From NCBI GenBank assembly GCA_009782825.1, contig WRII01000008.1:1-64000 (forward strand): DNA of 64,000 nucleotides. Direction: 5' to 3'. Positions 1 to 64,000 of this stretch are shown here, piece by piece (the stretch's first letter is position 1; each line of letters starts with the position of its first letter). Source of the DNA: Peptococcaceae bacterium (lineage in GTDB: Bacteria > Bacillota > Desulfitobacteriia > Desulfitobacteriales > Syntrophobotulaceae). The position numbers and the translations under genes are program-made. The notes under the pieces were generated by a model that saw only the letters and a program-made list of their open reading frames with translations, was not told where the DNA came from and ran no database searches.

Positions 1-161
1 ACCCAATAAATTCCTGCTTAGATCTATATGTATGATCCCATACTGGAGGCAACAGGCAGACGGTCATAATCCCTCGCTACAGGAGCTCAGCAGACACGCC
101 GAAAGGCGGGGCTTAACGGATGATCGCCAAATCATCCGAGGGGTTTTAGGGGGACAAGCAA

Positions 162-199
162 GAAGCGTAACACTTTCCGAGCGGAAAGTGTTACGCTTC
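162..199. repeat. 18-bp perfect inverted repeat with 2-nt loop
   Basis: The left arm begins GAAGCGTAACACTTTCCG and the right arm is its exact reverse complement, separated by AG. No T-run follows, so it is not an ordinary intrinsic terminator. It could be a cruciform, a repeat-element end or a protein site; its role is unknown. Confidence 0.85.
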
Positions 200-362
200 G
201 GTTGTTTGTGTGACAGCACAAACATTGCTTGCGAAGATTGAACAGGTTCTCTGGAGAAAGTTAATGGATGCTAAAAGCCCTGCTTATTACAAAACCATCA
301 AAGGCAATACCACTGGCATAAGTTGATATAACAAGCAGGCAGTTTTCATCAAATCAGCAAAA

Positions 363-400
363 TTTGCCAATAGAATCGTCAATTTATTTGGCGCACCCAT
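363..400 (+). repeat. Copy 1 of ~38-bp direct repeat (TTTGCCAA...TTTGGC)
   Basis: It matches positions 5728-5765 closely: TTTGCCAA, one variable base, AGAATCGTCAATT, two variable bases, TTTGGC, then ACCCA. GCCAA and TTGGC can pair within each copy. Both copies run in the same direction and flank the GntR/ABC, DUF4143 and Uma2 genes. Copy 1 runs into longer palindromes that copy 2 lacks. Confidence 0.75.
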
Positions 401-407
401 GTACGTG

Positions 408-490
408 TGTGCGCGTGTACACGCGCACATGGGCGCAATCATAATGGGCGGCATGATGTAAGGACGGGCCTGCACGTGTACACGTGTACA
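408..490. repeat. Pair of long palindromes
   Basis: Positions 408-429 form a perfect 22-bp palindrome (TGTGCGCGTGT and its complement). Positions 473-486 and 477-490 form overlapping perfect 14-bp palindromes built on CACGTGTACACGTG. They lie beside copy 1 of the direct repeat and may belong to the same element. Confidence 0.8.
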
Positions 491-529
491 TGGGGCGCAA
501 TATGTGAGGCACCTGTTCACACTTGTTCC

Positions 530-882
530 CTATTGCATGGTCTCAAATGACTCGGCTATATCTATGATAATTTGATCCGTCATGTAAAAGTCGTCATCAT
601 ACTTCTCAATGCAGATTTTGGTTGCCTCGTAGACTTTGGGGTCCTGAATGTGCTGCTGCGCGGATTCTACATAAGCGGCATAGTAAAAAGTTGTCTTTCC
701 CGAGGGGTTTTTCTCGTCTGGTATATGGGCATTCCTGTCCCTCTTATGGACATTCCTGTCCATATAGTCATATGCAGAAGATCCAGATATCCATCGTCCT
801 AATTGTTTCTTCTCATTTTCATTGTTAATAACATAGACAACACTAAAACCAAACTTAATAATGAAAATATCTTCTTCATCAT
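530..882 (-). pseudogene. Small exported protein, frameshifted after its signal peptide
   Basis: The best start is the ATG at 882, preceded by GAGGGA about 8 nt upstream. This frame opens as a textbook signal peptide (MMKKIFSLLSLVLVLSML) but stops after 27 codons at 799. The rest, about 90 residues ending at 530 (KKQLGRW through ESFETMQ), is open in the neighbouring frame, which lacks a good start of its own. A single-base indel near 805-815 would join the two. The body carries a 21-nt tandem duplication encoding RNVHKRDRNAH. It is the last gene of the GntR/ABC operon. I do not recognise the mature domain. The break may be a real mutation or a sequencing error. Confidence 0.55.
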
Positions 883-903
883 AACTTTCCCTCACATATA
901 AAT

Positions 904-1557
904 CTATTCGGAACTTTTACTTGCATATAAGATATTTTCTTCCTTGGATAAATCTGATATCTGAGTGTTTATATACTTCTTGTCTATACTGAGAAACCTT
1001 CCTGCGAAATAAACGGTTTCGCCTTTGTTCACCGCTTCAAAATCATCTTCTAGCATTAAGATTCCAGCGTTCGTATCCGGTGAGTTTTCTGCTTCATCCG
1101 GAGCAATATAGGTTCCGGACATAACGTAATCTTGAGAGTTTATTCTGACATAGGATCCTATCTGCAGTCCATTTTTTTCTGCAAATGAATGGGAAATGCC
1201 TATCTCTGCGCCCGCAGAAGGGGGCATCCCTGTCAGGAAAACAGGAATATTGATAGACTTTGGCATAAGTTTTATATCGAAATGATATTCTCTATCAAAA
1301 ACCATTTGCTGAATGAATTTTTTGCGTACCAATTCGCTTATAAATCCATATTTGCTCTTGAGCTGATCGTTTGCAGCATTCAGTTGGTCGATATCCGATG
1401 CAGATCCGGATACCATGAACCGGAAGTGTTCGGGTTGACAATCTGCAAACACTTGGTTGGAGGGATTGGTCTGGCAAGCTGTCATAGATATCATCAGGCC
1501 CAGAGCCAAGGCAAGGAGTATCATTCTTGTGGACTTTGAGGACATCATCATTTTCAT
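904..1557 (-). CDS. Lipoprotein resembling an FtsX/MacB-type extracytoplasmic domain
   Basis: Starting at the ATG at 1557 (upstream purines AAGGAAGG), the protein has a hydrophobic signal and a lipobox ending MTAC, so it should be a membrane-anchored lipoprotein of about 217 residues. The middle (EIGISHSFAEKNGLQIGSYV, then YVMSGTYIAPDEAENS) resembles the outer domain that FtsX/MacB permeases carry between membrane helices, but no such helices follow. This family link is inferred from sequence feel only. It follows the permease gene in the operon and could be the extracellular partner of that transporter. An in-frame ATG at 1620 would give a longer form with a lysine-rich extension, which I consider less likely. 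Confidence 0.55.
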   Translation of the reverse strand: MKMMMSSKSTRMILLALALGLMISMTACQTNPSNQVFADCQPEHFRFMVSGSASDIDQLNAANDQLKSKYGFISELVRKKFIQQMVFDREYHFDIKLMPKSINIPVFLTGMPPSAGAEIGISHSFAEKNGLQIGSYVRINSQDYVMSGTYIAPDEAENSPDTNAGILMLEDDFEAVNKGETVYFAGRFLSIDKKYINTQISDLSKEENILYASKSSE

Positions 1558-1621
1558 CCTTCCTTTTTCCTTTTTTCCTTTTTTTATGTTCAATGCCTTT
1601 TTATCAAACATGTTATCCAAA

Positions 1622-2377
1622 TCAAATCACCTTTCGTGCGAAAATCGGTTTATTCAGCGCATATATGGCAGCTGCCAGGATTATGCAGAAGGAAATTTGC
1701 CATAGAGCGTTAGGATGGAAAATAATCTGGTTAAAAAACCATACCAACGCGGTGCGCAGCGGAGCAATGGGGGTGAACACGGAGATGATTGCGGCAATGA
1801 CCACATCTGCCACCCAACCATACCATTTGTCCTGGATGGCGGTGAATGTATGGATGGCAACCGCCAACAAGAAAAGAAAGGCGAATTGTTGGACGATCAC
1901 GAAGAATACGCCATGCTCATGCCACCCGAAAAGCTCAATCATGTTAAGCATCATATAATGATTGTCCATCAGAGCAGGATCACGCATAACAGCCTCAACG
2001 CCCACAAAATACTCTGTGCTGATTATCAAACGGTCAATCGTGTAAAAGAATATCGTATTGACGAGGGAAGCCGCGCCCGCCAATATTGCGTAGCTCGTCA
2101 AACTGCCCCAGAAAAATGTTTCCCGCTTGCCGCCAAGATTGACGAACCTGCGGAAGTTTATGGCGGGGATGAAGATTGCAGCCAATATAACAAGAACCCA
2201 AAGATAGGCGGCGAAGCTGAAGAAAAAGCTGCCACCGGCAGTGCCGCTGACAACTGTTATTATAACAGAGATGACATCTAACACTAATCCGTAGGCTATA
2301 ATACAGCCTAACACAAGATATGGGATTTTTGTGTTTGTCAGATTAATTTTTGCCGTAGTCCATACCTTCTTACCCAT
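1622..2377 (-). CDS. ABC transporter permease-like membrane protein
   Basis: This 251-residue protein has about six hydrophobic segments (roughly residues 20-45, 55-75, 88-112, 155-178, 185-205 and 225-243) and a short basic N-terminus, as in ABC-2-type permeases. The start overlaps the end of the upstream ATPase gene by 8 bp, implying translational coupling and one complex. I saw no motif that identifies the substrate. The regulator-ATPase-permease order resembles the B. subtilis ytr type of operon, which answers cell-envelope stress. Confidence 0.7.
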   Translation of the reverse strand: MGKKVWTTAKINLTNTKIPYLVLGCIIAYGLVLDVISVIITVVSGTAGGSFFFSFAAYLWVLVILAAIFIPAINFRRFVNLGGKRETFFWGSLTSYAILAGAASLVNTIFFYTIDRLIISTEYFVGVEAVMRDPALMDNHYMMLNMIELFGWHEHGVFFVIVQQFAFLFLLAVAIHTFTAIQDKWYGWVADVVIAAIISVFTPIAPLRTALVWFFNQIIFHPNALWQISFCIILAAAIYALNKPIFARKVI

Positions 2378-3215
2378 TGCTTTCCCCTCCCACCATATTG
2401 ATAAAGAAATCCTGCAAGCTCATGCGGTCAACAGCCACGCTCTCCGGAGGCGCTACCCGCTCTCCATAAATATGCGCCGCCACGACGCTGCCCGCTGTGG
2501 TTTTGCCGATGCAGTTCAAGCCTTCTAATATCGGCTCAACAACGTTCGCGGGGCCGGACAGGGTGTACGCCTTTTCGTCGATGTCATCAATGCCCACTTC
2601 CAGCATAATTTTTCCATTATCAATAATGATGAGCTGCTCTGTTACTTTGGCGATTTCGTCAATGAGATGGGTGGAGATGATCAGAACACGCGGATGGGCC
2701 TGGTAACTTTCCATCAGGAGTGTATTGAATTGAGCGCGCATAATTGCGTCGAAGCCAAGTGTTGGTTCGTCAAGCAGAATGACTTTAGAATTATTTGCCA
2801 ATGCGATAATCGTTGTCAGCATTGTCTTCATTCCGAGGGACAACTGCTTATATTTCTTTGTCGGACTTAATTCGAACCGCTTCACCATCTCTTGAGCGAA
2901 ATCCAAATCAAAACTGTCCTGCAATGCGGCAGCCGTATCTATCACCTGCGAGACTTTCATATTAAACTGCTTCGATCCGCTCTCAATATAGGTGACATCA
3001 TCTGGCATACGGCTTGGCAGCACACGTTTTCCCTCCACTGTGATCTGTCCCTCTGTGGCGGAAAGATGTCCTGCCAACAGCTTCATCAACGTCGTTTTTC
3101 CCGCACCGTTTCTGCCCAGCAAACAATAAATCCCACTGTCGGAAACGCTTAGCGAAACACGGTCAATAGCTGTTGTCCTGGCGTATTTTTTTGTGACATT
3201 CGTAACTCTAATCAT
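2370..3215 (-). CDS. ABC transporter ATP-binding protein
   Basis: The 281-residue protein shows a Walker A motif (GRNGAGKT, about residues 34-41), a signature reading LSLGM in place of LSGGQ (about 127), and Walker B with the catalytic Glu (VILLDEPT, about 149). The H-loop His is in STH. It should power the permease encoded next. The C-terminal third beyond the nucleotide-binding domain is the variable regulatory tail common in the YtrB/BcrA class. It overlaps the GntR gene upstream and the permease gene downstream by 8 bp each. Confidence 0.9.
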   Translation of the reverse strand: MIRVTNVTKKYARTTAIDRVSLSVSDSGIYCLLGRNGAGKTTLMKLLAGHLSATEGQITVEGKRVLPSRMPDDVTYIESGSKQFNMKVSQVIDTAAALQDSFDLDFAQEMVKRFELSPTKKYKQLSLGMKTMLTTIIALANNSKVILLDEPTLGFDAIMRAQFNTLLMESYQAHPRVLIISTHLIDEIAKVTEQLIIIDNGKIMLEVGIDDIDEKAYTLSGPANVVEPILEGLNCIGKTTAGSVVAAHIYGERVAPPESVAVDRMSLQDFFINMVGGESNG

Positions 3216-3576
3216 ACCTCTTTGCCCCTTCCCTTTTTTTTATCTCGCCAATAAGTTCGTCTAACGAGATGCCCAATGTTCTCGCTTCCGCGAGCAGGGC
3301 GTCAATTGTCTGGTTCAAAAAAACCGTCCTGCGCCGCTCGGTGATTCTCTCCCGTGCCCCTGCCGCTACACACATTCCAATCCCCCTTTTCTTGTATAAG
3401 ATCCCTGCGTCGGTCAGTTTGCTGACGGCCTTAACCGCTGTCGTCGGATTTACAGCGTATACCTTGGAAATCTGCGTTGTGGAAATAATCAAGTCGTCTG
3501 TCTGATAGACACCTGTGATGATATCGCTCTCAATGATCTCCATAATCTGCAGGAAAACCGGCTGGCTGTCATTCAA
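3208..3576 (-). CDS. GntR-family regulator, YtrA-like
   Basis: The 122-residue protein has an N-terminal winged helix-turn-helix (PVFLQIMEIIESDIITG to GILYKKRGIGMCV) and only a short helical tail, the layout of the YtrA subfamily that represses adjacent ABC operons. The start is TTG at 3576 behind GAGGTG. It is the first gene of the operon, so autoregulation is likely; a GTTAA/TTAAC inverted repeat just downstream of the promoter's -10 box could be its operator (inference). Confidence 0.85.
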   Translation of the reverse strand: MNDSQPVFLQIMEIIESDIITGVYQTDDLIISTTQISKVYAVNPTTAVKAVSKLTDAGILYKKRGIGMCVAAGARERITERRRTVFLNQTIDALLAEARTLGISLDELIGEIKKREGAKRYD

Positions 3577-3642
3577 CTCTACTCACCTCACTTTGTCTGT
3601 AGAGTTATGTACTTATATGGTTAATGACTTACCTCGTTAACT

Positions 3643-3671
3643 ATAATAGCATCCGGCTTTTGCTTTGTCAA
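3643..3671 (-). promoter_or_regulatory. Sigma-A promoter of the GntR/ABC operon
   Basis: On the minus strand TTGACA (3666-3671) is followed after exactly 17 bp by TATTAT (3643-3648). Transcription would start about 60 bp before the regulator's start codon. Confidence 0.75.
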
Positions 3672-3768
3672 TAGAAAATTAAGATATTTTGAAAAATTAA
3701 GATCTTTGTCATTAACATCGACACCCTCCGCTATTGATGTTATACTGACATTCGGGGGCGAGAAGATT

Positions 3769-5088
3769 ATGGAAAGAATATTAATGCAAGACCTGATCTC
3801 ATGGAAAGATAATCCTGATAAAAAGCCGCTTGTCATACAAGGTGTCAGGCAATGCGGCAAAACTTTTTTGATAGAAGATTTCTCCAGGCGCTATTATACC
3901 GATGTTGCTTATTACCGCTTTGATAAGGATGCAAAAATTCAAGAGTTCTTCAAGCCGGATTTAGATCCAAAAAGAATTATAAAGGACTTGGGGCTTGCCC
4001 GCGGCAGAACAATAAAACCGAGGGAGACCCTCATTATATTTGATGAAATCCAGGAATGCGGAAATGCCGTTACCTCGCTTAAATATTTTTATGAAGACGT
4101 TCCGGAATACCATCTCGTTTCAGCTGGATCTCTGCTTGGGGTCGCCATGAAAAAAGGAACTTCTTTCCCCGTGGGTAAAGTTGAGTTTTTGACCCTTTAC
4201 CCCATGAATTTTTACGAATTCCTATATGCCCAAAACGAAATTCTCGCCGAAGAATTAAAAAAGAGTTCATTTAAGGATCCCATTTGGAAGACTTTCAGAC
4301 CAGAGCTGCTGGAAAAATACAGGGATTTTCATGCCGTCGGCGGTATGCCGGAGGCTGTGCAGCTTTGGATTGATACGAAAAACATTGAAGAAGTCGAAAA
4401 AAAGCTGGATGAGATCTTAATCAGCTATCAGAAGGATTTCGTAAAATACGCAGATACAAAAGAGTATCCGAAAATTTCAGCCGTCTGGCACTCTATCCCG
4501 AGCCAGCTCGGAAAAGAAAACCGCAAATTCATATTCAGTCAGGTAAAGAAAGGGTGGCGGGCAAAGGACTTAGAAGACGCGCTGATATGGCTTATCAACG
4601 CAGGGCTTGTTTACAAGGTAGAATGTATCGCAAAACCCAATTATCCGATTTCCTCTTATTCAGACCATACATTTTTCAAATTGTATATGTCTGATATTGG
4701 ACTGCTGCGGCGTCATGCGGATTTGCCATCGGCAATCGTTTTCGATGATGCGTCTGCATACAAAGAATTCAAAGGTGCAATGGCAGAAAATTTCGTCGCC
4801 TGCGAGCTCAAAAGAATGTATGGTAAATTAAAGGATAAAAATTTATATTACTGGACAGCCGAAGGATCCGCGAAAGCGGAAGTGGATTTTATTGTGCAGG
4901 ACGATGCAGCATATATCATCCCCATTGAAGTCAAAGCAGGCACAGCAAAGCACGCCCATTCCATAACACAATATTGCCAAAAATTCAATCCCGAAAAATC
5001 CGTGTTAACCTCGCTTGATGAAATGACAAGCAGAATCCTTCCCCTTTATGCTTTTTGGAAGCTCAAAGAATGGATAAAAATCTCTTGA
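3769..5088 (+). CDS. AAA ATPase with C-terminal DUF4143 domain
   Basis: From the ATG at 3769 (GGGGGCG upstream) this encodes 439 residues. The N-terminal ATPase has Walker A GVRQCGKT (about residue 25) and Walker B LIIFDEIQ (about 88). The C-terminal part has the nuclease-fold pattern of the DUF4143 family: an early Glu, EVDFIV and then IPIEVKAG, as in PD-(D/E)XK enzymes. The family is common in anaerobes and archaea, is often found near accessory genes, and its role is not settled. An upstream in-frame ATG at 3706 lacks a ribosome binding site. It is transcribed alone on the plus strand between minus-strand operons, inside the direct-repeat-bounded block. Confidence 0.88.
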   Translation: MERILMQDLISWKDNPDKKPLVIQGVRQCGKTFLIEDFSRRYYTDVAYYRFDKDAKIQEFFKPDLDPKRIIKDLGLARGRTIKPRETLIIFDEIQECGNAVTSLKYFYEDVPEYHLVSAGSLLGVAMKKGTSFPVGKVEFLTLYPMNFYEFLYAQNEILAEELKKSSFKDPIWKTFRPELLEKYRDFHAVGGMPEAVQLWIDTKNIEEVEKKLDEILISYQKDFVKYADTKEYPKISAVWHSIPSQLGKENRKFIFSQVKKGWRAKDLEDALIWLINAGLVYKVECIAKPNYPISSYSDHTFFKLYMSDIGLLRRHADLPSAIVFDDASAYKEFKGAMAENFVACELKRMYGKLKDKNLYYWTAEGSAKAEVDFIVQDDAAYIIPIEVKAGTAKHAHSITQYCQKFNPEKSVLTSLDEMTSRILPLYAFWKLKEWIKIS

Positions 5089-5106
5089 CGCGACATCCCG
5101 GATTCA

Positions 5107-5682
5107 TTATTCTTTCTTATCCTCTTCAACAGCCTCAAACACATCCTGCATAGTGATCTGACACCCCTCTAAAATGTGCACAGGCACGATATCAGTATCA
5201 CCGTACGTGTTAGAAAAATATTTCCCATTCTCCATCACATGAACAGAAAGAACCCGCCTTTCCGGATCCACGATCCAGTATTCTCTTACTCCGGCCTTTT
5301 GATATTGCTGGAATTTGACCAAAATATCATATCGGGCATTGGAAGGAGACAGAATTTCGACGACCATGTCTGGAGCGCCAAGACAGCCGGATCCACTCAG
5401 CTTTGAACGGTCACAAATCACCACCAGGTCAGGCTGAACCACCGTATCATCATTTCCATCGGCATTCAGGCGCACATCAAAAGGGGCCGCAAATACCTTA
5501 CAAGGTTTTCCATGCAAAAAATTATGAATCTGGGTGGCTAAAGACATGGAAATAGACTGGTGTATCCAGGATGGGGCCGTCATCATATAGGCCATACCCT
5601 CAATCAGCTCATACCGCACACTGTCATCCCAGCCTGCGTAATCCGCATAGGTCAAATGTTTCTTTCCTTGTTCCATGGCCAT
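5107..5682 (-). CDS. Uma2/DUF820 family putative endonuclease
   Basis: This 191-residue protein shows the Uma2 pattern: YELIEG near the start, QPDLVVI, PDMVVEILSPS, and AGVREYWIVDPE, which together supply the PD-(D/E)XK-type acidic and basic residues. The start at 5682 has AGGAGG 8 nt upstream. Uma2 proteins are numerous in cyanobacteria and some Firmicutes; nuclease function is predicted from the fold. The direct-repeat copy at 5728 sits just upstream of its leader. Confidence 0.85.
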   Translation of the reverse strand: MAMEQGKKHLTYADYAGWDDSVRYELIEGMAYMMTAPSWIHQSISMSLATQIHNFLHGKPCKVFAAPFDVRLNADGNDDTVVQPDLVVICDRSKLSGSGCLGAPDMVVEILSPSNARYDILVKFQQYQKAGVREYWIVDPERRVLSVHVMENGKYFSNTYGDTDIVPVHILEGCQITMQDVFEAVEEDKKE

Positions 5683-5727
5683 GGGACAAACCTCCTTGAC
5701 AGGAGCCTTCTTTCTTTCATTATATTA

Positions 5728-5765
5728 TTTGCCAAGAGAATCGTCAATTCGTTTGGCATGCACCC
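5728..5765 (+). repeat. Copy 2 of ~38-bp direct repeat
   Basis: It matches copy 1 (363-400) with a few substitutions and a 2-bp length difference near its end. It is followed by a 10-bp direct repeat (CATGCACCCA twice) instead of the long palindromes found beside copy 1. Confidence 0.75.
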
Positions 5766-5801
5766 ACATGCACCCAGGCAAGAAAACACTCCCATAGCCC
5801 C

Positions 5802-8417
5802 TCACCTCCCATGCTCCAACACCCGCGCCTCCCTATCCAAGATCACCCTAACCGTCCCATCCTCATCCGTCCTATACACCGGCACCCCCCGCGCCTCCCA
5901 GTACTCCAAAACCTCAGGCGTCGGATGCCCATAAGAATTCCTTCCCACAGGAATAAACACCGCCATAGGCCGAACATAGTCAAAGAAATTCTCATCCAGA
6001 CTGCCCTTACCCCCATGATGAGGCACCTTCACAAAATCCGCATTCACATCCCCACTTCTCTCCAAGATATTCTTCATCTGCTCCTTCTCCATATCGCCCG
6101 TCAGCAGCACCGACCACTCCTTATAAGTCACCCGCATCACCAAAGAAGAATTATTCGAAGACTCATCCTCTCCCGGAGTTCCCCCCAACCCCGGTCCCAA
6201 CACCTCCACCCGCAAAGGTCCCCAGCTGAGACAATCCCCCGCCGCCAACTTCGTCACCATCTGCCCATCAGGCCAAAAATCAAAAGGCAGCCCCTCCTGC
6301 CACGCCTTGCCCTGAAGCTTATCTCCCAACGCCGGAACCCCCACACCCTCCACCGGAAAACGCGACAGCACATAACGGGCCCCGCCAATATGATCCAGAT
6401 CCGCATGTGTAATAAAAAGCATATCAATCTTCCTAATCCCATGCTCCAACAAATACGGCACCACCACCCGCTCCGCGCTGTCATAAGAATCCGTCCGCGG
6501 TCCCGCATCCACCATCACCGTCACATCCCGGCTGCGGATCAGGACACAATCCCCCTGTCCCACATCCAGAAACACCACCTCCACCCGCTCCGGCCTGACA
6601 GACACCTGCCACACACTAAGGATCAGCACCCCCATCACAGCACCCAGCAAAACCCTTTTGCCAAAAGCCCCCTGCTTCGCCGCCACCCTCGGCTTCAGCC
6701 ACTCCGCAGGCACCTTGATCCATTTTCCCACCGCCCAAAGCACCCGCCGCCGCACCGCCTCCAAGACAAACACAACCCGCCGCCTATCCATAAGCCACAG
6801 CGCCAAAAGCCCATACCACGCCGCCCAAAAAATCCATCCCGGCTGCAACACCCACATATCCGCCCAAGACAGCTGAGCAAAAGCCGCCAAAACCCTATCC
6901 AGCACCTCCACCAGCCAGATCGCCGCCTGAAAAAACGGCAGCGCCGCAGCCTCCCACAAAGCCAGCCCGCACAGACCCAGCACACCCAGCTGAATCACCG
7001 CGCCAAACACCGCCGCCAAAATCACATTGAGAAACAGCCCCACCACCGAAATCCGATAAAAAGTAACCGCCAAAACCGGCGTCACCGCCAGCTGAGCCGC
7101 CATAGATACACACACTCCTTGGCGCACAGCCTTCGGAACCCTATACGACCCAGTCCTCCCGTGCGGCGAGCCCATCTCTTGTGGCATATCCCTCCCCTGC
7201 GGCGATTCCCTCCCTTGTGACATATTCCTCCTCTGTGACATATCCCTCCCCTGCAGCGCTTCCCCCCCATATCCCGCCCCTCTCCGCCAAATCCTGAGCT
7301 CATTCAACTTAGGCGTCAGACACACAATCCCCCACACCGCCGAAAAAGAAAGTAAAAAACTCACATCCCCTAAAAACAAAGGATTCCAAACAAACAACAG
7401 CAGCGCACTCCAAATCAGCCACCTGAGAGATCCAGACCTCCCCCGGCCCAAACGCCCCAGCAGCACCCCCGCCCCGAGAATCCCCGCCCGGGTCACCGAC
7501 ACACTAAAATCACACAACCCCATATAAAGAACAATCGCCGCCAGGCACACAAAAATACGCACCCTCCGAGGCAGAAAAAACATCATCCCCCAAACCAGCC
7601 CCACCACAAACCCCATATGCATACCCGACGCCGCAAAAGCATGCAGCACCCCGGTAATCTTATACCGCTCCAAAGCCTCCTCCGGCAGCCGCGACGTATC
7701 CCCAAAAAGCATCGCCTCCAACACCGGCCCCGACTCCGGCCAGCGCTCCAAAGCCTTCCGAACCTCCGCCCGGAGACTCCAAACCAGCGGCGGCGACCCC
7801 TCCTGAACAACCAGCGGCTCCGATTTAGCCGTCATCATCCCCTCATAACCCCGGGTCGCATAATAGAACCGCCGGTCAAACGTTCCCTGACTCCGGCTAG
7901 ACTCAGGCTGTTCCACCTTAGCCGTAAAGCGGATGACCGACCCCGGCCTCAGCTCCTTCCACCCCTGAGCCAGCTCCTGGCCCTCCTGCGGAGATCCTGC
8001 TGCCGAATTCCCCCACCCCGCAGACCCCGATCTTTCCGGATAGACGCGCAATATGTACCTCTCCCCAGACGCCATCCGCACCGCACCATATCCACAGTTC
8101 GCCTCATCAATACTCCAGGCCGTCACCGTTCCCTCAACCTCCGTGCGGTCCACCACAAGAGGCGGCGCCAATCGGCTGTATCCCGACACCCCCACCACCG
8201 CCCCCACCAGCAGGCTGATCACCAGCAGCACACTCTCCGAGCGCCGCCATTGGCCGGCAAAGTGAGACGGACGCCAAAAAAGAACCCCAAAAAAAGCCCC
8301 AAGCATCAAGCCCAGCGCCCCATACCACACAGGTGACGCATAAGTGCCCAAAGCCTGCACGCCCACAGCTCCGCCCAACAGTACAGCAGCCCCCCGCCGC
8401 ACCCACAGATCCCTCAT
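5802..8417 (-). CDS. comEC: DNA uptake channel ComEC/Rec2
   Basis: The 871-residue protein has the full ComEC layout: N-terminal membrane segments with DUF4131, the competence domain core (FAASGMHMGFVVGLVWG), and a C-terminal metallo-beta-lactamase domain (VFLDVGQGDC, then THADLDHIGG and HHGGKGS). It forms the inner-membrane channel for single-stranded DNA in transformation. The gene starts 3 bp after comEA ends, so the two are an operon. Between the competence helices there is an odd hydrophilic loop with short tandem repeats (MSQRRNMSQGRESPQGRDMP), which is not part of the family. Confidence 0.95.
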   Translation of the reverse strand: MRDLWVRRGAAVLLGGAVGVQALGTYASPVWYGALGLMLGAFFGVLFWRPSHFAGQWRRSESVLLVISLLVGAVVGVSGYSRLAPPLVVDRTEVEGTVTAWSIDEANCGYGAVRMASGERYILRVYPERSGSAGWGNSAAGSPQEGQELAQGWKELRPGSVIRFTAKVEQPESSRSQGTFDRRFYYATRGYEGMMTAKSEPLVVQEGSPPLVWSLRAEVRKALERWPESGPVLEAMLFGDTSRLPEEALERYKITGVLHAFAASGMHMGFVVGLVWGMMFFLPRRVRIFVCLAAIVLYMGLCDFSVSVTRAGILGAGVLLGRLGRGRSGSLRWLIWSALLLFVWNPLFLGDVSFLLSFSAVWGIVCLTPKLNELRIWRRGAGYGGEALQGRDMSQRRNMSQGRESPQGRDMPQEMGSPHGRTGSYRVPKAVRQGVCVSMAAQLAVTPVLAVTFYRISVVGLFLNVILAAVFGAVIQLGVLGLCGLALWEAAALPFFQAAIWLVEVLDRVLAAFAQLSWADMWVLQPGWIFWAAWYGLLALWLMDRRRVVFVLEAVRRRVLWAVGKWIKVPAEWLKPRVAAKQGAFGKRVLLGAVMGVLILSVWQVSVRPERVEVVFLDVGQGDCVLIRSRDVTVMVDAGPRTDSYDSAERVVVPYLLEHGIRKIDMLFITHADLDHIGGARYVLSRFPVEGVGVPALGDKLQGKAWQEGLPFDFWPDGQMVTKLAAGDCLSWGPLRVEVLGPGLGGTPGEDESSNNSSLVMRVTYKEWSVLLTGDMEKEQMKNILERSGDVNADFVKVPHHGGKGSLDENFFDYVRPMAVFIPVGRNSYGHPTPEVLEYWEARGVPVYRTDEDGTVRVILDREARVLEHGR
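7190..7265 (-). repeat. In-frame short tandem repeats inside comEC
   Basis: On the plus strand, units of the type TATCCCTCCCCTGCGGCG / TGTGACATATTCCTCC recur, encoding alternating MSQ/SPQ plus GRD/RRN motifs. All keep the reading frame and fall in a poorly conserved cytoplasmic loop. Confidence 0.7.
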
Positions 8418-8420
8418 AAA

Positions 8421-9038
8421 TTATGGCCCCACCGTAATCTGATCAGCCAATTTCTCATACGTCTTCTGCCCGATCCCCGAAACATTCATCAAATCCTCAG
8501 GGCTCACAAACACTCCATTCGCCGTCCGGTACGCAATAATACGTTCAGCAATCGCCGGCCCCACACCTGGCAGCCGTTGCAGCTGAGACGAATTCGCCGT
8601 ATTAATATTCACCTTCCCCCCAGACATCCCGTCAGACGACGTCCCGTCCCCTGACGAGCCGCCTCCCCCGCCGCTTCCGTCTTCTCCCTCGCCCTCCCCA
8701 GCTTCTCCTTTATAAGGAATATAAATCCTCTGACCATCCTTCAGCTTCTGCGCCAAATTAATCTTATCACGATCCGCCTCATCCAGCAGCCCCGCCTCCG
8801 CCAACGCGTCACTCACACGCGCATCCAAAGGAAGATAGACAAGCCCCGGATTTTTTACAGCCCCCGCCACATGGACAGCAATCTTTGGACCGCCTGCGCC
8901 TGCGTCACCCGTGCCGCCGCTCCCTCCCGCCTGGAAAGTCATCCCTGCCTGCCCAGGCATAAAAATCTTCACAGCTCCGGCGATAACAACAAGCCCCAAG
9001 ATGACACCCCATATAATCTGATTCCTTCTGCGCATCAT
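8421..9038 (-). CDS. comEA: DNA receptor ComEA
   Basis: This 205-residue protein has one N-terminal membrane anchor (IIWGVILGLVVIAGAVKIF), an SLBB domain (AVHVAGAVKNPGLVYLP), a Gly/Ser-rich linker, and a C-terminal helix-hairpin-helix pair (VNINTANSSQLQRLPGVGPA and DLMNVSGIGQKTYEKL) that binds duplex DNA outside the cell. It delivers DNA to ComEC. The linker is unusually rich in GEGEDGSGGGGG-type residues. Starts at 9038 and 9035 (ATGATG) are equivalent. Confidence 0.95.
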   Translation of the reverse strand: MMRRRNQIIWGVILGLVVIAGAVKIFMPGQAGMTFQAGGSGGTGDAGAGGPKIAVHVAGAVKNPGLVYLPLDARVSDALAEAGLLDEADRDKINLAQKLKDGQRIYIPYKGEAGEGEGEDGSGGGGGSSGDGTSSDGMSGGKVNINTANSSQLQRLPGVGPAIAERIIAYRTANGVFVSPEDLMNVSGIGQKTYEKLADQITVGP

Positions 9039-9059
9039 CCGCTCATCTCCACCCTTTTC

Positions 9060-9359
9060 TTATAAACTCTTGTCCCCCTGTTTTCTCATGACACGTCTCC
9101 GACAGAGAACATAAACAATAAGCCCTCCAATCGTCGGCAGGTTAAATAAGCAAAAACTCCCCAAAACCCAAAGGGGATCCCCCCCCAGAAACAAGTTGTT
9201 GATACTCAATGTCACCACAGCGCCAAAGAACAACACCGGCAAAATCAACCCCATCCAGTTATTGCGGCGAAAACAAAAATAAACATGCAACACACAGGGC
9301 AGAACTGCCATAAACAACAAATTCATATATTGTCCAATCAGATCAGATAAAGATAACAT
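9060..9359 (-). CDS. Small membrane protein of unknown function
   Basis: The 99-residue protein has three hydrophobic segments (about 10-30, 35-55 and 65-86) and a basic tail. I recognise no family. It ends about 20 bp before comEA and is probably the first gene of the same transcript, but a role in competence is only suggested by position. Confidence 0.6.
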   Translation of the reverse strand: MLSLSDLIGQYMNLLFMAVLPCVLHVYFCFRRNNWMGLILPVLFFGAVVTLSINNLFLGGDPLWVLGSFCLFNLPTIGGLIVYVLCRRRVMRKQGDKSL

Positions 9360-9375
9360 CGTATCCCCTTCTTTC

Positions 9376-9471
9376 TAACGCGGGCTACGCCCGCAAGTGG
9401 TCAGTGATCAGTGGTTAGTGGTCAGTATTGGATTTTCTTGTTTTTTGTTGACGCTTCGCGTCTGTAAGTTA
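9376..9471 (+). repeat. Dispersed element, copy A
   Basis: It begins TAACGCGGGCTACGCCCGC (6-bp stem GCGGGC/GCCCGC), continues with heptamers AGTGGTC/AGTGATC/AGTGGTT, then CAGTATTGGATTTTCTTG, and ends in a second hairpin GACGCTTCGCGTC. Its right end meets the mutS2 stop codon. Related copies lie at 32373, 52447, 60514 and 60812. Confidence 0.9.
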
Positions 9472-11886
9472 CTATCTAAGCTCAACAACCGTCACACCGC
9501 TGTCCCCTTCGCCAACTTCCCCCAATCGAAAAGCCGCCACATGAGGATGCCTCTTAAGAAAAGCATGAACGCCGGCCCGCAGAGCCCCCGTCCCTTTGCC
9601 GTGAATCACACTGACTTGGGTGATCCCCCCCAGCACAGCATCATCAAAATACTTGTCCAGTTTCTCCTCCGCTTCATCCACCAACTTCCCTCGCACATCA
9701 ATCTCACTGCGCATGCTCATCGCTTTGTCCAAGTTCCCCTTATGAGCGCTCCCTCCATCCTTCTTCCCCTTCTTCCCCGTCTCCCCTCTCTCATCAATCA
9801 CCCTGATCTGGGCCAGCGGAACCGTCATCTTCAGAACACCAACCTGGACAATCACCTCATTGTTTTTGTCAGACAGCGCAACAACATGTCCGTTCTCACC
9901 CAAATGAGCCAAATAGATCTTCTGTCCAGGCTTAATCTGATCCGGTCGGAGTGACCCCGTTTGGATCCCCCCGGTATCCGGAAAAATCTCTCCTTCATCC
10001 AGACTGTCCGCCAAACGCTTCGTCTCTTGCCGGACACGCTCCATGACCCGGTCCTGATCCCGGCGATCCAATTTTTGCGCCGCTTTGATCTCCTGTACAA
10101 TCTTCTGGGTCTCCCGGCGCGCTTCCTGCACCAGACTCAAAGCCTGATCCCGGGCATCTTCCACAAGAATCCGGCTCTTTTCCTCCGCCTCAGCCCCACG
10201 CCGGTTCAAATCCTCCTTTTGCCGGACAAGCTCCTCCCGCTCCCTCTCCAGCTCCTTCCTCTGCCTCTCAGCCTCCCGCTGGGACTCCTCCAAACTCTCC
10301 AGTAAATGCGCCATCTGGCTCTGGCGCTCAGACAGATGTTCCTGAGCCTGGCTCAGCACCTCTGTCCCCAGCCCAAGGCGCTCGGCAATGGCAAAAGCGT
10401 TGCTGCGTCCGGGAATGCCCGTAATCATCCGGTAAGTGGGACGAAGACTTTCCACATCAAACTCCACAGACGCATTCTCCACCCGGTGCGTGTTGTAGGC
10501 AAAAGTTTTCAGAGTTCCGTAATGGGTGGTGGCCATCCCGCGGCATCCCCGCCGCAGCAGATCCTCCACAATAGCCATGGCCAGAGCCGCCCCTTCACTG
10601 GGATCTGTCCCCGCACCAATTTCATCAAAAAAGACCAAAGACGACTCATCAGCTTCAGCCAAAATATCAATAACATTGGCCATATGGCCGGAAAAAGTAC
10701 TTAACGACTGTTCCACACTCTGTTCATCCCCAATATCCACAAAGACCCCCTCGAACACCCCCAGGGACGAGTGCCCCTCCACAGGGATATGGAGCCCACA
10801 TTGAGTCATAATCACCATCAGCGCCAGAGTCTTGATCGCCACCGTTTTCCCGCCCGTATTAGGTCCGGTCACCACAAGCCAGTCGTACTCCTCTCCCAGC
10901 TCCACAGTCAGCGGCACAACATCTCCTTCCAGCAAAGGATGGCGGGCCCCAGCCAGCTTCACCTGAGGCCGGCGCAAAAGTTCAGGCTCTTCCGCCCGCA
11001 TATCCTGGGCCAGGCGAGCTTTAGCCACAATGAAGTCAAGGGCCACCAGAGCCTCATAAGACGTCAGAATCTCATCCAGATGCTCAGCCACTTGACTGGT
11101 CAGCAGGCGCAGCACGCGCTCCACTTCCTGCTTTTCACGCACCGTAGCTTCCCGCAAACTGTTGCCCAGCTGCACCACCGCCATAGGCTCAATAAATACC
11201 GTTGCGCCACTGGCCGACTGGTCATGGACAATCCCGGGGAAAGCAGATACATATTCCTGTTTGATTGGCACCACATAGCGCTCACCCCGAGTCGTGACAA
11301 GAGGATCCTGAAGCATTTTCTGGTAAGCCCCCTGGCGCAGAACCTGATCCAGCGCCGACTTGATGCGCTGCCGCGCCGCAGCAATAGCCCCGCGAACGCG
11401 CGCCAACTCTGCCGACGCCCGATCCGTAACCTCCCCCTCCTCGGAAAGACTCCTCTCTAAAGCCTCTTCCAAAGGCTTCAACGGAACAATCGTTTCCGCG
11501 ATACGCGCCAGAGTGGTTTTATTGGATAAATCACGGCCCGTCGTCTCCACAATCCCCGAGCGCACCCGTCTTGCCGTGTTCAGGGTATCCTTGATATCCA
11601 CCAGCTCCGGGCCCAGAATCATGCCACCATGTTCACAGCGCTCCAGACACGTGTGAATCTCCTTGCTGCCGCGCACAGAAAAAGACGGCTGGACACGAAG
11701 CAAGTCCCGCGCCTCTTCCGTTTCCTTGAGCAGGCTCTGTACCCGGTCAAAGTCCGCCACCGGCGCCAGCGTCAACGCCTTCTGTCTCGCCAACTCCAAG
11801 TGGCAGTGATCCGCCAGCCGCTCCCTCACGCGATGATACTCCAGCTTATTCAGAGCCTTCTCCGCAATACGCATAAATTCCATCAT
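9472..11886 (-). CDS. mutS2: Endonuclease MutS2
   Basis: The 804-residue protein has the MutS2 layout: N-terminal lever and clamp helices, an ATPase with Walker A GPNTGGKT (about 340) and Walker B LVFFDEIGAGTD, a long charged coiled coil (about 520-620), and a C-terminal Smr domain with IDVRGK and HGKGTGALR. MutS2 suppresses recombination and, in Bacillus, splits collided ribosomes. The start ATGA overlaps the zapA stop by 4 bp. The 3' end abuts repeat copy A. Confidence 0.96.
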   Translation of the reverse strand: MMEFMRIAEKALNKLEYHRVRERLADHCHLELARQKALTLAPVADFDRVQSLLKETEEARDLLRVQPSFSVRGSKEIHTCLERCEHGGMILGPELVDIKDTLNTARRVRSGIVETTGRDLSNKTTLARIAETIVPLKPLEEALERSLSEEGEVTDRASAELARVRGAIAAARQRIKSALDQVLRQGAYQKMLQDPLVTTRGERYVVPIKQEYVSAFPGIVHDQSASGATVFIEPMAVVQLGNSLREATVREKQEVERVLRLLTSQVAEHLDEILTSYEALVALDFIVAKARLAQDMRAEEPELLRRPQVKLAGARHPLLEGDVVPLTVELGEEYDWLVVTGPNTGGKTVAIKTLALMVIMTQCGLHIPVEGHSSLGVFEGVFVDIGDEQSVEQSLSTFSGHMANVIDILAEADESSLVFFDEIGAGTDPSEGAALAMAIVEDLLRRGCRGMATTHYGTLKTFAYNTHRVENASVEFDVESLRPTYRMITGIPGRSNAFAIAERLGLGTEVLSQAQEHLSERQSQMAHLLESLEESQREAERQRKELEREREELVRQKEDLNRRGAEAEEKSRILVEDARDQALSLVQEARRETQKIVQEIKAAQKLDRRDQDRVMERVRQETKRLADSLDEGEIFPDTGGIQTGSLRPDQIKPGQKIYLAHLGENGHVVALSDKNNEVIVQVGVLKMTVPLAQIRVIDERGETGKKGKKDGGSAHKGNLDKAMSMRSEIDVRGKLVDEAEEKLDKYFDDAVLGGITQVSVIHGKGTGALRAGVHAFLKRHPHVAAFRLGEVGEGDSGVTVVELR

Positions 11887-12422
11887 TCCGCCGTAGCCGC
11901 TTCCAGCAAAGAAGTCAACTCGTCCAAATCCGTTTTAAGCCGGGCCCTTTCCTTACTCAACGTCTCATTCTCATCCGACAGAAGATCCCTTTCCTGACCC
12001 CAAATAAACTTATCTTCACGCAGCTTGTTATTCTCCCGCTGCAAAATTTCTTTCAGCGAATGGAGCTTGGCATTGTCCTGCTGCAATTCGATCAATTCCT
12101 GACGCAGAAGCTCAATCTCATTATGCATCTGTTTTTTTTCTTTAAGCATAGCCGTATATCTCGCAGACAAGGAGTCGCCTTCCTGAGACATGGCATCCCT
12201 CTCTTCCCTTGCGGCCGCCTCCTCTTCCGCCAATTGCAGCGCGATGAGAATCGCCACTTGGTGCACCCCTAAAAACGGCGCTTTTTGGGCCACCTCCCTC
12301 ATGCGCTCATCCACATTGGCCGCCAGGCTCTGGATTTTAGCCTCGGGTTGTGATCCTCGCAGAACGTGGCGTTCCCCGAAAATTTCAACCACGATTTTCT
12401 GCGGGGTTTGTTCATGTGTCAT
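11883..12422 (-). CDS. zapA: Cell division protein ZapA
   Basis: The N-terminus (VVEIFGERHVLRG, then QSLAANVDERMREVA) is the ZapA domain that binds and bundles FtsZ; the rest is a long coiled coil (about residues 75-175), longer than in a minimal ZapA of about 90 residues. I chose the ATG at 12422, which has GAGG 9 nt upstream; an ATG at 12449 with AAAGGA is also possible. Placement between pheT and mutS2 is the usual clostridial order. Confidence 0.88.
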   Translation of the reverse strand: MTHEQTPQKIVVEIFGERHVLRGSQPEAKIQSLAANVDERMREVAQKAPFLGVHQVAILIALQLAEEEAAAREERDAMSQEGDSLSARYTAMLKEKKQMHNEIELLRQELIELQQDNAKLHSLKEILQRENNKLREDKFIWGQERDLLSDENETLSKERARLKTDLDELTSLLEAATAE

Positions 12423-12499
12423 GTAAAAATCCTCGCTCTCGTGCCTCATATTCTCAGTCCTTTTTTACGGCATCTTTCTCCAAAAAGGAGACTCCTCTT

Positions 12500-15076
12500 T
12501 TACGTCTTTCGCCATTCGGCCCCAAATTCCTCCTGAATTCCACACAAGATTCTCTGGTTCGCTTCAGTAACCTCTTCGTCTGTCAACGTTCTTTCACTCG
12601 ATTGATAGTGTAGAGAAAAAGCCAGGTTTTTATACCCTGGGAGAATCGGGAGCCCTGTGTAGACATCAAAAATATCAACTTTTATCAACAGGGGGCCGCC
12701 CAACTCCCGGATTTTTCTCTCAACAGCTCCCGCCGGTACGGCTTCATCTGTCACCACAGCCAAATCCCGCTGAATCGCCGGAAAACGCGGATACCCTTTA
12801 GCCGTGATTGTGCGCGCTGCCAGACCATGGCCGAAGTCCTGCACAGCCCGCATCAACTCTTGAAAATCCAGCTCAAAGACCACCGGATTGTGCAGATCCC
12901 AATTCTCAGCCACTTTTGGATTCAATTCGCCCACGAACCCCAGATTGTGCCCGCCCGCAAAAATCTCAGCCGACCTGCCCGGATGCAGAAGTGCGGTTCG
13001 ACCCTCGCCTCCCGAACTTTGATCAGGACGCCGGAACTCCAAGGCCACACCTAAAAGCTCCGCCAGAGCCTCAACACTCCCTTTCATATGGAAGAATCCA
13101 TACTCGGAAGCCCCTTGGCGTATCAGGGAGTTCCCTTGGGCCCAGTGCTTGGCGCCTCTGCCGCAAGTGATTCCGGCGATTTTGAGCATTTCATCCGGCA
13201 ATTCCCGGATAGGCTCAAGAGAGTCAGCCCTAGACTTTTTTAAATAGACATTCCCAATCTCGAACAAAGAAACACCGCTGCTCTGCCGCGACATATTGCG
13301 GGCCGCAATGGTAAGCAGACCGGGAATCAACGACGTTCTCATAACGCTCATATCCTCGCGCAAAGGATTGAGAAGCGGAATCTGGCGGTTCTCATATCCC
13401 CAGTCTCCATCCTCTTTTTGCCGGACAAAAGCATAGGTGATCACTTCATTCATACCCGCCTCAACCAACACCCGCCTGAGGCGGCGGCGCATAATCTGCT
13501 CCTCACTGCGTTCCCCCTGAGTTTGCGCCCCGTGGGGCAATGTAGCGGGAATGAGATCGTATCCAATCATGCGGGCCACTTCTTCAATAAGATCCTCTTC
13601 AATCTTTAGATCCTGCCGATAGGGAGGAATATCCACTTCAAAAACCCCGTCGTCCCTTTGGCGGCACTCGAACTCCTGCCTCTCCATGGCTTGAAGCGTC
13701 TGCTCCGCCTCCACAGTCACCCCCAGCACCTTACTGATGCGGGTGGTGTCTAAGCAAATCGTGGTTTTTTCCGGAAGGTGTACAACCTTTTCCCTGAAAC
13801 CCACGGCCTGCCCAGCCGACAATTCTTTCAGGAGATCTGCCAGTCTTTCCAGTGTTGACACAGTTCCTGTTACATCCGTCCCTTTTTCAAAGCGCGTTGA
13901 CGACTCCGAGCGCAGCCCCAGCCGCCGGCTGGTCCGGCGCACACAGGCCCCCTGAAAATGGGCGGACTCAAACAACACACGCCGGGTTCCTTCTGTCACT
14001 TCTGTATCCAGTCCCCCCATAACCCCGGCAATCGCCACCGGCCCTCTCCCATCGGCAATCACAAGCATATTCTCATCCAAAGAACGCTCCACACCGTCCA
14101 GTGTGATCAGGCTTTCTCCAACACAGGCCCGACGTACACAGATATCCCCATCAAGTTTATCCAGATCAAAAGCATGCAGCGGCTGTCCCCGCTCCAGCAT
14201 GCAATAGTTGGTCAGATCCACAATATTACTGATCGGCCGCACCCCTGCCGCCCGCAGGCGATTTTGCAGCCACATGGGAGACGGCTCAACAACACTATTG
14301 TCAACAATGAGAGCCGAATACCGCCAGGACCAATCCGAGGCTTCAATCGTAATATCCGGAATACGATCTGATGCCCACAGCTTTTGGGAACTTTTCAATG
14401 AAGGCAGCGCGGCCTTCCTGTTAATCAGAGCCCCCACTTCCTGGGCCACATGAATCATCGCCAGACAATCCGGCCGGTTCGGATACAGCTCAAGATCCAG
14501 CACCCAATCCTCCAGCTCCAAATAGTCAGCCAGCGCGGCGCCCACAGGCGCGTCACCCGGAAGAATCAACACCCCCTCCCGGCTGCGCTCTGTCCCCACA
14601 GGTAATCCTGCAGCGACCCCCAAGCCTAGTTCCTTCTCCCCGCACATCATGCCAAAAGAGGTAATTCCGCGCAGATCTCTCTCCTTAAGGGTTCCCTCAC
14701 CCCTCGGCAGCTCCGCTCCCGGCAATGCCACAGGAACCTTGTCTCCCCGAAAAATGTTCGGCGCCCCTGACACAATCGTGATCATCCCCTCCGCCAAACC
14801 GGCGCCCCCATTTCCCGCACCGGTATGATCCATGGGTTCGATGCCCGCACCCAGCAAGCCACCGCCCACATCCACCGCACAGACACGCAAGGTCTCCGCG
14901 TTGGGATGTTTTTCCTCAGAGACAATCTCCCCAATGATCACCCGGGAAAGCCCTGGATGGAGAGGCTCAACAGACCCCACCTCCACACCGCCGTGGGTCA
15001 ATATATCCGCCAACTGCCGGGGCGAATAGCCTGTTAAATCCACCATAGACCCCAGCCACTTCCAACTGACTCGCAT
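12500..15076 (-). CDS. pheT: Phenylalanyl-tRNA synthetase beta subunit
   Basis: From the ATG at 15076 (MRVSWKWLGSMVDLTG) this is 858 residues, somewhat over the usual ~800. It has the EMAP-type tRNA-binding domain (VSGAPNIFRGDKVPVALPGA), the B3/B4 editing domain (GRGPVAIAGVMGG), B5, the catalytic-like core and the ferredoxin-fold anticodon domain at the end (FPAIQRDLAVV). The tRNA-binding domain holds a Gly-rich insert (MDHTGAGNGGAGLAEG). Bacterial PheT works only as a heterotetramer with PheS, yet no pheS lies upstream, where it is normally found. The open frame continues 60 codons upstream without family resemblance. Confidence 0.95.
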   Translation of the reverse strand: MRVSWKWLGSMVDLTGYSPRQLADILTHGGVEVGSVEPLHPGLSRVIIGEIVSEEKHPNAETLRVCAVDVGGGLLGAGIEPMDHTGAGNGGAGLAEGMITIVSGAPNIFRGDKVPVALPGAELPRGEGTLKERDLRGITSFGMMCGEKELGLGVAAGLPVGTERSREGVLILPGDAPVGAALADYLELEDWVLDLELYPNRPDCLAMIHVAQEVGALINRKAALPSLKSSQKLWASDRIPDITIEASDWSWRYSALIVDNSVVEPSPMWLQNRLRAAGVRPISNIVDLTNYCMLERGQPLHAFDLDKLDGDICVRRACVGESLITLDGVERSLDENMLVIADGRGPVAIAGVMGGLDTEVTEGTRRVLFESAHFQGACVRRTSRRLGLRSESSTRFEKGTDVTGTVSTLERLADLLKELSAGQAVGFREKVVHLPEKTTICLDTTRISKVLGVTVEAEQTLQAMERQEFECRQRDDGVFEVDIPPYRQDLKIEEDLIEEVARMIGYDLIPATLPHGAQTQGERSEEQIMRRRLRRVLVEAGMNEVITYAFVRQKEDGDWGYENRQIPLLNPLREDMSVMRTSLIPGLLTIAARNMSRQSSGVSLFEIGNVYLKKSRADSLEPIRELPDEMLKIAGITCGRGAKHWAQGNSLIRQGASEYGFFHMKGSVEALAELLGVALEFRRPDQSSGGEGRTALLHPGRSAEIFAGGHNLGFVGELNPKVAENWDLHNPVVFELDFQELMRAVQDFGHGLAARTITAKGYPRFPAIQRDLAVVTDEAVPAGAVERKIRELGGPLLIKVDIFDVYTGLPILPGYKNLAFSLHYQSSERTLTDEEVTEANQRILCGIQEEFGAEWRKT

Positions 15077-15149
15077 ATCATCCACCTTCCTTAATTTGCG
15101 CTCATCCCAATCTCTTTGTGATCTCCAAGTATTTTGGCGCTTCTCAAAT

Positions 15150-15178
15150 AGTATACAGGACTGCGGCAAACAGGACAA
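15150..15178 (-). promoter_or_regulatory. Probable pheT promoter
   Basis: On the minus strand TTGTCC (15173-15178) is followed after 17 bp by TATACT (15150-15155), about 75 bp before the pheT ATG. A separate promoter fits the absence of pheS. Confidence 0.6.
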
Positions 15179-15242
15179 GGCAGAAGATGAGTCGTAGGTC
15201 GAAGTGGTTGATATTTTAGGAAAGACAGTACACAATAAGGTA

Positions 15243-15260
15243 TGCATTGATTTCAATGCA
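15243..15260. promoter_or_regulatory. Inverted repeat, possible operator of the AbrB/PIN module
   Basis: TGCATTGA and its exact complement TCAATGCA are separated by TT, 23 bp before the antitoxin start. AbrB-type antitoxins commonly autoregulate through such palindromes; binding here is inferred. Confidence 0.5.
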
Positions 15261-15283
15261 AATCAGAAAGGGGCGCGTTATAA

Positions 15284-15580
15284 ATGGAACTTGCTAAAAT
15301 TACAATTCGCGGACAAATTACAATCCCTATTGAGATACGCAAAAAGTTGGGCGTAAAGGATGGTGACAAAGTTATTTTCGTTGAGGAAAATGGACGTATT
15401 ATCATGGAAAATGCCGCCATGATCGCGCTTAAAAATGCGCAGGACGCTTTTGCGGGAGAAGCTGAACGGTTGGGTTTGAAAAACGAGCAGGACGTTGTTG
15501 ACATGGTGAAAGAAGTGCGCCGTGAACGAACTTCTGAACGTGACACGCCGGAAATTCAAGAGCAAAGTGGAAACGGTTGA
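15284..15580 (+). CDS. AbrB/MazE-type antitoxin
   Basis: The first 45 residues are a swapped-hairpin AbrB domain (ITIRGQITIPIEIRKKLGVK, then GDKVIFVEENGRIIMEN), followed by a helical toxin-neutralising tail. AAAGGGG lies about 12 nt before the ATG. Members of this family usually end near the VRRER motif; here the frame runs on for about 15 residues that look out of register. This suggests the original end was lost in the deletion that removed the start of the toxin gene. Confidence 0.85.
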   Translation: MELAKITIRGQITIPIEIRKKLGVKDGDKVIFVEENGRIIMENAAMIALKNAQDAFAGEAERLGLKNEQDVVDMVKEVRRERTSERDTPEIQEQSGNG

Positions 15581-15797
15581 CCTGTTGCTGAGCCAGTTAC
15601 CTTATGAGCTTGTTTACACGCCCAAACAGCCTAAGCCTGGACTGTTTGAAATACGCGATGAAAAGGACTATCCCGTTTTATATTCGGCTCTTACTGAGAG
15701 TGTTGACATATTTATCACGGGCGACGACGATTTTGACGGGCTGGATTTGGAGAAACCAGAGATCATCAGCCCCGCCAGATTTCTTGAAAAATATTAA
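15522..15797 (+). pseudogene. PIN-domain toxin lacking its N-terminal third
   Basis: From a GTG at 15522, which overlaps the antitoxin frame, 91 residues match the middle and end of COG1569-like PIN toxins: RRKFKSK, RDEKDYPVLYSAL, VDIFITGDDDFDGL and IISPARFLEKY. The beginning of the fold, with the first catalytic Asp (the usual DTN motif), is missing. A deletion of about 150 bp between the antitoxin end and the toxin middle would explain both frames. RNase activity is unlikely. Confidence 0.7.
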
Positions 15798-16270
15798 GAT
15801 GAATCTATAGCCTTGGGGGACATGATTCAGTTCACAGACACTTCCAAGAATAAACTCGATATTACACCATCCACCCTTAAACCGTGCCAGACAAGGGGCT
15901 GTGACTTAGGTTTCCCTTGGCTGATTTTCTTGAGAAAATAATCCCGGAAGATCGGCTGAAATGCCTGTTTGCTTCCCGGCCACTCACCATAGTGACCGCC
16001 ATAAAGTAAAATACCCCGTTTAAATAGCGGTTGCCTTGTTTCGTGCTAACATCCTTTCCTTCTGTTTTTCAAGACAATGGGCAAGGCTCCGAGTAATAAA
16101 GTCCCTTGATTCCTGAAAATCCCGACAAGTATCCCCATCATTTTGAACACACTCTATCGCTTATTTATCCGAAAAAATCGGAAATGGAGACAGTCATGTT
16201 CAGGAGAAGGCGCCTTTTTTCTTTGGAGGCGGTGGCAGTCCGGCAACAATTAAGTAATCGTGCATACCAC
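15798..16270. other. Non-coding stretch with decayed coding fragments
   Basis: No intact gene is visible. Short broken frames on the plus strand (a 38-codon frame beginning MIQFTDTSKNKLDI at about 15822, and ADFLEKIIPEDRLKCLFASR at about 15920 in another frame) look like pieces of one decayed gene, possibly a transposase. I cannot assign the family. Confidence 0.35.
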
Positions 16271-16299
16271 TTGAATTGCACGAGATAACATGATATAAT
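16271..16299 (+). promoter_or_regulatory. Promoter of the relB/yoeB module
   Basis: TTGAAT (16271-16276), a 17-bp spacer and a perfect TATAAT (16294-16299) lie about 37 bp before the relB start. Confidence 0.7.
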
Positions 16300-16335
16300 A
16301 AGAATATATTATTAAAGAGTTGGGGGTTGTTTCTT

Positions 16336-16590
16336 ATGGCTGAAACGATCAACGTCACTATCCGACTTGATCGGGAAGTGAAAGAAAGCGCCGAACAGTT
16401 ATTTAACGATCTGGGAATGAATTTATCTACTGCTTTCAATATTTTTGCCCGTCAAGCCTTGCGTCAAGGGAAAATTCCTTTTGAGATTTACGACCCCTTT
16501 TACAGCGAGAAAAACCAGGCGCGGCTTGCCCGCTCAGTGGCTGACGCAGAAGCCGGGCGAATAACAGCACACGAATTAATCGAGGATTGA
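16336..16590 (+). CDS. RelB/DinJ-family antitoxin
   Basis: The 84-residue protein starts at the ATG at 16336 with GGGGG 9 nt upstream. The N-terminal ribbon-helix-helix (INVTIRLDREVKESAEQLF, then LGMNLSTAFNIFARQAL) is typical of RelB/DinJ, and the C-terminal part should wrap the toxin. It is followed 3 bp later by the remains of a yoeB gene, so it now appears to be an orphan antitoxin. Confidence 0.88.
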   Translation: MAETINVTIRLDREVKESAEQLFNDLGMNLSTAFNIFARQALRQGKIPFEIYDPFYSEKNQARLARSVADAEAGRITAHELIED

Positions 16591-16593
16591 TTT

Positions 16594-16779
16594 ATGCAGA
16601 AAGCGTGGACAGATGATGCATGGGAAGATTATCTTTTCTGGCAAACATAGGATAGAAAGACCCTGAAACGCACCAACACTCTTTTGAGGGATATTGACCG
16701 CGAGCCTTTTTCGGGGATTGGTAAACCGGAACCACTCACAGGCAATTTACAGGGATATTGGAGCAGGCGCATAGATGAT
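16594..16779 (+). pseudogene. yoeB: yoeB toxin pseudogene
   Basis: The frame starts MQKAWTDDAWEDYLFWQT, which is YoeB-like, then meets an in-frame TAG at 16648. YoeB similarity continues in the same frame ([20 protein letters not shown], then [20 protein letters not shown]) until about 16779. The last ~20 residues of the family, with the catalytic His/Tyr end, are replaced by unrelated sequence. One nonsense mutation plus loss of the 3' end make a functional RNase very unlikely. Confidence 0.85.
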
Positions 16780-16855
16780 GTAAATCTCTGGGGCCCCTGG
16801 TGCCAGATTCTATAAAGGTCGGCACGAGTCCAGGGAGTCGCTTGCTACGCTCCCT

Positions 16856-17392
16856 CTATTCCTTGGGTCGGTAGTCAAAAAACATACAAGCCTCTTCATA
16901 AGCTTGGTGTAGCATAGGATTCCTTTTCCAATCACTAAAGAACTTTCTTATTTTTTTGTTTTCAAACAGATGTTCCAAGATTCCATTAACAATAGCAACC
17001 CGAATTTCCGCATCGTTGCTTTCATATAAATCTGCGATGTATTTTTTAATCTCTAATAGTTGCTCACCATGTTTTTCTTGATCCTTCCATAAATAATTAA
17101 ACCAATTTAGCAGCTCCCAACAAGCCTCATATCTAGTGCTAATGTCTGTTGTATTCTCATAGCCGTTAATGTTTTCAATAATGCACCGCTTAAAGTACGG
17201 CAGAAGAAATCCTTGATAATCTTCTATCGATAAAAAAGGGTTTATTTTTTCATAAAATGACTTATCAAAAATCAGAACAAAGAGGGCTCCTAAGTCCTCA
17301 AGAGAAGGGCTTTTTGACCACTTTTCAAATTCTTTGTATGGGATAGGATGTGTAGTGTTCTTTGCATGTAAAATTTCACTTAGGTAAGTCAT
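16856..17392 (-). CDS. Hypothetical protein, all-helical, cytosolic
   Basis: The start at 17392 has GAGGGG 5 nt upstream, giving 178 residues; the in-frame ATG at 17410 is less likely. The protein is rich in aromatic and charged residues, appears all-helical and has no signal or membrane segment (ELLNWFNYLWKDQEKHGEQL). I do not recognise the family. Size and company with other small orphans resemble immunity genes of polymorphic-toxin loci, but no toxin is visible here. Confidence 0.6.
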   Translation of the reverse strand: MTYLSEILHAKNTTHPIPYKEFEKWSKSPSLEDLGALFVLIFDKSFYEKINPFLSIEDYQGFLLPYFKRCIIENINGYENTTDISTRYEACWELLNWFNYLWKDQEKHGEQLLEIKKYIADLYESNDAEIRVAIVNGILEHLFENKKIRKFFSDWKRNPMLHQAYEEACMFFDYRPKE

Positions 17393-17508
17393 GTTGTCCC
17401 CTCTCCCCAATGATTATCTTTATTAACTCAGCGTTTTTTGCATCCCGTTGGCTGTGCGGAGTATTATTTAGATTCCCACTCATGCTACGGCAAATCGGCA
17501 CTGTCACG

Positions 17509-17604
17509 CTATAGGCCCTCATTTATTTTCAAACCGGTTACGATCTCCAGTGATGAGTCTAATGCAAGAAGAATTCCCATGATTGAAGCCTTTAAAACAG
17601 TCAT
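17509..17604 (-). CDS. Very small open frame with a good ribosome binding site
   Basis: It has 31 codons (MTVLKASIMGILLALDSSLE and on) behind AGGGAAGG, 8 nt from the ATG. It could be a small peptide or the decayed start of a longer gene. No family assigned. Confidence 0.3.
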   Translation of the reverse strand: MTVLKASIMGILLALDSSLEIVTGLKINEGL

Positions 17605-17712
17605 GATTAAGACCTTCCCTCTATTTTGAGATTAAAACTACAGACTCCCAAAGTCCTCAGCATTTCGTCTTCCCCCGCGCCCTCAGGAATGCCGTATCAA
17701 GTCCTTTGTCAA

Positions 17713-18021
17713 CTATGTGCGCTTTTCCCTACATAGATAAACAGCCCGACCCTCTGAAAAGCTGGGAAGCTTTCCGTTCCCTACAACAATTTCATCCCTG
17801 CATTTCAAGCCCGATGTTTGATAGGCTGTATACTGACAAACTACTGCTTCAACCGCCTCTAAATCCTCCTCGATATTTTTCTCAAGGTAAAATTTTAATA
17901 CCCACTCTTCATCCCATAATAATACAACCATTCGAAAGTTTATCGAAATTTCTCCTACCAACGCTTGAACAAGCATTAGCGCTTGATCGTTCCACTCTTC
18001 TAATCCAGGTATATCGCTCAT
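17713..18021 (-). CDS. Hypothetical protein, possible immunity-type
   Basis: About 103 residues from the ATG at 18021 (MSDIPGLEEWNDQALMLVQA). Mixed alpha/beta, cytosolic and acidic (pattern EEDLEAVEAVVCQYTA). I recognise no named family. It lies between two other minus-strand orphans (16856-17392 and the broken 18090-18288), a layout seen with stacked immunity genes; this role is only inferred. Confidence 0.5.
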   Translation of the reverse strand: MSDIPGLEEWNDQALMLVQALVGEISINFRMVVLLWDEEWVLKFYLEKNIEEDLEAVEAVVCQYTAYQTSGLKCRDEIVVGNGKLPSFSEGRAVYLCREKRT

Positions 18022-18089
18022 CTCCCTCTCCACCTCGGTTTGTAAAACGATGTCTGTAGCATTCTACCCATCCGGGGAAATGCGAATAG

Positions 18090-18288
18090 TCAGAATTTTT
18101 TTGCATCTGGATTTTTATTTTGGGCATTTACAACACCATCTTCCCATTTCCATTGTGCAAATTCCCTAAGCTTCACTCTTAATATGCACTTGATAAATCC
18201 ACCTTACTTTATGAAAGGCTTCCGTATCTTGCCTCACAATATCATATCGGCTTTTCACAAGATCCGTTTTGCTTTGATCAGGAACCAT
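18090..18288 (-). pseudogene. Small gene with a frameshift
   Basis: The ATG at 18288 follows AGGTG at a good distance and opens MVPDQSKTDLVKSRYDIVRQ, continuing to QVHIKSEA before a stop. The neighbouring frame then reads VKLREFAQWKWEDGVVNAQN and ends at 18090. A one-base indel near 18175 splits an original ~65-residue protein of unknown family. Confidence 0.45.
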
Positions 18289-18369
18289 AACCAATCACCT
18301 CAAATATTTTTAATATTTATCAATCAGTGTCTAATTTTGACTTTTATGCTTGGAAACAGGAATGGAAGA

Positions 18370-19800
18370 TTAGTTTCGCACATATTTTTGGTGCTTGCTG
18401 TTTGGCTTATCTGGAATGGTCATCTTCAGCTGTCCTGATTCCAAAAGTGGCTTTAGCACGTTATTGCGGAAATATTCTCTGCTTGAAATTTTGTAGTGCT
18501 GCTGCATTTCATCTCGGCTTCTTGGAATAGCGCAATAATCCAGCAGCATAGACAAGCGTTCATCTTGCGCACCTACTTGCGCACTCCCGGTGCGCAAGTC
18601 ACTGCGCAAGTCTTCTGTAGCGTTTGGGCCCAATTTTAACGGGATGACTGTCTTGAAAACATCTCCCTCGATCAGCTCCGGCTCGCCGCCTGAGTATATC
18701 TTTGCGTATTTATAAAGGTTACGGATTCCGGAACCCATCCAGTCCGCACGGCCAATGTTGACAAAGAACCACGCAAGGAGCGGGTTTTTGGCATCGGGCG
18801 TAAAATCCTCAGGGTTGATGCGCCCGTGGCGGTTTGAACGATTCCAGTTCTCCGCATAAAGCCTTTCGTTTTCGACGACTATTTTAGCTAAAAACCCCTT
18901 TGAATATTCTCTATGAACGAGTATGTTGCTCACCAACTCGCGGGCAATCCATGAGCGAACGCTTACACGCTGGTTGTCAACCAGGAAGAATCTATCAAGA
19001 GTATGACGCGATATAAAACCAATGAGTTGATCATAGGCTTCAATTAGATTTGTACCTACCATCAGTCTGTCGTCGTAGCGGTCGATGTTTTCCCTGCGAA
19101 GCAGGGCATCGGTCATATATCCGGGCGCACAGGAGCGGATTACGTCATCACGCCCAAAGAGAAGGATTGCGGCGAGGTTAAACCCTTTCTTACCTGTCCG
19201 CCAATCGTCTTCATAAAGACCCGTACTGCGAAGCATTTCACTTGGTGTCATTCCTTTCCACGGGTGGTCTGCATTGAGGGCAATTGCCATTTTTTGTGCC
19301 CTTTCCACAAGGTCTAAACGAAGTTCATTCTCTGTGACATAAGGAAATATCTCACGCTCCGTGTATGCGGAAGATTTGCGAAGAGCAAGCTGTGCAACGA
19401 GTTCGGCGGAGTTCGTTATGTCAAAATCGCCGTCCTCGTTACGATCGTATATCCTGCCGGAACAAGATTGAATCTGTGAGCTAATTGGAATATGGGCATA
19501 AAGCAAAAGCATCTCATCCAACATGACCTCCTCAAGGTTGAGAAATAACGATGGAGAGGTCTTCTGAGGATTGTTCAACATATTGGTGAAGTTCTTCTTC
19601 ATTTGCGGTGCGGCGTTTGGGTTGACGCCAACAGGAGTACCATCATCTTCTGCTCCAAGGATGAGATGTCCGCCGTACCGATTTGAAAACGAACACACCG
19701 TTTCCCACACACTGTTATTAAGTTCTCTCACACATTGTTTATATTCGATTGTCAGTCTTTCACCTTCGGCGAGTATTTGTCTGATATGATCTGAGTTCAT
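18370..19800 (-). CDS. AlbA_2 domain protein with C-terminal GHKL-like ATPase
   Basis: The 476-residue protein begins with a Schlafen AlbA_2 domain (ESLTIEYK-type start reading ERLTIEYKQCV, then CSFSNRYGGHLILGAEDDG). The middle and C-terminal part resemble the HATPase_c_4 region of these regulators (ARELVSNILVHREYSKG, then GSGIRNLYKYAKIYSGGEPE). A winged-helix tail of about 50 residues ends the protein. Such proteins are common accessory regulators in Clostridia, sometimes linked to defence, with unknown ligands. It stands alone, with about 190 bp of little-informative DNA upstream. Confidence 0.85.
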   Translation of the reverse strand: MNSDHIRQILAEGERLTIEYKQCVRELNNSVWETVCSFSNRYGGHLILGAEDDGTPVGVNPNAAPQMKKNFTNMLNNPQKTSPSLFLNLEEVMLDEMLLLYAHIPISSQIQSCSGRIYDRNEDGDFDITNSAELVAQLALRKSSAYTEREIFPYVTENELRLDLVERAQKMAIALNADHPWKGMTPSEMLRSTGLYEDDWRTGKKGFNLAAILLFGRDDVIRSCAPGYMTDALLRRENIDRYDDRLMVGTNLIEAYDQLIGFISRHTLDRFFLVDNQRVSVRSWIARELVSNILVHREYSKGFLAKIVVENERLYAENWNRSNRHGRINPEDFTPDAKNPLLAWFFVNIGRADWMGSGIRNLYKYAKIYSGGEPELIEGDVFKTVIPLKLGPNATEDLRSDLRTGSAQVGAQDERLSMLLDYCAIPRSRDEMQQHYKISSREYFRNNVLKPLLESGQLKMTIPDKPNSKHQKYVRN

Positions 19801-19989
19801 CCTTTAGCCTCTCCTTTCTTTTGGACAATTTAATAATTCCATCATTTCGGTGTTAGTGTTAATTTTCCAGACGCATCTAGAAAATTAGATTTCTATATTT
19901 TCGCAAGTAAGTCCATTTTCACAGTTTTGCCGCTATCCATAGGCACTTCAACACCTTGGAATTTGGCATAGTTCACCTTCACCCCAATT

Positions 19990-21024
19990 TCAAGAAAGCT
20001 CAAATCCAGGAAGCAGACTTCTCATCATCATCTCTGCTACCTCCTCCAAAACCGGCAGCCCCTCGTCTGAAATCATCTCAATCTTCAGTTTACAACAAAA
20101 ATCGGAGATATAGCACCCTGTAAAATCATCACGGACATAAATACCCAATGGCCTGCCGAATTTTTCGATATATCCGATAATCATTTCCATGATAGCATCA
20201 TCTAAACCCTCATCCATTCCAAGCATCTGCTGGTCAAGCACAAAAGAGGTTTCCTTGTCTGCCAGCAAGACCAGCCGCGGCATATAGGGCCTGTCCCCCT
20301 TTTTTTCCTGAATGGAAGCCGGCATATAGAAGAACCCCACTTCCAGACGTCTCTTGCTCTGTTTGTGGGTTTTCATCCGGGCAATCAAGGAGTTATCGTC
20401 ATAAAACATTGTACGACTTATTGTAAATAAAAACTCTGCCGGAACCGCCGCATTGATCCACTCTTCCTTTTCCGGAGAATAAGAACGAAGCAGCATTTCC
20501 CCTCCATCAAAATCCACCTCGATCTCTTTTGCCAAAACACTTTCGCAGGCCGCCACGACCTGTTCCAAGGCCGGACTCAGCAGATCCACCTGTTCCGCGT
20601 TAAGATACCACGGGACATACCCAGGCTTCATCTCACGAAAATAGATCCACGCGTTGCGCCCTCGAAACTTAAGATCCAGTTCCTTATAAACTTTGCGATC
20701 CTCGGATGAAACCTCCTCACGGTCTCCAAAATAGCACATAAGACAGTCCTGCTCAAATCCCGGCGTCATAAATGGGTCGTCTTCGCAAGAAGCCAGCCGG
20801 AAGTATCCCTGAAGAGACTCCTTCCCCGGATACACACCGATGGCATAACATTCCCCGTTTCTCCCCATGACCGAACAATACACCGGTTCCTCATGCCCAG
20901 GCAGCATGATTGCAATAAGATCGCTGTCCCATAAAACCTTCCAAGGAGCAAGCCGTTTGATAGCATTAGCAGCAGCAAATAGCCGGGTCCATTGCTCTTT
21001 TGTGGGCTCTGCAATATCACTCAT
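19990..21024 (-). CDS. Hypothetical protein, DUF7309/DUF6930-like
   Basis: The 344-residue soluble protein begins MSDIAEPTKEQWTRLFAAAN and appears to have two similar halves: an N-terminal domain to about residue 170 and a C-terminal one with SRTMFYDDNSLIARMK and FGRPLGIYVRDDFTG. This pattern fits the DUF7309 plus DUF6930 architecture (my recollection, not a search). Its ATG overlaps the nfnL stop by 4 bp (ATGA), so it is translationally coupled to a redox enzyme. That pairing is unusual and its meaning is unknown. Confidence 0.65.
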   Translation of the reverse strand: MSDIAEPTKEQWTRLFAAANAIKRLAPWKVLWDSDLIAIMLPGHEEPVYCSVMGRNGECYAIGVYPGKESLQGYFRLASCEDDPFMTPGFEQDCLMCYFGDREEVSSEDRKVYKELDLKFRGRNAWIYFREMKPGYVPWYLNAEQVDLLSPALEQVVAACESVLAKEIEVDFDGGEMLLRSYSPEKEEWINAAVPAEFLFTISRTMFYDDNSLIARMKTHKQSKRRLEVGFFYMPASIQEKKGDRPYMPRLVLLADKETSFVLDQQMLGMDEGLDDAIMEMIIGYIEKFGRPLGIYVRDDFTGCYISDFCCKLKIEMISDEGLPVLEEVAEMMMRSLLPGFELS

Positions 21025-22418
21025 AAGGATTTCCCCTTTCTCAAATACACATCAATAGCTCTCGCCGCAGTCTTCCCCGTCCCCATAGCCAAAATCACTG
21101 TCGCCGCCCCCGTGACAATATCCCCCCCCGCATAAACCCCAGGTTTCGACGTGGCCATCGTCTCCTCATCCGCCACAATATTTCCTCGCTTGTCCAGCTC
21201 CAACCCCGGTGTTGACTTCGTCACCAGAGGATTAGGACCCTGACCAATTGCCATCACCACTGTCTGCACAGGCATCTCATAGTCCGACCCCTCAATAAGC
21301 ACCGGCCGCCGCCGCCCGGACCCATCCGGCTCACCCAATTCGTACCTAACGCACGTCATCCCCACCACACTCCCCTTATCATCGCCGTTAATGCGAACAG
21401 GGCTCGTCAGCAAAGCAAACCGAATCCCTTCCTCCTCCGCGTGATAAACCTCTTCCGCCCGGGCCGGCATCTCCTGGCGCGATCTCCGATATACAATCGA
21501 AACCGTCTCCGCCCCCAGCCTCAGCGCCGTACGCGCAGCATCCATCGCCACATTCCCTCCCCCGATCACAGCCACCCTATCCCCAATCCGCAAAGGCGTG
21601 GCGTACCGCGGAAAATCATAGGCCCGCATCAAATTCGACCGGGTCAGAAACTCATTAGCCGAATACACTCCGCCCAAATTCTCCCCCGGAATATTCATAA
21701 AATAAGGCAGCCCCGCTCCTGTGGCCACAAAAACAGCATCATATCCCCCCGCCAAAAGCTCGTCCACTGACGCCACCTTACCTACCACCTGATTCACTTC
21801 AATCCTGACACCCATCTGGCGGAGAACCTCAATCTCCTTCTGCACAACAATCTTGGGCAGACGGAATTCAGGAATGCCATACATCAGCACACCCCCAACC
21901 ACATGAAGAGCCTCCAACAGAGTAACCCCATGCCCCGCCCGGGCCAATTCCGCGGCACACGTCAATCCCGCAGGCCCGCCCCCAATCACAGCGACCCTCT
22001 TGCCCGTAGACGGCGCAACCTCCATGGGACACCCTCCCTGAGCCATCTCATAGTCCGCCGCAAAACGCTCCAGCCGCCCAATAGCCACCGGCTCCCCCTT
22101 GTCACCCAGAATACACTTCATTTCACACTGGGACTCCTGAGGACACACCCGGCCACAGATCGCCGGCAACGTGTTCTTGCTCTTGATAACCCCAGCGCCT
22201 CCCAGAAAATTACCCTGGACAATTTCCCCAATGAACTGCGGAATATCCACACCCACCGGACACCCTTCCACACAGCGCGGATTCTTGCACATCAGGCAGC
22301 GCTTAGCCTCCTCTATCGCCATCTCAGGCGAATACCCAAGAGCCACCTCAGCAAAATTCTTCGCCCGGATCGCGGGATCCTGACACGGCATATCATGACG
22401 AGGCACTTTTGCAGCCAT
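21021..22418 (-). CDS. nfnB: NADH-dependent ferredoxin:NADP oxidoreductase, large subunit (NfnL/GltD-like)
   Basis: The 465-residue protein has an N-terminal iron-sulfur domain with CLMCKNPRCVEGCPVG and CGRVCPQESQCEMKC, then an FAD fold (VIGGGPAGLTCAAELARAG, about 147) and an NAD(P)H fold (VAVIGGGNVAMDAARTALRL, about 280), ending with the YAGGDIVTGAATVILAMG FAD-closing motif. It resembles GltD, but the neighbour is the NfnS-type subunit, not GltB, so I call it the large subunit of the electron-bifurcating transhydrogenase, which links ferredoxin, NADH and NADPH in anaerobes. SudA (sulfide dehydrogenase) is an older name for the same family. Confidence 0.9.
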   Translation of the reverse strand: MAAKVPRHDMPCQDPAIRAKNFAEVALGYSPEMAIEEAKRCLMCKNPRCVEGCPVGVDIPQFIGEIVQGNFLGGAGVIKSKNTLPAICGRVCPQESQCEMKCILGDKGEPVAIGRLERFAADYEMAQGGCPMEVAPSTGKRVAVIGGGPAGLTCAAELARAGHGVTLLEALHVVGGVLMYGIPEFRLPKIVVQKEIEVLRQMGVRIEVNQVVGKVASVDELLAGGYDAVFVATGAGLPYFMNIPGENLGGVYSANEFLTRSNLMRAYDFPRYATPLRIGDRVAVIGGGNVAMDAARTALRLGAETVSIVYRRSRQEMPARAEEVYHAEEEGIRFALLTSPVRINGDDKGSVVGMTCVRYELGEPDGSGRRRPVLIEGSDYEMPVQTVVMAIGQGPNPLVTKSTPGLELDKRGNIVADEETMATSKPGVYAGGDIVTGAATVILAMGTGKTAARAIDVYLRKGKSL

Positions 22419-23255
22419 CTAGTTCCCCTCCCCTTCATCTTCCACCCGTGTATACGCCAGCGCCTCCTCCTCCTTAAAAAAAACCGCCCGTTTCATTGCC
22501 AACTCAAAATCCACCAAATGCCCGTCAAATTCCGGCCCCTCCACACAGGCAAATTTCATCTCGCCGCCCACCTCCAGACGGCACGCGCCACACATACCCG
22601 TCCCATCCACCATGATAGGATTCATGCTGACAATAGTCTTAATCCCCAAAGGCCGGGTAAAATTCGCCACAGACCTCATCATAATCATGGGTCCAATAGC
22701 CCAAATCACATCCACCTCGACGCCTCTATCCAATACAGACTGGATCCCGTGGGTCACAAAACCCTTCTGACCATGGGACCCATCATCCGTCATAATGACC
22801 ATCTCGCTGCTGACCCCGGCCATCTCCTCTTCTAAGATCAGCAAGTCCTTCGACCTGGCCCCCAGCACAGAAATCACATGATTCCCCGCCTCTTTCAAGG
22901 CCCGGGCGATCGGAAATATCGGAGCAATCCCCAAGCCTCCGCCCACACAAAGCACAGTGCCGTAGTTTTCAATTTCCGTGGGGCGCCCCAGCGGGCCGAC
23001 AAAATCCACAAAGGCCTCCCCCTCCCGGGCCTTGGCAATCAAGGCTGAAGAGTAGCCCACATCCTGCACCACAATCGTCACCGTGCCTCTTACCCGATCA
23101 AAGTCCATGATCGTCAACGGAATCCTCTCCGAATTTTCAAACTGACGTACAATGACAAATTCCCCCGGCTTAGCTTTTGCCGCCACCGCCGGAGCCTCAA
23201 TGTCCAGCATCACAATGCTATCCGCCAAGCTTTTTTGACCTACAACCTGGTACAC
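22419..23255 (-). CDS. nfnA: NADH-dependent ferredoxin:NADP oxidoreductase, small subunit (NfnS)
   Basis: The 278-residue protein is a ferredoxin-NADP reductase-like flavoprotein: an N-terminal FAD barrel, an NAD-binding part (VLCVGGGLGIAPIFPIARAL) and a C-terminal [2Fe-2S] site (DGTGMCGACRLEVGGEMKFA followed by CVEGPEFDGH). Translation starts at a GTG at 23255, 5 nt after AGGAGG. The stop codon abuts the start of nfnL, as expected for a two-subunit complex. A perfect TATAAT lies at 23320-23325 on the minus strand, but I see no clear -35 box. Confidence 0.92.
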   Translation of the reverse strand: MYQVVGQKSLADSIVMLDIEAPAVAAKAKPGEFVIVRQFENSERIPLTIMDFDRVRGTVTIVVQDVGYSSALIAKAREGEAFVDFVGPLGRPTEIENYGTVLCVGGGLGIAPIFPIARALKEAGNHVISVLGARSKDLLILEEEMAGVSSEMVIMTDDGSHGQKGFVTHGIQSVLDRGVEVDVIWAIGPMIMMRSVANFTRPLGIKTIVSMNPIMVDGTGMCGACRLEVGGEMKFACVEGPEFDGHLVDFELAMKRAVFFKEEEALAYTRVEDEGEGN

Positions 23256-23439
23256 ACATACTCCTCCTTAACCCATTCATCAGCACAATCTGATAAATTC
23301 AATAAAAAAATACCCCTTCATTATATAACATCACCACATGATCCATCTACTCCTAAAAAACAAAAATGACCGAAAAACACTCCTGGTTAACTGAAAAGAC
23401 CTTTCTAAAATAGGGAGTGCTTCCCGAATGGAGACGGAC

Positions 23440-23715
23440 CTATTCGAAGATATCAGCATGTGTTCCTGTGCGGGCAAAATAGATTTCTAAGGCCTGCGGG
23501 TCGATTTTATAAATCAATAGCCAATCCGGTTCAACATGGCACTCTATATAATCCTTATATTTTCCTTGTAGATGGTGTTCTCTGTGTTTGGATTGCAGTG
23601 GCACTTCATTTTCTAAGTCAATCATTATCTCGTAAATCTTTTGCATATTAAGGCCACGACGCTCCATGAGCTTCAACTCTTTTTTAAATCTATTAGAATA
23701 ATCAGGAGTCAACAT
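23440..23715 (-). CDS. YafQ/RelE-family mRNA interferase toxin
   Basis: About 91 residues from the ATG at 23715, with AAGGAG 10 nt upstream inside the antitoxin gene. Key YafQ features are present: the HHLQGKYKDYIECHV stretch, PDWLLIYKI and a final RTGTHADIF with the catalytic His. It should cleave mRNA on the ribosome when unbound. It overlaps the antitoxin gene by 14 bp. It is the only intact toxin-antitoxin pair in the window. Confidence 0.9.
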   Translation of the reverse strand: MLTPDYSNRFKKELKLMERRGLNMQKIYEIMIDLENEVPLQSKHREHHLQGKYKDYIECHVEPDWLLIYKIDPQALEIYFARTGTHADIFE

Positions 23716-23989
23716 TGATGCCAAGCTCCTTAAAAAGATTTTCTACAGATTGCGGATGTTTCGGAAGTTTGCCGTTTCTCATATCTTCAATCTCCTGCAT
23801 AGCCACGAGGGTCATCGCATTTGGTCTATTTAAAGAGATCTCAAAAGGTATTTTTCCTTGCCGTACAGTTTGACGCAAAAAAATATTAAACGCCGTTGTC
23901 ATGTTCATTCCCAGTTCAGACAAAACACTTTCAGCTTGTTCTTTCAGGTTTTTATCCATGCGGATATTGATATTTGTCGTCTCGGCCAT
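23702..23989 (-). CDS. RelB/DinJ-family antitoxin
   Basis: The 95-residue protein has the same ribbon-helix-helix signature as the protein at 16336 (INIRMDKNLKEQAESVL, LGMNMTTAFNIFLRQTVRQG) and is clearly related to it. It binds YafQ and represses its own operon (family knowledge). It is the first gene of the pair. Confidence 0.92.
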   Translation of the reverse strand: MAETTNINIRMDKNLKEQAESVLSELGMNMTTAFNIFLRQTVRQGKIPFEISLNRPNAMTLVAMQEIEDMRNGKLPKHPQSVENLFKELGINVDS

Positions 23990-24152
23990 TGAAAGTCACC
24001 TCCAAGATATAGTATATTAAACATCATGGGCATTGTCAACATATTGCGCATACAAATAAGCGCAATTCGTGATTCACGTGATTCGCTTCTCTTTCTTTTC
24101 TCCGACAAGTATATAGCTGAGAGGGAATTTATCCATAAATATAATTGACTTA

Positions 24153-25283
24153 TTATTGGCCATTTTCCATATACTCTTTAAGATCCTCTGACAGCGCCTC
24201 AATATCGTCTGCCATCCTGAATTTCTCGCGCGTTCTTAGCCTCCTCAACGCCATCAACGCTGTCCCACACGCATTATCAGAACTCCACCGCTCCTGAGCC
24301 CAATAAAAACATCCCCGAGCCACACGCGCCGGCAACCGCGCGCGCAAAAATTCATTGGCAGCCACACCGCCAATCATAAGCACCCTATCCAGCCCCGTCT
24401 CATCTATCGCATACTCAATCATCTTCGCAAAAGAACGCAGACAGCATCCTTCCACTGCCCGAGCCACATCCGGCGGCACCGTTTTTTGTGCGATCAAGCG
24501 TTGAGCCGCGCTCTCCACCCCCGAAAAACTCACCACGCCCTTTTTTACTGATGACGGCAAGAGAGTCTCCGCGTCCCGAGAACCCTTCGCGCTCAATTCA
24601 GCTAAATAAGGTCCCGCAGGGAAAGGCAACCCCAAGCTCACCCCCACCCGGTCCACAAATTGCCCGGCGTGCAGATCCTGGGTATTTCCTATGATCTCTG
24701 TACCCCATCCTCCCTCTGTATCAGATGTCACCCGCAGAATTTCTGTTGTCCCGCCCGAGATATGAAACGCCAGAAATCGGCCAGCTGCCGAACTCTCCTC
24801 TGTTCGCTCTATAGATCGCCCTCGCTTCGTCCCCAGACCCTTCAGTTGTGATCCTTCCGACGCTTGTCTCTCCGTCTCCGGTTCTTCTGACTGCAATCCT
24901 TCCGGCCACAGCCCAGCCGACCACAACCCCGCCATAATATGGCCCTCCTGATGGCTCGTCTCCATCAACGGAATAGCAAGAGCCTGAGCCAACACCCGGG
25001 CCAAACTCACGCCCGCACGAAAAACCGGCATATACGACCCTTCTACAGAACGAGGAGACACGCTCACCCCAATCCCCTTGAGCCTAGGCCAATACTCAGA
25101 CGGCATCTCCGCCAGCACAGAAGGCAGAGACACCGTATGTTGAAAAAAACTCTTCGACTGCGCCTGTCCATAGTCTCCGAGCGGCACTTCAAGCAGCTGG
25201 CGTTTTTCCCACAAACACGCCGGCACGTCATCCACCACCGCCGCCGAAGTCGTATAGGCGCTGGTATCAATCCCCAAATACAT
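24153..25283 (-). CDS. TsaD/Kae1-like ASKHA protein (paralogue)
   Basis: From the ATG at 25283 (MYLGIDTSAYTTSAAVVDD) this is 376 residues. It has ASKHA/Kae1 features: the initial GIDTS, FHISGGTTEILRV, and VLMIGGVAANEFLRARL near the end. True TsaD carries a metal-binding HxxxH; here it reads HQEGHIMAG, related but not identical. It is known in Clostridia as a second TsaD-like protein, with t6A synthesis unproven. A low-complexity insert of about 45 residues (WSAGLWPEGLQSEEPETERQ onward, about 130-175) is not shared by the family. Confidence 0.75.
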   Translation of the reverse strand: MYLGIDTSAYTTSAAVVDDVPACLWEKRQLLEVPLGDYGQAQSKSFFQHTVSLPSVLAEMPSEYWPRLKGIGVSVSPRSVEGSYMPVFRAGVSLARVLAQALAIPLMETSHQEGHIMAGLWSAGLWPEGLQSEEPETERQASEGSQLKGLGTKRGRSIERTEESSAAGRFLAFHISGGTTEILRVTSDTEGGWGTEIIGNTQDLHAGQFVDRVGVSLGLPFPAGPYLAELSAKGSRDAETLLPSSVKKGVVSFSGVESAAQRLIAQKTVPPDVARAVEGCCLRSFAKMIEYAIDETGLDRVLMIGGVAANEFLRARLPARVARGCFYWAQERWSSDNACGTALMALRRLRTREKFRMADDIEALSEDLKEYMENGQ

Positions 25284-25345
25284 GTGAAACCCTTTCCGGC
25301 AGGTGGCAAGTGACACTCACATACAATTTTTGTTGGCCCATGAGC

Positions 25346-25915
25346 TCAGCGCTCCTCCTCAAAAATAAAACGATCCAGGATTCCATTGATAAATTTTGCC
25401 GAGTCATCTCCACAAAAAATCTTAGCCAATTCCACAGCCTCATTCACGCTGACCCGCTGCGGAATATTGGGACAAAACAGCATCTCAAAAAGAGCCAGGC
25501 GCATCACATTTCGATCCACCACGTCCATACGTTGGAGATCCCACTCCTGCGCCGCCGCATTAATCTTTTCATCCAGGTCACAGCAGTGATCCAGAGCCCC
25601 CCGAATCAGGTCAAGGGCAAATTCATAATTTTCCTGTGACAAAGCCCCCCTGCCCCGGTTTTTCGATCCCTTACCCCCGTTTTTCGATCCCAATTCTTCC
25701 AGCCAATACGCCAACTCGCGTTCCACATCAATATCCTGACCATGGACAGGAACATCCTCATATACAGGGGATTCCTCGTTTATTAAGGATCTCTCATTTA
25801 TTAAGGATCTCTCGTTTTCAAGAAGACTATTATTTGGCAAGAAACCTGCGATATCCGCCTTGTACAAAATTTGCAACGCCACTTCCCGGGCCGCTCGTCT
25901 GCTCATGCATGCCAT
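25346..25915 (-). CDS. nusB: Transcription antitermination protein NusB
   Basis: The 189-residue protein starts MSRRAAREVALQILYKADIA (in-frame ATG at 25906) and ends with the NusB core (VVDRNVMRLALFEMLF, then VSVNEAVELAKIFCGDDSAK, FINGILDRF). NusB with NusE binds boxA RNA in rRNA antitermination. It is longer than the usual ~140 residues because of an insert after the first helix with two in-frame duplications: NERSLI twice (18 bp) and GSKNGGK/GSKNRGR (21 bp). Confidence 0.93.
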   Translation of the reverse strand: MACMSRRAAREVALQILYKADIAGFLPNNSLLENERSLINERSLINEESPVYEDVPVHGQDIDVERELAYWLEELGSKNGGKGSKNRGRGALSQENYEFALDLIRGALDHCCDLDEKINAAAQEWDLQRMDVVDRNVMRLALFEMLFCPNIPQRVSVNEAVELAKIFCGDDSAKFINGILDRFIFEEER

Positions 25916-25985
25916 CCTTGCTCATACACCCAACACACACAACAACCCCCACCACATATGCCCATGATGCCTTGTCCCTTGAACA

Positions 25986-26375
25986 TCATTCTCCTTCGAC
26001 CTTATCCGCCACAACAACAGCATCTTTAAACGCAACCCCTTGAATATGGATATTGATCTCCGCCACAGTCAGCCCCGTCATATTTTCCACAGCCTCTTTG
26101 ACTGCTTCCTGAAGCTTTCCGGCAATTGTCGGGATCGCCGACCCAAAATGAACCGTCAAAAACATATTGATCTTAGCTTGATCCTCAGTAATCTCCACCT
26201 TGATCCCTTTGCGTGATCCTCTGCTAAATATATTAGCAGTATCAGAAACCCCCCCGCCGCTTCCTAACGCAGCCACACCCTCTACCTGAGAAGCTGCCAT
26301 AGCTGAAATGACTTCAACAACCTCATCCGCAATTTTGACATTGCCCAACGCTTCCTCATAGGCTCTTTTGTCCAC
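25986..26375 (-). CDS. Asp23/Gls24 family envelope-stress protein
   Basis: The 129-residue protein is a typical Asp23 domain: NVKIADEVVEVISAMAASQV, EGVAALGSG, IKVEITEDQAKINMFLTV and VAEINIHIQGV. In Bacillus the homologue YqhY is encoded just before nusB and influences fatty-acid synthesis; the order here is the same. Confidence 0.93.
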   Translation of the reverse strand: MDKRAYEEALGNVKIADEVVEVISAMAASQVEGVAALGSGGGVSDTANIFSRGSRKGIKVEITEDQAKINMFLTVHFGSAIPTIAGKLQEAVKEAVENMTGLTVAEINIHIQGVAFKDAVVVADKVEGE

Positions 26376-26549
26376 AACGACCCCCCCTTTTAATCAAACA
26401 GAGATGCACTAGCAACCATTTCCAAAAACCATATGATACTATTATAGCAAAAAATCCGTCTGTGCAAAACACACAGTATTGCAAGATTGCAAGAGCTTGT
26501 ACCTCCTTGTAATTCATTCTCACGTTCTTATCGAAAGCTGTAAATGCGT

Positions 26550-26627
26550 TTACTCGACTTGGTTTAACGGCTTATACTCCACCCCATCAGGGCAAAGCTC
26601 CGCTATCAGGCGGTCAAGTTTACTCAT
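26550..26627 (-). pseudogene. hsdS: hsdS remnant (first 25 codons)
   Basis: The ATG at 26627 overlaps the end of the DUF1016 gene and opens [20 protein letters not shown], a classic start for a type I specificity subunit, but a stop follows after 25 codons. The rest of hsdS and hsdR are absent. Confidence 0.75.
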
Positions 26628-27732
26628 GGTCGCCACCCCCGTTATCGCCCAATCCCAACAATCCGACCGTTCTATCCTCATCGTCAAAGCCACTAACGAT
26701 TTTTGCTATTTCGTCCGGGGACGGGAGCAACGAGCGCAGATTTTCCGGTAAATTGTCATGGATTGAATAAGTCGCAACCCCGATAGGCGTGTTCGCCGTT
26801 TTCAATGTGTACTCAACCCTTGTACGGTTTTTCGTTTTGCATATGATTATCCCGATTGACGGGTTTTCGTCCGGGAGCTTCATCGTTTCGTCAAGTGCAG
26901 TCAAGTAGAATTGCATTTTACCCGCGTATTCGGGCTTAAACTCGCCGACTTTTAATTCAATGGCAATCAGAGAACGTAACCGCCTATGGAATAGTAGCAA
27001 GTCGATATAGTAGTCCTCGTCAGTCACATCAAGATGATATTGATTGCCGATAAAACCAAAATCGCCGCCCATTTCGATTAGGAACGCCCGGACATTCTTA
27101 GTGATAGCGGATTCAAGCTCCGCTTCGCTGTGTTCGATACCCACTTCGAGAAAATCAAAGTTGTACTCGTCCTTGACGGCGAGCTTGGCTTGCAACCTGT
27201 ATTTTTCGGGTACAGTATCGTCAAAATTCGTTTGATTGGTGAGATACTTCTCAAACGCCCTGTTTTCAATATTATTTATCAAAACGTCTTTTGTCCAACC
27301 GTAACGCCGCGTCATTTTGATGTAAAATTCGCGCTCTGTCAGGTCTTTACATTTTTCCATTATGACGTAATTTTTTGTCCAACTTATTTCTGCCACTAAT
27401 GGTGGCAGATTTGCGTTTTGCTTTTCTGCCACCATCGGTGGCAGAGTTGACGGCTGTGAATATTCGACATAAAAATTTCGCATACGCCAAAGGTTACGCG
27501 CTGAAAATCCCTGTACGCCGGGAAACTCCTTTTGAAGCTCCTGCGCTAAAATTTCCACGACAGATTTACCCCATCCTTGTTCTTGCTGTTGGCGGTCAAT
27601 TTCTTCACCAATTTCCCAATAAAGTTGCAAAAGTTCGGCGTTGACCTTTTTCATCGCTTCATATTGGCGGCGATAGATAAGGGCTTTAATGTCTTTTATG
27701 AATGAGCCGTAAAGCGTTAATCCGTTTTCCAT
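26620..27732 (-). CDS. DUF1016/YhcG-family PDDEXK nuclease
   Basis: The 370-residue protein has the DUF1016 N-terminal domain ([20 protein letters not shown], then [18 protein letters not shown]) and the YhcG nuclease domain with [20 protein letters not shown] and [17 protein letters not shown], which provide the D...ELK catalytic pattern. The gene is intact. Its start overlaps the hsdM stop (TAATG) and its end overlaps the hsdS start, the usual position between hsdM and hsdS in clostridial type I loci. [19 protein letters not shown] repeat lies in the linker between domains. It outlived its decayed partners. Confidence 0.9.
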
Positions 27733-28444
27733 TATTCCGCCCCCTCAATCTCCGCGATAATGGCGGCAATCTCACAGCGCAAAACATCGCCACGGGTAAC
27801 AATTGACGGATTTTTTGCTCCGCGCCGCCGTGATACAGTATGCCGGGGAAACAAACAATAGCCGCTGTCCCACTTGTCGCAAGCCATGTAAGGCTGTGCA
27901 TGATAAACGCGAGGTCAGCCTTTGACTTCGGCGCAAGCACACCGGCGGGAGAAAAGCGCGGGTCATTGATAAGCAGGGGGTTATCGTCACCCGCCCACTT
28001 GATAGAGTACAGGGGATTTGAAACGATAGCTTCAAAAGGTTCATCGTCCCAATGGAGCGGGTCGGTCAGCGTATCACCGTGTCCTATGTCGAATTTATCA
28101 TAATCTACATCGTGGAGGAACATATTGATACGGCAAAGGTTGTAGGTCGTGATATTGATTTCCTGTCCGTAAAAACCCTGCCGCACGTTTTCTTTTCCGA
28201 GGATTTTTGCGAAGTTAAGCAGAAGTGAGCCGCTTCCGCAGGCGGGGTCGTAGACCTTGTTGACGGCGTGTTCACCATCGTTTATAGAGACGGTAAGGTT
28301 TTCCGATATGTAACGATAAAACAGCATACCAAGGACGTACTGCTTGAAGTCCCAACCGTCCACGCTCCCGCGAAGGTCGTTTGCGATACTCCATATAGTA
28401 CGGTGCAGTTCTGCCCGTTCTTGCTCTTTCTTATTATCGGTCAT
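27732..28444 (-). pseudogene. hsdM: hsdM, type I methyltransferase subunit, degenerate
   Basis: The start is normal ([20 protein letters not shown], then [16 protein letters not shown]), but it jumps directly to [13 protein letters not shown], so about 150 residues are missing. The adenine methylase motif NPPY reads NPLY. After GGAEQKIRQ a second deletion and frame change occur; the family's C-terminal end is still visible in another frame ([13 protein letters not shown], stop at 27732-27734). Loss of sequence on both sides plus NPLY means methylation activity is not expected. Confidence 0.82.
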
Positions 28445-28571
28445 TTACGATTATCTCCCTTGAAAAGCACGACAATGGTTATCCATCGTCATGCTTTTCT
28501 GTTGTATTACAACCACACCGTTACGGCAAAGACGCCCTTAAAATAGTAGGTGAGTTCGTGTAATACTGGTT

Positions 28572-28647
28572 TGGTGGAGATAAGGGGAATCGAACCCCTG
28601 ACCTCTTGAGTGCGATTCAAGCGCTCTCCCAGCTGAGCTATACCCCC
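28572..28647 (-). tRNA. tRNA-Ala (anticodon CGC)
   Basis: A complete 76-nt cloverleaf: acceptor GGGGGTA with TATCTCC, D-arm GCTC/GAGC, anticodon stem CTTGA/TCAAG with loop ATCGCAC (CGC at 34-36), T-arm AGGGG-TTCGATT-CCCCT, discriminator A and an encoded CCA. The decayed restriction locus begins about 130 bp past its 3' end. Confidence 0.95.
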
Positions 28648-28743
28648 ACAGTCCACTATGATCAAGGACACCAACACCATTGCTGACACTATTTAAACAC
28701 AAAATTACAACGTATGCAAGCACCCCCTCTGACAAAAACCCCA

Positions 28744-31335
28744 TCACCCCTTCTCCTCCCCCTTCTGCTTCACCACCAGCACAATCCCATCATCATTAAT
28801 CTTCCCCCCTGCCAGCTTAACCGCTTCATCCACAATCGCATTCGCCAAATTCTGCGCCACAGGATACTCCGCCCCCTCCAAAAACCCTTCCAGCCAATTA
28901 TCCCCCTTCCGATCATTCTGACAGGCATCCACCACCCCATCCGACGCCAAAACCAGAACATCCGACCGGAACGCCCGCTCCACCAGCGGCACCTCAATCT
29001 CATTAAAAACCCCCGCCGGCAAACTCGACGTCCGCAGCACATCCACCTTCTTACCCCGCTTAATATAACTCGGCGGCGTCCCCACCTTAAACAGCTTAAG
29101 CATCTGATTCTCCAGATCCACCACCGCCATATCCAACGTCACAAAACTCTCCTCCGGCGACCGCAGCACAAACATAGCATTCAAAGCCTTAAGAGCCCCC
29201 TCCGGGTCAAACCCCGTGCCCAGCAGCTGCTGCAAAATCCCCAAAGCCGACGAACTCAGCTTAGCCGCCGCCTCCCCCGTTCCCATACCATCACACACCA
29301 CAAAAACCACCTTATCTCCACCAATACCCAGCGTCACATACGCATCGCCGCTGACCTCCTTATCCGTCGGCATAAACGACGCCACCCCAAAATCAATCTT
29401 GCTCATATGACGCCGCTTCCACGACTGCACCGGCCCATTAACACGATGATCAAAAAGCTCATGAGCCACATGATGAATCACCTGAGACACACTCTTATAC
29501 TGCCCCGCCAGCGCCTGCCGGTTCGCCTTAACATTCTTTTTCCAGACCTGCCGTTCCATCTCCTGGCTCACAATAAAATCAGCCGCCAGCTCCATCTTAT
29601 CCCGGCGGGCACACTGAAAAGCCCCCTGCCCGTACCTCTCAAACCCTTCCCGCGCCTCAGCAGCCTCAGCAGCCTCATCAAGCTCAGCAGCCTCATCAAG
29701 CTCAGCAGGCTCTCCCTCACCCATCAAGCGATCTTCCGCTCCCTCCAGCACATCCAAAAAAAACTGATAAGTCCGATAATACTCCTTATCCCAGCACCGC
29801 GTCACCGCCGAACATCCCGCACACACCTTTTCCGCCAAAATATTCATCATTTCCGACAACTCCGGCTCCTTCTCCTGGGCATCCTCCCCCGCAGCCTGCA
29901 TCCCCCAAGCCACCTCTTCAAACATATTCGCCAGAGTTCTAACCTTATTCACCGTCGTCTCAATCTGCGGCATCACATAGTCCTTCAGAGACATCCCCGC
30001 CGATCCCCGGGGCGCAAAAACCAAATATCCCAAAACCGCCACACCCGCCGACACCCCATACTCCGTCAAAGACCCCACATTGAGAGCATACCCCCCAATC
30101 AAACTCAACACAAAATACGCCGATACAACCCCAACACGCCCCAAGGCGCTAAACGCCCCACATCCCCAGCCCAAAAGCCCAAAAACCCCCGCATACCCAA
30201 AACTCATCATCAGCTGACTCGCCTGCATCGGCAAGTCCCCTCCAGCAAAAGACAGAGACATACCCCCCATCAGAACACCCAGCAAAATCCCCGCACCCGC
30301 CGCAGCGCCCGCACCGCGAAACTCCGCCAACAGCATAACCACAAGACCCAGAAACACCGTCTGCGCATTAATCCCGGCCAACCCCAGCGCACCCAGTCCC
30401 AGCCCACTGCCAAGGCCCATCACCACCACAGCGCTCACCGCCAGAATCGACACCTCAAAGCGGATCCCATTCCGGTAAGTCACCTTGCTTCCCGCCGCCG
30501 CCGCTGCGCGGGTTCCCGCAACTGCACGGTTGCCGTCCGCCATTCTTTTCGCCCTCTTCTCCCCCCTTCTCACCGCCGCCCTTCTTGCCGTATCACCCTT
30601 TTTAACCGCGGCCCTTCTTCCAACCGTCTCCCCTTCCGCCGCTCTGTACCGCCCTCGCGCCTGAGTTTTAAAGGTGACCGCGTCGACCTTGCTAACTGCG
30701 TCGGCGTCGGCCTCCTCCCCCTTCTGACACTTGGGAAGTATCTGACCCTTTGTACTCCTCCCCGCATTCCGGCGGCTTCCCACACTCGCCAGCCACGCGC
30801 CAAAAGAAGGTCTATCCTCCCTCCCCCGCTTCCCCTGTGCTCCCTTGGACAGAATCCCCTGCCAGGTATCCTCCAAGCTCAACCAATGCAGCGCCACCCC
30901 AAAACCAGCCGCCGCCACCCCCAAAGCCATGGCAATCCCAATCTCCTCCGCTCCCGCCGGAAATCCACGCCAGCCCCATACCGCGCCCCCCAAGACCACC
31001 CAAATACCGACAAAAGCCCTATATCCCGAAAAAATCCTCTCCCCCAGCAGAACCTTCACCAACTGCACCCCAGCCAAAATCAACAAAAAAGACGATTTCT
31101 GTCCCCAGAGCAAATCCCCCGCCAACAACACACCGATCAAAACCCCCGCCGTACCCAACCAAGCCCCCCGGCCACCCCTCTTGATAAACACAATCATGGC
31201 AGCCAATCCCCAGATCGGCAACCCCGCCAATCTAGCCTGAGCCAACACACACCCCAGCCCCAGCATTCCCAAAGACCCCAAGAGTCCTTTCGCCCACTTC
31301 GTGCGCATCTTTTCCACCGCAGCCCACTCCACCAT
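28744..31335 (-). CDS. spoIIE: Stage II sporulation protein E (PP2C phosphatase)
   Basis: From the ATG at 31335 (GGGGGG upstream) this is 863 residues: about ten membrane segments, a central region, and a C-terminal PP2C/RsbU-type phosphatase (VSGDAYVTLGIGGDKVVFVV, then CDGMGTGEAA and LASDGVVDA). It dephosphorylates SpoIIAA to activate sigma-F in the forespore. The cytoplasmic part carries an 18-bp in-frame duplication (AELDEAAELDEAAE, about 29685-29705) and a charged low-complexity stretch near the N-terminus. A Spo0A-type promoter lies upstream. Confidence 0.95.
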   Translation of the reverse strand: MVEWAAVEKMRTKWAKGLLGSLGMLGLGCVLAQARLAGLPIWGLAAMIVFIKRGGRGAWLGTAGVLIGVLLAGDLLWGQKSSFLLILAGVQLVKVLLGERIFSGYRAFVGIWVVLGGAVWGWRGFPAGAEEIGIAMALGVAAAGFGVALHWLSLEDTWQGILSKGAQGKRGREDRPSFGAWLASVGSRRNAGRSTKGQILPKCQKGEEADADAVSKVDAVTFKTQARGRYRAAEGETVGRRAAVKKGDTARRAAVRRGEKRAKRMADGNRAVAGTRAAAAAGSKVTYRNGIRFEVSILAVSAVVVMGLGSGLGLGALGLAGINAQTVFLGLVVMLLAEFRGAGAAAGAGILLGVLMGGMSLSFAGGDLPMQASQLMMSFGYAGVFGLLGWGCGAFSALGRVGVVSAYFVLSLIGGYALNVGSLTEYGVSAGVAVLGYLVFAPRGSAGMSLKDYVMPQIETTVNKVRTLANMFEEVAWGMQAAGEDAQEKEPELSEMMNILAEKVCAGCSAVTRCWDKEYYRTYQFFLDVLEGAEDRLMGEGEPAELDEAAELDEAAEAAEAREGFERYGQGAFQCARRDKMELAADFIVSQEMERQVWKKNVKANRQALAGQYKSVSQVIHHVAHELFDHRVNGPVQSWKRRHMSKIDFGVASFMPTDKEVSGDAYVTLGIGGDKVVFVVCDGMGTGEAAAKLSSSALGILQQLLGTGFDPEGALKALNAMFVLRSPEESFVTLDMAVVDLENQMLKLFKVGTPPSYIKRGKKVDVLRTSSLPAGVFNEIEVPLVERAFRSDVLVLASDGVVDACQNDRKGDNWLEGFLEGAEYPVAQNLANAIVDEAVKLAGGKINDDGIVLVVKQKGEEKG

Positions 31336-31416
31336 ATACCCCCCCTTTTTTACAGTTAGGGACTGTAAAAATATCACCTGTGCCGAAAGATATCCTCTAT
31401 ATTAACAGCCAAATGT

Positions 31417-31450
31417 ATTATAGCTTGTCCCCCAGACAAAACCATGTCAA
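31417..31450 (-). promoter_or_regulatory. Spo0A-type spoIIE promoter (22-bp spacer)
   Basis: On the minus strand a perfect TTGACA (31445-31450) and a perfect TATAAT (31417-31422) are separated by 22 bp. In B. subtilis spoIIG and spoIIE such long spacing (21-22 bp) is the mark of Spo0A-dependent sigma-A promoters. The spacer holds TTTGTC (31435-31440) and its inverse, resembling a 0A box. The start codon is about 80 bp downstream. Confidence 0.65.
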
Positions 31451-31472
31451 AACACGAAAGGATATTTGGACG

Positions 31473-31518
31473 AAAAAAAAGGCTCTTAGACGACCCAAGC
31501 AGGATCTCCAAGAACGCC
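31473..31518 (-). terminator. Intrinsic terminator after divIC
   Basis: On the minus strand GGC-TTCTTGGA pairs with TCTAAGA-GCC (one bulge, one GU), followed by eight T. It separates divIC from the spoIIE promoter. Confidence 0.6.
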
Positions 31519-31571
31519 ACACAACACTTCAGACAAGTCGAACATATCCATGAAAATCAGCAAGAAGCTTA

Positions 31572-31997
31572 CTATTCCTCCCTAGGAGCAACAATAATCT
31601 CACCCTTGCGCACAAGACCGAGCCGCTCCCGGGCCAACTGTTCCATGTAAGCCGGCGTATTCAAGCGTTCAACCTCCTGGCGATACTCCTCATTCTCCGA
31701 CTGAAGGTCCGCCTTCTGTTGAAGCAGCTTCGCCGTGTGAGCATCCAGCTCCCTTTCCGTCTGATTCAATTGCACAAAGGTCGTTATAATCACAACAGAA
31801 AAGATAACTGTCAAAACCAAATAGACACAACTCATCCGGCGCCGTTTTTTGCGTCTCTGGGCTTTAGAAGACCACGTGTTTTGCGTTTTGCTCGTGTTAT
31901 TCGTGTTATTCATGTTATTCATGTTATTCGCGTTATTCGTGTTATTTGTGTTATTTGTGTCATTCGTACTGCTCACATCGTTCACATCCTTCCCCAT
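31572..31997 (-). CDS. divIC: Septum protein DivIC/FtsB-like
   Basis: It has a single membrane helix (MSCVYLVLTVIFSVVIITTF) followed by a coiled coil (LNQTERELDAHTAKLLQQKA) and the family end (AYMEQLARERLGLVRKGEI). DivIC joins FtsL and DivIB in the divisome. Before the helix is a cytoplasmic tail of 9-bp repeats coding NNT/NNM/NNA units, which is not conserved. I use the ATG at 31997 (GGAG just upstream); upstream starts to 32063 are possible. Confidence 0.85.
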   Translation of the reverse strand: MGKDVNDVSSTNDTNNTNNTNNANNMNNMNNTNNTSKTQNTWSSKAQRRKKRRRMSCVYLVLTVIFSVVIITTFVQLNQTERELDAHTAKLLQQKADLQSENEEYRQEVERLNTPAYMEQLARERLGLVRKGEIIVAPREE

Positions 31998-32063
31998 TCT
32001 CCAACTCGGTTCTGATATCGAGTTCTGATATCGATTTATATAAATATTAGCGTGACTCACCAA

Positions 32064-32372
32064 GCTTCCTATTAATTAGAGCTAAAGGACGTCACGTTAC
32101 CAAACTCCGTATGACATGTTCTTTTTGGACAGGTTTCCAACTCAGTCTCTTATCTTATCTTATTGTCAGCTAGATCTCTTGCTTCGATTTATAGTATGAT
32201 AGATCATCTCAACGGCAGTTTTTCTCTAATATGACTATGTACCCCTTTACATAGCACCCATATACTATATAGATAACAAAACACAAAACTAATAAGATTG
32301 GACGCCGCTTTCCATGCTTCTCTTTTCCACATTGGAGGGGATGTTTCCTTCTTTCTATGGCTAGCAATATAT
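32064..32372. other. Intergenic region between yabQ and divIC
   Basis: About 310 bp, AT-rich, with no gene supported on either strand. Its left part should hold the divIC promoter. TTTCCTTCTTTCTA just before repeat copy B (about 32345-32357) resembles the sequence before copy A (TCCCCTTCTTTCTA), so the element may extend a little further left. Confidence 0.4.
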
Positions 32373-32495
32373 ACTAATGCGGGCTTTGCCCGCAAGTGGT
32401 TAGTGGTCAGTGGTTAGTGGTTAGTGGTCAGTATTGGATTTTCTTATTTTTTATTGATGCTTCGCGTCCCTAAGGTACTAATGCGTCCGTAAGGG
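32373..32495 (+). repeat. Dispersed element, copy B
   Basis: AATGCGGGCTTTGCCCGCAA (head hairpin), then four heptamers of the GTGGTTA/GTGGTCA type, GTATTGGATTTTCTTATTTT and GATGCTTCGCGTCC (tail). It lies just 3' of yabQ and is the copy with most heptamers. A duplicated tail (ATGCGTCCGTAAG) follows. Confidence 0.88.
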
Positions 32496-32510
32496 ACTCT
32501 TTTACTTCCT

Positions 32511-33128
32511 CTATTTTCTTCTTTTGGTTTTGTGGCGCCTTTGTCCCCGTTCCCACACCCGTTTCTGTGTGCGTTCCTGTGTGCGTTTTTGTATCTGTTC
32601 TCCCTGATTCTCTTCCCCCTGTCTCCTTCCCCTCTCTTGCCTCCCGGAAGTACACCCGGAAAAGCTCCGCAAGACAGCTTCGCCAAATCGATAGACCAAC
32701 ATTCCAAACCATCTGAGGATTTCGTAAGGTATAGCCAGCAACACGCGGCATAAGCCCCCTATTCCCCTGAAAAAACTCTTCCTCCATCCCGTCACCGTAC
32801 CTCCGACATGTCGTGTCAAAGAAAAAAACCGAGCCAAAAACCTTTTGACCCCAGAACTCAATAACGCTAAATAAAGCACAAGACCCATCAAGCTTACAAT
32901 AAAAAGATACAAACGAAATTCCAAGAAATTCGCTTCTCGAAAAAAGAAAATCAAAATCCCCAGAACCAACACCGAAAAGACCAGGTCACTGAAAAACGTC
33001 AGCCATCTAGAGAACCCCGCTCGATTCCGACGTCCCTGCCTCCTCAGCATCCTATAGAAATCGAAAAGCAGCCCCGACAACGCACCGCCCGCCAATAAAA
33101 GCCCCATGGTTATAAGGTCCGTCTTCAC
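32511..33128 (-). CDS. yabQ: Spore cortex protein YabQ
   Basis: The N-terminal 110 residues hold about four membrane helices typical of YabQ (GLLLAGGALSGLLFDFYRML, then WLTFFSDLVFSVLVLGILIF). The soluble tail is unusually long and basic with near-repeats (TQERTQKRVWERGQRR). YabQ is made in the mother cell and is needed for cortex assembly. It overlaps yabP by 4 bp. Confidence 0.88.
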   Translation of the reverse strand: MKTDLITMGLLLAGGALSGLLFDFYRMLRRQGRRNRAGFSRWLTFFSDLVFSVLVLGILIFFFREANFLEFRLYLFIVSLMGLVLYLALLSSGVKRFLARFFSLTRHVGGTVTGWRKSFFRGIGGLCRVLLAIPYEILRWFGMLVYRFGEAVLRSFSGCTSGRQERGRRQGEENQGEQIQKRTQERTQKRVWERGQRRHKTKRRK

Positions 33129-33436
33129 CTAAACAACTTCTCCCAAATCTTTTTCCTGCGGGCGCGGGCGCTGCCGTCCAAATAACTTAAAACATGAATC
33201 GTTCCCTGAATATCCAACTGAGCTTGTTCCAAGTTCAAATTCTTGATCCCCAGATCCTCTCCCACAATAACAAAAGCCCCTTCTACCGTCTCCAAATGGA
33301 TTTCCTTTTCGTCAAAAGACGTTACGCTGCCCACACCCGTCACCTTCAGCGAGTGGCGGCCAATCATTGTCAACGTATGCCCCTCAGCCGATTTCAGGGT
33401 GCTCCTCTGGGAGGAAATCTCCTTCATCTGTGTCAC
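33125..33436 (-). CDS. yabP: Sporulation protein YabP
   Basis: The 103-residue YabP-domain protein (HTLTMIGRHSLKVTGVGSVT, FVIVGEDLGIKNLNLEQAQL, IQGTIHVLSYL). In Bacillus yabP and yabQ form a mother-cell operon under sigma-E. The start is a GTG at 33436 with GGAGG 9 nt upstream. The 160 bp upstream probably hold its promoter; I could not fix a sigma-E site with confidence. Confidence 0.9.
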   Translation of the reverse strand: MTQMKEISSQRSTLKSAEGHTLTMIGRHSLKVTGVGSVTSFDEKEIHLETVEGAFVIVGEDLGIKNLNLEQAQLDIQGTIHVLSYLDGSARARRKKIWEKLFR

Positions 33437-33599
33437 AACTCCAGCCCTCCTGTCTTAACACACTTGAGGGTATTAAAGCACTTGGAAAGCGCCTTACACT
33501 TAATAAGTGTCTCACACTCAAAGGTATTATACTTTTTTCTTGTACTAAAAAGTATTCACCTTGAGCTGGAATTAGACATCTTTGGAGTACTTGTTAAAC

Positions 33600-33869
33600 T
33601 TAGTTGATATCCTTCACCTTATCCACCAAGACCTCATACAAAGTCTCAGCCTGTTCCGCCCGCGCGGCAGCCGGCGTCGCCAGAACCTTAACCTCAAGAA
33701 TACGATTCTTCATATCGATCGTTATGATATCGTCAGGAGCCACCTGAGCCGACGGCTTGACCACCCGATGATTCACACTCACTTTATCCCCGTTGCATAC
33801 ATCTTTAGCCACAGTTCTGCGCTTGATCAGCCGGGAAACCTTTAAATATTTGTCCAGACGCATCTGCAC
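33600..33869 (-). CDS. rqcP: RqcP (YabO), S4-domain RNA-binding protein
   Basis: The 89-residue protein is almost wholly an S4 domain (MRLDKYLKVSRLIKRRTVAK, then GDKVSVNHRVVKPSAQVAPD). RqcP works with RqcH on stalled 50S subunits to add alanine tails in ribosome quality control. Its place between hup and yabP is the standard one. Confidence 0.92.
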   Translation of the reverse strand: MQMRLDKYLKVSRLIKRRTVAKDVCNGDKVSVNHRVVKPSAQVAPDDIITIDMKNRILEVKVLATPAAARAEQAETLYEVLVDKVKDIN

Positions 33870-33910
33870 ACCCCCCTGTCTGCCTTACAGTCCTTAAGCC
33901 GCAATCCCAC

Positions 33911-33941
33911 AAAAAAACCGGGGCCCAGCCCCGATTTTTTT
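33911..33941 (-). terminator. Terminator between hup and rqcP
   Basis: CGGGGC pairs with GCCCCG around a CCA loop, with A-rich and T-rich flanks on both sides, so it could act in both directions. On the minus strand it ends the hup transcript. Confidence 0.88.
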
Positions 33942-33961
33942 GTATTCCAGTTATTGAATCC

Positions 33962-34234
33962 TCATTGAACAGCTTCCTTCAGTTGTTTCCCGGCTTTAAA
34001 TCCGGGCACATTGCAGGCGGGAATCGTCATGGGCTCATTGTTCCGGGGATTGCGGCCAATACGCTCTTCCCTATGTTTGACTTCAAAAGTACCGAACCCC
34101 ACCAACTGAACCCTTTGTCCGTCCGCGAGCGCGTTGCTGATCGTGTTCAAAACCGCAACAACAGCCTTCTCCGCATCCTTTTTTGTGAACTCTGCCTGTT
34201 CGGCAACCGCAGCCACCAATTCTGCTTTATTCAA
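33962..34234 (-). CDS. hup: DNA-binding protein HU
   Basis: A standard 90-residue HU: MNKAELVAAVAEQAEFTKKD, then VQLVGFGTFEVKHREERIGR and PRNNEPMTIPACNVPGFKAG. It binds and bends DNA as a dimer in the nucleoid. It seems to be a single-gene transcript ended by the terminator at 33911. Confidence 0.97.
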   Translation of the reverse strand: MNKAELVAAVAEQAEFTKKDAEKAVVAVLNTISNALADGQRVQLVGFGTFEVKHREERIGRNPRNNEPMTIPACNVPGFKAGKQLKEAVQ

Positions 34235-34336
34235 CAGCAGTCCCTCCTATAAAAATTAAATTCTAGTGGTTTTGTCCTATATTCGCTATACGTAGCCATT
34301 CTCCTGCTAAATCACTTTAAAAATCCAAAAAAGTCC

Positions 34337-35305
34337 TTAACTTCCGTCCTTCACACGGTTCCAAACCTCATCCAACTCTTCCAAAGATATATTTTCAATT
34401 TTTTTCTCTGAAACATTTATAATTTTTATCATCTCTGTGAACCTCATTTGAAATTTCCTCACGCTGCGTCTTAAACTCTCCTCAGGGTCAACATCGATAA
34501 ACCGGCACACATTCACAAGAGAAAACAGGATATCTCCCATTTCATTACACAAGTCCTCCTGTGACCCTCCCTCCATAGCCTGTGCCAATTCCCCGATCTC
34601 CTCATGAACCTTCCTCCAAGGTCCCCCTCGATCCGGCCAGTCAAACCCCCACTGGGAGGCTTTTCTTTGAACCCCTTCCGCATACATGAGGGCCGGCAAT
34701 CCCTTTGGAACCTGGAGATACACGGTTTCATCCTTGGATCCGCCATTGTCAGCCCTTTGCTGCTTCTCACGCCGTTTGATCCGCTCCCATGTTTTGTGAA
34801 CCTCAGCAACACTGAGAGGCGTTTCAGCGCCGTCAGCGCCACCGGAACCGTCTCCACCGGAGCCCGCACCGGAGCCCGCATTCCCAGAATTGATTCCATC
34901 ACCACCGAGATCCGTATCACCAAAAACATGAGGATGACGACGCAGCAGCTTCTCCACAAGCTTTTCGATGATGTCCTCTAAAGTAAAATCACCTTCTTCT
35001 TCCGCAATCTGTGCGTGAAAAACCACCTGTAATAACAAGTCTCCCAATTCTTCCCGCAAATTATACACGTTTTCCTCGTCAATAGCCTGCAAAACCTCAT
35101 ATGTTTCTTCCAAAAGGTATTTTTTTAATGAACTATGGGTCTGCTCACGATCCCATGGACATCCCTTTTCCGAACGCAAATGCGCCATAAGCATTTTTAA
35201 TTTTTCTAACGGAGGCCGCTCCTCACTACCTCGCTCCTCACTACCTCGCTTATCACTCTCTAAAAACAAAATTATTCTCCCCCTTCGCGGTCGCCCTAAT
35301 GTCAC
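34337..35305 (-). CDS. mazG: Nucleoside triphosphate pyrophosphohydrolase MazG
   Basis: Two MazG domains with the EExxE/ExxD motifs are present (LEETYEVLQAIDEENVYNLR, ELGDLLLQVVFHAQ; later EIGELAQAMEGGSQEDLCNE, MGDILFSLVN). The N-terminal methylase found in Bacillus YabN is absent. I take the GTG at 35305 with GAGGA upstream. Two oddities: a 15-bp duplication near the start (RGSEERGSEE) and a Gly/Ser/Ala-rich insert (GNAGSGAGSGGDGSGGADGA) between the two domains. Confidence 0.9.
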   Translation of the reverse strand: MTLGRPRRGRIILFLESDKRGSEERGSEERPPLEKLKMLMAHLRSEKGCPWDREQTHSSLKKYLLEETYEVLQAIDEENVYNLREELGDLLLQVVFHAQIAEEEGDFTLEDIIEKLVEKLLRRHPHVFGDTDLGGDGINSGNAGSGAGSGGDGSGGADGAETPLSVAEVHKTWERIKRREKQQRADNGGSKDETVYLQVPKGLPALMYAEGVQRKASQWGFDWPDRGGPWRKVHEEIGELAQAMEGGSQEDLCNEMGDILFSLVNVCRFIDVDPEESLRRSVRKFQMRFTEMIKIINVSEKKIENISLEELDEVWNRVKDGS

Positions 35306-35330
35306 CTTTATTCCTCGCCAGCCCCCTACC

Positions 35331-35366
35331 AATTACCAATCGAAGCTGAATTACCAATCGAAGCTG
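35331..35366. repeat. 18-bp tandem duplication before mazG
   Basis: AATTACCAATCGAAGCTG occurs twice in perfect tandem between the spoVT terminator and mazG. Confidence 0.9.
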
Positions 35367-35379
35367 ACTGCTTGCACAA

Positions 35380-35405
35380 AAAAGCTGCCGGATCCGGCAG
35401 CTTTT
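35380..35405 (-). terminator. Terminator after spoVT
   Basis: A perfect 26-bp palindrome built on AGCTGCCGGATCCGGCAGCT with a T-run on the minus strand, about 120 bp past the spoVT stop. Confidence 0.85.
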
Positions 35406-35523
35406 CATAACCCTTACTTGAAACACCGGCGCCGACGAGCACCCGCACCCCCATGAACACCTCGCGTGTGACACCGATACTTGTGAACACCAAGACATCC
35501 CAAATTCAGGGAGTATGGAAAAA

Positions 35524-36063
35524 TTATTGTTCCATCTGTTTGGCCAGAAATCCAGCCGCTGTTTCCACCAGCTTAGTTTCCAGGTCGCCCATCTGGGTGT
35601 TGGGATCCTTGGACATAAGTATAACAACACCTATAGGATCTCCCTCAGCAATAATCGGTGCAATAACTTGGCTAACCATATGGCCTTTTTCATCGCCTTC
35701 GGACAAGACGCTCCCATCAGACGTAAATATTGTCTTGCGCTCTTCCATAGCCTTTTCAGCTTCATCACTCAGTGATTTATTTAAAAAATCTTTCTTGGAA
35801 GCCCCAGAGACAGCAATGATAATATCCCTGTCCGCAATACAAGCAATATGACCGGTTGCTTCAAAGAGAGAATCAGCATACTCTTTCGCGAAGTCACCCA
35901 GCTCGCCAATCGGAGAGTACTTCTTCAGAATCACTTCTCCTTCTCTGTCTACAAAAATCTCCAGTGGATCCCCTTCACGGATACGTAAGGTCCTACGAAT
36001 CTCTTTCGGGATAACGACGCGACCTAAATCATCAATTCTTCTGACTATTCCTGTTGCTTTCAT
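35524..36063 (-). CDS. spoVT: Stage V sporulation regulator SpoVT
   Basis: From the ATG at 36063, with AAGGAGG 6 nt upstream, 179 residues: an N-terminal AbrB-type swapped hairpin (MKATGIVRRIDDLGRVVIPK, EGDPLEIFVDREGEV) and a C-terminal GAF-like domain. SpoVT tunes sigma-G genes in the forespore and is regulated by sigma-G in Bacillus. Confidence 0.96.
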   Translation of the reverse strand: MKATGIVRRIDDLGRVVIPKEIRRTLRIREGDPLEIFVDREGEVILKKYSPIGELGDFAKEYADSLFEATGHIACIADRDIIIAVSGASKKDFLNKSLSDEAEKAMEERKTIFTSDGSVLSEGDEKGHMVSQVIAPIIAEGDPIGVVILMSKDPNTQMGDLETKLVETAAGFLAKQMEQ

Positions 36064-36156
36064 TATCTCCCTCCTTTTCCTTGGCAACTAGTTCAGTGTT
36101 AGTATATATCCTTTTCGGTTTTGTTATTCATGTTTTCCATTTCGTTAATAAGTGAT

Positions 36157-37251
36157 TTAATCTGTCTCTTCTTCCGGCAGCGGCTCTGTCTCTATTGCCG
36201 ACTCCTGATCTCCTGAATCTGAGTCCGGATCCGGGCCTGGATCCTGTTGTTGTTCCGGCGTTGTGGGTTCCGCATAGCGATCCAGATCTTCATATCCTGA
36301 CGCAAATCTGATGTCAGCCTTCTCGATCATCTCAATAAAATATTCATCGTATTTAGCACCCTTGACACGCGCCTCGGCCTGATCCCATTCCTCTTGGGAA
36401 ATCTGTTCTCGAGTCTTCGGAGGGTTCTGCTCCATAACCTCGATAATATGGTACCCATATATTGTCTTGACCAAATCTGACCGTTCGCCGGGCTGGAGGG
36501 AAAAGATTGTGTCATCAAATTCTTGAACCATCTGACCCCGCCAAATACCATTGTACACTCCGCCATTGCCTTTAGAGCCCTCATCCTGAGACTTCTCTTT
36601 CGCCAAGGTCTCGAAATCTTCTCCGTCGTTCAGCCTGTCCAGAATGTCTTGCGCTTCAGCCCTAGCTTCCTCGTCAGGTTTCGCGTCAGGATCCTGATCC
36701 TGTTCATCTACACCTTCTTGCTGTGCCTTAATAAGAATATGACGCGCCTTCACAGTTTCGCCAAATTGCTTGTTTTGTTCACGGACTTCCTCTTCCGTCA
36801 CTGTCATGCTTTCTGTGACATGGTACAGATGAGCCCTTATCGTTCTGAGCTCCTTTTCCGTGTAGCCTAAGCTGTCCAATTGATCCCGGAACGTGTTTTT
36901 GCCCATCTCTTCCTTAGTTTCCTTGATCCAGACATCGACCTCAGGAACATTGATCTTCCAATTGTTAGCTGCCATCTCCGCTCTTATAAGTTCATTCGCG
37001 ATCAAAACATCATTGGCAATACAATTCCTGATATATTCTTTTGCCGCCTCATCGAAATCCCGTCCCTCCTGCTGATAATACTCAACAGCGAATTTTTCCA
37101 CCATGGTGTATTTCTTATTGAGATCTGACACCAAAAGCTTGGTCCCATTGACTTCGACAAAGTACTCATTGGAACATCCTGACAACACAAATATCAGGCT
37201 TATCATACCTGCCACACCCAGCAAAACAAGATTCTTGCGTCTGTTTTTCAT
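36157..37251 (-). CDS. PrsA/SurA-like foldase lipoprotein
   Basis: The signal ends in a lipobox (IFVLSGC), followed by a SurA-like N-terminal helical domain and one parvulin domain (ARHILIKAQQEGVDEQD, then GSKGNGGVYNGIWRGQMVQE and GYHIIEVMEQ). It would help secreted proteins fold outside the membrane. The parvulin loop carries an acidic insert (EQDQDPDAKPDEEARAEAQD) and the C-terminus is Pro/Asp/Glu-rich. Start at 37251. It sits in the slot between mfd and spoVT. Confidence 0.92.
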   Translation of the reverse strand: MKNRRKNLVLLGVAGMISLIFVLSGCSNEYFVEVNGTKLLVSDLNKKYTMVEKFAVEYYQQEGRDFDEAAKEYIRNCIANDVLIANELIRAEMAANNWKINVPEVDVWIKETKEEMGKNTFRDQLDSLGYTEKELRTIRAHLYHVTESMTVTEEEVREQNKQFGETVKARHILIKAQQEGVDEQDQDPDAKPDEEARAEAQDILDRLNDGEDFETLAKEKSQDEGSKGNGGVYNGIWRGQMVQEFDDTIFSLQPGERSDLVKTIYGYHIIEVMEQNPPKTREQISQEEWDQAEARVKGAKYDEYFIEMIEKADIRFASGYEDLDRYAEPTTPEQQQDPGPDPDSDSGDQESAIETEPLPEEETD

Positions 37252-37457
37252 GATATCGTTATACACCTCCTCTCTGCCGCGTCTCCCTTTATTGAGAGAT
37301 CATCCCACAACACTTCCTCTTATTGTAACAGATTCTGGCAAATAAAGCAAATGCTTTTGACGTTACGAGCTTTTTTTCCATGCTTTTATGAGCCCCTTTT
37401 TTATTTCAAAGACTGTAAACTTATTGAGTTACAGCCCCTTAGCTGTTATATGCTTGT

Positions 37458-40400
37458 TCAGCCCGCTTTATTTCTACCCACTTCCTGAATGCGCCCCAAC
37501 ATTTTGAGCAAGTTGGGCAGAAAATTGATTTCGCCACCCAGACGCATTTTCAATTCCAAGGACGACGCGTCAGCGGCGGCAATAGAAATTTTATAGGCCG
37601 ACTCCGCCGTAATCTTGAGAAACTGCTCGCCGGAAATCCCCGGATCGGCGCAGAAACGCAGGCTGACCACATCACGAGTCTGTACAATTTGGTCAATCAT
37701 CAGCTGCTTCATCCTCAGCTTGATCTGGATAATCTGAAAAAGGCTCTCAACCTCAGAAGGCGGCGTGCCAAAACGATCCACCAGTTCTTCCCACAGGTTC
37801 TCCGCTTCCTCTTGAGAATCAATAGCCAGAATCCTCTGATACAAATCAGCTTTCATGTACCGATCCACAATATACTCATCCGGCAGCAAAGCCGGAACAT
37901 TCACATCGATGGTGGGAATAAATTCTTCCTCAGCGTCTCCCGCTCCCTCTTGACCTTCTTGGCCGTCCACTCCCTGTCCGGCAGCGCGGGCCCGCAGTTT
38001 TTCCACCTCCTGTTTCAGCATTTGCATGTACATATTGAACCCGACAGCCGCCATATGCCCATGCTGTTCTCCGCCCACCAGATTGCCGGCGCCTCTGATC
38101 TCCAAGTCCCGCATAGCAATCTTGTAGCCCGCCCCCAATTCTGTAAACTCACGGATCGTCCTGAGCCGGGTCTCCGCCTCTTCCGTCAACACCTTCTGAG
38201 GAGCATAGAGAAAATAGGCATAGGCCTTGCGATCAGAACGCCCGATCCGTCCCCGCAGCTGATAGAGCTGATTCAGGCCAAAAAAATCCGCTTCATCCAC
38301 AATCAGCGTGTTGACATTGGCAATATCCAAGCCCGTTTCAATAATGGTGGTGCAGACCAGAATATCCTTTTCCCGGTTAATAAAAGACACCATCTCCTTC
38401 TCCAGCTTCGTTTCAGGCATGCGGCCATGAACCATGCACACCCGGGCTTCCGGCACCAGCTTGCTGATATAAGCCGCACTCTTCTCCAGCCCCTCAATGC
38501 GGTTATACACATAAAAAACCTGGCCTCCCCGCTGCATTTCCCGCCGAATCGCACCCCGGATCAACTCCGGAGAATACTCAGCAATATACGTCTGAACAGG
38601 ATAGCGGTGTTCCGGCGGCGTGGTAATAAGGCTCATATCCCTGAGCCCGACTAAGGACATATGCAGTGTGCGCGGGATAGGCGTGGCAGACAACGTCAGA
38701 ACATCCACATTCTTTTTTAGCGCTTTAATTTTCTCCTTCTGTTCCACGCCAAAACGCTGTTCCTCGTCCACCACAAGCAAACCCAAGTCCTTATATTTAA
38801 CCGTATCCGAAATCAGGCGGTGGGTTCCCACCACCACATCCACCGAGCCGCTTTTCAACCCCCGGATAGCCGCATTCTGTTCCTTCACAGAACGCAAACG
38901 GCACAACATCTCCACGGAAATCGGATAGTCTTTGAACCGTTCCTGAAATGTTGTAAAATGCTGCTGCGCCAAAATTGTCGTCGGCACCAGCACGGCCACC
39001 TGTTTGCCACTGTTCACCGCTTTGAAAATCGCCCGCATAGCCACTTCGGTCTTTCCATAGCCCACATCCCCGCAGAGCAGACGGTCCATAGGCTGGCTCT
39101 TCATCATATCCTTCTTGATTTCCTGAACACAGCGGTTTTGGTCAGGAGTTTCCTCATATTCGAAAGCATCCTCAAACTCCTGCTGCCAGACATCATCAGG
39201 CGGGAACGCAAACCCCTTAATCTTCTCCCGTTCCGCATAAAGAGCCAGCAAATCAATAGCCAGTTCGCGGACAGCGGACTTAGCCCGGCTTTTCGCTTTT
39301 TGCCAGTCGCTGCCCCCCAGTTTATGCAGCCGCGGAGACGCCTCAGCCTCCGCCCCCAAATATCTTTGCAGAAGCTGGACTTGGTACAACGGAACATAGA
39401 GCCGGTCTTCCCCCGCATACTGCAAGCTGAAAAAATCCCTATCCACACCGTCAACCTGAATCTTTTCCAGTCCGATAAACTGCCCCACGCCATGATGGGT
39501 ATGCACAATGTAATCCCCAGGCTTGAGGTTCCCCAACGGGATAGCCCCAGAGGAACGCTGACCGGAGGAACGCTGAGCGGACTCAGATCCCTTCTCCTGC
39601 CACGCCGCTCTCTCCTCCGCTCTCTTAGCCGCCATACGCCGCTCCTTGCGGTCCCGGTGGTAGATTTCCTGTTCACTGAAAATCACAATCTTGCTGTCCG
39701 GCAGCTCAAAACCATTTTCTATAGAAAAATCCGCTACAAAGACTTGCCTCCCACACAGTCCCCGCTCAGAACACAACCTCTGAGCCGGCAGATCCCTTTC
39801 CCTCAGACCCTGCAAAAGCCTGTCCGCATATTCTGTCGAACCCGCGCACAAAAGCACAGCATACTCCTCTTTGAGCCAGCGGCCCACATCGTCGAGAAGC
39901 TGAGGGGTTTTTAGATACGGCGTCAGAGACTTCCCCCCCACAGGCAGATGATAGCGAGGCGTCAGCATGAGCATGCTCTGTTCCAGGGAAGACATGCCAA
40001 TCACCCCAAAAGACTTTGCCGCCTCCACAATGTCCTCAAAACTGCAGAACATCTCTTCCCCTTCCAGAAACGCCTCTCCCCGCTCCAGACCGGCCACATA
40101 ATCCTCCTGCCTTTGCTTCTGGAGAAAAATCATGTGATCCTTCATCTTTTGAGGCTCGTCAAAAATAATCCGGGCATTTACCGGCAAATAGTCAATTAAT
40201 GAGACAAATTTTTCATTGAGCAGTGACAGGTAAAGGTACAAACTGTCGTCCAGACCTCCCTGGTCTAAATGCTCCTCCAATCGCTTGACGCGACTCTCAA
40301 GCCGAGCCGTTCGCGGGTCAAGATCCGGTGTTGGCCGGGTCGCCTCCCGCGTCTCGCCTCCCGCATCCCGATCATGGGCCAGTTTCTCCAAACGGCCGCG

Positions 40401-41273
40401 AACCTTTTGGGCTTGCACCCGGGCCGACCAACGGATGGTCTCAATCTCCGCCGGGCTCAGGACAATTTCCGCCACAGGCGCTACAGTGACCTCGCCAAGA
40501 GTCTCCAGAGATTTCTGCGTCTCCAGATCAATGGTGCGGATAGAATCAATCTCATCATCAAAGAATTCCAACCGCAAAGGAGACGCCGCCAGGGGCGCGA
40601 TATCGCAAATCCCGCCGCGGACCGCAAAACATCCGGGCCCTTCCACCATCTTTTCACGCTTATAGCCCATGTGCACAAGCTCCCGCACCAACTTCTCCGG
40701 GGCATAGGTATCCCCCACCCGCAAGGATAGACAACTGGATTTCCGGCGCTGAGGCCTTACCACCTTTTGCATGAGGGCCTGAATTGGCATGACTATGAGC
40801 GGCAAGAGACTCTCCTGGACAGGCGTCGTCATGGCGTCCTGGATCCTGCTTGTATCTTGGGTCCCGCTTGTATCTTGGGTCCCACTTCTGTCCCGGGTCC
40901 CACTTCTGTCCCGGGTCCTGCTTGCACCCTGAACCCCAGCCCGGATTAATGCGTCAAAAACCCGGCAGCGCCCCTCGGCATGAGGTCTTGTGTGGCTGAC
41001 AATATCCAAATCCGTCCATTCATTCGGTAAAAAAAGGTGAACAGGCCGCTCCGGCAGCCAGGACCGAAGATCCTCCACCCACTTTCTGGCCTGCTCTTCC
41101 CCATAAGTCACCACCATCCCCGGATAACCCTCACGGAGCCAACACGCCGCCCAAGACGTCTTTTGGCTCCCGTTGACCTGATAGATATTTTGCGGCCGCA
41201 GCCCTTTCGTGAAAGCTGCCTCGGCTTGGTCTACCTTCAGTCCTTTGTTCAAATAATCATAAAGTGTTTTCAT
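37458..41273 (-). CDS. mfd: Transcription-repair coupling factor Mfd
   Basis: The 1271-residue protein contains the UvrB-like N-terminal module, the RNA polymerase-interacting domain (LKPGDYIVHTHHGVGQFIGL), the RecG-like translocase (DRLLCGDVGYGKTEVAMRA, VVDEEQRFGV, LTLSATPIPRTLHMSL) and the TRCF end domain. It removes stalled RNA polymerase and recruits UvrA. It is about 100 residues longer than usual because of repeats: RDRSGTRDRSGTQDTSGTQD (18-bp units, near residue 125), QRSSGQRSSG (near 565) and a Gly/Glu-rich loop near residue 1110. Confidence 0.96.
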   Translation of the reverse strand: MKTLYDYLNKGLKVDQAEAAFTKGLRPQNIYQVNGSQKTSWAACWLREGYPGMVVTYGEEQARKWVEDLRSWLPERPVHLFLPNEWTDLDIVSHTRPHAEGRCRVFDALIRAGVQGASRTRDRSGTRDRSGTQDTSGTQDTSRIQDAMTTPVQESLLPLIVMPIQALMQKVVRPQRRKSSCLSLRVGDTYAPEKLVRELVHMGYKREKMVEGPGCFAVRGGICDIAPLAASPLRLEFFDDEIDSIRTIDLETQKSLETLGEVTVAPVAEIVLSPAEIETIRWSARVQAQKVRGRLEKLAHDRDAGGETREATRPTPDLDPRTARLESRVKRLEEHLDQGGLDDSLYLYLSLLNEKFVSLIDYLPVNARIIFDEPQKMKDHMIFLQKQRQEDYVAGLERGEAFLEGEEMFCSFEDIVEAAKSFGVIGMSSLEQSMLMLTPRYHLPVGGKSLTPYLKTPQLLDDVGRWLKEEYAVLLCAGSTEYADRLLQGLRERDLPAQRLCSERGLCGRQVFVADFSIENGFELPDSKIVIFSEQEIYHRDRKERRMAAKRAEERAAWQEKGSESAQRSSGQRSSGAIPLGNLKPGDYIVHTHHGVGQFIGLEKIQVDGVDRDFFSLQYAGEDRLYVPLYQVQLLQRYLGAEAEASPRLHKLGGSDWQKAKSRAKSAVRELAIDLLALYAEREKIKGFAFPPDDVWQQEFEDAFEYEETPDQNRCVQEIKKDMMKSQPMDRLLCGDVGYGKTEVAMRAIFKAVNSGKQVAVLVPTTILAQQHFTTFQERFKDYPISVEMLCRLRSVKEQNAAIRGLKSGSVDVVVGTHRLISDTVKYKDLGLLVVDEEQRFGVEQKEKIKALKKNVDVLTLSATPIPRTLHMSLVGLRDMSLITTPPEHRYPVQTYIAEYSPELIRGAIRREMQRGGQVFYVYNRIEGLEKSAAYISKLVPEARVCMVHGRMPETKLEKEMVSFINREKDILVCTTIIETGLDIANVNTLIVDEADFFGLNQLYQLRGRIGRSDRKAYAYFLYAPQKVLTEEAETRLRTIREFTELGAGYKIAMRDLEIRGAGNLVGGEQHGHMAAVGFNMYMQMLKQEVEKLRARAAGQGVDGQEGQEGAGDAEEEFIPTIDVNVPALLPDEYIVDRYMKADLYQRILAIDSQEEAENLWEELVDRFGTPPSEVESLFQIIQIKLRMKQLMIDQIVQTRDVVSLRFCADPGISGEQFLKITAESAYKISIAAADASSLELKMRLGGEINFLPNLLKMLGRIQEVGRNKAG

Positions 41274-41366
41274 TCTTAATCCTTATTTATCTTAATCTTT
41301 CTTGTATTTTTTGCGATGATTATTATGACTTGTTGTCATAATGGCTTGTGTCATGATGGCTTGTGT

Positions 41367-41534
41367 TTATTGAAAATACATATGTTCATTTTTCATATCC
41401 TTCATGCACCTGCTGCACAGACCATAAGCGACATTGCCCCGGATCTCCATATCTCTGTGTGCCTCGTCCAAAGCATGTTCCTCCAATTCGCCAATAATGG
41501 CATCACAACAATGGCACACTTTCAACATGTACAT
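41367..41534 (-). CDS. fin: Fin-like anti-sigma-F factor (CxxC zinc protein)
   Basis: A 55-residue frame, starting at 41534 with AGGAG 10 nt upstream, has two metal-binding pairs: KVCHCCDAIIGELEEHALDE near the start and GNVAYGLCSRCMKDM near the end. B. subtilis Fin (YabK) shares this plan (CxxC followed by GxLE; then GDVxxxxICxxC) and is also encoded just before mfd. Fin shuts off sigma-F to allow the change to sigma-G. This copy is shorter than Bacillus Fin (about 76 residues) between the two Cys pairs. Family assignment is by pattern and position. Confidence 0.68.
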   Translation of the reverse strand: MYMLKVCHCCDAIIGELEEHALDEAHRDMEIRGNVAYGLCSRCMKDMKNEHMYFQ

Positions 41535-41730
41535 AAGCACACACTCCTATCAAAATAAAATGACCTCTATAGAATATCCTTCACTTCGCGAGGTTATACC
41601 CCCGCACTTGTTTTTCATCCATCAGCCGAACCTATTAAGATTCGTCACCACCCAATATGGCAATGCATTTTTCGCAATCGCCATCATTAATCATACCTAC
41701 AACATATTGGTTCATGCCATCAAAAGTTAA

Positions 41731-42588
41731 TTACACTGAAATATATCTTATCTTATCTTCGGTTAGCTCAACTTTTAAATGCTTCGACGGCCCACGGGTT
41801 CCCAATAATACATGAAGACGGGCAGCTTCAAATAGTTTGCCGTTGTTATTGCACAATAGATGCCCTTCCTCATCAAGACCAAATGTTTGATAACAATACT
41901 CCACCTTGCTCCAAACTTCGGCAAAACAACAATCTATGATTTCGTAACCATCTGGCAGTACATCAACAATCTGTAGCAAGTCTCCACACCACTCTTCAGC
42001 CAAGTGTTCTGTCGAATCAACCGAAACACCATTAAATAATGCCATGGGGGTGCCGCCGCCTGTTTCTGTTAGTACAGGCAAAGCATCTATTGTTCTGGGT
42101 TCGCCTTTTCGGGTTAATGACTGTGACCGTTCATGGTAATCTTTAAGGTCTACCGCTAGCTTTTGCGTATGATTTACCAAATACCCGCAATATTTGACTG
42201 AATGGGTATTCTCCCAATCAAAATATTCCTTAGCTTTTTCCCATACCTTTATTCTGTTCCAAAGACTGTTGCTGTCACCAATGAACTTTACTTTTTCGTA
42301 GTAACTCTTATTTTGGATATCTTCGTTGTTTCTTTCGAAGTCATCGTAATCATTATACGTGGATATGCCAAGCAAATCTTCTGTTCTCGAAAATTCCTCA
42401 AGGCTATCATCAATGACAACATATCCTCCACCCCACATAACACGATATGGTTTTTGGCGCAGCAAATAGTGCATGGATAAAACCGCGCCGCTATGTGCAT
42501 AGCAATTCGCGTGAAATTTATCAGCATCCATTACGCAACATGTTTTTGTCTCAATATCATATGCACAGGCACAAAATATTTGACCCAT
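41731..42588 (-). CDS. Unknown protein of the radical-SAM cassette
   Basis: The start at 42588 has AAGGAG 8 nt upstream; the frame is open 55 codons further, but that part is hydrophobic and lacks such a site. The 285 residues begin MGQIFCACAYDIETKTCCVM, with four Cys in the first 20, and contain PVLTETGGGTPMALF and EEWCGDLLQIVD. I do not recognise a Pfam family. No membrane segment is visible. It is the last of four codirectional genes after a radical-SAM enzyme. A role as substrate, partner or metal protein is open. Confidence 0.6.
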   Translation of the reverse strand: MGQIFCACAYDIETKTCCVMDADKFHANCYAHSGAVLSMHYLLRQKPYRVMWGGGYVVIDDSLEEFSRTEDLLGISTYNDYDDFERNNEDIQNKSYYEKVKFIGDSNSLWNRIKVWEKAKEYFDWENTHSVKYCGYLVNHTQKLAVDLKDYHERSQSLTRKGEPRTIDALPVLTETGGGTPMALFNGVSVDSTEHLAEEWCGDLLQIVDVLPDGYEIIDCCFAEVWSKVEYCYQTFGLDEEGHLLCNNNGKLFEAARLHVLLGTRGPSKHLKVELTEDKIRYISV

Positions 42589-42894
42589 TTTGTTGACTCC
42601 TTTACTCCTTTTTACTGATAGCTTGGCGTCTCCTTCCCTGTCATAATGATATATGGTTAAACGAATAATTGCAATATACAGATATAAGAAGATTATGAAC
42701 AAATTGAGTGGATCGATGCTATCAAAACTAACAAAGGACACAGAGAAGAGCATAGGGACCCAAAGTCCCCCGCCTACATCCTTAAGACACCGTATGAAAT
42801 GAAAGCTTGATTTGATATGTATAGGGGGGTATTATATGTATAGGGGGGTATTAATTGAATGAGAAATCATGTGAAAATCATTGTAAGTAGTTTT
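42589..42894. other. Intergenic region with a tandem repeat
   Basis: About 305 bp between two cassette genes. It holds the 19-bp duplication at 42815-42852 and nothing else I can assign. The right part may contain a promoter for the gene at 41731-42588. Confidence 0.4.
42815..42852. repeat. 19-bp perfect tandem duplication
   Basis: ATATGTATAGGGGGGTATT occurs twice without spacer. Each unit contains GGGGGG, and on the minus strand CCCCCC flanked by TATACAT. Confidence 0.9.
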
Positions 42895-43653
42895 TTACCT
42901 TTGCATCGCTGCGCCGCAAGACTCACAGAACTTGGCTGAGTTCGTGGCCGCAGGAGCACCGCAATGAGCGCATGACCGAGGGCCGGTGGGTGCGCTGGGG
43001 GCTGGAGGGACAGGGGGTGGCACGGCATATACGCTCTGCTTTGAAGGAGATTGTGCCGCAGGACGCCGCGGGCTCAGTGCGTTCTGTATCTCTAATGTCT
43101 GACGCTCGTATTCCCTGTGCTTAATCAAGTTGCGACAATCAACTCTGTTAGTGTTGAGTTTAAATTCAATCACACTAAAATATGGCGAATTAATGGTAAT
43201 AATCATGTGAAAATCATAATAAAGATCGTAGCGCGGCGGATTGTAACTGACCCATTTCCCTTCCCTATTAGTCATCTTGATTTCAGCCCTGGATTCCCGA
43301 ATATCAAGATGACAGCCGGCGACTTGGGCAATATCAATCACATCTGGGTTTTCGCTCTGCCAACGGTTTGTCGATGTAACAATGAATGTGCTGTTATTAT
43401 CATCAAGAAGTACCTTTGTATTACCCCCGAACTGCCGGGTCACGTTGAACCGCTCCACCTTCGGTTTATTCATCTCGCGATAGGTAAGATGCGCTTTGAT
43501 GTCATCCAGCGTGGTTCTGCGCCGGTCGGTGGTAAAGGGCGAAAGTTTTTTTGCACAGTGATTGCACATATTCCCGTCTTCTAATTTGCGGTTTCCCAAA
43601 AGACCAATCTTTTCACTGCATATGTCGCAATATTTTTTGTCAAAAAGACCCAC
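42895..43653 (-). CDS. DUF4428-like protein with C-terminal zinc ribbon
   Basis: The 252 residues begin with a four-Cys domain (KKYCDICSEKIGLLGNRKLE, then CNHCAKKL) as in DUF4428, continue with a beta-rich middle part (about 60-180) and a Pro/Ala-rich linker (VPPPVPPAPSAPTGP), and end with a double-CxxC zinc ribbon (CAHCGAP, CESCGAAMQ). Proteins of this kind are common in gut Clostridia; function is unknown. It is the third gene of the radical-SAM cassette, cytosolic by sequence. Confidence 0.75.
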   Translation of the reverse strand: MGLFDKKYCDICSEKIGLLGNRKLEDGNMCNHCAKKLSPFTTDRRRTTLDDIKAHLTYREMNKPKVERFNVTRQFGGNTKVLLDDNNSTFIVTSTNRWQSENPDVIDIAQVAGCHLDIRESRAEIKMTNREGKWVSYNPPRYDLYYDFHMIITINSPYFSVIEFKLNTNRVDCRNLIKHREYERQTLEIQNALSPRRPAAQSPSKQSVYAVPPPVPPAPSAPTGPRSCAHCGAPAATNSAKFCESCGAAMQR

Positions 43654-43843
43654 TATTTTTCCTCCTTATTTATTTCATGTCTGCTTTCTTATTTCTATGT
43701 ATGTATAGTATAATGAAAAAAACCGGAAAAGTCGAATGTTCCCAAAAAATTAACAATTTCTTAAGGGGGGTTTTCTATGATTTTATTAAGAAGGATCCAC
43801 CCGCTCACCGCAACAACTTGATTCATGTATGTGTTGGATAGTA

Positions 43844-44527
43844 TTAAATAGTGGTTAGCATCTCTTTAAAGGTTTTTACTATTTCACTGCCTGCTTTTTT
43901 ATCCTTGGGTTTGGGCGGTTGGACTTCGTCTGTATTATCCTCATCTGAAACTCCGTAAACTTCAAATACAGCGTATAATGCCCTATAATCGCCGTTGATT
44001 ACTTGCTTTCTAACCTGTACCAGCGTATCTAAGATATGGTCGCCTGTAGCAACGATCACGCCGTTATTTTCCTTGTCTTCATCTTCGTCTTCGTAGTCCT
44101 CGTAATCTTCATCTTCATTCCAATACGGCCCAACCTCCACAACGCAATAGATGGCGATGATGACCCTCTGCTCGCTTCTCGTTATGCGAATGCCCAAATC
44201 GTCCGCTCCGTCAAATTCGTAGGCGCATATTGACTCGTATTGTTCATCATTGGAATTGAAGGCTATGGCAAGCGTCCACCAACTATATTCTTCACTGTAC
44301 ATAACATCGTAGTATTGCCCCATCAGCTTTTCCCATCCGCCGGGAATGTCATAACCTTCAACATTGTACCTAAAGTTCACCCGCCTTGCGGTTGGGTTTG
44401 CTCTGCTGGACAGCCGAGAAACGTCTGAGCGTTCTTTTTTGCCCAATGGCTTATCCACCGCCAAAAACTCATATGATGTTGAGCTGTGATCAGATGCAAA
44501 GCCGTGCCTAATACTTAAAATCTCCAT
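43844..44527 (-). CDS. Unknown acidic protein coupled to the radical-SAM enzyme
   Basis: The ATG at 44527 has AGGAGG 9 nt upstream and lies inside the radical-SAM gene (20-bp overlap), so the two are translationally coupled. The 227 residues open MEILSIRHGFASDHSSTSYE, a very polar motif, followed by a conserved-looking globular part (EGYDIPGGWEKLMGQYYDVM) and a long Asp/Glu-rich loop (YEDYEDEDEDKENN). No family recognised. Coupling suggests it is a substrate or dedicated partner of the enzyme. Confidence 0.62.
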   Translation of the reverse strand: MEILSIRHGFASDHSSTSYEFLAVDKPLGKKERSDVSRLSSRANPTARRVNFRYNVEGYDIPGGWEKLMGQYYDVMYSEEYSWWTLAIAFNSNDEQYESICAYEFDGADDLGIRITRSEQRVIIAIYCVVEVGPYWNEDEDYEDYEDEDEDKENNGVIVATGDHILDTLVQVRKQVINGDYRALYAVFEVYGVSDEDNTDEVQPPKPKDKKAGSEIVKTFKEMLTTI

Positions 44528-45884
44528 GTATACCAACCTCCTCATTTTGCCTCAAGGGGCAAATGGGTTCTCCCCCAAGGTCATCTTCTGCAAAAAGACG
44601 GCATCCCCCGCAAAAATCCTTGGCTATGCAAGTTCCACAGGCACTATGAGCAAAAGATGCACTTTGCCTGAATTGTCGATAGTGGTTCAAAACGTCGCTG
44701 TCCCGCCATATTGTTCCTAGGGGACTAAGTGCCAAATTTCCCGCCTTGTATTCTGGCCCCACAAGTTGCGAACACGGGTACACCAAACCGTCCGGTGAAA
44801 CCGATATTATCCTGTCGCCAGCCACACATCCTTTTATTCCGGCTTTGAACGCGGCCTTATTGCCCACCTTTTTCATCATAAATGCAGATGCACAATCCAA
44901 TCTTATCATAAGATGGGGATACTGATGTTTTATGTAAAGCAACCCACCCTCAAAGGCACACCAATCGTCTTTGTTCGGGCTTTCTCTTTGCCAGCGCGTT
45001 ATATTATTTATGGGCTTGTACCGCAAGAATATTAACCGCTGGAAACCACACAAGACCATCAATTCCACCAACCGAGGCAGGTTTTGGATGGTGAAGCGCG
45101 TCATAATAAGATTTGCCCCAATAAGAACATCGGCTTTAGCGGCATAGTCAACCAATCCGCGCAACTCGGCTACGGTGTTGGTTGTGTCCATGACAAGCGA
45201 TTCTGAGCGAATTCCCACATGGAGGGATTTAACATACCGCAAGACTTCAGCGCTACGGCTGTCAAAACTATATTTCCCTGTAGTGATATGCGTTACTAAC
45301 CCCTTGTTTGTGGCATAACACACAATGTCCCTTAAATCTGACCTTAGAAACGGTTCGCCGCCCCCAATTGCCAACTGGAAAACGCTCTGTCTCGCTATAT
45401 CGTCTATTATACCGCACATAGCCGCAGTGTCCAACTCCCCACTGGAAGCATAATTTCGGGCATAGCAATCCGGGCAGTCTTCATGACAGCGGTATGTTAC
45501 CGCTAAATGGACAGTTTCAGGGGCGGAAAGTACCTTGTCGATAATTTGGGGTTTATTCCCTTCGTTGAAATTATGCTTGAAATTAGGTAGGCATTTATCT
45601 GCGATATAGGGATTTTCGGCTGTGCTTGATGTGCATATTGTAACAACATCTGTCGCTAATAGCATAGGTAGTACATTGCATGATTGTTTTCGACTCATAA
45701 GTGTGCCGGCATCTATTCGACCTGCCTGTCTTAGCCAACATAGGAATTGAAACGCCTCTCTATCTACTTCAAGCGTAGCACCTGTTTGCCTATGAAAAAT
45801 AAGCCCGCCGAAGTGTTCTTCCCTAAGCATTACATCGTCAGATATTCGCAAAAATCCGGGTTTGGGTATGGCATTGGTTATCAT
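44508..45884 (-). CDS. Radical SAM/SPASM enzyme with N-terminal PqqD-like domain
   Basis: The ATG at 45884 follows AGGAG by 8 nt (458 residues). The N-terminal ~80 residues (LRISDDVMLREEHFGGLIFH, then TLEVDREAFQFLCWL) look like a PqqD-type RiPP recognition element. The radical-SAM motif is CHEDCPDC (CxxxCxxC) with the GGGEPFL SAM-binding turn. The C-terminal SPASM region has several Cys (GCVAGDRIISVSPDGLVYPC, then CGTCIAKDFCGGC) for auxiliary clusters. This build is typical of peptide-modifying maturases. Overlap with the next gene indicates a joint function. Confidence 0.88.
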   Translation of the reverse strand: MITNAIPKPGFLRISDDVMLREEHFGGLIFHRQTGATLEVDREAFQFLCWLRQAGRIDAGTLMSRKQSCNVLPMLLATDVVTICTSSTAENPYIADKCLPNFKHNFNEGNKPQIIDKVLSAPETVHLAVTYRCHEDCPDCYARNYASSGELDTAAMCGIIDDIARQSVFQLAIGGGEPFLRSDLRDIVCYATNKGLVTHITTGKYSFDSRSAEVLRYVKSLHVGIRSESLVMDTTNTVAELRGLVDYAAKADVLIGANLIMTRFTIQNLPRLVELMVLCGFQRLIFLRYKPINNITRWQRESPNKDDWCAFEGGLLYIKHQYPHLMIRLDCASAFMMKKVGNKAAFKAGIKGCVAGDRIISVSPDGLVYPCSQLVGPEYKAGNLALSPLGTIWRDSDVLNHYRQFRQSASFAHSACGTCIAKDFCGGCRLFAEDDLGGEPICPLRQNEEVGIHGDFKY

Positions 45885-46207
45885 GTTAAAATCTCCTGCG
45901 GAGCATACAGTGGGTACATTTCTATATGATGCACAGAAGTCCTGAGGCAAAACAACAAAGTAACCTCGCCTCATCGGCAGGAAACCATTTGATAGCGTCT
46001 TGGGGTTCCGCTATATCTCATCATAATATTCAATCGCCCAATCCTTTATAGCGTTGAAGCGATCTATTTTTTCAGGCTTGATAGAAAACGCCTCAGCAAC
46101 ATGCTTCTCACTCGAACTCTTTGTTTATTGTACCATATATCTTGAAAGAGTAAACTAAAGCCCTCGACATTTTTTTGCCGTAAGCTTAGCATACTCATTC
46201 ATATTAT
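45885..46207. other. Leader region of the radical-SAM cassette
   Basis: About 320 bp between tRNA-Pro and the maturase. The only coding-like piece is at 46011-46123. A promoter is expected here, but I see no convincing one. Confidence 0.35.
46011..46123 (-). pseudogene. Coding fragment without a start codon
   Basis: A minus-strand frame reads SEKHVAEAFSIKPEKIDRFN and DWAIEYYDEI to a stop at 46011, in protein-like composition, but a stop precedes it and no start codon exists. It looks like the end of a lost gene just before the radical-SAM cassette. Confidence 0.3.
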
Positions 46208-46284
46208 TGGTCGGGGCAGAGGGATTTGAACCCCCGGCCTCCTGCTCCCAAGGCAGGCGCGCTACCAAACTGCGCTATACCCCG
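46208..46284 (-). tRNA. tRNA-Pro (anticodon TGG)
   Basis: A complete 77-nt cloverleaf: acceptor CGGGGTA with TGCCCCG, D-arm GCGC/GCGC, anticodon stem CCTGC/GCAGG with loop CTTGGGA (TGG), T-arm GGGGG-TTCAAAT-CCCTC, A73 and an encoded CCA. Confidence 0.95.
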
Positions 46285-46456
46285 TTCGACACCAAGTAAC
46301 AGTATATCGTAGCAGCGAAGTCTCGTCAAGAGCAAAAATGTACATGTAAATATATTCTATTAAACCTCGGCGGCGCCCCTTAGGGACTGCACCTAAATAA
46401 CTTGGACATCCAAAGCACTATCACTTGTGTGGGTCTGAAGGCGAAAATTCTGCGCC

Positions 46457-47905
46457 CTAATTACACGGTACCTCCACCCAACCCTTCTTCACATTCCCCT
46501 CCACACTCTGCTCAAACAGCTCCAAAATCTGCTCCTCATCATCCGAAATCATCACCTCACGCTGCAGCGGCTCCTTCCGATCAGAACTAAAATTCGTATA
46601 ATGAAAAACATACCCCGGATACTCCTCAGACAGCTTATTCGTCTTCCAAACCAGAAACTTCTGCACCATCAGCTTCTTGCCAGACTCCTTCCTGTAAACC
46701 ACACGCTTCATGACCTCCGAAGCCGGCAGCTTCGCCGGCGCAGCCTTCCCCGCAGCCTCCGTCTCAACATAAGAAAACTCATTGATCTGTTCCAGCCGTA
46801 TATCCTCATACACAGCCCGTTTATCCTCACGAAACCGCACAAAAATCGGAAAAACCACACTGATCCCCTGTACCGTCCCCTTACGGATATACTTGCCGTC
46901 TTCAAGTCCCAGCACAGCGTTTTGAATACACCCCGTGGACGTATCAAAAAGCACATCATTGATCATCAACTCAATAATAACCTCCGGCTTAATCATATGG
47001 AACGCCACATGATTCGAATCCGTCTCAATATATTCCGAGTCAACCGTCAGCGGTTCCAACCGTTTCAGCAGCTCACTCCGGGCCTCATCGCTGAATCCGT
47101 TGCCGGTTTTGCCAATGATTTGAAACTCCCCCGGCCCGGGCATCAAAGCCAGCAGCAGCGACCGCACCTGCCCTTTGCTCTCCCCGGTTCCCTCCGAATA
47201 CCCAACTACAGCCACATCAAGAGTATACCGGGGCTTCACCTTATAAACCAGCGGCAGCTCAGTGCGCACCACCAGCCCTTCCCCTCCGCCTTGTTCGACC
47301 CATTCCGTGTAAACCGCCTTCACCTGAGACTTATTCGAACATTTGCGGCAATCCACAGGCCCACAGAGGTGCGCCCGATCAAAAATATCACTGAGTTTCT
47401 TATGAGTTTCCCCATAAGAAGCAGCCCGAAAACGCACATCATCCAGTTCCAGAATATCAAACATCGCCAACCGCAGCTTCGCCGCCTTCCCCGCATCCGC
47501 CAAAGCCGTCAGCACATGAAACACCCGGGTTCGCTCCCTCCCTTCATCCGCATAAAGCTCCGCCGGAACAACCGCCTGGCGGATACCGGCGGCCTTGAGA
47601 GCATTCACAGCATCCTCCAGACAGGCCAGCCCTGTCCGAACACGCCCGGATCGGTTAATCAAAGCCGCTTGATCCTGCTCCCCGTCAAAAAACAGGACAT
47701 TCATCTCCCCATCATACTTACGGGTCACATAAAACTCACTGCCTCCCAGGCGAAAATCAATCTGATCGCTGCTCACATTGATATAGTTTTTGCAAACATC
47801 CTTTTTATAAGAAATAGCCTTCTGGGTGCTGGCCTGATCCACAGCGTCAGCTTCGCCTTCATAATAGCCGTGCAACGGCGTCATCTTGCTTCTGTCAATC
47901 ATCAT
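46457..47905 (-). CDS. ATP-dependent DNA/RNA ligase-family protein
   Basis: The 482-residue protein shows the covalent nucleotidyltransferase motifs: I, KYDG at 63-66 (Lys that takes AMP); III, MFDILELD near 148; IV, EGLVVR at 209-214; V, YKVKPRYTLD at 221-230. An OB-fold-like segment with QVRSLLLALMPGPGEFQIIG follows. A CGPVDCRKC stretch (181-189) could bind zinc. The C-terminal ~150 residues are not part of a standard ligase. It is the last gene of a four-gene operon with a metallophosphoesterase. It is not the house-keeping NAD-dependent LigA. The preferred substrate (DNA or RNA) cannot be read from the sequence. Confidence 0.82.
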   Translation of the reverse strand: MMIDRSKMTPLHGYYEGEADAVDQASTQKAISYKKDVCKNYINVSSDQIDFRLGGSEFYVTRKYDGEMNVLFFDGEQDQAALINRSGRVRTGLACLEDAVNALKAAGIRQAVVPAELYADEGRERTRVFHVLTALADAGKAAKLRLAMFDILELDDVRFRAASYGETHKKLSDIFDRAHLCGPVDCRKCSNKSQVKAVYTEWVEQGGGEGLVVRTELPLVYKVKPRYTLDVAVVGYSEGTGESKGQVRSLLLALMPGPGEFQIIGKTGNGFSDEARSELLKRLEPLTVDSEYIETDSNHVAFHMIKPEVIIELMINDVLFDTSTGCIQNAVLGLEDGKYIRKGTVQGISVVFPIFVRFREDKRAVYEDIRLEQINEFSYVETEAAGKAAPAKLPASEVMKRVVYRKESGKKLMVQKFLVWKTNKLSEEYPGYVFHYTNFSSDRKEPLQREVMISDDEEQILELFEQSVEGNVKKGWVEVPCN

Positions 47906-47952
47906 GGCACATCACCTTCACTCCCATAGTTTGTAGATTCGCATTTGATTCT

Positions 47953-48009
47953 GCTGCAAATAGTTATTTCCGCTGCAAATAGTTATTTCCGCTGTAAATA
48001 GTGATTCAT
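47953..48009. repeat. Three 19-bp tandem repeats in the ligase operon
   Basis: GCTGCAAATAGTTATTTCC occurs twice in perfect tandem, then a third variant copy (GCTGTAAATAGTGATTCAT). They lie between the ligase gene and the 232-residue gene. The TGCAAATAGT core returns at 49417 upstream of another operon gene. Confidence 0.9.
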
Positions 48010-48024
48010 CTTACGAAGATCGAA

Positions 48025-48723
48025 TTACAGCACTTTCACTTCCATATTGGTCAAATGCAGAATCAGGCAATAGCCCTCCCCCTGGATCCGCCCTTCCAAG
48101 AACCCCCGGTATGGCTCTCCCCCCTGGGTAAGAATCAAAGGGTCATTGCCCTTTTTGCCACCGCCAATAAACATCAGCGAATCCGATTCATGTAACCCCT
48201 TCGCCATATTATACAAAAAATCATAAGTGAGTCCGCTGATATGCTTCAGCTGCAGCTTGCGCTGGAAGACAAACCTTCGGATAATAACGCTCTTGGGAAA
48301 CTTCTTCCCAGTCCACTGCACAATCGATTCCCCTGTCACATTGGACATAGCCTTGGCCAAATCCCGGCGCTCCTTTTCATTCCCCTGAGGATCCTTGATA
48401 ATCTGCGTCATATTGACACGGTAAGCAATCTTATTCTCCTGATCAAGATAAAGCTTTTGCGTCTGTGTAATCTTCTTGCCAATGACCTCCATATCAATTT
48501 CAGGATCACCAGCGATAATATCCTCCCCCATCTGCCTCAGATCATCATAGTTTTGGCTCAAGGTCTCAAAAGCCAAGGCCAGATTCTGTTTCAGCACCTT
48601 GATATTGATATACTCCTCGCCATTTTTCAGCACCCGCCTGAACCCGGACGGTTTTTTAACCGTCTCCATACACACCTGAGCATCCCGCTTTTTCTCGTTA
48701 GTTATGTTAATCGTCCTCATCAC
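48025..48723 (-). CDS. Unknown protein of the ligase operon
   Basis: The 232-residue soluble protein has a helical N-terminal half (NIKVLKQNLALAFETLSQNY) and a C-terminal half with conserved-looking motifs (YDFLYNMAKGLHESDSLMFI, GGGKKGNDPLILTQGGEPYR and GFLEGRI). I recognise no family, signal or membrane segment. It ends about 120 bp before the ligase gene, with the 19-bp repeats between, and begins 22 bp after the upstream 208-residue gene. Confidence 0.65.
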   Translation of the reverse strand: MMRTINITNEKKRDAQVCMETVKKPSGFRRVLKNGEEYINIKVLKQNLALAFETLSQNYDDLRQMGEDIIAGDPEIDMEVIGKKITQTQKLYLDQENKIAYRVNMTQIIKDPQGNEKERRDLAKAMSNVTGESIVQWTGKKFPKSVIIRRFVFQRKLQLKHISGLTYDFLYNMAKGLHESDSLMFIGGGKKGNDPLILTQGGEPYRGFLEGRIQGEGYCLILHLTNMEVKVL

Positions 48724-48744
48724 TTCACCCCTTGCTTAAAACAT

Positions 48745-49371
48745 TTAAAGCATCGCAAAATCAATATCATCGCTTTCGTCCTCATCCTCCGTATCACTGT
48801 CATCCCCCACAGCAATTTCATTGGGGCTGATAAATTCAAAGGCGTTGAGCGTCCCAATAAACATAAACAGTTCCTTATTGCCATCGATGTCCGACAGCAG
48901 CAAAAAAGCCGGCGAGGTTTCAAAGCTGTCCCTGTAACAATAGGCAAAAGTATAGATGTCGTCCCCGATCATGGCGATCAGATCAGGATCAGCCTCTTTC
49001 AAATGGTAAAAAGCCGTAATAGAGCAGTCAAGGAGCTGCTCTATACTCGCTTTTTCAGCTAACATAGTGACCTTGCCATAAGACGACGGTGTTATCACCG
49101 CATCGCAGCCATCGTTTGTGATGGTTTTAATTTGACTGCGTTCAACCCATTTTCCGTCATCTGATACCATGCCCAGACCGATACCACCCTTGGGAATAAT
49201 GATGGTACCTGAGGCGTCTGTGGAAACCAACACACATTCATTGCCCTCGTCATCAAAAGCATGTTTCTCACTCCAGCCATAGAGCTTTTTTCGATCGATT
49301 TTAATTGGTTCAACAGTAAATTCTCTGCCGTCGATGGCAAAGGCCATTTCTTTAGCCATAATTTTGCTCAC
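48745..49371 (-). CDS. Unknown protein of the ligase operon
   Basis: The 208-residue cytosolic protein begins MSKIMAKEMAFAIDGREFTV; it is beta-rich, with SGTIIIPKGGIGLGMVSDDG, and ends in an acidic tail (DDSDTEDEDESDDIDFAML). Acidic tails often mediate binding or mimic nucleic acid; nothing more specific is visible. No family recognised. The next operon gene starts 22 bp downstream. Confidence 0.62.
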   Translation of the reverse strand: MSKIMAKEMAFAIDGREFTVEPIKIDRKKLYGWSEKHAFDDEGNECVLVSTDASGTIIIPKGGIGLGMVSDDGKWVERSQIKTITNDGCDAVITPSSYGKVTMLAEKASIEQLLDCSITAFYHLKEADPDLIAMIGDDIYTFAYCYRDSFETSPAFLLLSDIDGNKELFMFIGTLNAFEFISPNEIAVGDDSDTEDEDESDDIDFAML

Positions 49372-49416
49372 TCCTTTTGCGCCCTCATCTCCATTATACT
49401 TACTATTGATTCTCCC

Positions 49417-49462
49417 TGCAAATAGTCACTTTGCAGCGCTGTGGTCACTTTGCAGCGCCGCA
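49417..49462. repeat. Inverted and tandem repeats upstream of the 208-residue gene
   Basis: TGCAAATAGTCACTTTGCA (49417-49435) is an inverted repeat with 6-bp arms. Overlapping it, two 19-bp units starting GTCACTTTGCAGCGC lie in tandem (49425-49443 and 49444-49462). They share the TGCAAATAGT core with the repeats at 47953. A shared operator or a repeat seed is possible. Confidence 0.75.
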
Positions 49463-49550
49463 GCGCAAGAGCCTCAACGCCTTTGCTGACAAGCATAAAA
49501 CCCTCCTTGCCGGTCTGCCTCCTTCCATGTCAGGATCATCTAATCAAACA

Positions 49551-50456
49551 TCACACAAAATACCCAGCCAACGCCTCAGGCCCTTTAGCCACAGTCCGGG
49601 CCACCTTCAGAACACCCTGATCATCACACTCAACACTCCACTTAATCAACGCGATGGTTCCGCTTACAATCTCAATCGATGTGACAACTTCCTTGTGCAC
49701 ACAACACCCATCATTGAAGTACCTCGATTCCCCGGGCTTTGGAAACGCCTCCAGATGCGTGTGCCCAGCGATGACCATAACATTCTCTTTGGCTGCCCAA
49801 CGAGCCAGATCTTCAGCGACAGATTTTTTCTTTTTGGGGCTGCCGGCCGCACTCAGAGGATTGTTGACGCCCACAAAGCCCAGAGGCCTCCAAACATACT
49901 GCACAAGAAAACGAGACACCTTCCAGAAATCATCGTTTAAGGGATCCACCTGATGCCCATGAAACGCATGGATTTTCCACCCTGTCTCCCGATGTTTAAA
50001 CACAAGACCCATGGGAAAGGTGATTCCGGGATACAACTCAACAGAGTGCTCCCCTTCCCCCACGTTCATATGCTCCCGAACCCATTTAGGCTTTTTCTTG
50101 ACCATGTCATGATTGCCCACAGCACAGAGGAACCGCCCCTCCTTGTACAAAGCGGCAAGGTTCTCAAAAATTTTACTGTAGGCCTCTTGGATCTGACTGA
50201 ACCTGCGAGTCTTCCAAAGCTCATCGCCGTCACCCAGCTCCACATACGTGAATCCGCCCAAGGCATAATAGTTCAGAGCCATCACATAAATATTTCTGTT
50301 TGGATAAAATACATCCGCACCACCCCCATCGCCGCGATGACAGTCACTCATGAACACCAGTTTTGACGTATCATCAAACAGCATTTCCGGGGCGCTCTCA
50401 AATACTTTGGCAATTTTTTTATACCTGATATTTTTATTCCTATTAATTAGTCTCAT
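49551..50456 (-). CDS. Calcineurin-like metallophosphoesterase
   Basis: The 301-residue protein has all metal-binding blocks: MSDCHRGDGGG (D38, H40), ELGDGDELW (about 73-81), GNHDM (114-118), HGHQVD and GHTHLEAFP. This makes it a likely phosphatase or nuclease of the UDP-2,3-diacylglucosamine pyrophosphatase-like/YfcE group, with no signal peptide. As first gene of the operon with a ligase, it could process nucleic-acid ends, as phosphoesterases do in Pnkp-type repair; this is inference from neighbourhood. Confidence 0.85.
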   Translation of the reverse strand: MRLINRNKNIRYKKIAKVFESAPEMLFDDTSKLVFMSDCHRGDGGGADVFYPNRNIYVMALNYYALGGFTYVELGDGDELWKTRRFSQIQEAYSKIFENLAALYKEGRFLCAVGNHDMVKKKPKWVREHMNVGEGEHSVELYPGITFPMGLVFKHRETGWKIHAFHGHQVDPLNDDFWKVSRFLVQYVWRPLGFVGVNNPLSAAGSPKKKKSVAEDLARWAAKENVMVIAGHTHLEAFPKPGESRYFNDGCCVHKEVVTSIEIVSGTIALIKWSVECDDQGVLKVARTVAKGPEALAGYFV

Positions 50457-50517
50457 TTAACACCATAATACTTTCATAAAAAATTCACAACACAATTGAG
50501 TGCGCCGCAAAAAATCA

Positions 50518-51384
50518 TCACAATGATTTATAGGTTTCTCTCAGCGCCTCTTTCGTTTCGGAACCCTGAGTAAGATCATGATACATCTCACAGTTGCTTC
50601 TGTTGTTCGCTTGGGCCAACATGCGCACAACTCCCCGGCGGGTTATCGGCTGAAATGAATAAGGGGTATCGAATACGAATTCGACAGTCTTTCCATCAGC
50701 CAGAATAGAAACATGATCATACCCTCTCTGCCCCAAAGCCTCCACAAAAGCTTGGCGCATAGCTCTCGTCTTCAGCGTAATCCGGAACCGCGCTGTCAAC
50801 TCCTCCGGCTCTGAGAATTCGCCAAGGACAAACCCCGTCAGCCACCAATGCCTCTCCTTCCGCGTGAAAAGAACTTCATTGTTCTTCATCATGGTCATGG
50901 ACATCAACAGCTGCTCTTTTGGATCAACTGCCCGGTACAACGTATCGCCCAAGAATCTCAGAATGCCCCATACGGCTCTCTCTGACCAGCTCCCCTCCCG
51001 CCAAAACTCTCTGTCTGCCTTAGAATCTTCCTCCGCTGCATAAACGCCAATTTCGCATCCCGTGGTCATGCCATATTGACCTTTCCAGAATTCAATAAGC
51101 CAGTGTTTCCCATCGTAGTCGAAACGAATAGGCTCCGAATCAAAGATCAGGCTCATGAAAGGCGACGCCACATCATAGAACCGGCAATATCCATATTGCC
51201 TTTGCCAAGGCTCCTGAACTGAGTAGAAAATATCCTGCTCAGCATCATAAGCAAATCCTGTTTCCTCCAGCATCACTCCTTGGCGAAGGGCTTCCCCTCC
51301 CGGATGAACAAGCAAACCTTCTGAGCTGTGGAGTTCCGTTTCCTCATGTGAATCTATGGATCTTTTCTTTTTTAATAACGACAT
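50518..51384 (-). CDS. DUF4474 domain protein
   Basis: The 288-residue protein has the DUF4474 pattern: GFAYDAEQDIFYSVQEPWQR, then PIRFDYDGKHWLIEFWKGQY and GMTTGCEIGVYA. The family is widespread in Clostridia and of unknown function. The part after about residue 170 is less recognisable (TRKERHWWLTGFVLGEFSEP). No signal peptide. It lies 61 bp before the phosphoesterase start, codirectional, so it may head the same transcript. Confidence 0.85.
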   Translation of the reverse strand: MSLLKKKRSIDSHEETELHSSEGLLVHPGGEALRQGVMLEETGFAYDAEQDIFYSVQEPWQRQYGYCRFYDVASPFMSLIFDSEPIRFDYDGKHWLIEFWKGQYGMTTGCEIGVYAAEEDSKADREFWREGSWSERAVWGILRFLGDTLYRAVDPKEQLLMSMTMMKNNEVLFTRKERHWWLTGFVLGEFSEPEELTARFRITLKTRAMRQAFVEALGQRGYDHVSILADGKTVEFVFDTPYSFQPITRRGVVRMLAQANNRSNCEMYHDLTQGSETKEALRETYKSL

Positions 51385-51718
51385 GATTTTTATCCTCTCT
51401 TAGATGTGATCTGCATAGCCGATATTCTTCATCTTTAGCCATATCTATCGGCTTACCGATTATCTTTTTCAGTTTATATAGTTTATTCTTTTATATAGTT
51501 TATTCTCCTGACTTCCCATATGTGAACAGGCTCATTGCTTCCATGAAAGATACCGGCGGGAAGCATGTTCCGCTCTATGTACTGCGGCGCCTAAAAAGGC
51601 TGCTTTTTGTGATCAGGAAGAAAAATAGAAAAATATTTGATTTTTTTTGTAACACTTCGCCTTATTAAGTGTATATATAATTAAGCAACTATCAAAATAC
51701 TTTAGGAGGTAACACGAC
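51385..51718. other. Divergent intergenic region upstream of the RiPP precursor
   Basis: About 330 bp between diverging genes. The right part is AT-rich and should hold the precursor's promoter: TATATA/TATAAT-like boxes at about 51671-51681 and an ACACTT/AAGTGT inverted repeat (about 51653-51673). A TTTATATAGTTTATTCT direct repeat lies at about 51475-51505. No gene seen. Confidence 0.4.
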
Positions 51719-52024
51719 ATGTTAACAGAAGAAAGAGCCAGTATCCTTACGGAAATCCTCAGTGCTGATGAAGCACGCGCACAGACCCTTTTGAGCCTTG
51801 ATACGAAGGAAGCCTTGAAGCAAATCAACGCACTGGGCAACGATTTCACGCTGGACGAACTGAAAGAGTACGGAAAAGCAATGGAAGCCTCTTCCGCGCA
51901 AGGCGAGTTGGATGCTGACTCCCTGGATGATGTGGCAGGCGGCATATTTCGCCCAGTGCCATTCCCCAATCCCTCTTGGAACTACTGGAAACAAAAGCTT
52001 CCCAACATCCGGCCCTGGAAATAA
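51719..52024 (+). CDS. Nif11-type leader RiPP precursor with Pro/Trp-rich core
   Basis: The 101-residue protein starts 9 nt after AGGAGG. Residues 1-75 are a Nif11-like leader: acidic helices, the signature ALGNDFTLDELKEYG, then ELDADSLDDVAGG ending in the Gly-Gly cleavage site at 74-75. The 26-residue core (76-101) has no Cys and no Thr, only one Ser, but five Pro, three Trp, one Tyr and several Lys/Arg (starting IFRPVPFPNP and ending IRPWK), so net positive. It cannot become a classical lanthipeptide. No transporter, protease or LanM lies nearby; the nearest candidate enzyme is the radical-SAM protein 6 kb away. A strong terminator follows. Confidence 0.82.
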   Translation: MLTEERASILTEILSADEARAQTLLSLDTKEALKQINALGNDFTLDELKEYGKAMEASSAQGELDADSLDDVAGGIFRPVPFPNPSWNYWKQKLPNIRPWK

Positions 52025-52121
52025 GGACCTTCATGAGTACAAGCGCACCTGGTTACGATGAAATGACCCCGTAAGCAGGCAAGGCGTTGGACGTTTAATT
52101 TAAGGGCTTGATGAGTGCTCC

Positions 52122-52155
52122 GGCGGATGGCATCGTTGCCATCCGCCCCTTTTTT
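52122..52155 (+). terminator. Terminator of the RiPP precursor
   Basis: GGCGGATGGCA and its exact complement form an 11-bp stem around TCGT, followed by CC and six T. Confidence 0.92.
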
Positions 52156-52336
52156 CACTACGCCTGGAGGTGGAGCTCCTATTCTTCTTAGGATAAGGGA
52201 CTGTAACTAAATATCGGATACAAAAAAATATTAAAAAAAAAATTTAATTAAACACTCATTTAACATTTGTCCTTTATACTTAAGTCATGGTTAACGTTAA
52301 TGAATTTCTCAACGTAATCATCTCCTCCTTTACTCT

Positions 52337-52403
52337 GGGCGTATCAAGTTTTCTTTTAGCAGATATAATCTGCATTAAGAAAAAGGGATACGCCCTTTTT
52401 TTT
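52337..52403 (+). terminator. Long imperfect hairpin with T-run
   Basis: GGGCGTATC pairs with GATACGCCC at the base, TTTTCTT with AAGAAAA-type sequence in the middle and GCAGAT with ATCTGC at the tip, followed by eight T. It lies within a short hydrophobic frame from 52287 (VIISSFTLGVSSFLLADIIC) that runs into repeat copy C; that frame lacks a ribosome binding site. It may be the terminator of a small RNA or a decayed element. Confidence 0.6.
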
Positions 52404-52446
52404 GATATCATTTTTTTGATGTCATTCTTTTCCGACCTTTGCTATC

Positions 52447-52527
52447 CTAACGCGGGCTACGCCCGCAAGTGGTCAGTGATCAGTGGTCAGTATTGGATTT
52501 TCTTGTTTTTGAAGCTTCACGTCTGTG
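52447..52527 (+). repeat. Dispersed element, copy C
   Basis: CTAACGCGGGCTACGCCCGC head hairpin, heptamers GTGGTCA/GTGATCA/GTGGTCA, GTATTGGATTTTCTTG and a degraded tail (AGCTTCACGTCTGT). It abuts the stop codon of the minus-strand gene at 52528. Confidence 0.9.
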
Positions 52528-53535
52528 CTAATCACCACAGTCGAACAGATATTCGTTTTTCAGCAATTCGTCTATAATGCCGGTGATATATCTCAATTCG
52601 GATTTCATTCGCGTCCGCAATTGCCGGATATCAGACACATCCGCACCCTTGCCGGCTTCAAAAGAAACCCTCCTATTATCTACGGCTATGTGTACCCACA
52701 TATCCCCGATATATAGGTATGTCCGCGCGTCTGCCGTCGCCGCGGCGGAGACGATATGCTCCATAAAACGCGGTGTGAGAAGATTAAGCGCGCTCTGCGG
52801 ATCATCTGCTAAAATTTGAAATTTTTCGTTAAAGGCCGCATTCTGTGTGACAAGGTCGCGTTTGGTTTTTTCAAGCTTGTGCATACTCTTTCCTTTCGGA
52901 CGTTCGCGCACGAGCAGAGGCGTTTCGATTTTTTTTCCGAATTCACAGGCAATCCATTGCCCCTTGAATAGTGTTGTGCGGCGCGCCTTATTTTCGTCCT
53001 CGGTAACGCGCTTGAGATGAATATCCGAGAACATGCATTCCACTCCCCGGTACTTTCCGCACACATAGTTGCTGCCGCTGCACTCGTCCCAATGGGGGAT
53101 CACCTGCGTGGCGGCAATACATTCCCGGTCGATGTATTTGTCGGGCACATATTCCTTCAATTCGAACACTTCTGCCAAGATATCCCGGACAAGATTTGCA
53201 CCGATAAGATTCTTCGTTTTTCTCTTCAGTTTTCCCGCCTTGCCAAAGAAAAATACAGACCCGCCAAGAGCCGCTAAACACCCTACTATAGCTACTGCGC
53301 CAATGAAATAAGACATAAAGGGGAAAAGAATGAACAGGCAGATTAGGGTTATGCCGAAAGCCGTGAATTTTCTCTGTTCTTTGTGCCAGATCGTTAATCT
53401 TTTGGACAATTCCTCGTCGCTCAAACGGGGGTCGGCGGCATTTGCGTCACTTGCCATACCGCAGACCTCACAGCGCACCCTGTCGCCTTTGAGCGTCTCT
53501 CCACAGAACGGGCAGATCTGTTTCTCGTTTTTCAT
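52528..53535 (-). CDS. DUF3137-like membrane protein with N-terminal zinc ribbon
   Basis: About 335 residues from the ATG at 53535 (alternative at 53559). It begins with a CPFCGE...CEVCGM zinc ribbon, followed by two membrane segments (TAFGITLICLFILFPFMSYF and AIVGCLAALGGSVFFFGKAG) and a cytosolic DUF3137-type domain (YVCGKYRGVECMFSDIHLKR, TLFKGQWIACEFGKKIETPL). Function unknown. It is transcribed alone, and repeat copy C touches its stop codon. Confidence 0.75.
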   Translation of the reverse strand: MKNEKQICPFCGETLKGDRVRCEVCGMASDANAADPRLSDEELSKRLTIWHKEQRKFTAFGITLICLFILFPFMSYFIGAVAIVGCLAALGGSVFFFGKAGKLKRKTKNLIGANLVRDILAEVFELKEYVPDKYIDRECIAATQVIPHWDECSGSNYVCGKYRGVECMFSDIHLKRVTEDENKARRTTLFKGQWIACEFGKKIETPLLVRERPKGKSMHKLEKTKRDLVTQNAAFNEKFQILADDPQSALNLLTPRFMEHIVSAAATADARTYLYIGDMWVHIAVDNRRVSFEAGKGADVSDIRQLRTRMKSELRYITGIIDELLKNEYLFDCGD

Positions 53536-53621
53536 GAAAGTTATACCTTTCTTCTTCATTAACTTTTAGTATATTTTAGTATACCCTGTTTAGTGATCAA
53601 AAATTGATTGTACACAAGCCC

Positions 53622-55073
53622 TTAATTTAAAGCTTCTTCAAGCAAACGTCTGATGATGGCGGGATCGCCGTTGCCACGCAGGGTACGCATGGCTTGACCG
53701 AAGAGGAAGTCCTTGGCTTTGAGCTTGCCGCTCTTATAATCGTCCACGGATTTGGGGTTCGCATTAATGATGTCGCGGATGACTTGTGTGAGAAGAGTGT
53801 CATCGGTTTCATTGATCATATTATGCATGTGACTGTAGGCTGTGGGATCGGCGTTTTCCCAGTACATAGCGGCGAAGATTTTTTTGGCGTTGAGACGATT
53901 GACTTGGTTGTCGCCGACCATTTTCAGGAGCTGGGCTAAGCGGGGAGCGTCGATTCGAAGGGTGTCGGCGCCGGAGTCTGAATTTTTTTTCATATGGGCG
54001 AGGAGTTCCCCGTTGATCCAATTGGCGATTTCTTTGGCTTCAGGATAGAGCGCGTGAGTGGCTTCAAAGAGGTCGGCCAGGTCTTTGCCGGCCGCCAGAA
54101 GGGTGCTGTCGTAGTCGGACAGGGCGTACTCTTCCATGTACCGCGCTTTTTTGACGTCCGGCATTTCGGGCAGCGTGCGGCGCACTGTTTCGATCCACTC
54201 TTCACTGATTTCGATGGGAGCGATATCGGGATTGGGGAAGTAGAGATAATCAGTGGCGTTTTCTTTGGTGCGCATGGCGAAACTGCGGTTTTGAAGATCG
54301 TCCCAGCGCCGGGTTTCCTGGACAAGCTCTTCTGTGCCCTGTTCGAGAGCGTCCACATGACGGTGGTATTCATAGTCGATGGCCCGGGCAATGGCTTTGA
54401 GAGAGTTCATGTTTTTGATTTCTGTGCGAACGCCGAATTCAGACGCTCCGGGTTTGCGCACGGATATGTTGATGTCGGCCCGCATGGAGCCTTCTTCCAT
54501 TTTGCAGTCGGAGACGCCGGCATACCGGAGGATAGCCCGCAGTTTCTCCAGATAGGCCAAGGCTTCGTCTGCGGAACGGAAATCAGGGTGGCTGACAATT
54601 TCGATCAGGGGAACGCCGGCTCGGTTATAGTCAATCAGACTTTGGTCGGTGTGCGCGTCATGCAGGAGTTTGCCTGCGTCTTCTTCGATATGGATTTGCT
54701 TGATCCCGATGGTTTTGGCGCCGGTTTTGGCGCCGGCGGCGCCGGCGGTTGTGATGTCTACATGGCCTTCGGTACAGATTGGGGCGTAAAATTGTGTGAT
54801 CTGATAGGATGTGGGCAAATCGGGATAGTAATAGTTTTTTTTGTCGAAGGTGTTGCGGGGGGTGATGCGGCAGTTGGTGACAAGTCCGGCGGCAATGGCC
54901 AGCTCGACGGCTCTTTTGTTGAGGACGGGCAAAAGTCCGGGCATACCGCTGCAAGCGGGACAGACGTTTTCATTGGGTTCGGCTCCGAACGCGGCGGAGC
55001 AGGTGCAGAAGAGTTTGGATTGGGTGGCCATTTCTACATGGACTTCAAGACCCATGACCAGTTCATAGCGCAC
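53622..55073 (-). CDS. gatB: Aspartyl/glutamyl-tRNA amidotransferase subunit B
   Basis: The 483-residue protein is a regular GatB: the kinase-like cradle (YELVMGLEVHVEMATQSKLF, CTCSAAFGAEPNENVCPACS, GMPGLLPVLN, NTFDKKNYYYPDLPTSYQIT) and the YqeY tail. GatB phosphorylates the misacylated tRNA glutamyl or aspartyl group in the GatCAB complex. There is a short Ala/Gly insert (AAGAKTGAKTIG). Its coding strand is C-rich, opposite to the surrounding minus-strand genes. Confidence 0.95.
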   Translation of the reverse strand: MRYELVMGLEVHVEMATQSKLFCTCSAAFGAEPNENVCPACSGMPGLLPVLNKRAVELAIAAGLVTNCRITPRNTFDKKNYYYPDLPTSYQITQFYAPICTEGHVDITTAGAAGAKTGAKTIGIKQIHIEEDAGKLLHDAHTDQSLIDYNRAGVPLIEIVSHPDFRSADEALAYLEKLRAILRYAGVSDCKMEEGSMRADINISVRKPGASEFGVRTEIKNMNSLKAIARAIDYEYHRHVDALEQGTEELVQETRRWDDLQNRSFAMRTKENATDYLYFPNPDIAPIEISEEWIETVRRTLPEMPDVKKARYMEEYALSDYDSTLLAAGKDLADLFEATHALYPEAKEIANWINGELLAHMKKNSDSGADTLRIDAPRLAQLLKMVGDNQVNRLNAKKIFAAMYWENADPTAYSHMHNMINETDDTLLTQVIRDIINANPKSVDDYKSGKLKAKDFLFGQAMRTLRGNGDPAIIRRLLEEALN

Positions 55074-55129
55074 GGCGAATGCCTCCTTATTCTGTTATAT
55101 GATTTTGTTGGATTTTGTGATATGCGATT

Positions 55130-56593
55130 TTATAGATGCGGCGCGGGGTTTGCGGATAACACGGATAGGACGTCATATAGTTTTTGTTCCCCATGAATTC
55201 CGGCGATAAGTTGAATTCCGGGTGTGTTGGCGCCGTGTTGCGGATGAACGGGGGCCGGGGCTGCTGCGGCTGGGAACCCGGCGAGGGTGGCCGGCGCGGT
55301 ATAACGCATGTCTTCAAAGCTGAGGCGGGTGTTGGCGTTTGGTCGGTCTGGATGGTAGGGTTTATGAGAAGAAGCTGGGAGCAGCAGGCAGTCAAAGCTT
55401 TGCAGAAGGTGAGTGAGCTGATCCTGGATCAGGCGGCGTATTTTGAGGGCTTGAAGATAGTATTTTTCGTAGTTCTGTTGGGCAAGAACGTAAGAACCGA
55501 GAAGAATGGTTTTTTTGACTTCCAGGCCAAATCCTTCGCTGCGGGAGCCGACATAAATGTCTTCAAGGGATGTGATGGTCTGGGGCCTGTGACCGAATTT
55601 GACACCGTCAAAACGGGAAAAATTAGTGCATCCTTCGGCGGCGGCAATAATGCGCAGAACCAGATGGGCCAGGTCGAGTTGGGGCAAATCGCATTCGCAG
55701 ATATCTGCGCCCAGTTCACACAGACGGTTTATGGTTGTGTTCAGAGTATCGAATCTCTCGGTGCTGGAAGACCTGCTGCCGGCGGACATGCCGTTTAGGG
55801 TGTCCCAATAGGGAAGCACCCCGACACGCATGCCGCGCAAGTCTTGCCGGGGTATTAAGGTGAGGGGGGTGTGATCGGGAAGGCTGGTACCGTCTTTGGA
55901 ATCGTGTCCCGCGATAATGTTGAACAGGGCCGCAGCGTCATTAAGAGTGGCGGCGGCCGGTCCGATTTGTTCGGCGGAGGAAACATAGGCTACGATGCCA
56001 AAGCGGGAAACGCTTCCATAGGTGGGTTTGAGAAAGACTGTGCCGGATAGGGAGGCAAATTTGCGCGGGGTTCCGATGCTGTCACAGCACAGGGCAAGGG
56101 GGACAAGCCGGGAAGCGATGGCGGCGGCGGCCCCGCCGGAGAGTGTTTCGGGGTGGCGGGGATTGAGGGTGGGACCTTGATAGCAGGTACTGCCGCTGCC
56201 GCTGACTCCGAGTTCGTCGGTATTGGTGCGGCCGACGGGGACGAGTCCGGCGGAAAGGATTTTGTCCACAACCGTGGCGCTGAAGGGCGAAACGAAGGTG
56301 TCAAGCATGCGGGATCCTGCTGTGCAGCGTTCTTGGCGCATTAAAATTGTGTCGTCGATAGCTATGGGGACACCCGCCAGGAGCGAGGGGCATATGCCGC
56401 TCTCAAGCTGGGTATCGACGGCTGCCGCGGCTGCCAAAGCGGACTCGGGCGAGGGGCTCATGAAACAGTTGCAGGGGTCTGAGGCGATCTGCTCCAGAGT
56501 ATGTTTGGCAACATCAAGGGCGGTAAGTTCGCGGAGACGGATTTTTTCCGCCAATTCAAGGGCTGTGAGAGTGTTGAGGATATTCATTGACAT
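55130..56593 (-). CDS. gatA: GatA-like amidase subunit lacking the catalytic triad
   Basis: The 487-residue protein aligns with GatA over its length (GRTNTDELGVSGSG, FLKPTYGSVSRFGIVAYVSS, DQIGP-like EQIGPAAAT), but the amidase triad is gone. The Lys of PIAIKDN is Asp80 (GVPIAIDDT), the GGSSGGSAAAV loop with the cis-Ser is reduced to LSGGAAAAIA (151-160), and the nucleophile Ser of TGGSIRQPAS is Thr175 (SIGTPRKFAS). Glutamine hydrolysis, the ammonia source of GatCAB, should therefore fail. It sits in a normal gatC-gatA-gatB order. Another gatA must exist if tRNA amidation is needed; or this copy serves another role. Confidence 0.88.
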   Translation of the reverse strand: MSMNILNTLTALELAEKIRLRELTALDVAKHTLEQIASDPCNCFMSPSPESALAAAAAVDTQLESGICPSLLAGVPIAIDDTILMRQERCTAGSRMLDTFVSPFSATVVDKILSAGLVPVGRTNTDELGVSGSGSTCYQGPTLNPRHPETLSGGAAAAIASRLVPLALCCDSIGTPRKFASLSGTVFLKPTYGSVSRFGIVAYVSSAEQIGPAAATLNDAAALFNIIAGHDSKDGTSLPDHTPLTLIPRQDLRGMRVGVLPYWDTLNGMSAGSRSSSTERFDTLNTTINRLCELGADICECDLPQLDLAHLVLRIIAAAEGCTNFSRFDGVKFGHRPQTITSLEDIYVGSRSEGFGLEVKKTILLGSYVLAQQNYEKYYLQALKIRRLIQDQLTHLLQSFDCLLLPASSHKPYHPDRPNANTRLSFEDMRYTAPATLAGFPAAAAPAPVHPQHGANTPGIQLIAGIHGEQKLYDVLSVLSANPAPHL

Positions 56594-56628
56594 AATCGGC
56601 CTTTCTTTATCATTCTAATCTCTAAAAC

Positions 56629-56910
56629 CTAATCTAAGACTTTGGGCGCGACAAAACAGCCTTGGATATGTTCTGACGCGTTGGCCAGAATGTCTTGGCG
56701 GGGCGCCATGCGGACGACGGCGTCTTCTCGCATGATATTGCTTAATGGAACCGTTTGAATCAAGGGATCCGTCTGGGTGGTATCGACATTCTCCAGAACC
56801 TCAAGGGCATCAAACAGCTGGGAAAAATCGTCAAGAATGTCTTGTCGTTCTTCAGGGCTGAAGCGCAGTTTATTGAAAGAAGCCAGGGAGTCAAGGGTTT
56901 GCTCGTTCAT
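56629..56910 (-). CDS. gatC: Aspartyl/glutamyl-tRNA amidotransferase subunit C
   Basis: The 93-residue GatC protein (ASFNKLRFSPEERQDILDDF, then VDTTQTDPLIQTVPLSNIMR, REDAV) wraps around GatA and GatB and stabilises the complex. First gene of the gatCAB operon; the usual end (PxVxx) is present. Confidence 0.9.
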   Translation of the reverse strand: MNEQTLDSLASFNKLRFSPEERQDILDDFSQLFDALEVLENVDTTQTDPLIQTVPLSNIMREDAVVRMAPRQDILANASEHIQGCFVAPKVLD

Positions 56911-57031
56911 ACGGAAATCATACCTTTCTGTTGGATAAACCTCTACATATGAGGTCGAAATAGGAAAAACTCAAAATAAGAATAGCAGTTTTCAGCTGCT
57001 ATGTAAACCTGATTGCGCGGTGTATTGAGCC

Positions 57032-58537
57032 TCATCCTGTTAAATTAATAGTTTTCACAGCGATCGTGTCGCAAAACACCTGGTCATGCTCTACAAAAAT
57101 CATGGTCGGACGATGACCCATAATCAGTTCCTCAATCTGCATCCGGGACAGCACATCGATATAGTTCAGCGGTTCGTCCCAGATATACACATGCGCCTGC
57201 TCACAAAGGCTGCGGGCCAGCAGAACCTTTTTCTTTTGCCCGGCGCTGTAATCCCGCATATCTTTCTCAAACTGTACCCGGGGAAAATCCAATTTACGCA
57301 GGATGGTCTTAAACAGGGTCAAATCAATCCGCTGCGCGGTGGCATATCCGTCTAAATCTCCCGCAAGAAACGACGCGTCTTGCTGCACATAGGAAATGAT
57401 CAGCCTGCTGCCGACGTTAATATGGCCGGTGTGTGGGATATCTTCTCCGCAGATCAGCTTGAGGATACTGCTTTTGCCCGACCCGTTCCCCCCCAATAAC
57501 GCCAGCCGGTCGCCCTGTTCCAGCGTAAAATTCAGGCTGCGAAAAACCTCTTTTTCCCCATAGGAGATTGTCAGGTTTTCCGCCGACAACAGGCGGGACG
57601 CGTGATAGCCCAGCGCGTGGATTTTCAAGGGCTCGGCGGTCTCGATGTTTTTAAGCAAGGTGGACTTTTGCTCTAGTGCCGATTGCTGTCTGCGCTCAAG
57701 ATTTTTCCTGCGTTGTTGCATACGTCTGGACTTCTCGGCGTAGTAGGCCATCGTATCAATATTGGCGTGTCCTCTTTTCCGTGTAGCGGCGGCGCCTTTC
57801 CCCATCTTTGCTGATTCAACCTTGTCGGCCCACTGAGAGCTTTGCCGCGCTGCTGCTTCCAAACGTTTAATATCTTTTTTTAATTTTTCGTTCTCCGCAA
57901 GCTCAAAATCGTCCCGCATGTGCTTATTGCGGAACCAGCTGGAGAAATTCCCGTTTTGTATCTCAAGAGTCGCCTTGTTGATTGACAAGATATGATCCAC
58001 GCAGCCGTCCAGAAACGCCCGGTCATGCGAAACCAGGATAAACCCGGTTTTTCCGTTCAAATACCGCGCTGCGGTCTCGCGGGCGGCTCTATCTAAATGG
58101 TTGGTTGGCTCGTCGATCAATAAAAAGCTGTTTTCCCGCAGAAACAACCCGGCCAGCAGGGCTTTGGTTTGTTCGCCGTTGGAAAGGGTAGAGAATGGGC
58201 GATAGAGAGCGTCTTCGCTGACCGCCAGTTTTGAGAGCTCCTTCTGGATTTGCCACACCTGGACCTCCGGCGCGAGGGAAGATAAAATATCCAGCGTGTT
58301 TTGCGACGGATCGGAGACGGCAAACGGAAAATACTCGAAGTCCACGCTCGCGGAAATGCTTCCTCTGTATTCATAACTCCCCATAAGCAGCTTCATAAAG
58401 GTGGTTTTTCCTCGTCCGTTGCGCCCACAGAATCCCAATTTCCAGTCTGTGTCGATTTGGAAGGAAACATCGGTAAAAACGTTGTCATAGCTGCCATCAT
58501 AGGCGAAGGTGAGGTTTGATATATTGATAAGCGACAT
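57032..58537 (-). CDS. ABC-F ribosome protection protein, Lsa/CplR-like
   Basis: The 501 residues hold two ATPase domains without membrane segments: GRNGRGKT (about 38) with LSNGEQ and LLIDEPTNHLD; and GGNGSGKS (about 350) with YSAGQKK and YIWDEPLNYIDV, separated by a charged interdomain linker (about 205-300). The opening MSLINISNLTFAYDGSYDNV is typical of the Lsa group, which moves lincosamides, streptogramin A and pleuromutilins off the ribosome. The gene has a long leader with a terminator-like hairpin, suggesting antibiotic-induced attenuation. Resistance is inferred from family only. Confidence 0.88.
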   Translation of the reverse strand: MSLINISNLTFAYDGSYDNVFTDVSFQIDTDWKLGFCGRNGRGKTTFMKLLMGSYEYRGSISASVDFEYFPFAVSDPSQNTLDILSSLAPEVQVWQIQKELSKLAVSEDALYRPFSTLSNGEQTKALLAGLFLRENSFLLIDEPTNHLDRAARETAARYLNGKTGFILVSHDRAFLDGCVDHILSINKATLEIQNGNFSSWFRNKHMRDDFELAENEKLKKDIKRLEAAARQSSQWADKVESAKMGKGAAATRKRGHANIDTMAYYAEKSRRMQQRRKNLERRQQSALEQKSTLLKNIETAEPLKIHALGYHASRLLSAENLTISYGEKEVFRSLNFTLEQGDRLALLGGNGSGKSSILKLICGEDIPHTGHINVGSRLIISYVQQDASFLAGDLDGYATAQRIDLTLFKTILRKLDFPRVQFEKDMRDYSAGQKKKVLLARSLCEQAHVYIWDEPLNYIDVLSRMQIEELIMGHRPTMIFVEHDQVFCDTIAVKTINLTG

Positions 58538-58543
58538 ATAAAA

Positions 58544-58567
58544 ATCCTTTCCCCGTTGGAAAAGGAT
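58544..58567 (-). promoter_or_regulatory. Attenuator hairpin before the ABC-F start
   Basis: On the minus strand ATCCTTTTCC and GGGAAAGGAT form a stem (one mismatch) followed directly by TTTTTAT, ending a few bases before the ABC-F ATG. It would end transcription or hide the start region unless opened. Confidence 0.6.
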
Positions 58568-58687
58568 CCTAAGCGCATATAAGGGGGCATAGACAATAAC
58601 AGCCCGCTGTCCTTTTGATTGCGCCAGTCCAATTCCAACATAAACTAAGCCCTGCTGAGCTTCCGGTCACTCATGTCGGCGATCAGA

Positions 58688-58758
58688 CTAACGAATCATC
58701 TTGACACCTCGCTCTCTCATGTTGTTATTAGGATACCCGATTTAAGGAAAAAAGGCAA
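58688..58758 (-). promoter_or_regulatory. ABC-F promoter and putative 3-codon leader frame
   Basis: TTGCCT (58753-58758), 17 bp, TATCCT (58730-58735) on the minus strand. Downstream GAGGTG (58705-58710) is followed 5 nt later by ATG ATT CGT TAG (58699 to 58688), a minimal M-I-R leader. Ribosome stalling on such short frames controls several resistance genes; here this is inference. Confidence 0.45.
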
Positions 58759-58760
58759 GA

Positions 58761-59402
58761 TTATTTTTTTAAAAAAATACCTTTTCGAAGAGCACCCTCC
58801 ACAATCTCCGCTGTTACATCTTCAACACTCTGTTCCCCATCCACCTCCATAATAGGATCCCCTGCGTCTTTGGCCTCAGAAGCCAGAGTCATAAAATTCG
58901 CATACACCCGCTCCAGCATAGTCTCTTGTTCAAAAAGCTCAGCACGCAAGCGTCCCGCCTCAATCCGTTTCATACTCACAGCCGGCCTCACTTTAATCAG
59001 AACTGTCAAATCCGGAACAATACTGAACTTATTGATCTGCCGCAGCCACGCCTCATCAAGATCCAACCCCTGATACGCCAAGGTTGACCACAGATAGCGG
59101 TCACAGATCACAATCCCGCCGGCTTCCAGAACCGGCCTCACTTCCTGAGCCAAGTGATCCTGCCGATCCGCCGCAAACAGCAGCGCCAAAGTCGTCGGAT
59201 CCACACCGTGAAGGCGCTTCGCCAGAACTTGACGAATCAACGACCCCACCGGACCTGTGCCGGGCTGCTTAGTTGTCATGATTTTACGATATGGCGTGAC
59301 GCATTTTGCCGAAAGAACCTGGCTCACACGCGCTATTTGCGTGCTAATCCCCGACCCGTCAATCCCTTCCAACACCATAAAATATCCTGGGTAGTTTTTC
59401 AA
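58761..59402 (-). CDS. tmk: Thymidylate kinase with altered P-loop
   Basis: The 213-residue protein reads FMVLEGIDGSGISTQIARVS: the P-loop Lys of GSGKSTQ is Ile19 (codon ATT at 59346-59348). Other dTMP kinase parts are there: ADRQDHLAQEVRPVLEAGG, ICDRYLWSTLAYQG (DRY motif) and a LID. The P-loop Lys normally holds ATP phosphates, so activity may be reduced or rely on another residue. The likely TTG start overlaps the stop of an 8-codon frame (59399-59425). It would convert dTMP to dTDP. Confidence 0.85.
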   Translation of the reverse strand: MKNYPGYFMVLEGIDGSGISTQIARVSQVLSAKCVTPYRKIMTTKQPGTGPVGSLIRQVLAKRLHGVDPTTLALLFAADRQDHLAQEVRPVLEAGGIVICDRYLWSTLAYQGLDLDEAWLRQINKFSIVPDLTVLIKVRPAVSMKRIEAGRLRAELFEQETMLERVYANFMTLASEAKDAGDPIMEVDGEQSVEDVTAEIVEGALRKGIFLKK

Positions 59403-59425
59403 AATCTTATATTATACACTTTCAT
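59399..59425 (-). CDS. Eight-codon leader frame before tmk
   Basis: ATG at 59425 has GGAGGG 8 nt upstream and encodes MKVYNIRF; its TGA overlaps the TTG start of tmk (TTGA). It could couple tmk translation, or mark a small frameshift at the real start of tmk. A TATAAT lies inside it. Confidence 0.4.
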   Translation of the reverse strand: MKVYNIRF

Positions 59426-59703
59426 GGCTTACACCCTCCGTTAGTTACTATTATGCCATTTCCATCTAACAACCGCAAGGGTGCATGGGATAAGGGGATA
59501 AGGACCACATATCACAACATATCACATAGGACATGTTGCCTAAAGCCGATAAAACATAGTATACTCAATAGAGGTTGTCCGGCCTACATTTAATTAACAT
59601 GAACAGCATCCAACAAATGACGAGAAAACTTTAAACAAGAGCTTTTAACATGGGTTCCCGTGAGAAAGAAAGTCGATCCCAGTAAGAAAGGAAATCATCT
59701 CTG
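59426..59703. other. Intergenic region before the Ser/Thr kinase
   Basis: About 280 bp between diverging genes. A plausible kinase promoter, TTGCCT (59536-59541), 18 bp, TATACT (59560-59565), lies in the middle, with a leader of about 130 nt. Nothing else recognised. Confidence 0.4.
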
Positions 59704-60516
59704 ATGGAAAGATTGTTAGGAAACAGATATAAAATTGAAGGCAAGCTGGGCGCGGGAGGCATGGCTATTGTTTATAAAGCTCAGGATACGCAGCTGGAAA
59801 GAACCGTCGCTGTCAAAGTCCTCAGGAAGCAATTTGTCAACGACGAAGAGTTTGTAGAAAATTTCCGCCAGGAAGCGCAATCCGTTGCACGCTTGTCTCA
59901 CCCCAATATTGTGTCATTTTATGATGTGGGACATGACGGTGATGTCAATTATATTATCATGGAATATATTGAAGGCAAGACACTAAAACAAGTTGTGCGC
60001 GAGAACGGATCCTTTCCGCTCCCGGAAGCGATCAACATTATTGACCAGGTGGCAGAAGCCCTGAATCACGCCCACGCCAAAGACATTGTACACCGTGACA
60101 TCAAACCGCAAAATATTATGGTGACTCCAAACAACCAGGCGAAAGTGACAGATTTTGGCCTGGCCGGCGCTGCGATGTCAGCAGCGCCGGCTCGCATAGG
60201 AGAAGTTGTCGGGTCTGTCTACTATTTATCGCCGGAACAGGCTCGGGGAGATCTTGTGACAGAACAATCAGATATTTATTCATTGGGCATCATTCTGTAT
60301 GAACTGATGACAGGACAGCTCCCCTATGTCGGAGATTCACCCGTCAGCATTATCCGCAAACATCTGCGGGAAACGCCGCCTCTTCCAGGACAATTGGGCA
60401 AAAATAGCGCATTGGACATTGTGATTGCCCGAGCAATGGCCAAGTCCGCAAAGGATCGTTACCGGGACGTGAAAGAATTGCAAACCCACCTGGCCTTAGT
60501 ACACCCTCAAGCCTAA
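59704..60516 (+). CDS. Soluble PrkC-like Ser/Thr protein kinase
   Basis: The 270 residues are a complete Hanks kinase domain: GKLGAGGMAIVYKA (P-loop), VAVKVL, IVHRDIKPQNIMVT (catalytic loop), VTDFGLAG (DFG), SVYYLSPEQARG and DIYSLGIILYELM. Unlike PrkC it stops right after the kinase domain, with no membrane helix or PASTA domains. Its TAA stop is also the first bases of repeat copy D, so the element may have cut off a longer gene. No partner phosphatase lies beside it. Confidence 0.92.
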   Translation: MERLLGNRYKIEGKLGAGGMAIVYKAQDTQLERTVAVKVLRKQFVNDEEFVENFRQEAQSVARLSHPNIVSFYDVGHDGDVNYIIMEYIEGKTLKQVVRENGSFPLPEAINIIDQVAEALNHAHAKDIVHRDIKPQNIMVTPNNQAKVTDFGLAGAAMSAAPARIGEVVGSVYYLSPEQARGDLVTEQSDIYSLGIILYELMTGQLPYVGDSPVSIIRKHLRETPPLPGQLGKNSALDIVIARAMAKSAKDRYRDVKELQTHLALVHPQA

Positions 60517-60580
60517 CGCGGGCTGCGCCCGCAAGTGGTCAGGGATCAGTGGTCAGTGGTCAGTATTGGATTTGTTTTTA
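60514..60580 (+). repeat. Dispersed element, copy D
   Basis: TAACGCGGGCTGCGCCCGC head hairpin, heptamers GTGGTCA/GGGATCA/GTGGTCA/GTGGTCA, GTATTGGATTTG, then similarity ends. Its first TAA is the stop codon of the kinase gene. Confidence 0.88.
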
Positions 60581-60811
60581 TCCCTAGTTCATCATCGAAG
60601 CAATGTTGTAAACGCCAAAAGGGAAGACAGAAAATTCGACCTTTTCTTATGTTTTTATGCATATCACGACAAACTCACTTTCGGCGATATAATTTGTCGA
60701 AAGATTGAGCTTAAATCGGCCTCATATTCAGTATGTAAATCCTCCGCCTGCCGGCTCTCCAGCCCCAGCAGGCGGCCGCCACCTTCCTATCCTATCCTCC
60801 GCACTCGTACC
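60581..60811. other. Spacer between repeat copies D and E
   Basis: About 230 bp with no supported gene. An open frame on the plus strand begins inside copy D and has no ribosome binding site. Confidence 0.4.
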
Positions 60812-60899
60812 TAACGCGGGCTACGCCCACAAGTGGTCAGGGATCAGTGGTTAGGGATTTTCTCGTCTTTTATTGACGCTTCACGCCCATAAGTACCTA
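60812..60899 (+). repeat. Dispersed element, copy E
   Basis: TAACGCGGGCTACGCCCAC head, two or three heptamers (GTGGTCA, GGGATCA, GTGGTTA), GGGATTTTCTCGTC, and a tail GACGCTTCACGCCCATAAG. It lies beyond the 3' end of spo0A. Confidence 0.85.
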
Positions 60900-60917
60900 T
60901 CACCCTCCCCCCACCAG

Positions 60918-60971
60918 GTGACAGCGTCGACCTGAGTGACAGCGTCGACCTGAGTGACAGTGTCAACCTGA
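60918..60971. repeat. Three 18-bp tandem repeats
   Basis: GTGACAGCGTCGACCTGA occurs twice exactly and a third time with two changes, between repeat E and the spo0A 3' end. Confidence 0.92.
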
Positions 60972-60996
60972 GTGCGTCTAACGATACAGTGTCCCA

Positions 60997-61797
60997 TTAA
61001 CCGACCTTACTCAACATACGCAACTTGTCAGCCAAGAGGGCAATAAACTCCGAATTCGTAGGTTTTTGACGCTCAATATTCATTGAATAGCCGAAAATAC
61101 GTTTTAACGTTTCCATATGTCCGCGTTCCCAAGCCAGCTCGATGGCATGACGGATACCGCGTTCCACCCGGCTTGGAGCCGTATTGTACTTCTTCGCAAT
61201 CGCCGGATAGAGCTCTTTCGTCACAGCGCCCAACAAAGAGACATCTTCAATCACCATTAAGATTGCGTCCCGAATATATTGATACCCTTTGACATGAGCC
61301 GGAATGCCCAGCTGATGCATCATATTGGTCACCTCAACACTCATCTTAACCCCCGGACCTGCCGGAACCACCGAGGAGCAGATCGACGGCGCGTGCATGG
61401 GCACATTCTGCAACTCCGTATCCTGGGCCAGCGTCTTAATCCGTTTCATCAAAATATCCAGGTCAAAAGGTTTCAGAATAAAGTAGTCAACCCCCATAAC
61501 CATCGCCTGATTTGTCAAAGATTCATGTCCAAAAGCCGTCAGCATAATAACCTTCGGCCGCGGGACTGAAGCCCGGGCATTGACGCGTTCCAACACCTCC
61601 AGACCGTCCAAATTCGGCATAACTAAATCCATAATGACAAGATCCGGATCATGCTGCTGGATCAGATCCCAAGCATCAAGCCCATTATAAGCCACACCTA
61701 CAAGTTCCAAGGATTCATCCCTTTGGATATACTCTTGGAGAATCTGGCACAGATTTCGGTTATCTTCCGCAATGATTAATTTGATTTTCTTTGACAT
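60997..61797 (-). CDS. spo0A: Sporulation master regulator Spo0A
   Basis: The 266 residues hold a receiver domain (LIIAEDNRNLCQILQEYIQR; phospho-acceptor Asp57 in DLVIMDLVMPNLDG; Lys in FILKPFD) and the Spo0A effector domain (YQYIRDAILMVIEDVSLLGA, KKYNTAPSRVERGIRHAIEL). Spo0A~P starts sporulation and here may control spoIIE through the promoter at 31417. A perfect TATAAT (61850-61855) lies upstream without a clear -35 box; a CCGATA/TATCGG hairpin (61826-61842) lies in the leader. Confidence 0.97.
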   Translation of the reverse strand: MSKKIKLIIAEDNRNLCQILQEYIQRDESLELVGVAYNGLDAWDLIQQHDPDLVIMDLVMPNLDGLEVLERVNARASVPRPKVIMLTAFGHESLTNQAMVMGVDYFILKPFDLDILMKRIKTLAQDTELQNVPMHAPSICSSVVPAGPGVKMSVEVTNMMHQLGIPAHVKGYQYIRDAILMVIEDVSLLGAVTKELYPAIAKKYNTAPSRVERGIRHAIELAWERGHMETLKRIFGYSMNIERQKPTNSEFIALLADKLRMLSKVG

Positions 61798-61912
61798 ACC
61801 ACTAATCCCGCCTTATTTAGAATTTCCGATAGAATGTATCGGTGTCTTTATTATAGATGAGGCGCCGTGTCGAATTCTTAAAAAAAAGGTATTCACAATT
61901 TATTATTTTCAG

Positions 61913-61936
61913 AAAAAAAAGGCTTTGAACAAGCCC
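61913..61936 (-). terminator. Terminator after the ferredoxin gene
   Basis: On the minus strand GGGCTT-GTTC-AAAGCC is followed by eight T, about 75 bp past the ferredoxin stop and upstream of spo0A. Confidence 0.85.
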
Positions 61937-62010
61937 TTTCTAAGCCAGCTATTGAAATTTTTTTTCGAGCAATAGTCCCATAATCCTAATCGACCGCATT
62001 TTTTTGTCAG

Positions 62011-62199
62011 TTAATCCACTCTGATAGCTTCTGAGGGGCAATTATCTGCTGCTTCTTGAACAGCTTCTTCGTAGTCATCAGGGATTTCAGTGACGATCAT
62101 TCCCGCCAACCCGTCCTCCTGCATTTCAAAAACCTCCGGACAAATATCAGGGCACAATTCACAGGCGATGCACAATCCCTTGCTTACTTCCGCATACAT
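62011..62199 (-). CDS. Single-cluster ferredoxin
   Basis: The 62-residue acidic protein has CIACELCPDIC near the start and a final Cys in NCPSEAIRV, the ligand set for one [4Fe-4S] cluster (CxxCxxC or CxxxxC...C), as in Thermotoga/Desulfovibrio-type 1x[4Fe-4S] ferredoxins. It could be an electron carrier for NfnSL. Single-gene transcript with its own terminator. Confidence 0.93.
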   Translation of the reverse strand: MYAEVSKGLCIACELCPDICPEVFEMQEDGLAGMIVTEIPDDYEEAVQEAADNCPSEAIRVD

Positions 62200-62285
62200 T
62201 CAAATATCCCTCCGCTTTAGGTAATTTAATTTATCAGTATTGTACCCCCATGTAATTGAATCATGCAGGAGAAATCATACTTTTT

Positions 62286-62777
62286 TTATGGTCTTATTAA
62301 ATTGGAAATCACCCATTTCCCTTCCCGATTTTGCACATCACAAAAATAAACCACATCTTCCCTGTCACTAATCACCGAATTCCACCTCATATTGACCAAG
62401 TACCGTCCGGAGACATCCGTCGCCACCACCGTCGTATTTTGTATGCTGAGCAAAGGATTCTCCGCAAAAAGGGTAAACAGCTCCTGAACATCGGCTCTGA
62501 CCACCATATCCTGAGTCACAAGAGCTTTTGCCGAATCTATTTGCCGCAAATCCAGCTGGCGCCAAAAACTCCGCACCACCCCTTCCGGCTGAACCTGAGT
62601 TTCCATAGGCTCTCCCTGAGCCATCGCCGTAATCGCCTGCCCCCAATCGCCCAAATCAGCAAAATTCCACCCCCTCTCCTCCCCATCAGAGCTCAGAAAA
62701 TGACTCTGGGACCATAACAAAACTCCCATGCAGACTAGGCATGAGAGCATAAAGACAAAGTGTCGGTTCTTATACAT
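62286..62777 (-). CDS. Membrane-anchored protein, NTF2-like fold possible
   Basis: The 163-residue protein has one N-terminal membrane segment (FVFMLSCLVCMGVLLWS) and an outer domain (VVRSFWRQLDLRQIDSAKAL, then YLVNMRWNSVISDREDVVYF and GKWVISNLIRP) that resembles the SnoaL/NTF2-like or DUF4878 group. No catalytic motif is visible. Function unknown. Confidence 0.6.
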   Translation of the reverse strand: MYKNRHFVFMLSCLVCMGVLLWSQSHFLSSDGEERGWNFADLGDWGQAITAMAQGEPMETQVQPEGVVRSFWRQLDLRQIDSAKALVTQDMVVRADVQELFTLFAENPLLSIQNTTVVATDVSGRYLVNMRWNSVISDREDVVYFCDVQNREGKWVISNLIRP

Positions 62778-62963
62778 AATCTCCCCTCCTCATGATCGTA
62801 TGTTACTATCATAGATGGGAAATCATGCCAATATGACTCTTTCCATACGTCTTTTTGAACCTTTTTTTGAATCTTTTTAATGAAAAAATTTTTTTAGAAA
62901 TCTAAGTATAGGTCTTGGTAAATGTAAATAATAGATTTTCAATTTCCTTCCCTCCCTTTATGG

Positions 62964-63305
62964 TCATATTGGGTAATTTTTCACGACCTCCTCAAGCTGC
63001 ATGACCAATTCGACATCATCATCACTCTTGGCGGAAAAATATAACTTTCCTATGATACCCATAATCATTTTAACCATATCATCTAAGCCGAGGCTGTCCT
63101 TCATGGCTACTTTCTCACTTGTTTCAATCATGGCAACCCCAAATTGATGCCCGACCCCTTCTTTCATCATCTTTGTACATGTCTTTCCCAATAGCCTAAT
63201 AACCACTGAGGCTTCCTGAGTATCCAGCTGTTTAACAGCATCGAGAGTGGTCGTCAGCCCTTGAACAACACGGGAACTCACATTTGCCCAATCTGTATCT
63301 CCCAC
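62964..63305 (-). CDS. Hypothetical protein
   Basis: The 113-residue, all-helical, cytosolic protein (VVQGLTTTLDAVKQLDTQEA, then IMGIIGKLYFSAKSDDDVEL). GGAGGGG precedes the start. I recognise no family. It lies between the TldD-like gene and the 163-residue protein, codirectional. Confidence 0.6.
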   Translation of the reverse strand: MGDTDWANVSSRVVQGLTTTLDAVKQLDTQEASVVIRLLGKTCTKMMKEGVGHQFGVAMIETSEKVAMKDSLGLDDMVKMIMGIIGKLYFSAKSDDDVELVMQLEEVVKNYPI

Positions 63306-63469
63306 AACTTCCCCTCCTTCAGAGCATCTTTATCACTACCCGTTCTTGTTCGAAACTCATAGAAAAGGGAGAAAACCATGAGTTGCATGAGGCGCTCACC
63401 CTTTACACCGAGTTTCTAAGCAGATTCAGTATTAATATATGCACGAAGATAGGGATGGTGAAAATCACC

Positions 63470-64000
63470 TTACACCCAATCCCCTATCTTTTTCACCTGC
63501 ATATCTACCGCCAGATACTTAAAAGGATTCAGCGGGGAATTGCCATCAGTGGCAAGCCCAATAAAATCCTTTCCAAACATATCATACACATGGGAACTCA
63601 TGGCCAACTGCGGCAATCTGCCACATAAACGGTCTCCGTCAAAAAGAAACGCGGTTTGAATCGGTGAGGCAAATTCACCCCGAGGGGTAAAGTCACCCCC
63701 GCTCGCGATCACCACGCAGACAGCTGTGCGTCCCCCCAGCAGTTCCTTAATTCTTTTGCCACTGTCCATCACGCTGAGCCCCCCGCCGGAAGCGTCAGGA
63801 ACAGAATCGTAAGCCCCGGCGGCGGAACCTGTCACAGCATATCTGTAGTCATGGGCCAGCTTTTTGGAAGTGTAGGGCGATTTCAACACCCCATTTTCAA
63901 TCAACATAAAACGATTGCCCGGCAGCGTTGTTCCTTCCGCATCAAAAAAGCAGTGATAAAATTCTCCGGGGTCTCGATCCACACATAAAGAGAAACGCTC
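63470..64000 (-). CDS. TldD/PmbA-family protein, C-terminal part (runs off the window)
   Basis: The frame is open to the window edge, so only the end of the gene (about 176 residues) is seen. It matches the C-terminal domain of TldD/PmbA proteins: EGTTLPGNRFMLIENGVLKS, GAYDSVPDASGGGLSVMDSG, CVVIASGGDFTPRGEFASPI and LATDGNSPLNPFKYLAVDMQ. The family forms metal-dependent proteases that process peptides. The HExxxH metal site would lie outside the window. Confidence 0.8.
   Translation of the reverse strand, partial: ERFSLCVDRDPGEFYHCFFDAEGTTLPGNRFMLIENGVLKSPYTSKKLAHDYRYAVTGSAAGAYDSVPDASGGGLSVMDSGKRIKELLGGRTAVCVVIASGGDFTPRGEFASPIQTAFLFDGDRLCGRLPQLAMSSHVYDMFGKDFIGLATDGNSPLNPFKYLAVDMQVKKIGDWV

Follow-up and report, generated by a model that had tools for sequence, protein, structure and literature searches.

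A conserved three-gene bacterial operon encoding two predicted Ku-fold proteins and an ATP-dependent DNA ligase

The window (the whole stretch of 64,000 nucleotides analysed here) carries on its minus strand four codirectional open reading frames, which encode a calcineurin-like phosphoesterase (MPE), two proteins of 208 and 232 residues (U208 and U232) and an ATP-dependent DNA ligase (LIG), with a tRNA-Pro downstream (Table 1). ORF calls bear out this layout as given in an earlier note on the same DNA. That note also placed the two middle proteins in no known family, and neither has a match in Pfam, NCBIfam, PHROGs or PADLOC. Judged from family alignments of homologues, translation of U232 and U208 probably begins at ATG codons just inside the GTG-initiated frames.

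Table 1. Features of the ligase locus, in window coordinates.
Feature	Position	Strand	Length	Description
LIG ORF	46457-47905	(-)	482 aa	ATP-dependent DNA ligase; PF01068 and PF04679
U232 ORF (KuB-like subunit)	48025-48723	(-)	232 aa	Runs from GTG 48723; predicted divergent Ku-fold protein
U208 ORF (KuA-like subunit)	48745-49371	(-)	208 aa	Runs from GTG 49371; predicted divergent Ku-fold protein; acidic C-terminal tail ending DDIDFAML
MPE ORF	49551-50456	(-)	301 aa	Calcineurin-like phosphoesterase; neighbour, judged to lie outside the module
KuB-like U232 from family start	48025..48720	(-)		Likely start ATG 48720
KuA-like U208 from family start	48745..49359	(-)		Likely start ATG 49359
Acidic tail of KuA	48748..48825	(-)		Conserved terminal motif [DE][IL]DFSM[FLM]; proposed docking peptide
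LIG motif I, TRKYDGE, with adenylation lysine Lys63	47705..47725	(-)		Invariant residues, 45 sequences
LIG unique C-terminal domain (about residues 395-482)	46460..46723	(-)		From alignment; candidate Ku-docking domain
Promoter-like site TTTGCA-18-TATAAT	49393..49422	(-)		Consensus scan, 10/12 positions matched; just upstream of KuA, after the MPE gene
tRNA-Pro	46208-46284			Downstream of LIG

Which of these genes belong together? When the ligase alignment was scanned against 84,980 species genomes, 52 loci were recovered, and profile searches of these loci found U208, U232 and LIG together in 41, with identical order and strand in 40. The remaining 11 are incomplete, five of them ending at a contig edge; U232 and LIG occur without an adjacent U208 at three Gracilibacteraceae loci, L033, L035 and L053, and LIG stands alone at L040, L062 and L071. 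The pairwise distances of each of the three proteins closely track those of the other two (Mantel r 0.86-0.92, with 0/2000 permutations as high), the pattern that inheritance as one unit should leave. The compact operon U208-U232-LIG is therefore a conserved unit, and its carriers span at least six bacterial phyla (Bacillota, Bacteroidota, Spirochaetota, Pseudomonadota, Actinomycetota and Acidobacteriota), with a Syntrophobacterales metagenome-assembled genome (MAG) as a further carrier. The earlier note had read all four genes as one operon. The three recur as a unit but the phosphoesterase gene does not, being absent from every other module locus, and at the window itself a gap of approximately 190 bp with a promoter-like site inside it separates MPE from U208.

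MPE is a calcineurin-like phosphoesterase at the family level, as first read (PF00149, E 1.6e-5). Its homologues occur in 13 of the 25 genomes of the family, 10 of which do not carry the module; in two genomes of the same genus they sit on contigs other than that of the module, and none was found in the module-bearing genus g9. Since it is unlinked in every other genome and common in module-free relatives, MPE was rejected as a module member and is judged a bystander. A tRNA-linked island was likewise rejected: any tRNA was found at only 4 of the 46 module loci scanned, so that the adjacency to tRNA-Pro, once taken as the mark of an accessory site, does not recur. These results bear directly on the proposal that the four genes form a phosphoesterase-ligase module for healing and sealing, in RNA repair or defence, at a tRNA site. 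MPE does precede the other three genes in the same orientation and tRNA-Pro does follow them, and a phosphoesterase near a ligase recalls Pnkp/Hen1 RNA repair and ligase-associated Lhr/phosphoesterase clusters, in this window only. The conserved module, in contrast, has no kinase, methyltransferase, helicase or exonuclease partner, and the four proteins contain neither the kinase-phosphatase-ligase protein nor the Hen1 methyltransferase domains. With the phosphoesterase not conserved and LIG, by type and by its OB domain, a DNA ligase, a conserved four-gene unit is refuted and the proposal as a whole is very improbable.

The module is rare. U232 is present in 6/25 genomes of the family and 6/74 of the order. 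In wider samples the module was found in 1/399 genomes of the window's phylum and 1/396 Bacteroidota genomes, in each case the centre genome itself, and in 5/297 Acidobacteriota genomes. The window clade groups across phyla, and the genes flanking the module vary by lineage. Several carrier MAGs bear sample labels that also appear in published genome studies of the termite gut (e.g., PMC7024585).

LIG is an ATP-dependent DNA ligase by its domains and motifs, of non-LigD type and apparently dedicated to the module. Its nucleotidyltransferase domain (PF01068, E 2.6e-12) and OB domain (PF04679, E 5e-11) both score above cut-off, and the motifs first seen in the window hold across 45 homologues: T61, K63, D65, G66 and E67 of motif I are invariant, as are E209, G210, K222, K224, R359, D361 and K362, together spanning motifs I, IV, V and VI. 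With motifs Ia and III included, the superfamily set of I, Ia, III, IV and V plus an OB domain bearing motif VI is invariant or nearly so. The LIG profile matches DNA ligases of archaea and eukaryotes (E 5e-17), yet LIG has no counterpart of their N-terminal DNA-binding domain, only about 60 residues preceding motif I. The models TIGR02779 and TIGR02776 for ligases of non-homologous end-joining (NHEJ) fall far below cut-off, and LIG is fused to neither a polymerase nor a 3'-phosphoesterase, consisting of its ligase domains and a unique C-terminal domain. The latter (residues 395-482) is conserved, with 52% mean column identity in the alignment. A WGR identity, suspected by eye, was set aside, as the domain has no Pfam match; a weak match to CotH in searches of the PDB (E 8e-4) was not taken as meaningful. 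In the scheme developed below it is a candidate Ku-docking domain.

The two small proteins are invisible to sequence methods. None of 41 U208 homologues and none of 42 U232 homologues matches any Pfam family, PF02735 included, and neither protein matches the canonical Ku profiles (PF02735/COG1273). Comparison by hhalign of either family with 17 canonical Ku proteins was null, as were profile searches of PDB sequences and the comparison of the U208 and U232 families with each other. Structure prediction, proposed in the earlier note as a check on the two proteins, gave a different picture, and a likeness missed at first reading. AlphaFold2 (AF2) models built from the 41-42 homologues are of moderate confidence (mean pLDDT 76.8 for U208 and 73.7 for U232; pTM 0.53-0.61). 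In Foldseek searches of the PDB, all 50 matches listed for each model are Ku, the best being 8v53_A for U208 (E 2.8e-5, probability 1.00) and 1jeq_B for U232 (E 3.6e-6), although Ku is heavily represented in the PDB and the 50 are therefore not 50 independent observations. The alignments cover nearly the full chain of both proteins, with TM-scores of about 0.4-0.47. Against a library of viral models U232 returned exactly two matches under E 0.001, both annotated as phage Ku, the next lying at E 0.13. The weight of this evidence comes from two different proteins each retrieving Ku alone in the listed significant range.

Both predicted models thus contain the Ku core fold, and U208 and U232 are predicted to be highly divergent Ku-fold proteins (hereafter KuA and KuB), an assignment made by fold and context rather than by sequence homology. 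Could they instead be other beta-barrel scaffolds, assisting LIG as a nick-sealing repair ligase? Profile comparisons that found no likeness to Ku, whatever the sensitivity tried, and the moderate confidence of the AF2 models would fit such proteins. That both independently retrieve Ku alone among the significant matches listed, over nearly the whole chain, and share an operon with a DNA ligase, argues for the Ku fold and makes a different scaffold decidedly unlikely.

The acidic tail noted for one of the middle proteins is a feature of the family. Over the last 30 residues, U208 homologues (n=41) average 11.9 acidic and 0.2 basic residues, and a set pattern for the terminal motif, [DE][IL]DFSM[FLM], is found in 36/41. 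The end of this tail resembles the C-terminal tip of SSB. It would make a natural docking peptide, possibly for the C-terminal domain of LIG.

How does the module relate to canonical Ku and LigD? In the family, canonical Ku is absent from 5/6 module carriers versus 3/19 non-carriers (Fisher p 0.0055), and at the order level it is present in 1/6 carriers versus 58/68 others (p 0.001), figures drawn from few, related and incomplete genomes to which relatedness, shared lifestyle and assembly gaps could contribute. Across 49 carrier genomes, a set with no matched base rate, canonical Ku was found in 2 and a LigD polymerase in 1. No canonical Ku was found in the window's own genome, where the only LigD-like ORF runs off the contig end and stops about halfway through the polymerase domain; in a genome of the same genus (G023) the module occurs alongside a canonical Ku, which has a ligase gene next to it. 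The anticorrelation in this one family shows a partial replacement of canonical Ku by the module, which appears to take the place of the Ku/LigD pair in most carriers.

The Acidobacteriota provide an independent functional hint at end joining. At six of their loci LIG is followed, directly in five, by a gene that fuses an archaeo-eukaryotic primase (AEP) domain (PF22548, up to E 1.9e-9; motifs DxD and GGYHVW) to a HAD-like phosphatase domain (DLDGVLA; weak match to 1xpj, E 2.9e-5). LigD combines a ligase, a primase-type polymerase and a 3'-phosphoesterase in one protein, and these loci hold comparable parts as separate genes beside the two Ku-like proteins. The same polymerase matches the primase family of the TOTE conflict system, which, with the sporadic occurrence of the module and the grouping of the window clade across phyla, would suit Ku-like clamps and a ligase serving a conflict or mobile-element role (defence, counter-defence or element circularization) in place of chromosomal repair. 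The four proteins match no PADLOC model, no defence neighbourhood was found around module loci, and searches of phages, plasmids and viral contigs were empty; on these grounds the defence role first suggested for the locus and a phage, plasmid or viral origin were both rejected. Given also the lineage-dependent neighbourhoods and the anticorrelation with canonical Ku, a conflict role appears unlikely.

We consider it likely, from the predicted folds and the gene context, that the module is a compact NHEJ system in which two different, highly divergent Ku subunits work with a ligase of their own that is not LigD. At the 41 complete loci an end-binding-type protein, its Ku identity being fold-based, is encoded with an ATP-dependent ligase; against this reading stand the absence of sequence or profile similarity to canonical Ku, the moderate models and the loci that lack KuA or consist of LIG only. 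KuA and KuB would assemble on broken DNA ends, most likely as a heterodimeric ring, and this ring would take over the task of the DNA-binding domain missing from LIG. The acidic tip of KuA, the ring or both may recruit LIG through its unique C-terminal domain, after which LIG would seal the break by ATP-dependent ligation with adenylation of Lys63. In Acidobacteriota the adjacent primase-polymerase/HAD-phosphatase gene could supply fill-in and end-cleaning. At the three Gracilibacteraceae loci with no adjacent KuA, KuB may act alone or KuA may be encoded elsewhere in the genome. A more far-reaching version, towards which we lean only slightly, makes the module a second lineage of bacterial NHEJ outside COG1273, with an obligate Ku heterodimer, a ligase of its own (joined in Acidobacteriota by a separate polymerase-phosphatase) and an SSB-like acidic tip that docks the ligase via a new domain. 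Of the undescribed nucleic-acid repair module envisaged in the earlier note there survive a genuine ATP-dependent DNA ligase, its two co-conserved partners and the analogy to Ku/LigD, while the phosphoesterase, the likeness to Pnkp/Hen1-type RNA repair and defence fall away.

Surveys that score bacteria as NHEJ-negative by Ku sequence search would misjudge carriers of such a module. If the reading is correct, a two-subunit bacterial Ku bears on the origin of the asymmetry between Ku70 and Ku80, and the module on the ways in which ends can be joined in the absence of LigD. At about 3 kb, the three genes could also be put to use in laboratory bacteria as an end-joining cassette, for repairing double-strand breaks and for genome editing. 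A literature search for bacterial Ku proteins that are divergent or form heterodimers, for Ku-like defence and for AEP-NHEJ, with subscription journals mostly uncovered, returned canonical systems only (PMC5124664; PMC7719229; PMC11936186); no account of the Ku-ligase operon was found there, although a prior description is possible.

The nearest functional parallel is canonical bacterial NHEJ, in which a Ku homodimer (PF02735/COG1273) works with LigD. Both have a predicted or known Ku-fold component encoded with an ATP-dependent DNA ligase and a sporadic distribution, and in Acidobacteriota the module also shares a primase-type polymerase and a phosphatase-like domain. The module differs in having two different Ku-like proteins rather than one, with no sequence similarity to COG1273. 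The tail of canonical bacterial Ku is basic, whereas that of the module's Ku is acidic. Unlike LigD, the module ligase is not fused to POL or PE domains and has a C-terminal domain of its own; the acidobacterial polymerase comes from another primase family, and the phosphatase is of the HAD type. Eukaryotic Ku70/Ku80 with DNA ligase IV offers a second parallel, given the predicted two-subunit Ku, the structural matches to human Ku chains and a LIG nearest to archaeal and eukaryotic DNA ligases. However, the module proteins lack the vWA, SAP and Ku80 C-terminal domains, LIG has neither the N-terminal DNA-binding domain nor the BRCT repeats of DNA ligase IV, and no XRCC4/XLF partner was seen. 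Some bacteria, such as Streptomyces (kuA, kuB and kuC) and Sinorhizobium, have more than one Ku each, and heterodimers have been suggested (PMC5124664); as these names are taken by canonical Streptomyces genes, the module genes will need others. Those proteins are paralogues of the canonical Ku core and were found by sequence, whereas the module pair is separate from them, is missed by sequence searches and is nearly always encoded with one ligase.

The U232 or LIG reading frame, encoding respectively a protein with a predicted Ku fold and the ATP-dependent DNA ligase of the module, is broken in module copies L059, L061, L063 and L065, and in L063 the pair of Ku-like genes (U208-U232) is also inverted. 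These broken frames and the inversion suggest either that the module undergoes turnover or that the assemblies contain errors. At L065, as at L066, L067, L119, L120 and L121, the ligase is followed by an Acidobacteriota gene in which a TOTE-type archaeo-eukaryotic primase domain and a HAD-like phosphatase domain are fused. A divergent LIG paralogue has no adjoining Ku-like genes, and a complete module (L046) is present in the same Alistipes MAG.

Features of the window and of related loci
Feature	Location	Strand	Remarks
Radical SAM/SPASM protein	window 44508-45974	-	best matches are peptide-maturase and heme-pathway families
Short direct repeats, type ACTATTTGCAGCGGAAATA	window 47951-48012		between U232 and LIG
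CTATTTGCAG stretch	window 49397-49465		before U208; related to ACTATTTGCAGCGGAAATA repeats
Terminator-like hairpin	window 50511-50484		between DUF4474 and phosphoesterase genes
DUF4474 protein	window 50518-51384	-	PF14751, E 8e-79; upstream of phosphoesterase gene
Nif11-type leader peptide-like small ORF	window 51719-52024	+	holds DDVAGGIF
Very divergent LIG paralogue	L062, 10001-11470		about 35% identity; Alistipes MAG
LigD-like ORF (L112)	G000 (the window's own genome) contig C56, 18927-20165		runs off contig end

Elsewhere in the window, the Nif11-type leader-like ORF and the radical SAM/SPASM gene lie about 6 kb apart; both are possibly ribosomal-peptide related.

An AAA-type ATPase gene adjoins the LigD-like ORF of the window's genome. 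This ORF breaks off midway in its polymerase domain, and it looks like a decayed or mis-assembled version of LigD, the ligase of canonical bacterial Ku/LigD end joining.

Follow-up and report, generated by a model that had tools for sequence, protein, structure and literature searches.

The window analyzed here, a stretch of 64,000 nucleotides of DNA, carries the genes of a GatCAB amidotransferase in the order gatC-gatA-gatB (Table 1). It belongs to a genome (G000) of 2.99 Mb in 119 contigs that is 95% complete, and it was compared with the draft genomes of two further species of the same uncultured genus of anaerobes, g1 (G001 and G002); the three genomes are 91-95% complete. The GatA protein scored 256 bits against the Pfam family PF01425 and 335.8 bits against TIGR00132 (gatA), which is below the curated equivalog cut-off of 481.1 bits, yet TIGR00132 was still its best family match. 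GatB keeps its active-site, zinc and Mg motifs (GLEVH, the Cys4 zinc motif, HIEEDAGK and DYNRAGVPLIEI). GatC is divergent, with 22-30% identity to its relatives. A first-pass annotation of the window had described GatB and GatC as well kept, which holds for GatB but not for GatC.

Table 1. The gatCAB genes and the altered GatA positions, in window coordinates
Feature	Positions	Strand	Description	Basis
gatC	56629..56910	-		TIGR00135, 61.4 bits (cut-off 47.1)
gatA	55130..56593	-	GatCAB amidase-signature subunit, predicted glutaminase-dead, 487 aa	PF01425 and TIGR00132 matches
Asp80	56354..56356	-	Catalytic Lys replaced (KDN to DDT)	Alignments; Asp invariant in G000, G001 and G002
Residues 145-155	56129..56161	-	Shortened cis-Ser loop	4-residue gap against 27 intact GatA
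Thr175	56069..56071	-	Nucleophile Ser replaced	Alignments; Ala in G001 and G002
Lys361-Thr362	55508..55513	-	Arg-Arg in intact GatA (glutamine-carboxylate contact)	Alignment
Met429	55307..55309	-	Asp in intact GatA (glutamine-amide contact; yeast D418)	Alignment
gatB	53622..55073	-	Transamidase and kinase subunit, motifs intact	TIGR00133, 540.8 bits (cut-off 314.8)

Other genes were also noted. Directly upstream of gatCAB lies a gene for an Lsa-like ABC-F ribosomal protection protein (57032-58537, strand -; 697 bits, with an Lsa cut-off of 750). The P-loop Lys of a thymidylate kinase (58761-59402, strand -; TIGR00041, 143 bits) is replaced, giving EGIDGSGISTQ, and a homologue in G001 (L253:18281-18868) that is 72% identical has the same change. 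A PknB/Stk-type Ser/Thr kinase domain of 270 aa stands alone at 59704-60516 (strand +), lacking the PASTA region that the family model includes. Small proteins encoded at 51719-52024 (strand +) of the window and at L203:2370-2684 share a common leader, ALKQINALGNDFTLDEL...LDDVAGG, carry variable tails and resemble modified-peptide precursors; one more candidate of this kind lies on L203 at 2797-3252.

Active-site and glutamine-binding positions of GatA

The first-pass annotation had claimed that GatA has lost all three catalytic residues, with Asp80 in place of the Lys of KDN, the GGSSGGS loop shortened to SGGAAAA and the nucleophile Ser changed to Thr175. Alignment with 27 intact GatA proteins from the same order confirmed each of these changes: the substitution of Lys by Asp is clear, a gap of four residues precedes SGG(AAAA), and the interval that had been given for the losses, 56069-56356, runs exactly from the Thr175 codon to the Asp80 codon. 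When solved GatA structures (S. aureus 2df4 and others) were aligned, the gap and the substitutions fell at the same places. Anchoring the loop on its right side puts Leu151 at the cis-Ser position in G000; G001 has Thr there and G002 has Leu. No member of the Lys-cisSer-Ser triad is present, and the alignments to the 27 intact proteins revealed no intact Lys/Ser/Ser elsewhere in the window GatA, so the losses stand.

The residues that bind glutamine are lost as well. We took the roles of the binding Arg and Asp from published work on GatA, in which the glutamine-contact Arg corresponds to yeast R334 of the GatFAB structure (PMC4027206). In the three species of the genus, the R361/R362 columns read K/T and the D429 column reads M/M/T. 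Comparison of residues therefore strongly supports the prediction that the window GatA cannot hydrolyze glutamine by the known mechanism, and the lost triad together with the lost glutamine-binding residues lends strong support to the earlier proposal that this GatCAB would make no ammonia from glutamine. The same annotation had considered the rest of GatA well kept; this is true in part, as identity to relatives is 33-38% and, of 207 near-invariant columns, the three species all differ at 86. Among open-licence papers, we found no account of an inactive GatA.

Conservation within the genus and dead copies in the order

G000 contains one GatA and one GatB, as do G001 and G002, and a search for a second intact GatCAB in G000 (95% complete) found none; the suggestion that this GatA is a paralogue is thus unsupported for G000, descent from a paralogous operon being a separate reading considered below. 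When 73 genomes of the order were scanned, the GatA proteins of the three species scored 912-947 bits and the next best protein 336 bits. The orthologues in G001 and G002 are about 63-68% identical to that of G000 and share the Lys to Asp change and the gap of four residues, with Ala in place of Ser. Residues 72-98, around Asp80, are nearly invariant across the three species. In every other main-copy GatA inspected within the order, the triad was intact.

Selection was estimated by the Nei-Gojobori method, in which near saturation of synonymous sites among the three species makes the dN/dS values rough. For gatA, dN/dS was 0.18-0.22, indicating purifying selection, and for gatB and aspS from the same species it was 0.10-0.12 and 0.12-0.13; intact gatA genes of genus g3 mostly gave 0.04-0.08. 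GatB is under stronger selection than GatA, at a level typical of a housekeeping synthetase. Neither a frameshift nor a stop was found in gatA in the three species. Because the losses are shared, the frames are intact and dN/dS is about 0.2, GatA of the genus is best described as a predicted pseudo-glutaminase, a conserved pseudoenzyme with partly relaxed constraint, and the decay that had been proposed for it is not supported.

Other members of the order carry dead GatA copies of a second kind. Seven genomes, each with a second GatA match, contain a second gatCAB (loci L161-L167) in which the nucleophile Ser of GatA is Asp (Gly in G010) and the Lys is mostly Gln, Asn or Ser. Three of these genomes (G031, G032 and G034) belong to genus g16, and four (G008, G010, G016 and G020) to the family of the window. 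The main GatA copy was read in four of the seven, G008, G010, G031 and G034, and is intact in each of them. These second copies form one clade of seven members (support 100/100). They resemble the GatA of our three species in having lost the nucleophile and mostly the Lys beside a conserved GatB, but differ in that the second copy stands next to an intact GatA, the glutamine-site Arg is mostly kept and the nucleophile is usually Asp.

It is conceivable, though in our judgment doubtful, that the operon of the three species descends from this paralogous second gatCAB and that the ordinary copy was lost, an origin that would be compatible with the explanation favored below. The existence of the dead-GatA clade argues for it, as does the GatB tree, which places the three species on the paralogue side (97/99). 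The GatA tree, on the other hand, puts them with the main copies of the family (95/99), and the grouping with the paralogues in GatA is neither favored nor rejected (AU p 0.38). Fixed differences are split, with 7 first-like and 4 second-like in GatA and 15 and 13 in GatB, and the branch leading to the three species is very long.

Asparagine supply and other glutamine amidotransferases

AsnRS and GlnRS were found in all three species, as the first-pass annotation had asked of GlnRS, and AsnA, its other candidate, was found in none of the 22 genomes searched. AsnB was not found in G001 and G002, which are drafts in the 91-95% range of completeness. The AsnB-type protein of G000 (L071:1790-3808) lies above the TIGR01536 cut-off, begins with MSG rather than MCG and has a degenerate glutaminase domain; it bears a resemblance to lasso-peptide cyclases too, scoring 275.6 bits, which is under the cut-off. 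The single AspRS is of the bacterial type and has the His of RRxH and the Gly of RPEGTEN, which we take to be residues of non-discriminating enzymes; these two residues suggest that it may be non-discriminating, and a literature search turned up no paper confirming their role. The first pair of tRNA-Asn is U1-A72 in all three species; tRNA-Gln has the same pair in G000 but A1-U72 in the other two species. U1-A72 is the identity pair required by bacterial GatCAB, and the gene set of AsnRS, GlnRS and GatCAB has been tied to tRNA-dependent asparagine synthesis (PMC4206432). The U1-A72 pair of tRNA-Asn is common and may be inertly inherited.

A search with PF00117 found two class-I glutaminase domains per genome, of a TrpG/PabA-type protein and PyrG in G000 and of CarA and PyrG in G001 and G002. 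In all three species, GMP synthetase (GuaA) consists of the ATPPase domain alone (321-333 aa, matching profile positions 193/195-512 of 512 in the two proteins scanned), while it is full-length in the controls G012 and G026; the PF00117 search of these 91-95% complete drafts found no separate GATase partner for it. CarA of G001 and G002 has GVGLGHQ in place of the Cys motif (Cys to Gly), Val in place of His and Asp or Thr in place of Glu. In G000, CarB is encoded at L203:12632-15943, directly after purF, and the PF00117 search of this 95% complete draft found no CarA. PyrG, the CTP synthase, keeps its Cys in G001 and G002 but has Phe in place of His.

In G000, about 1.38 Mb (46% of the genome) was read directly for glutamine amidotransferase motifs, and in G001, 0.4 Mb. 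This yielded PurF, PurL and CarB in G000 and no glutamine amidotransferase in G001; GlmS, GltB and NadE were not located in these portions. PurF of G000 (L203:11179-12624) keeps its Cys, and the Arg of GHxRY (GHVRY), a position expected to contact glutamine, is Ser (GHTSYSTAG). Overall, the predicted loss of glutaminase function affects GatA and GuaA in all three species, CarA in two (it was not found in the third) and PyrG in two, and is not universal. A CarA, AsnB or GATase partner missing from one genome could be a draft gap. We put at even odds the broader proposal that free ammonia has taken the place of glutamine in much of the amide-nitrogen metabolism of the genus, through varied lesions in GatCAB, GMP synthetase, carbamoyl-phosphate synthetase and, in two species, CTP synthase, with the synthetase parts kept and the dead GatA, CarA and PyrG parts serving as scaffolds. 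In G000 such a switch would be partial, because the glutaminase motifs of TrpG, CTP synthase and PurL are intact there.

Source of the amide nitrogen and comparison with known systems

The explanation that we favor, with somewhat better than even confidence, is that the sole GatCAB of the genus works on free ammonia around a glutaminase-dead GatA scaffold, most likely with Asp-tRNA(Asn) as substrate and as part of the genus-wide change of donor. It builds on the observed losses of residues and domains, the sole copy, purifying selection, the GatB motifs, the presence of AsnRS and GlnRS and the lack of AsnA. GatA would be kept as a structural partner and ammonia conduit for GatB, which would activate Asp-tRNA(Asn) by ATP-dependent phosphorylation; free ammonia, reaching GatB directly or by way of the opened GatA pocket, would then amidate the activated Asp-tRNA(Asn). 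The use of ammonia, its route of entry and the tRNA that serves as substrate are the parts that we infer. Since AsnRS and GlnRS charge their tRNAs directly and no intact asparagine synthetase was found, the main service of GatCAB would be tRNA-dependent asparagine synthesis. The switch from glutamine to ammonia would extend to GMP synthetase, carbamoyl-phosphate synthetase and, in two species, CTP synthase, and the dead glutaminase parts of GatA, CarA and PyrG would be retained for assembly or for the ammonia path. Among the options that the first-pass annotation had offered, the use of free ammonia is the best supported, and the parallel losses in GuaA, CarA and PyrG lend it independent support, as judged from the protein sequences. 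In vitro, ammonia can substitute for glutamine in a tRNA amidotransferase (PMC4027206), and GMP synthetase can use external ammonia (PMC10526850). Our guess is that these anaerobes live at high ammonium.

AsnRS and GlnRS also make GatCAB dispensable for charging, so that it could have another role. GatCAB may have been repurposed, with GatA as a structural or regulatory pseudoenzyme and GatB-GatC binding misacylated tRNA without amidating it (sequestration, a proofreading aid or a transamidosome scaffold). Apart from direct charging, the conserved new Asp80-Asp81 segment, which suggests a maintained new surface, is consistent with this reading, and the dead paralogues beside intact copies in relatives imply that a glutaminase-free GatA can persist. 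We nevertheless consider repurposing unlikely: GatB keeps Mg, zinc and substrate motifs for which a pure scaffold would have no use, and the parallel lesions in CarA, GuaA and PyrG suggest that it is the nitrogen donor, rather than tRNA biology, that changed.

Supply of ammonia in trans, by another glutaminase or an asparaginase that docks on GatA so that the donor is still glutamine or asparagine, would account for the retention of GatB and GatC and has a parallel in separate glutaminase subunits known elsewhere, such as the archaeal two-subunit GMP synthetase (PMC10526850). It appears quite improbable, as PF00117 finds only CarA and PyrG or TrpG and PyrG, and neither CarA nor PyrG has an unbroken glutaminase in G001 or G002. 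An ammonia-supplying operon partner was rejected because the neighbors of gatCAB are not conserved, those in G000 being unlike those in G001 and G002. Finally, GatCAB might be redundant after the acquisition of direct charging by AsnRS and GlnRS and be heading for loss under relaxed selection, in line with gatA having about twice the dN/dS of gatB and about three times the value for the intact gatA genes of genus g3. We give this reading very little credence, given that three species retain open frames despite near-saturated synonymous divergence, that dN/dS is well below 1 and that GatB is constrained like AspRS.

Channelling of glutamine-derived ammonia is regarded as a hallmark of amidotransferases. 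If the free-ammonia explanation is true, the lineage would be a natural test of the reasons for keeping it, in which several unrelated glutaminase parts were lost and the synthetases retained, and it bears on the need for dead glutaminase subunits as scaffolds and on how ammonia supply shapes enzyme evolution. The three species would also offer a native glutaminase-free GatCAB for mechanistic work. Caution is needed with NCBIfam family models, which label these proteins glutamine-hydrolyzing. The system resembles the ordinary GatCAB amidotransferase in its operon, in GatB and GatC proteins that score above the NCBIfam cut-offs and in a GatA that matches the amidase family profile, but its GatA is below the gatA equivalog cut-off and lacks the Lys, the cis-Ser, the nucleophile Ser and the glutamine-binding residues.

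Mitochondrial carbamoyl-phosphate synthetase I, a single chain under N-acetylglutamate control, likewise keeps a folded but dead glutaminase domain while its synthetase uses free ammonia, and CarA of G001 matches the human protein (5dou). It is a different enzyme, and the use of ammonia in our three species is predicted from sequence. The single-domain, ammonia-dependent NAD synthetase offers a precedent for free ammonia as a physiological donor in bacteria (PMC3376133); this form has been argued to be ancestral, whereas in the genus studied here the glutaminase parts were lost. A parallel in gene content is tRNA-dependent asparagine synthesis of the Bdellovibrio bacteriovorus or Deinococcus type (PMC4206432), which likewise combines AsnRS, GlnRS and GatCAB with a single AspRS of the bacterial type and a tRNA-Asn with U1-A72; it does so in the absence of AsnA and AsnB, and in our drafts neither AsnA nor an intact AsnB was found. 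The GatCAB of that system is assumed to depend on glutamine in the usual way, whereas the GatA of our three species is predicted to be glutaminase-dead.
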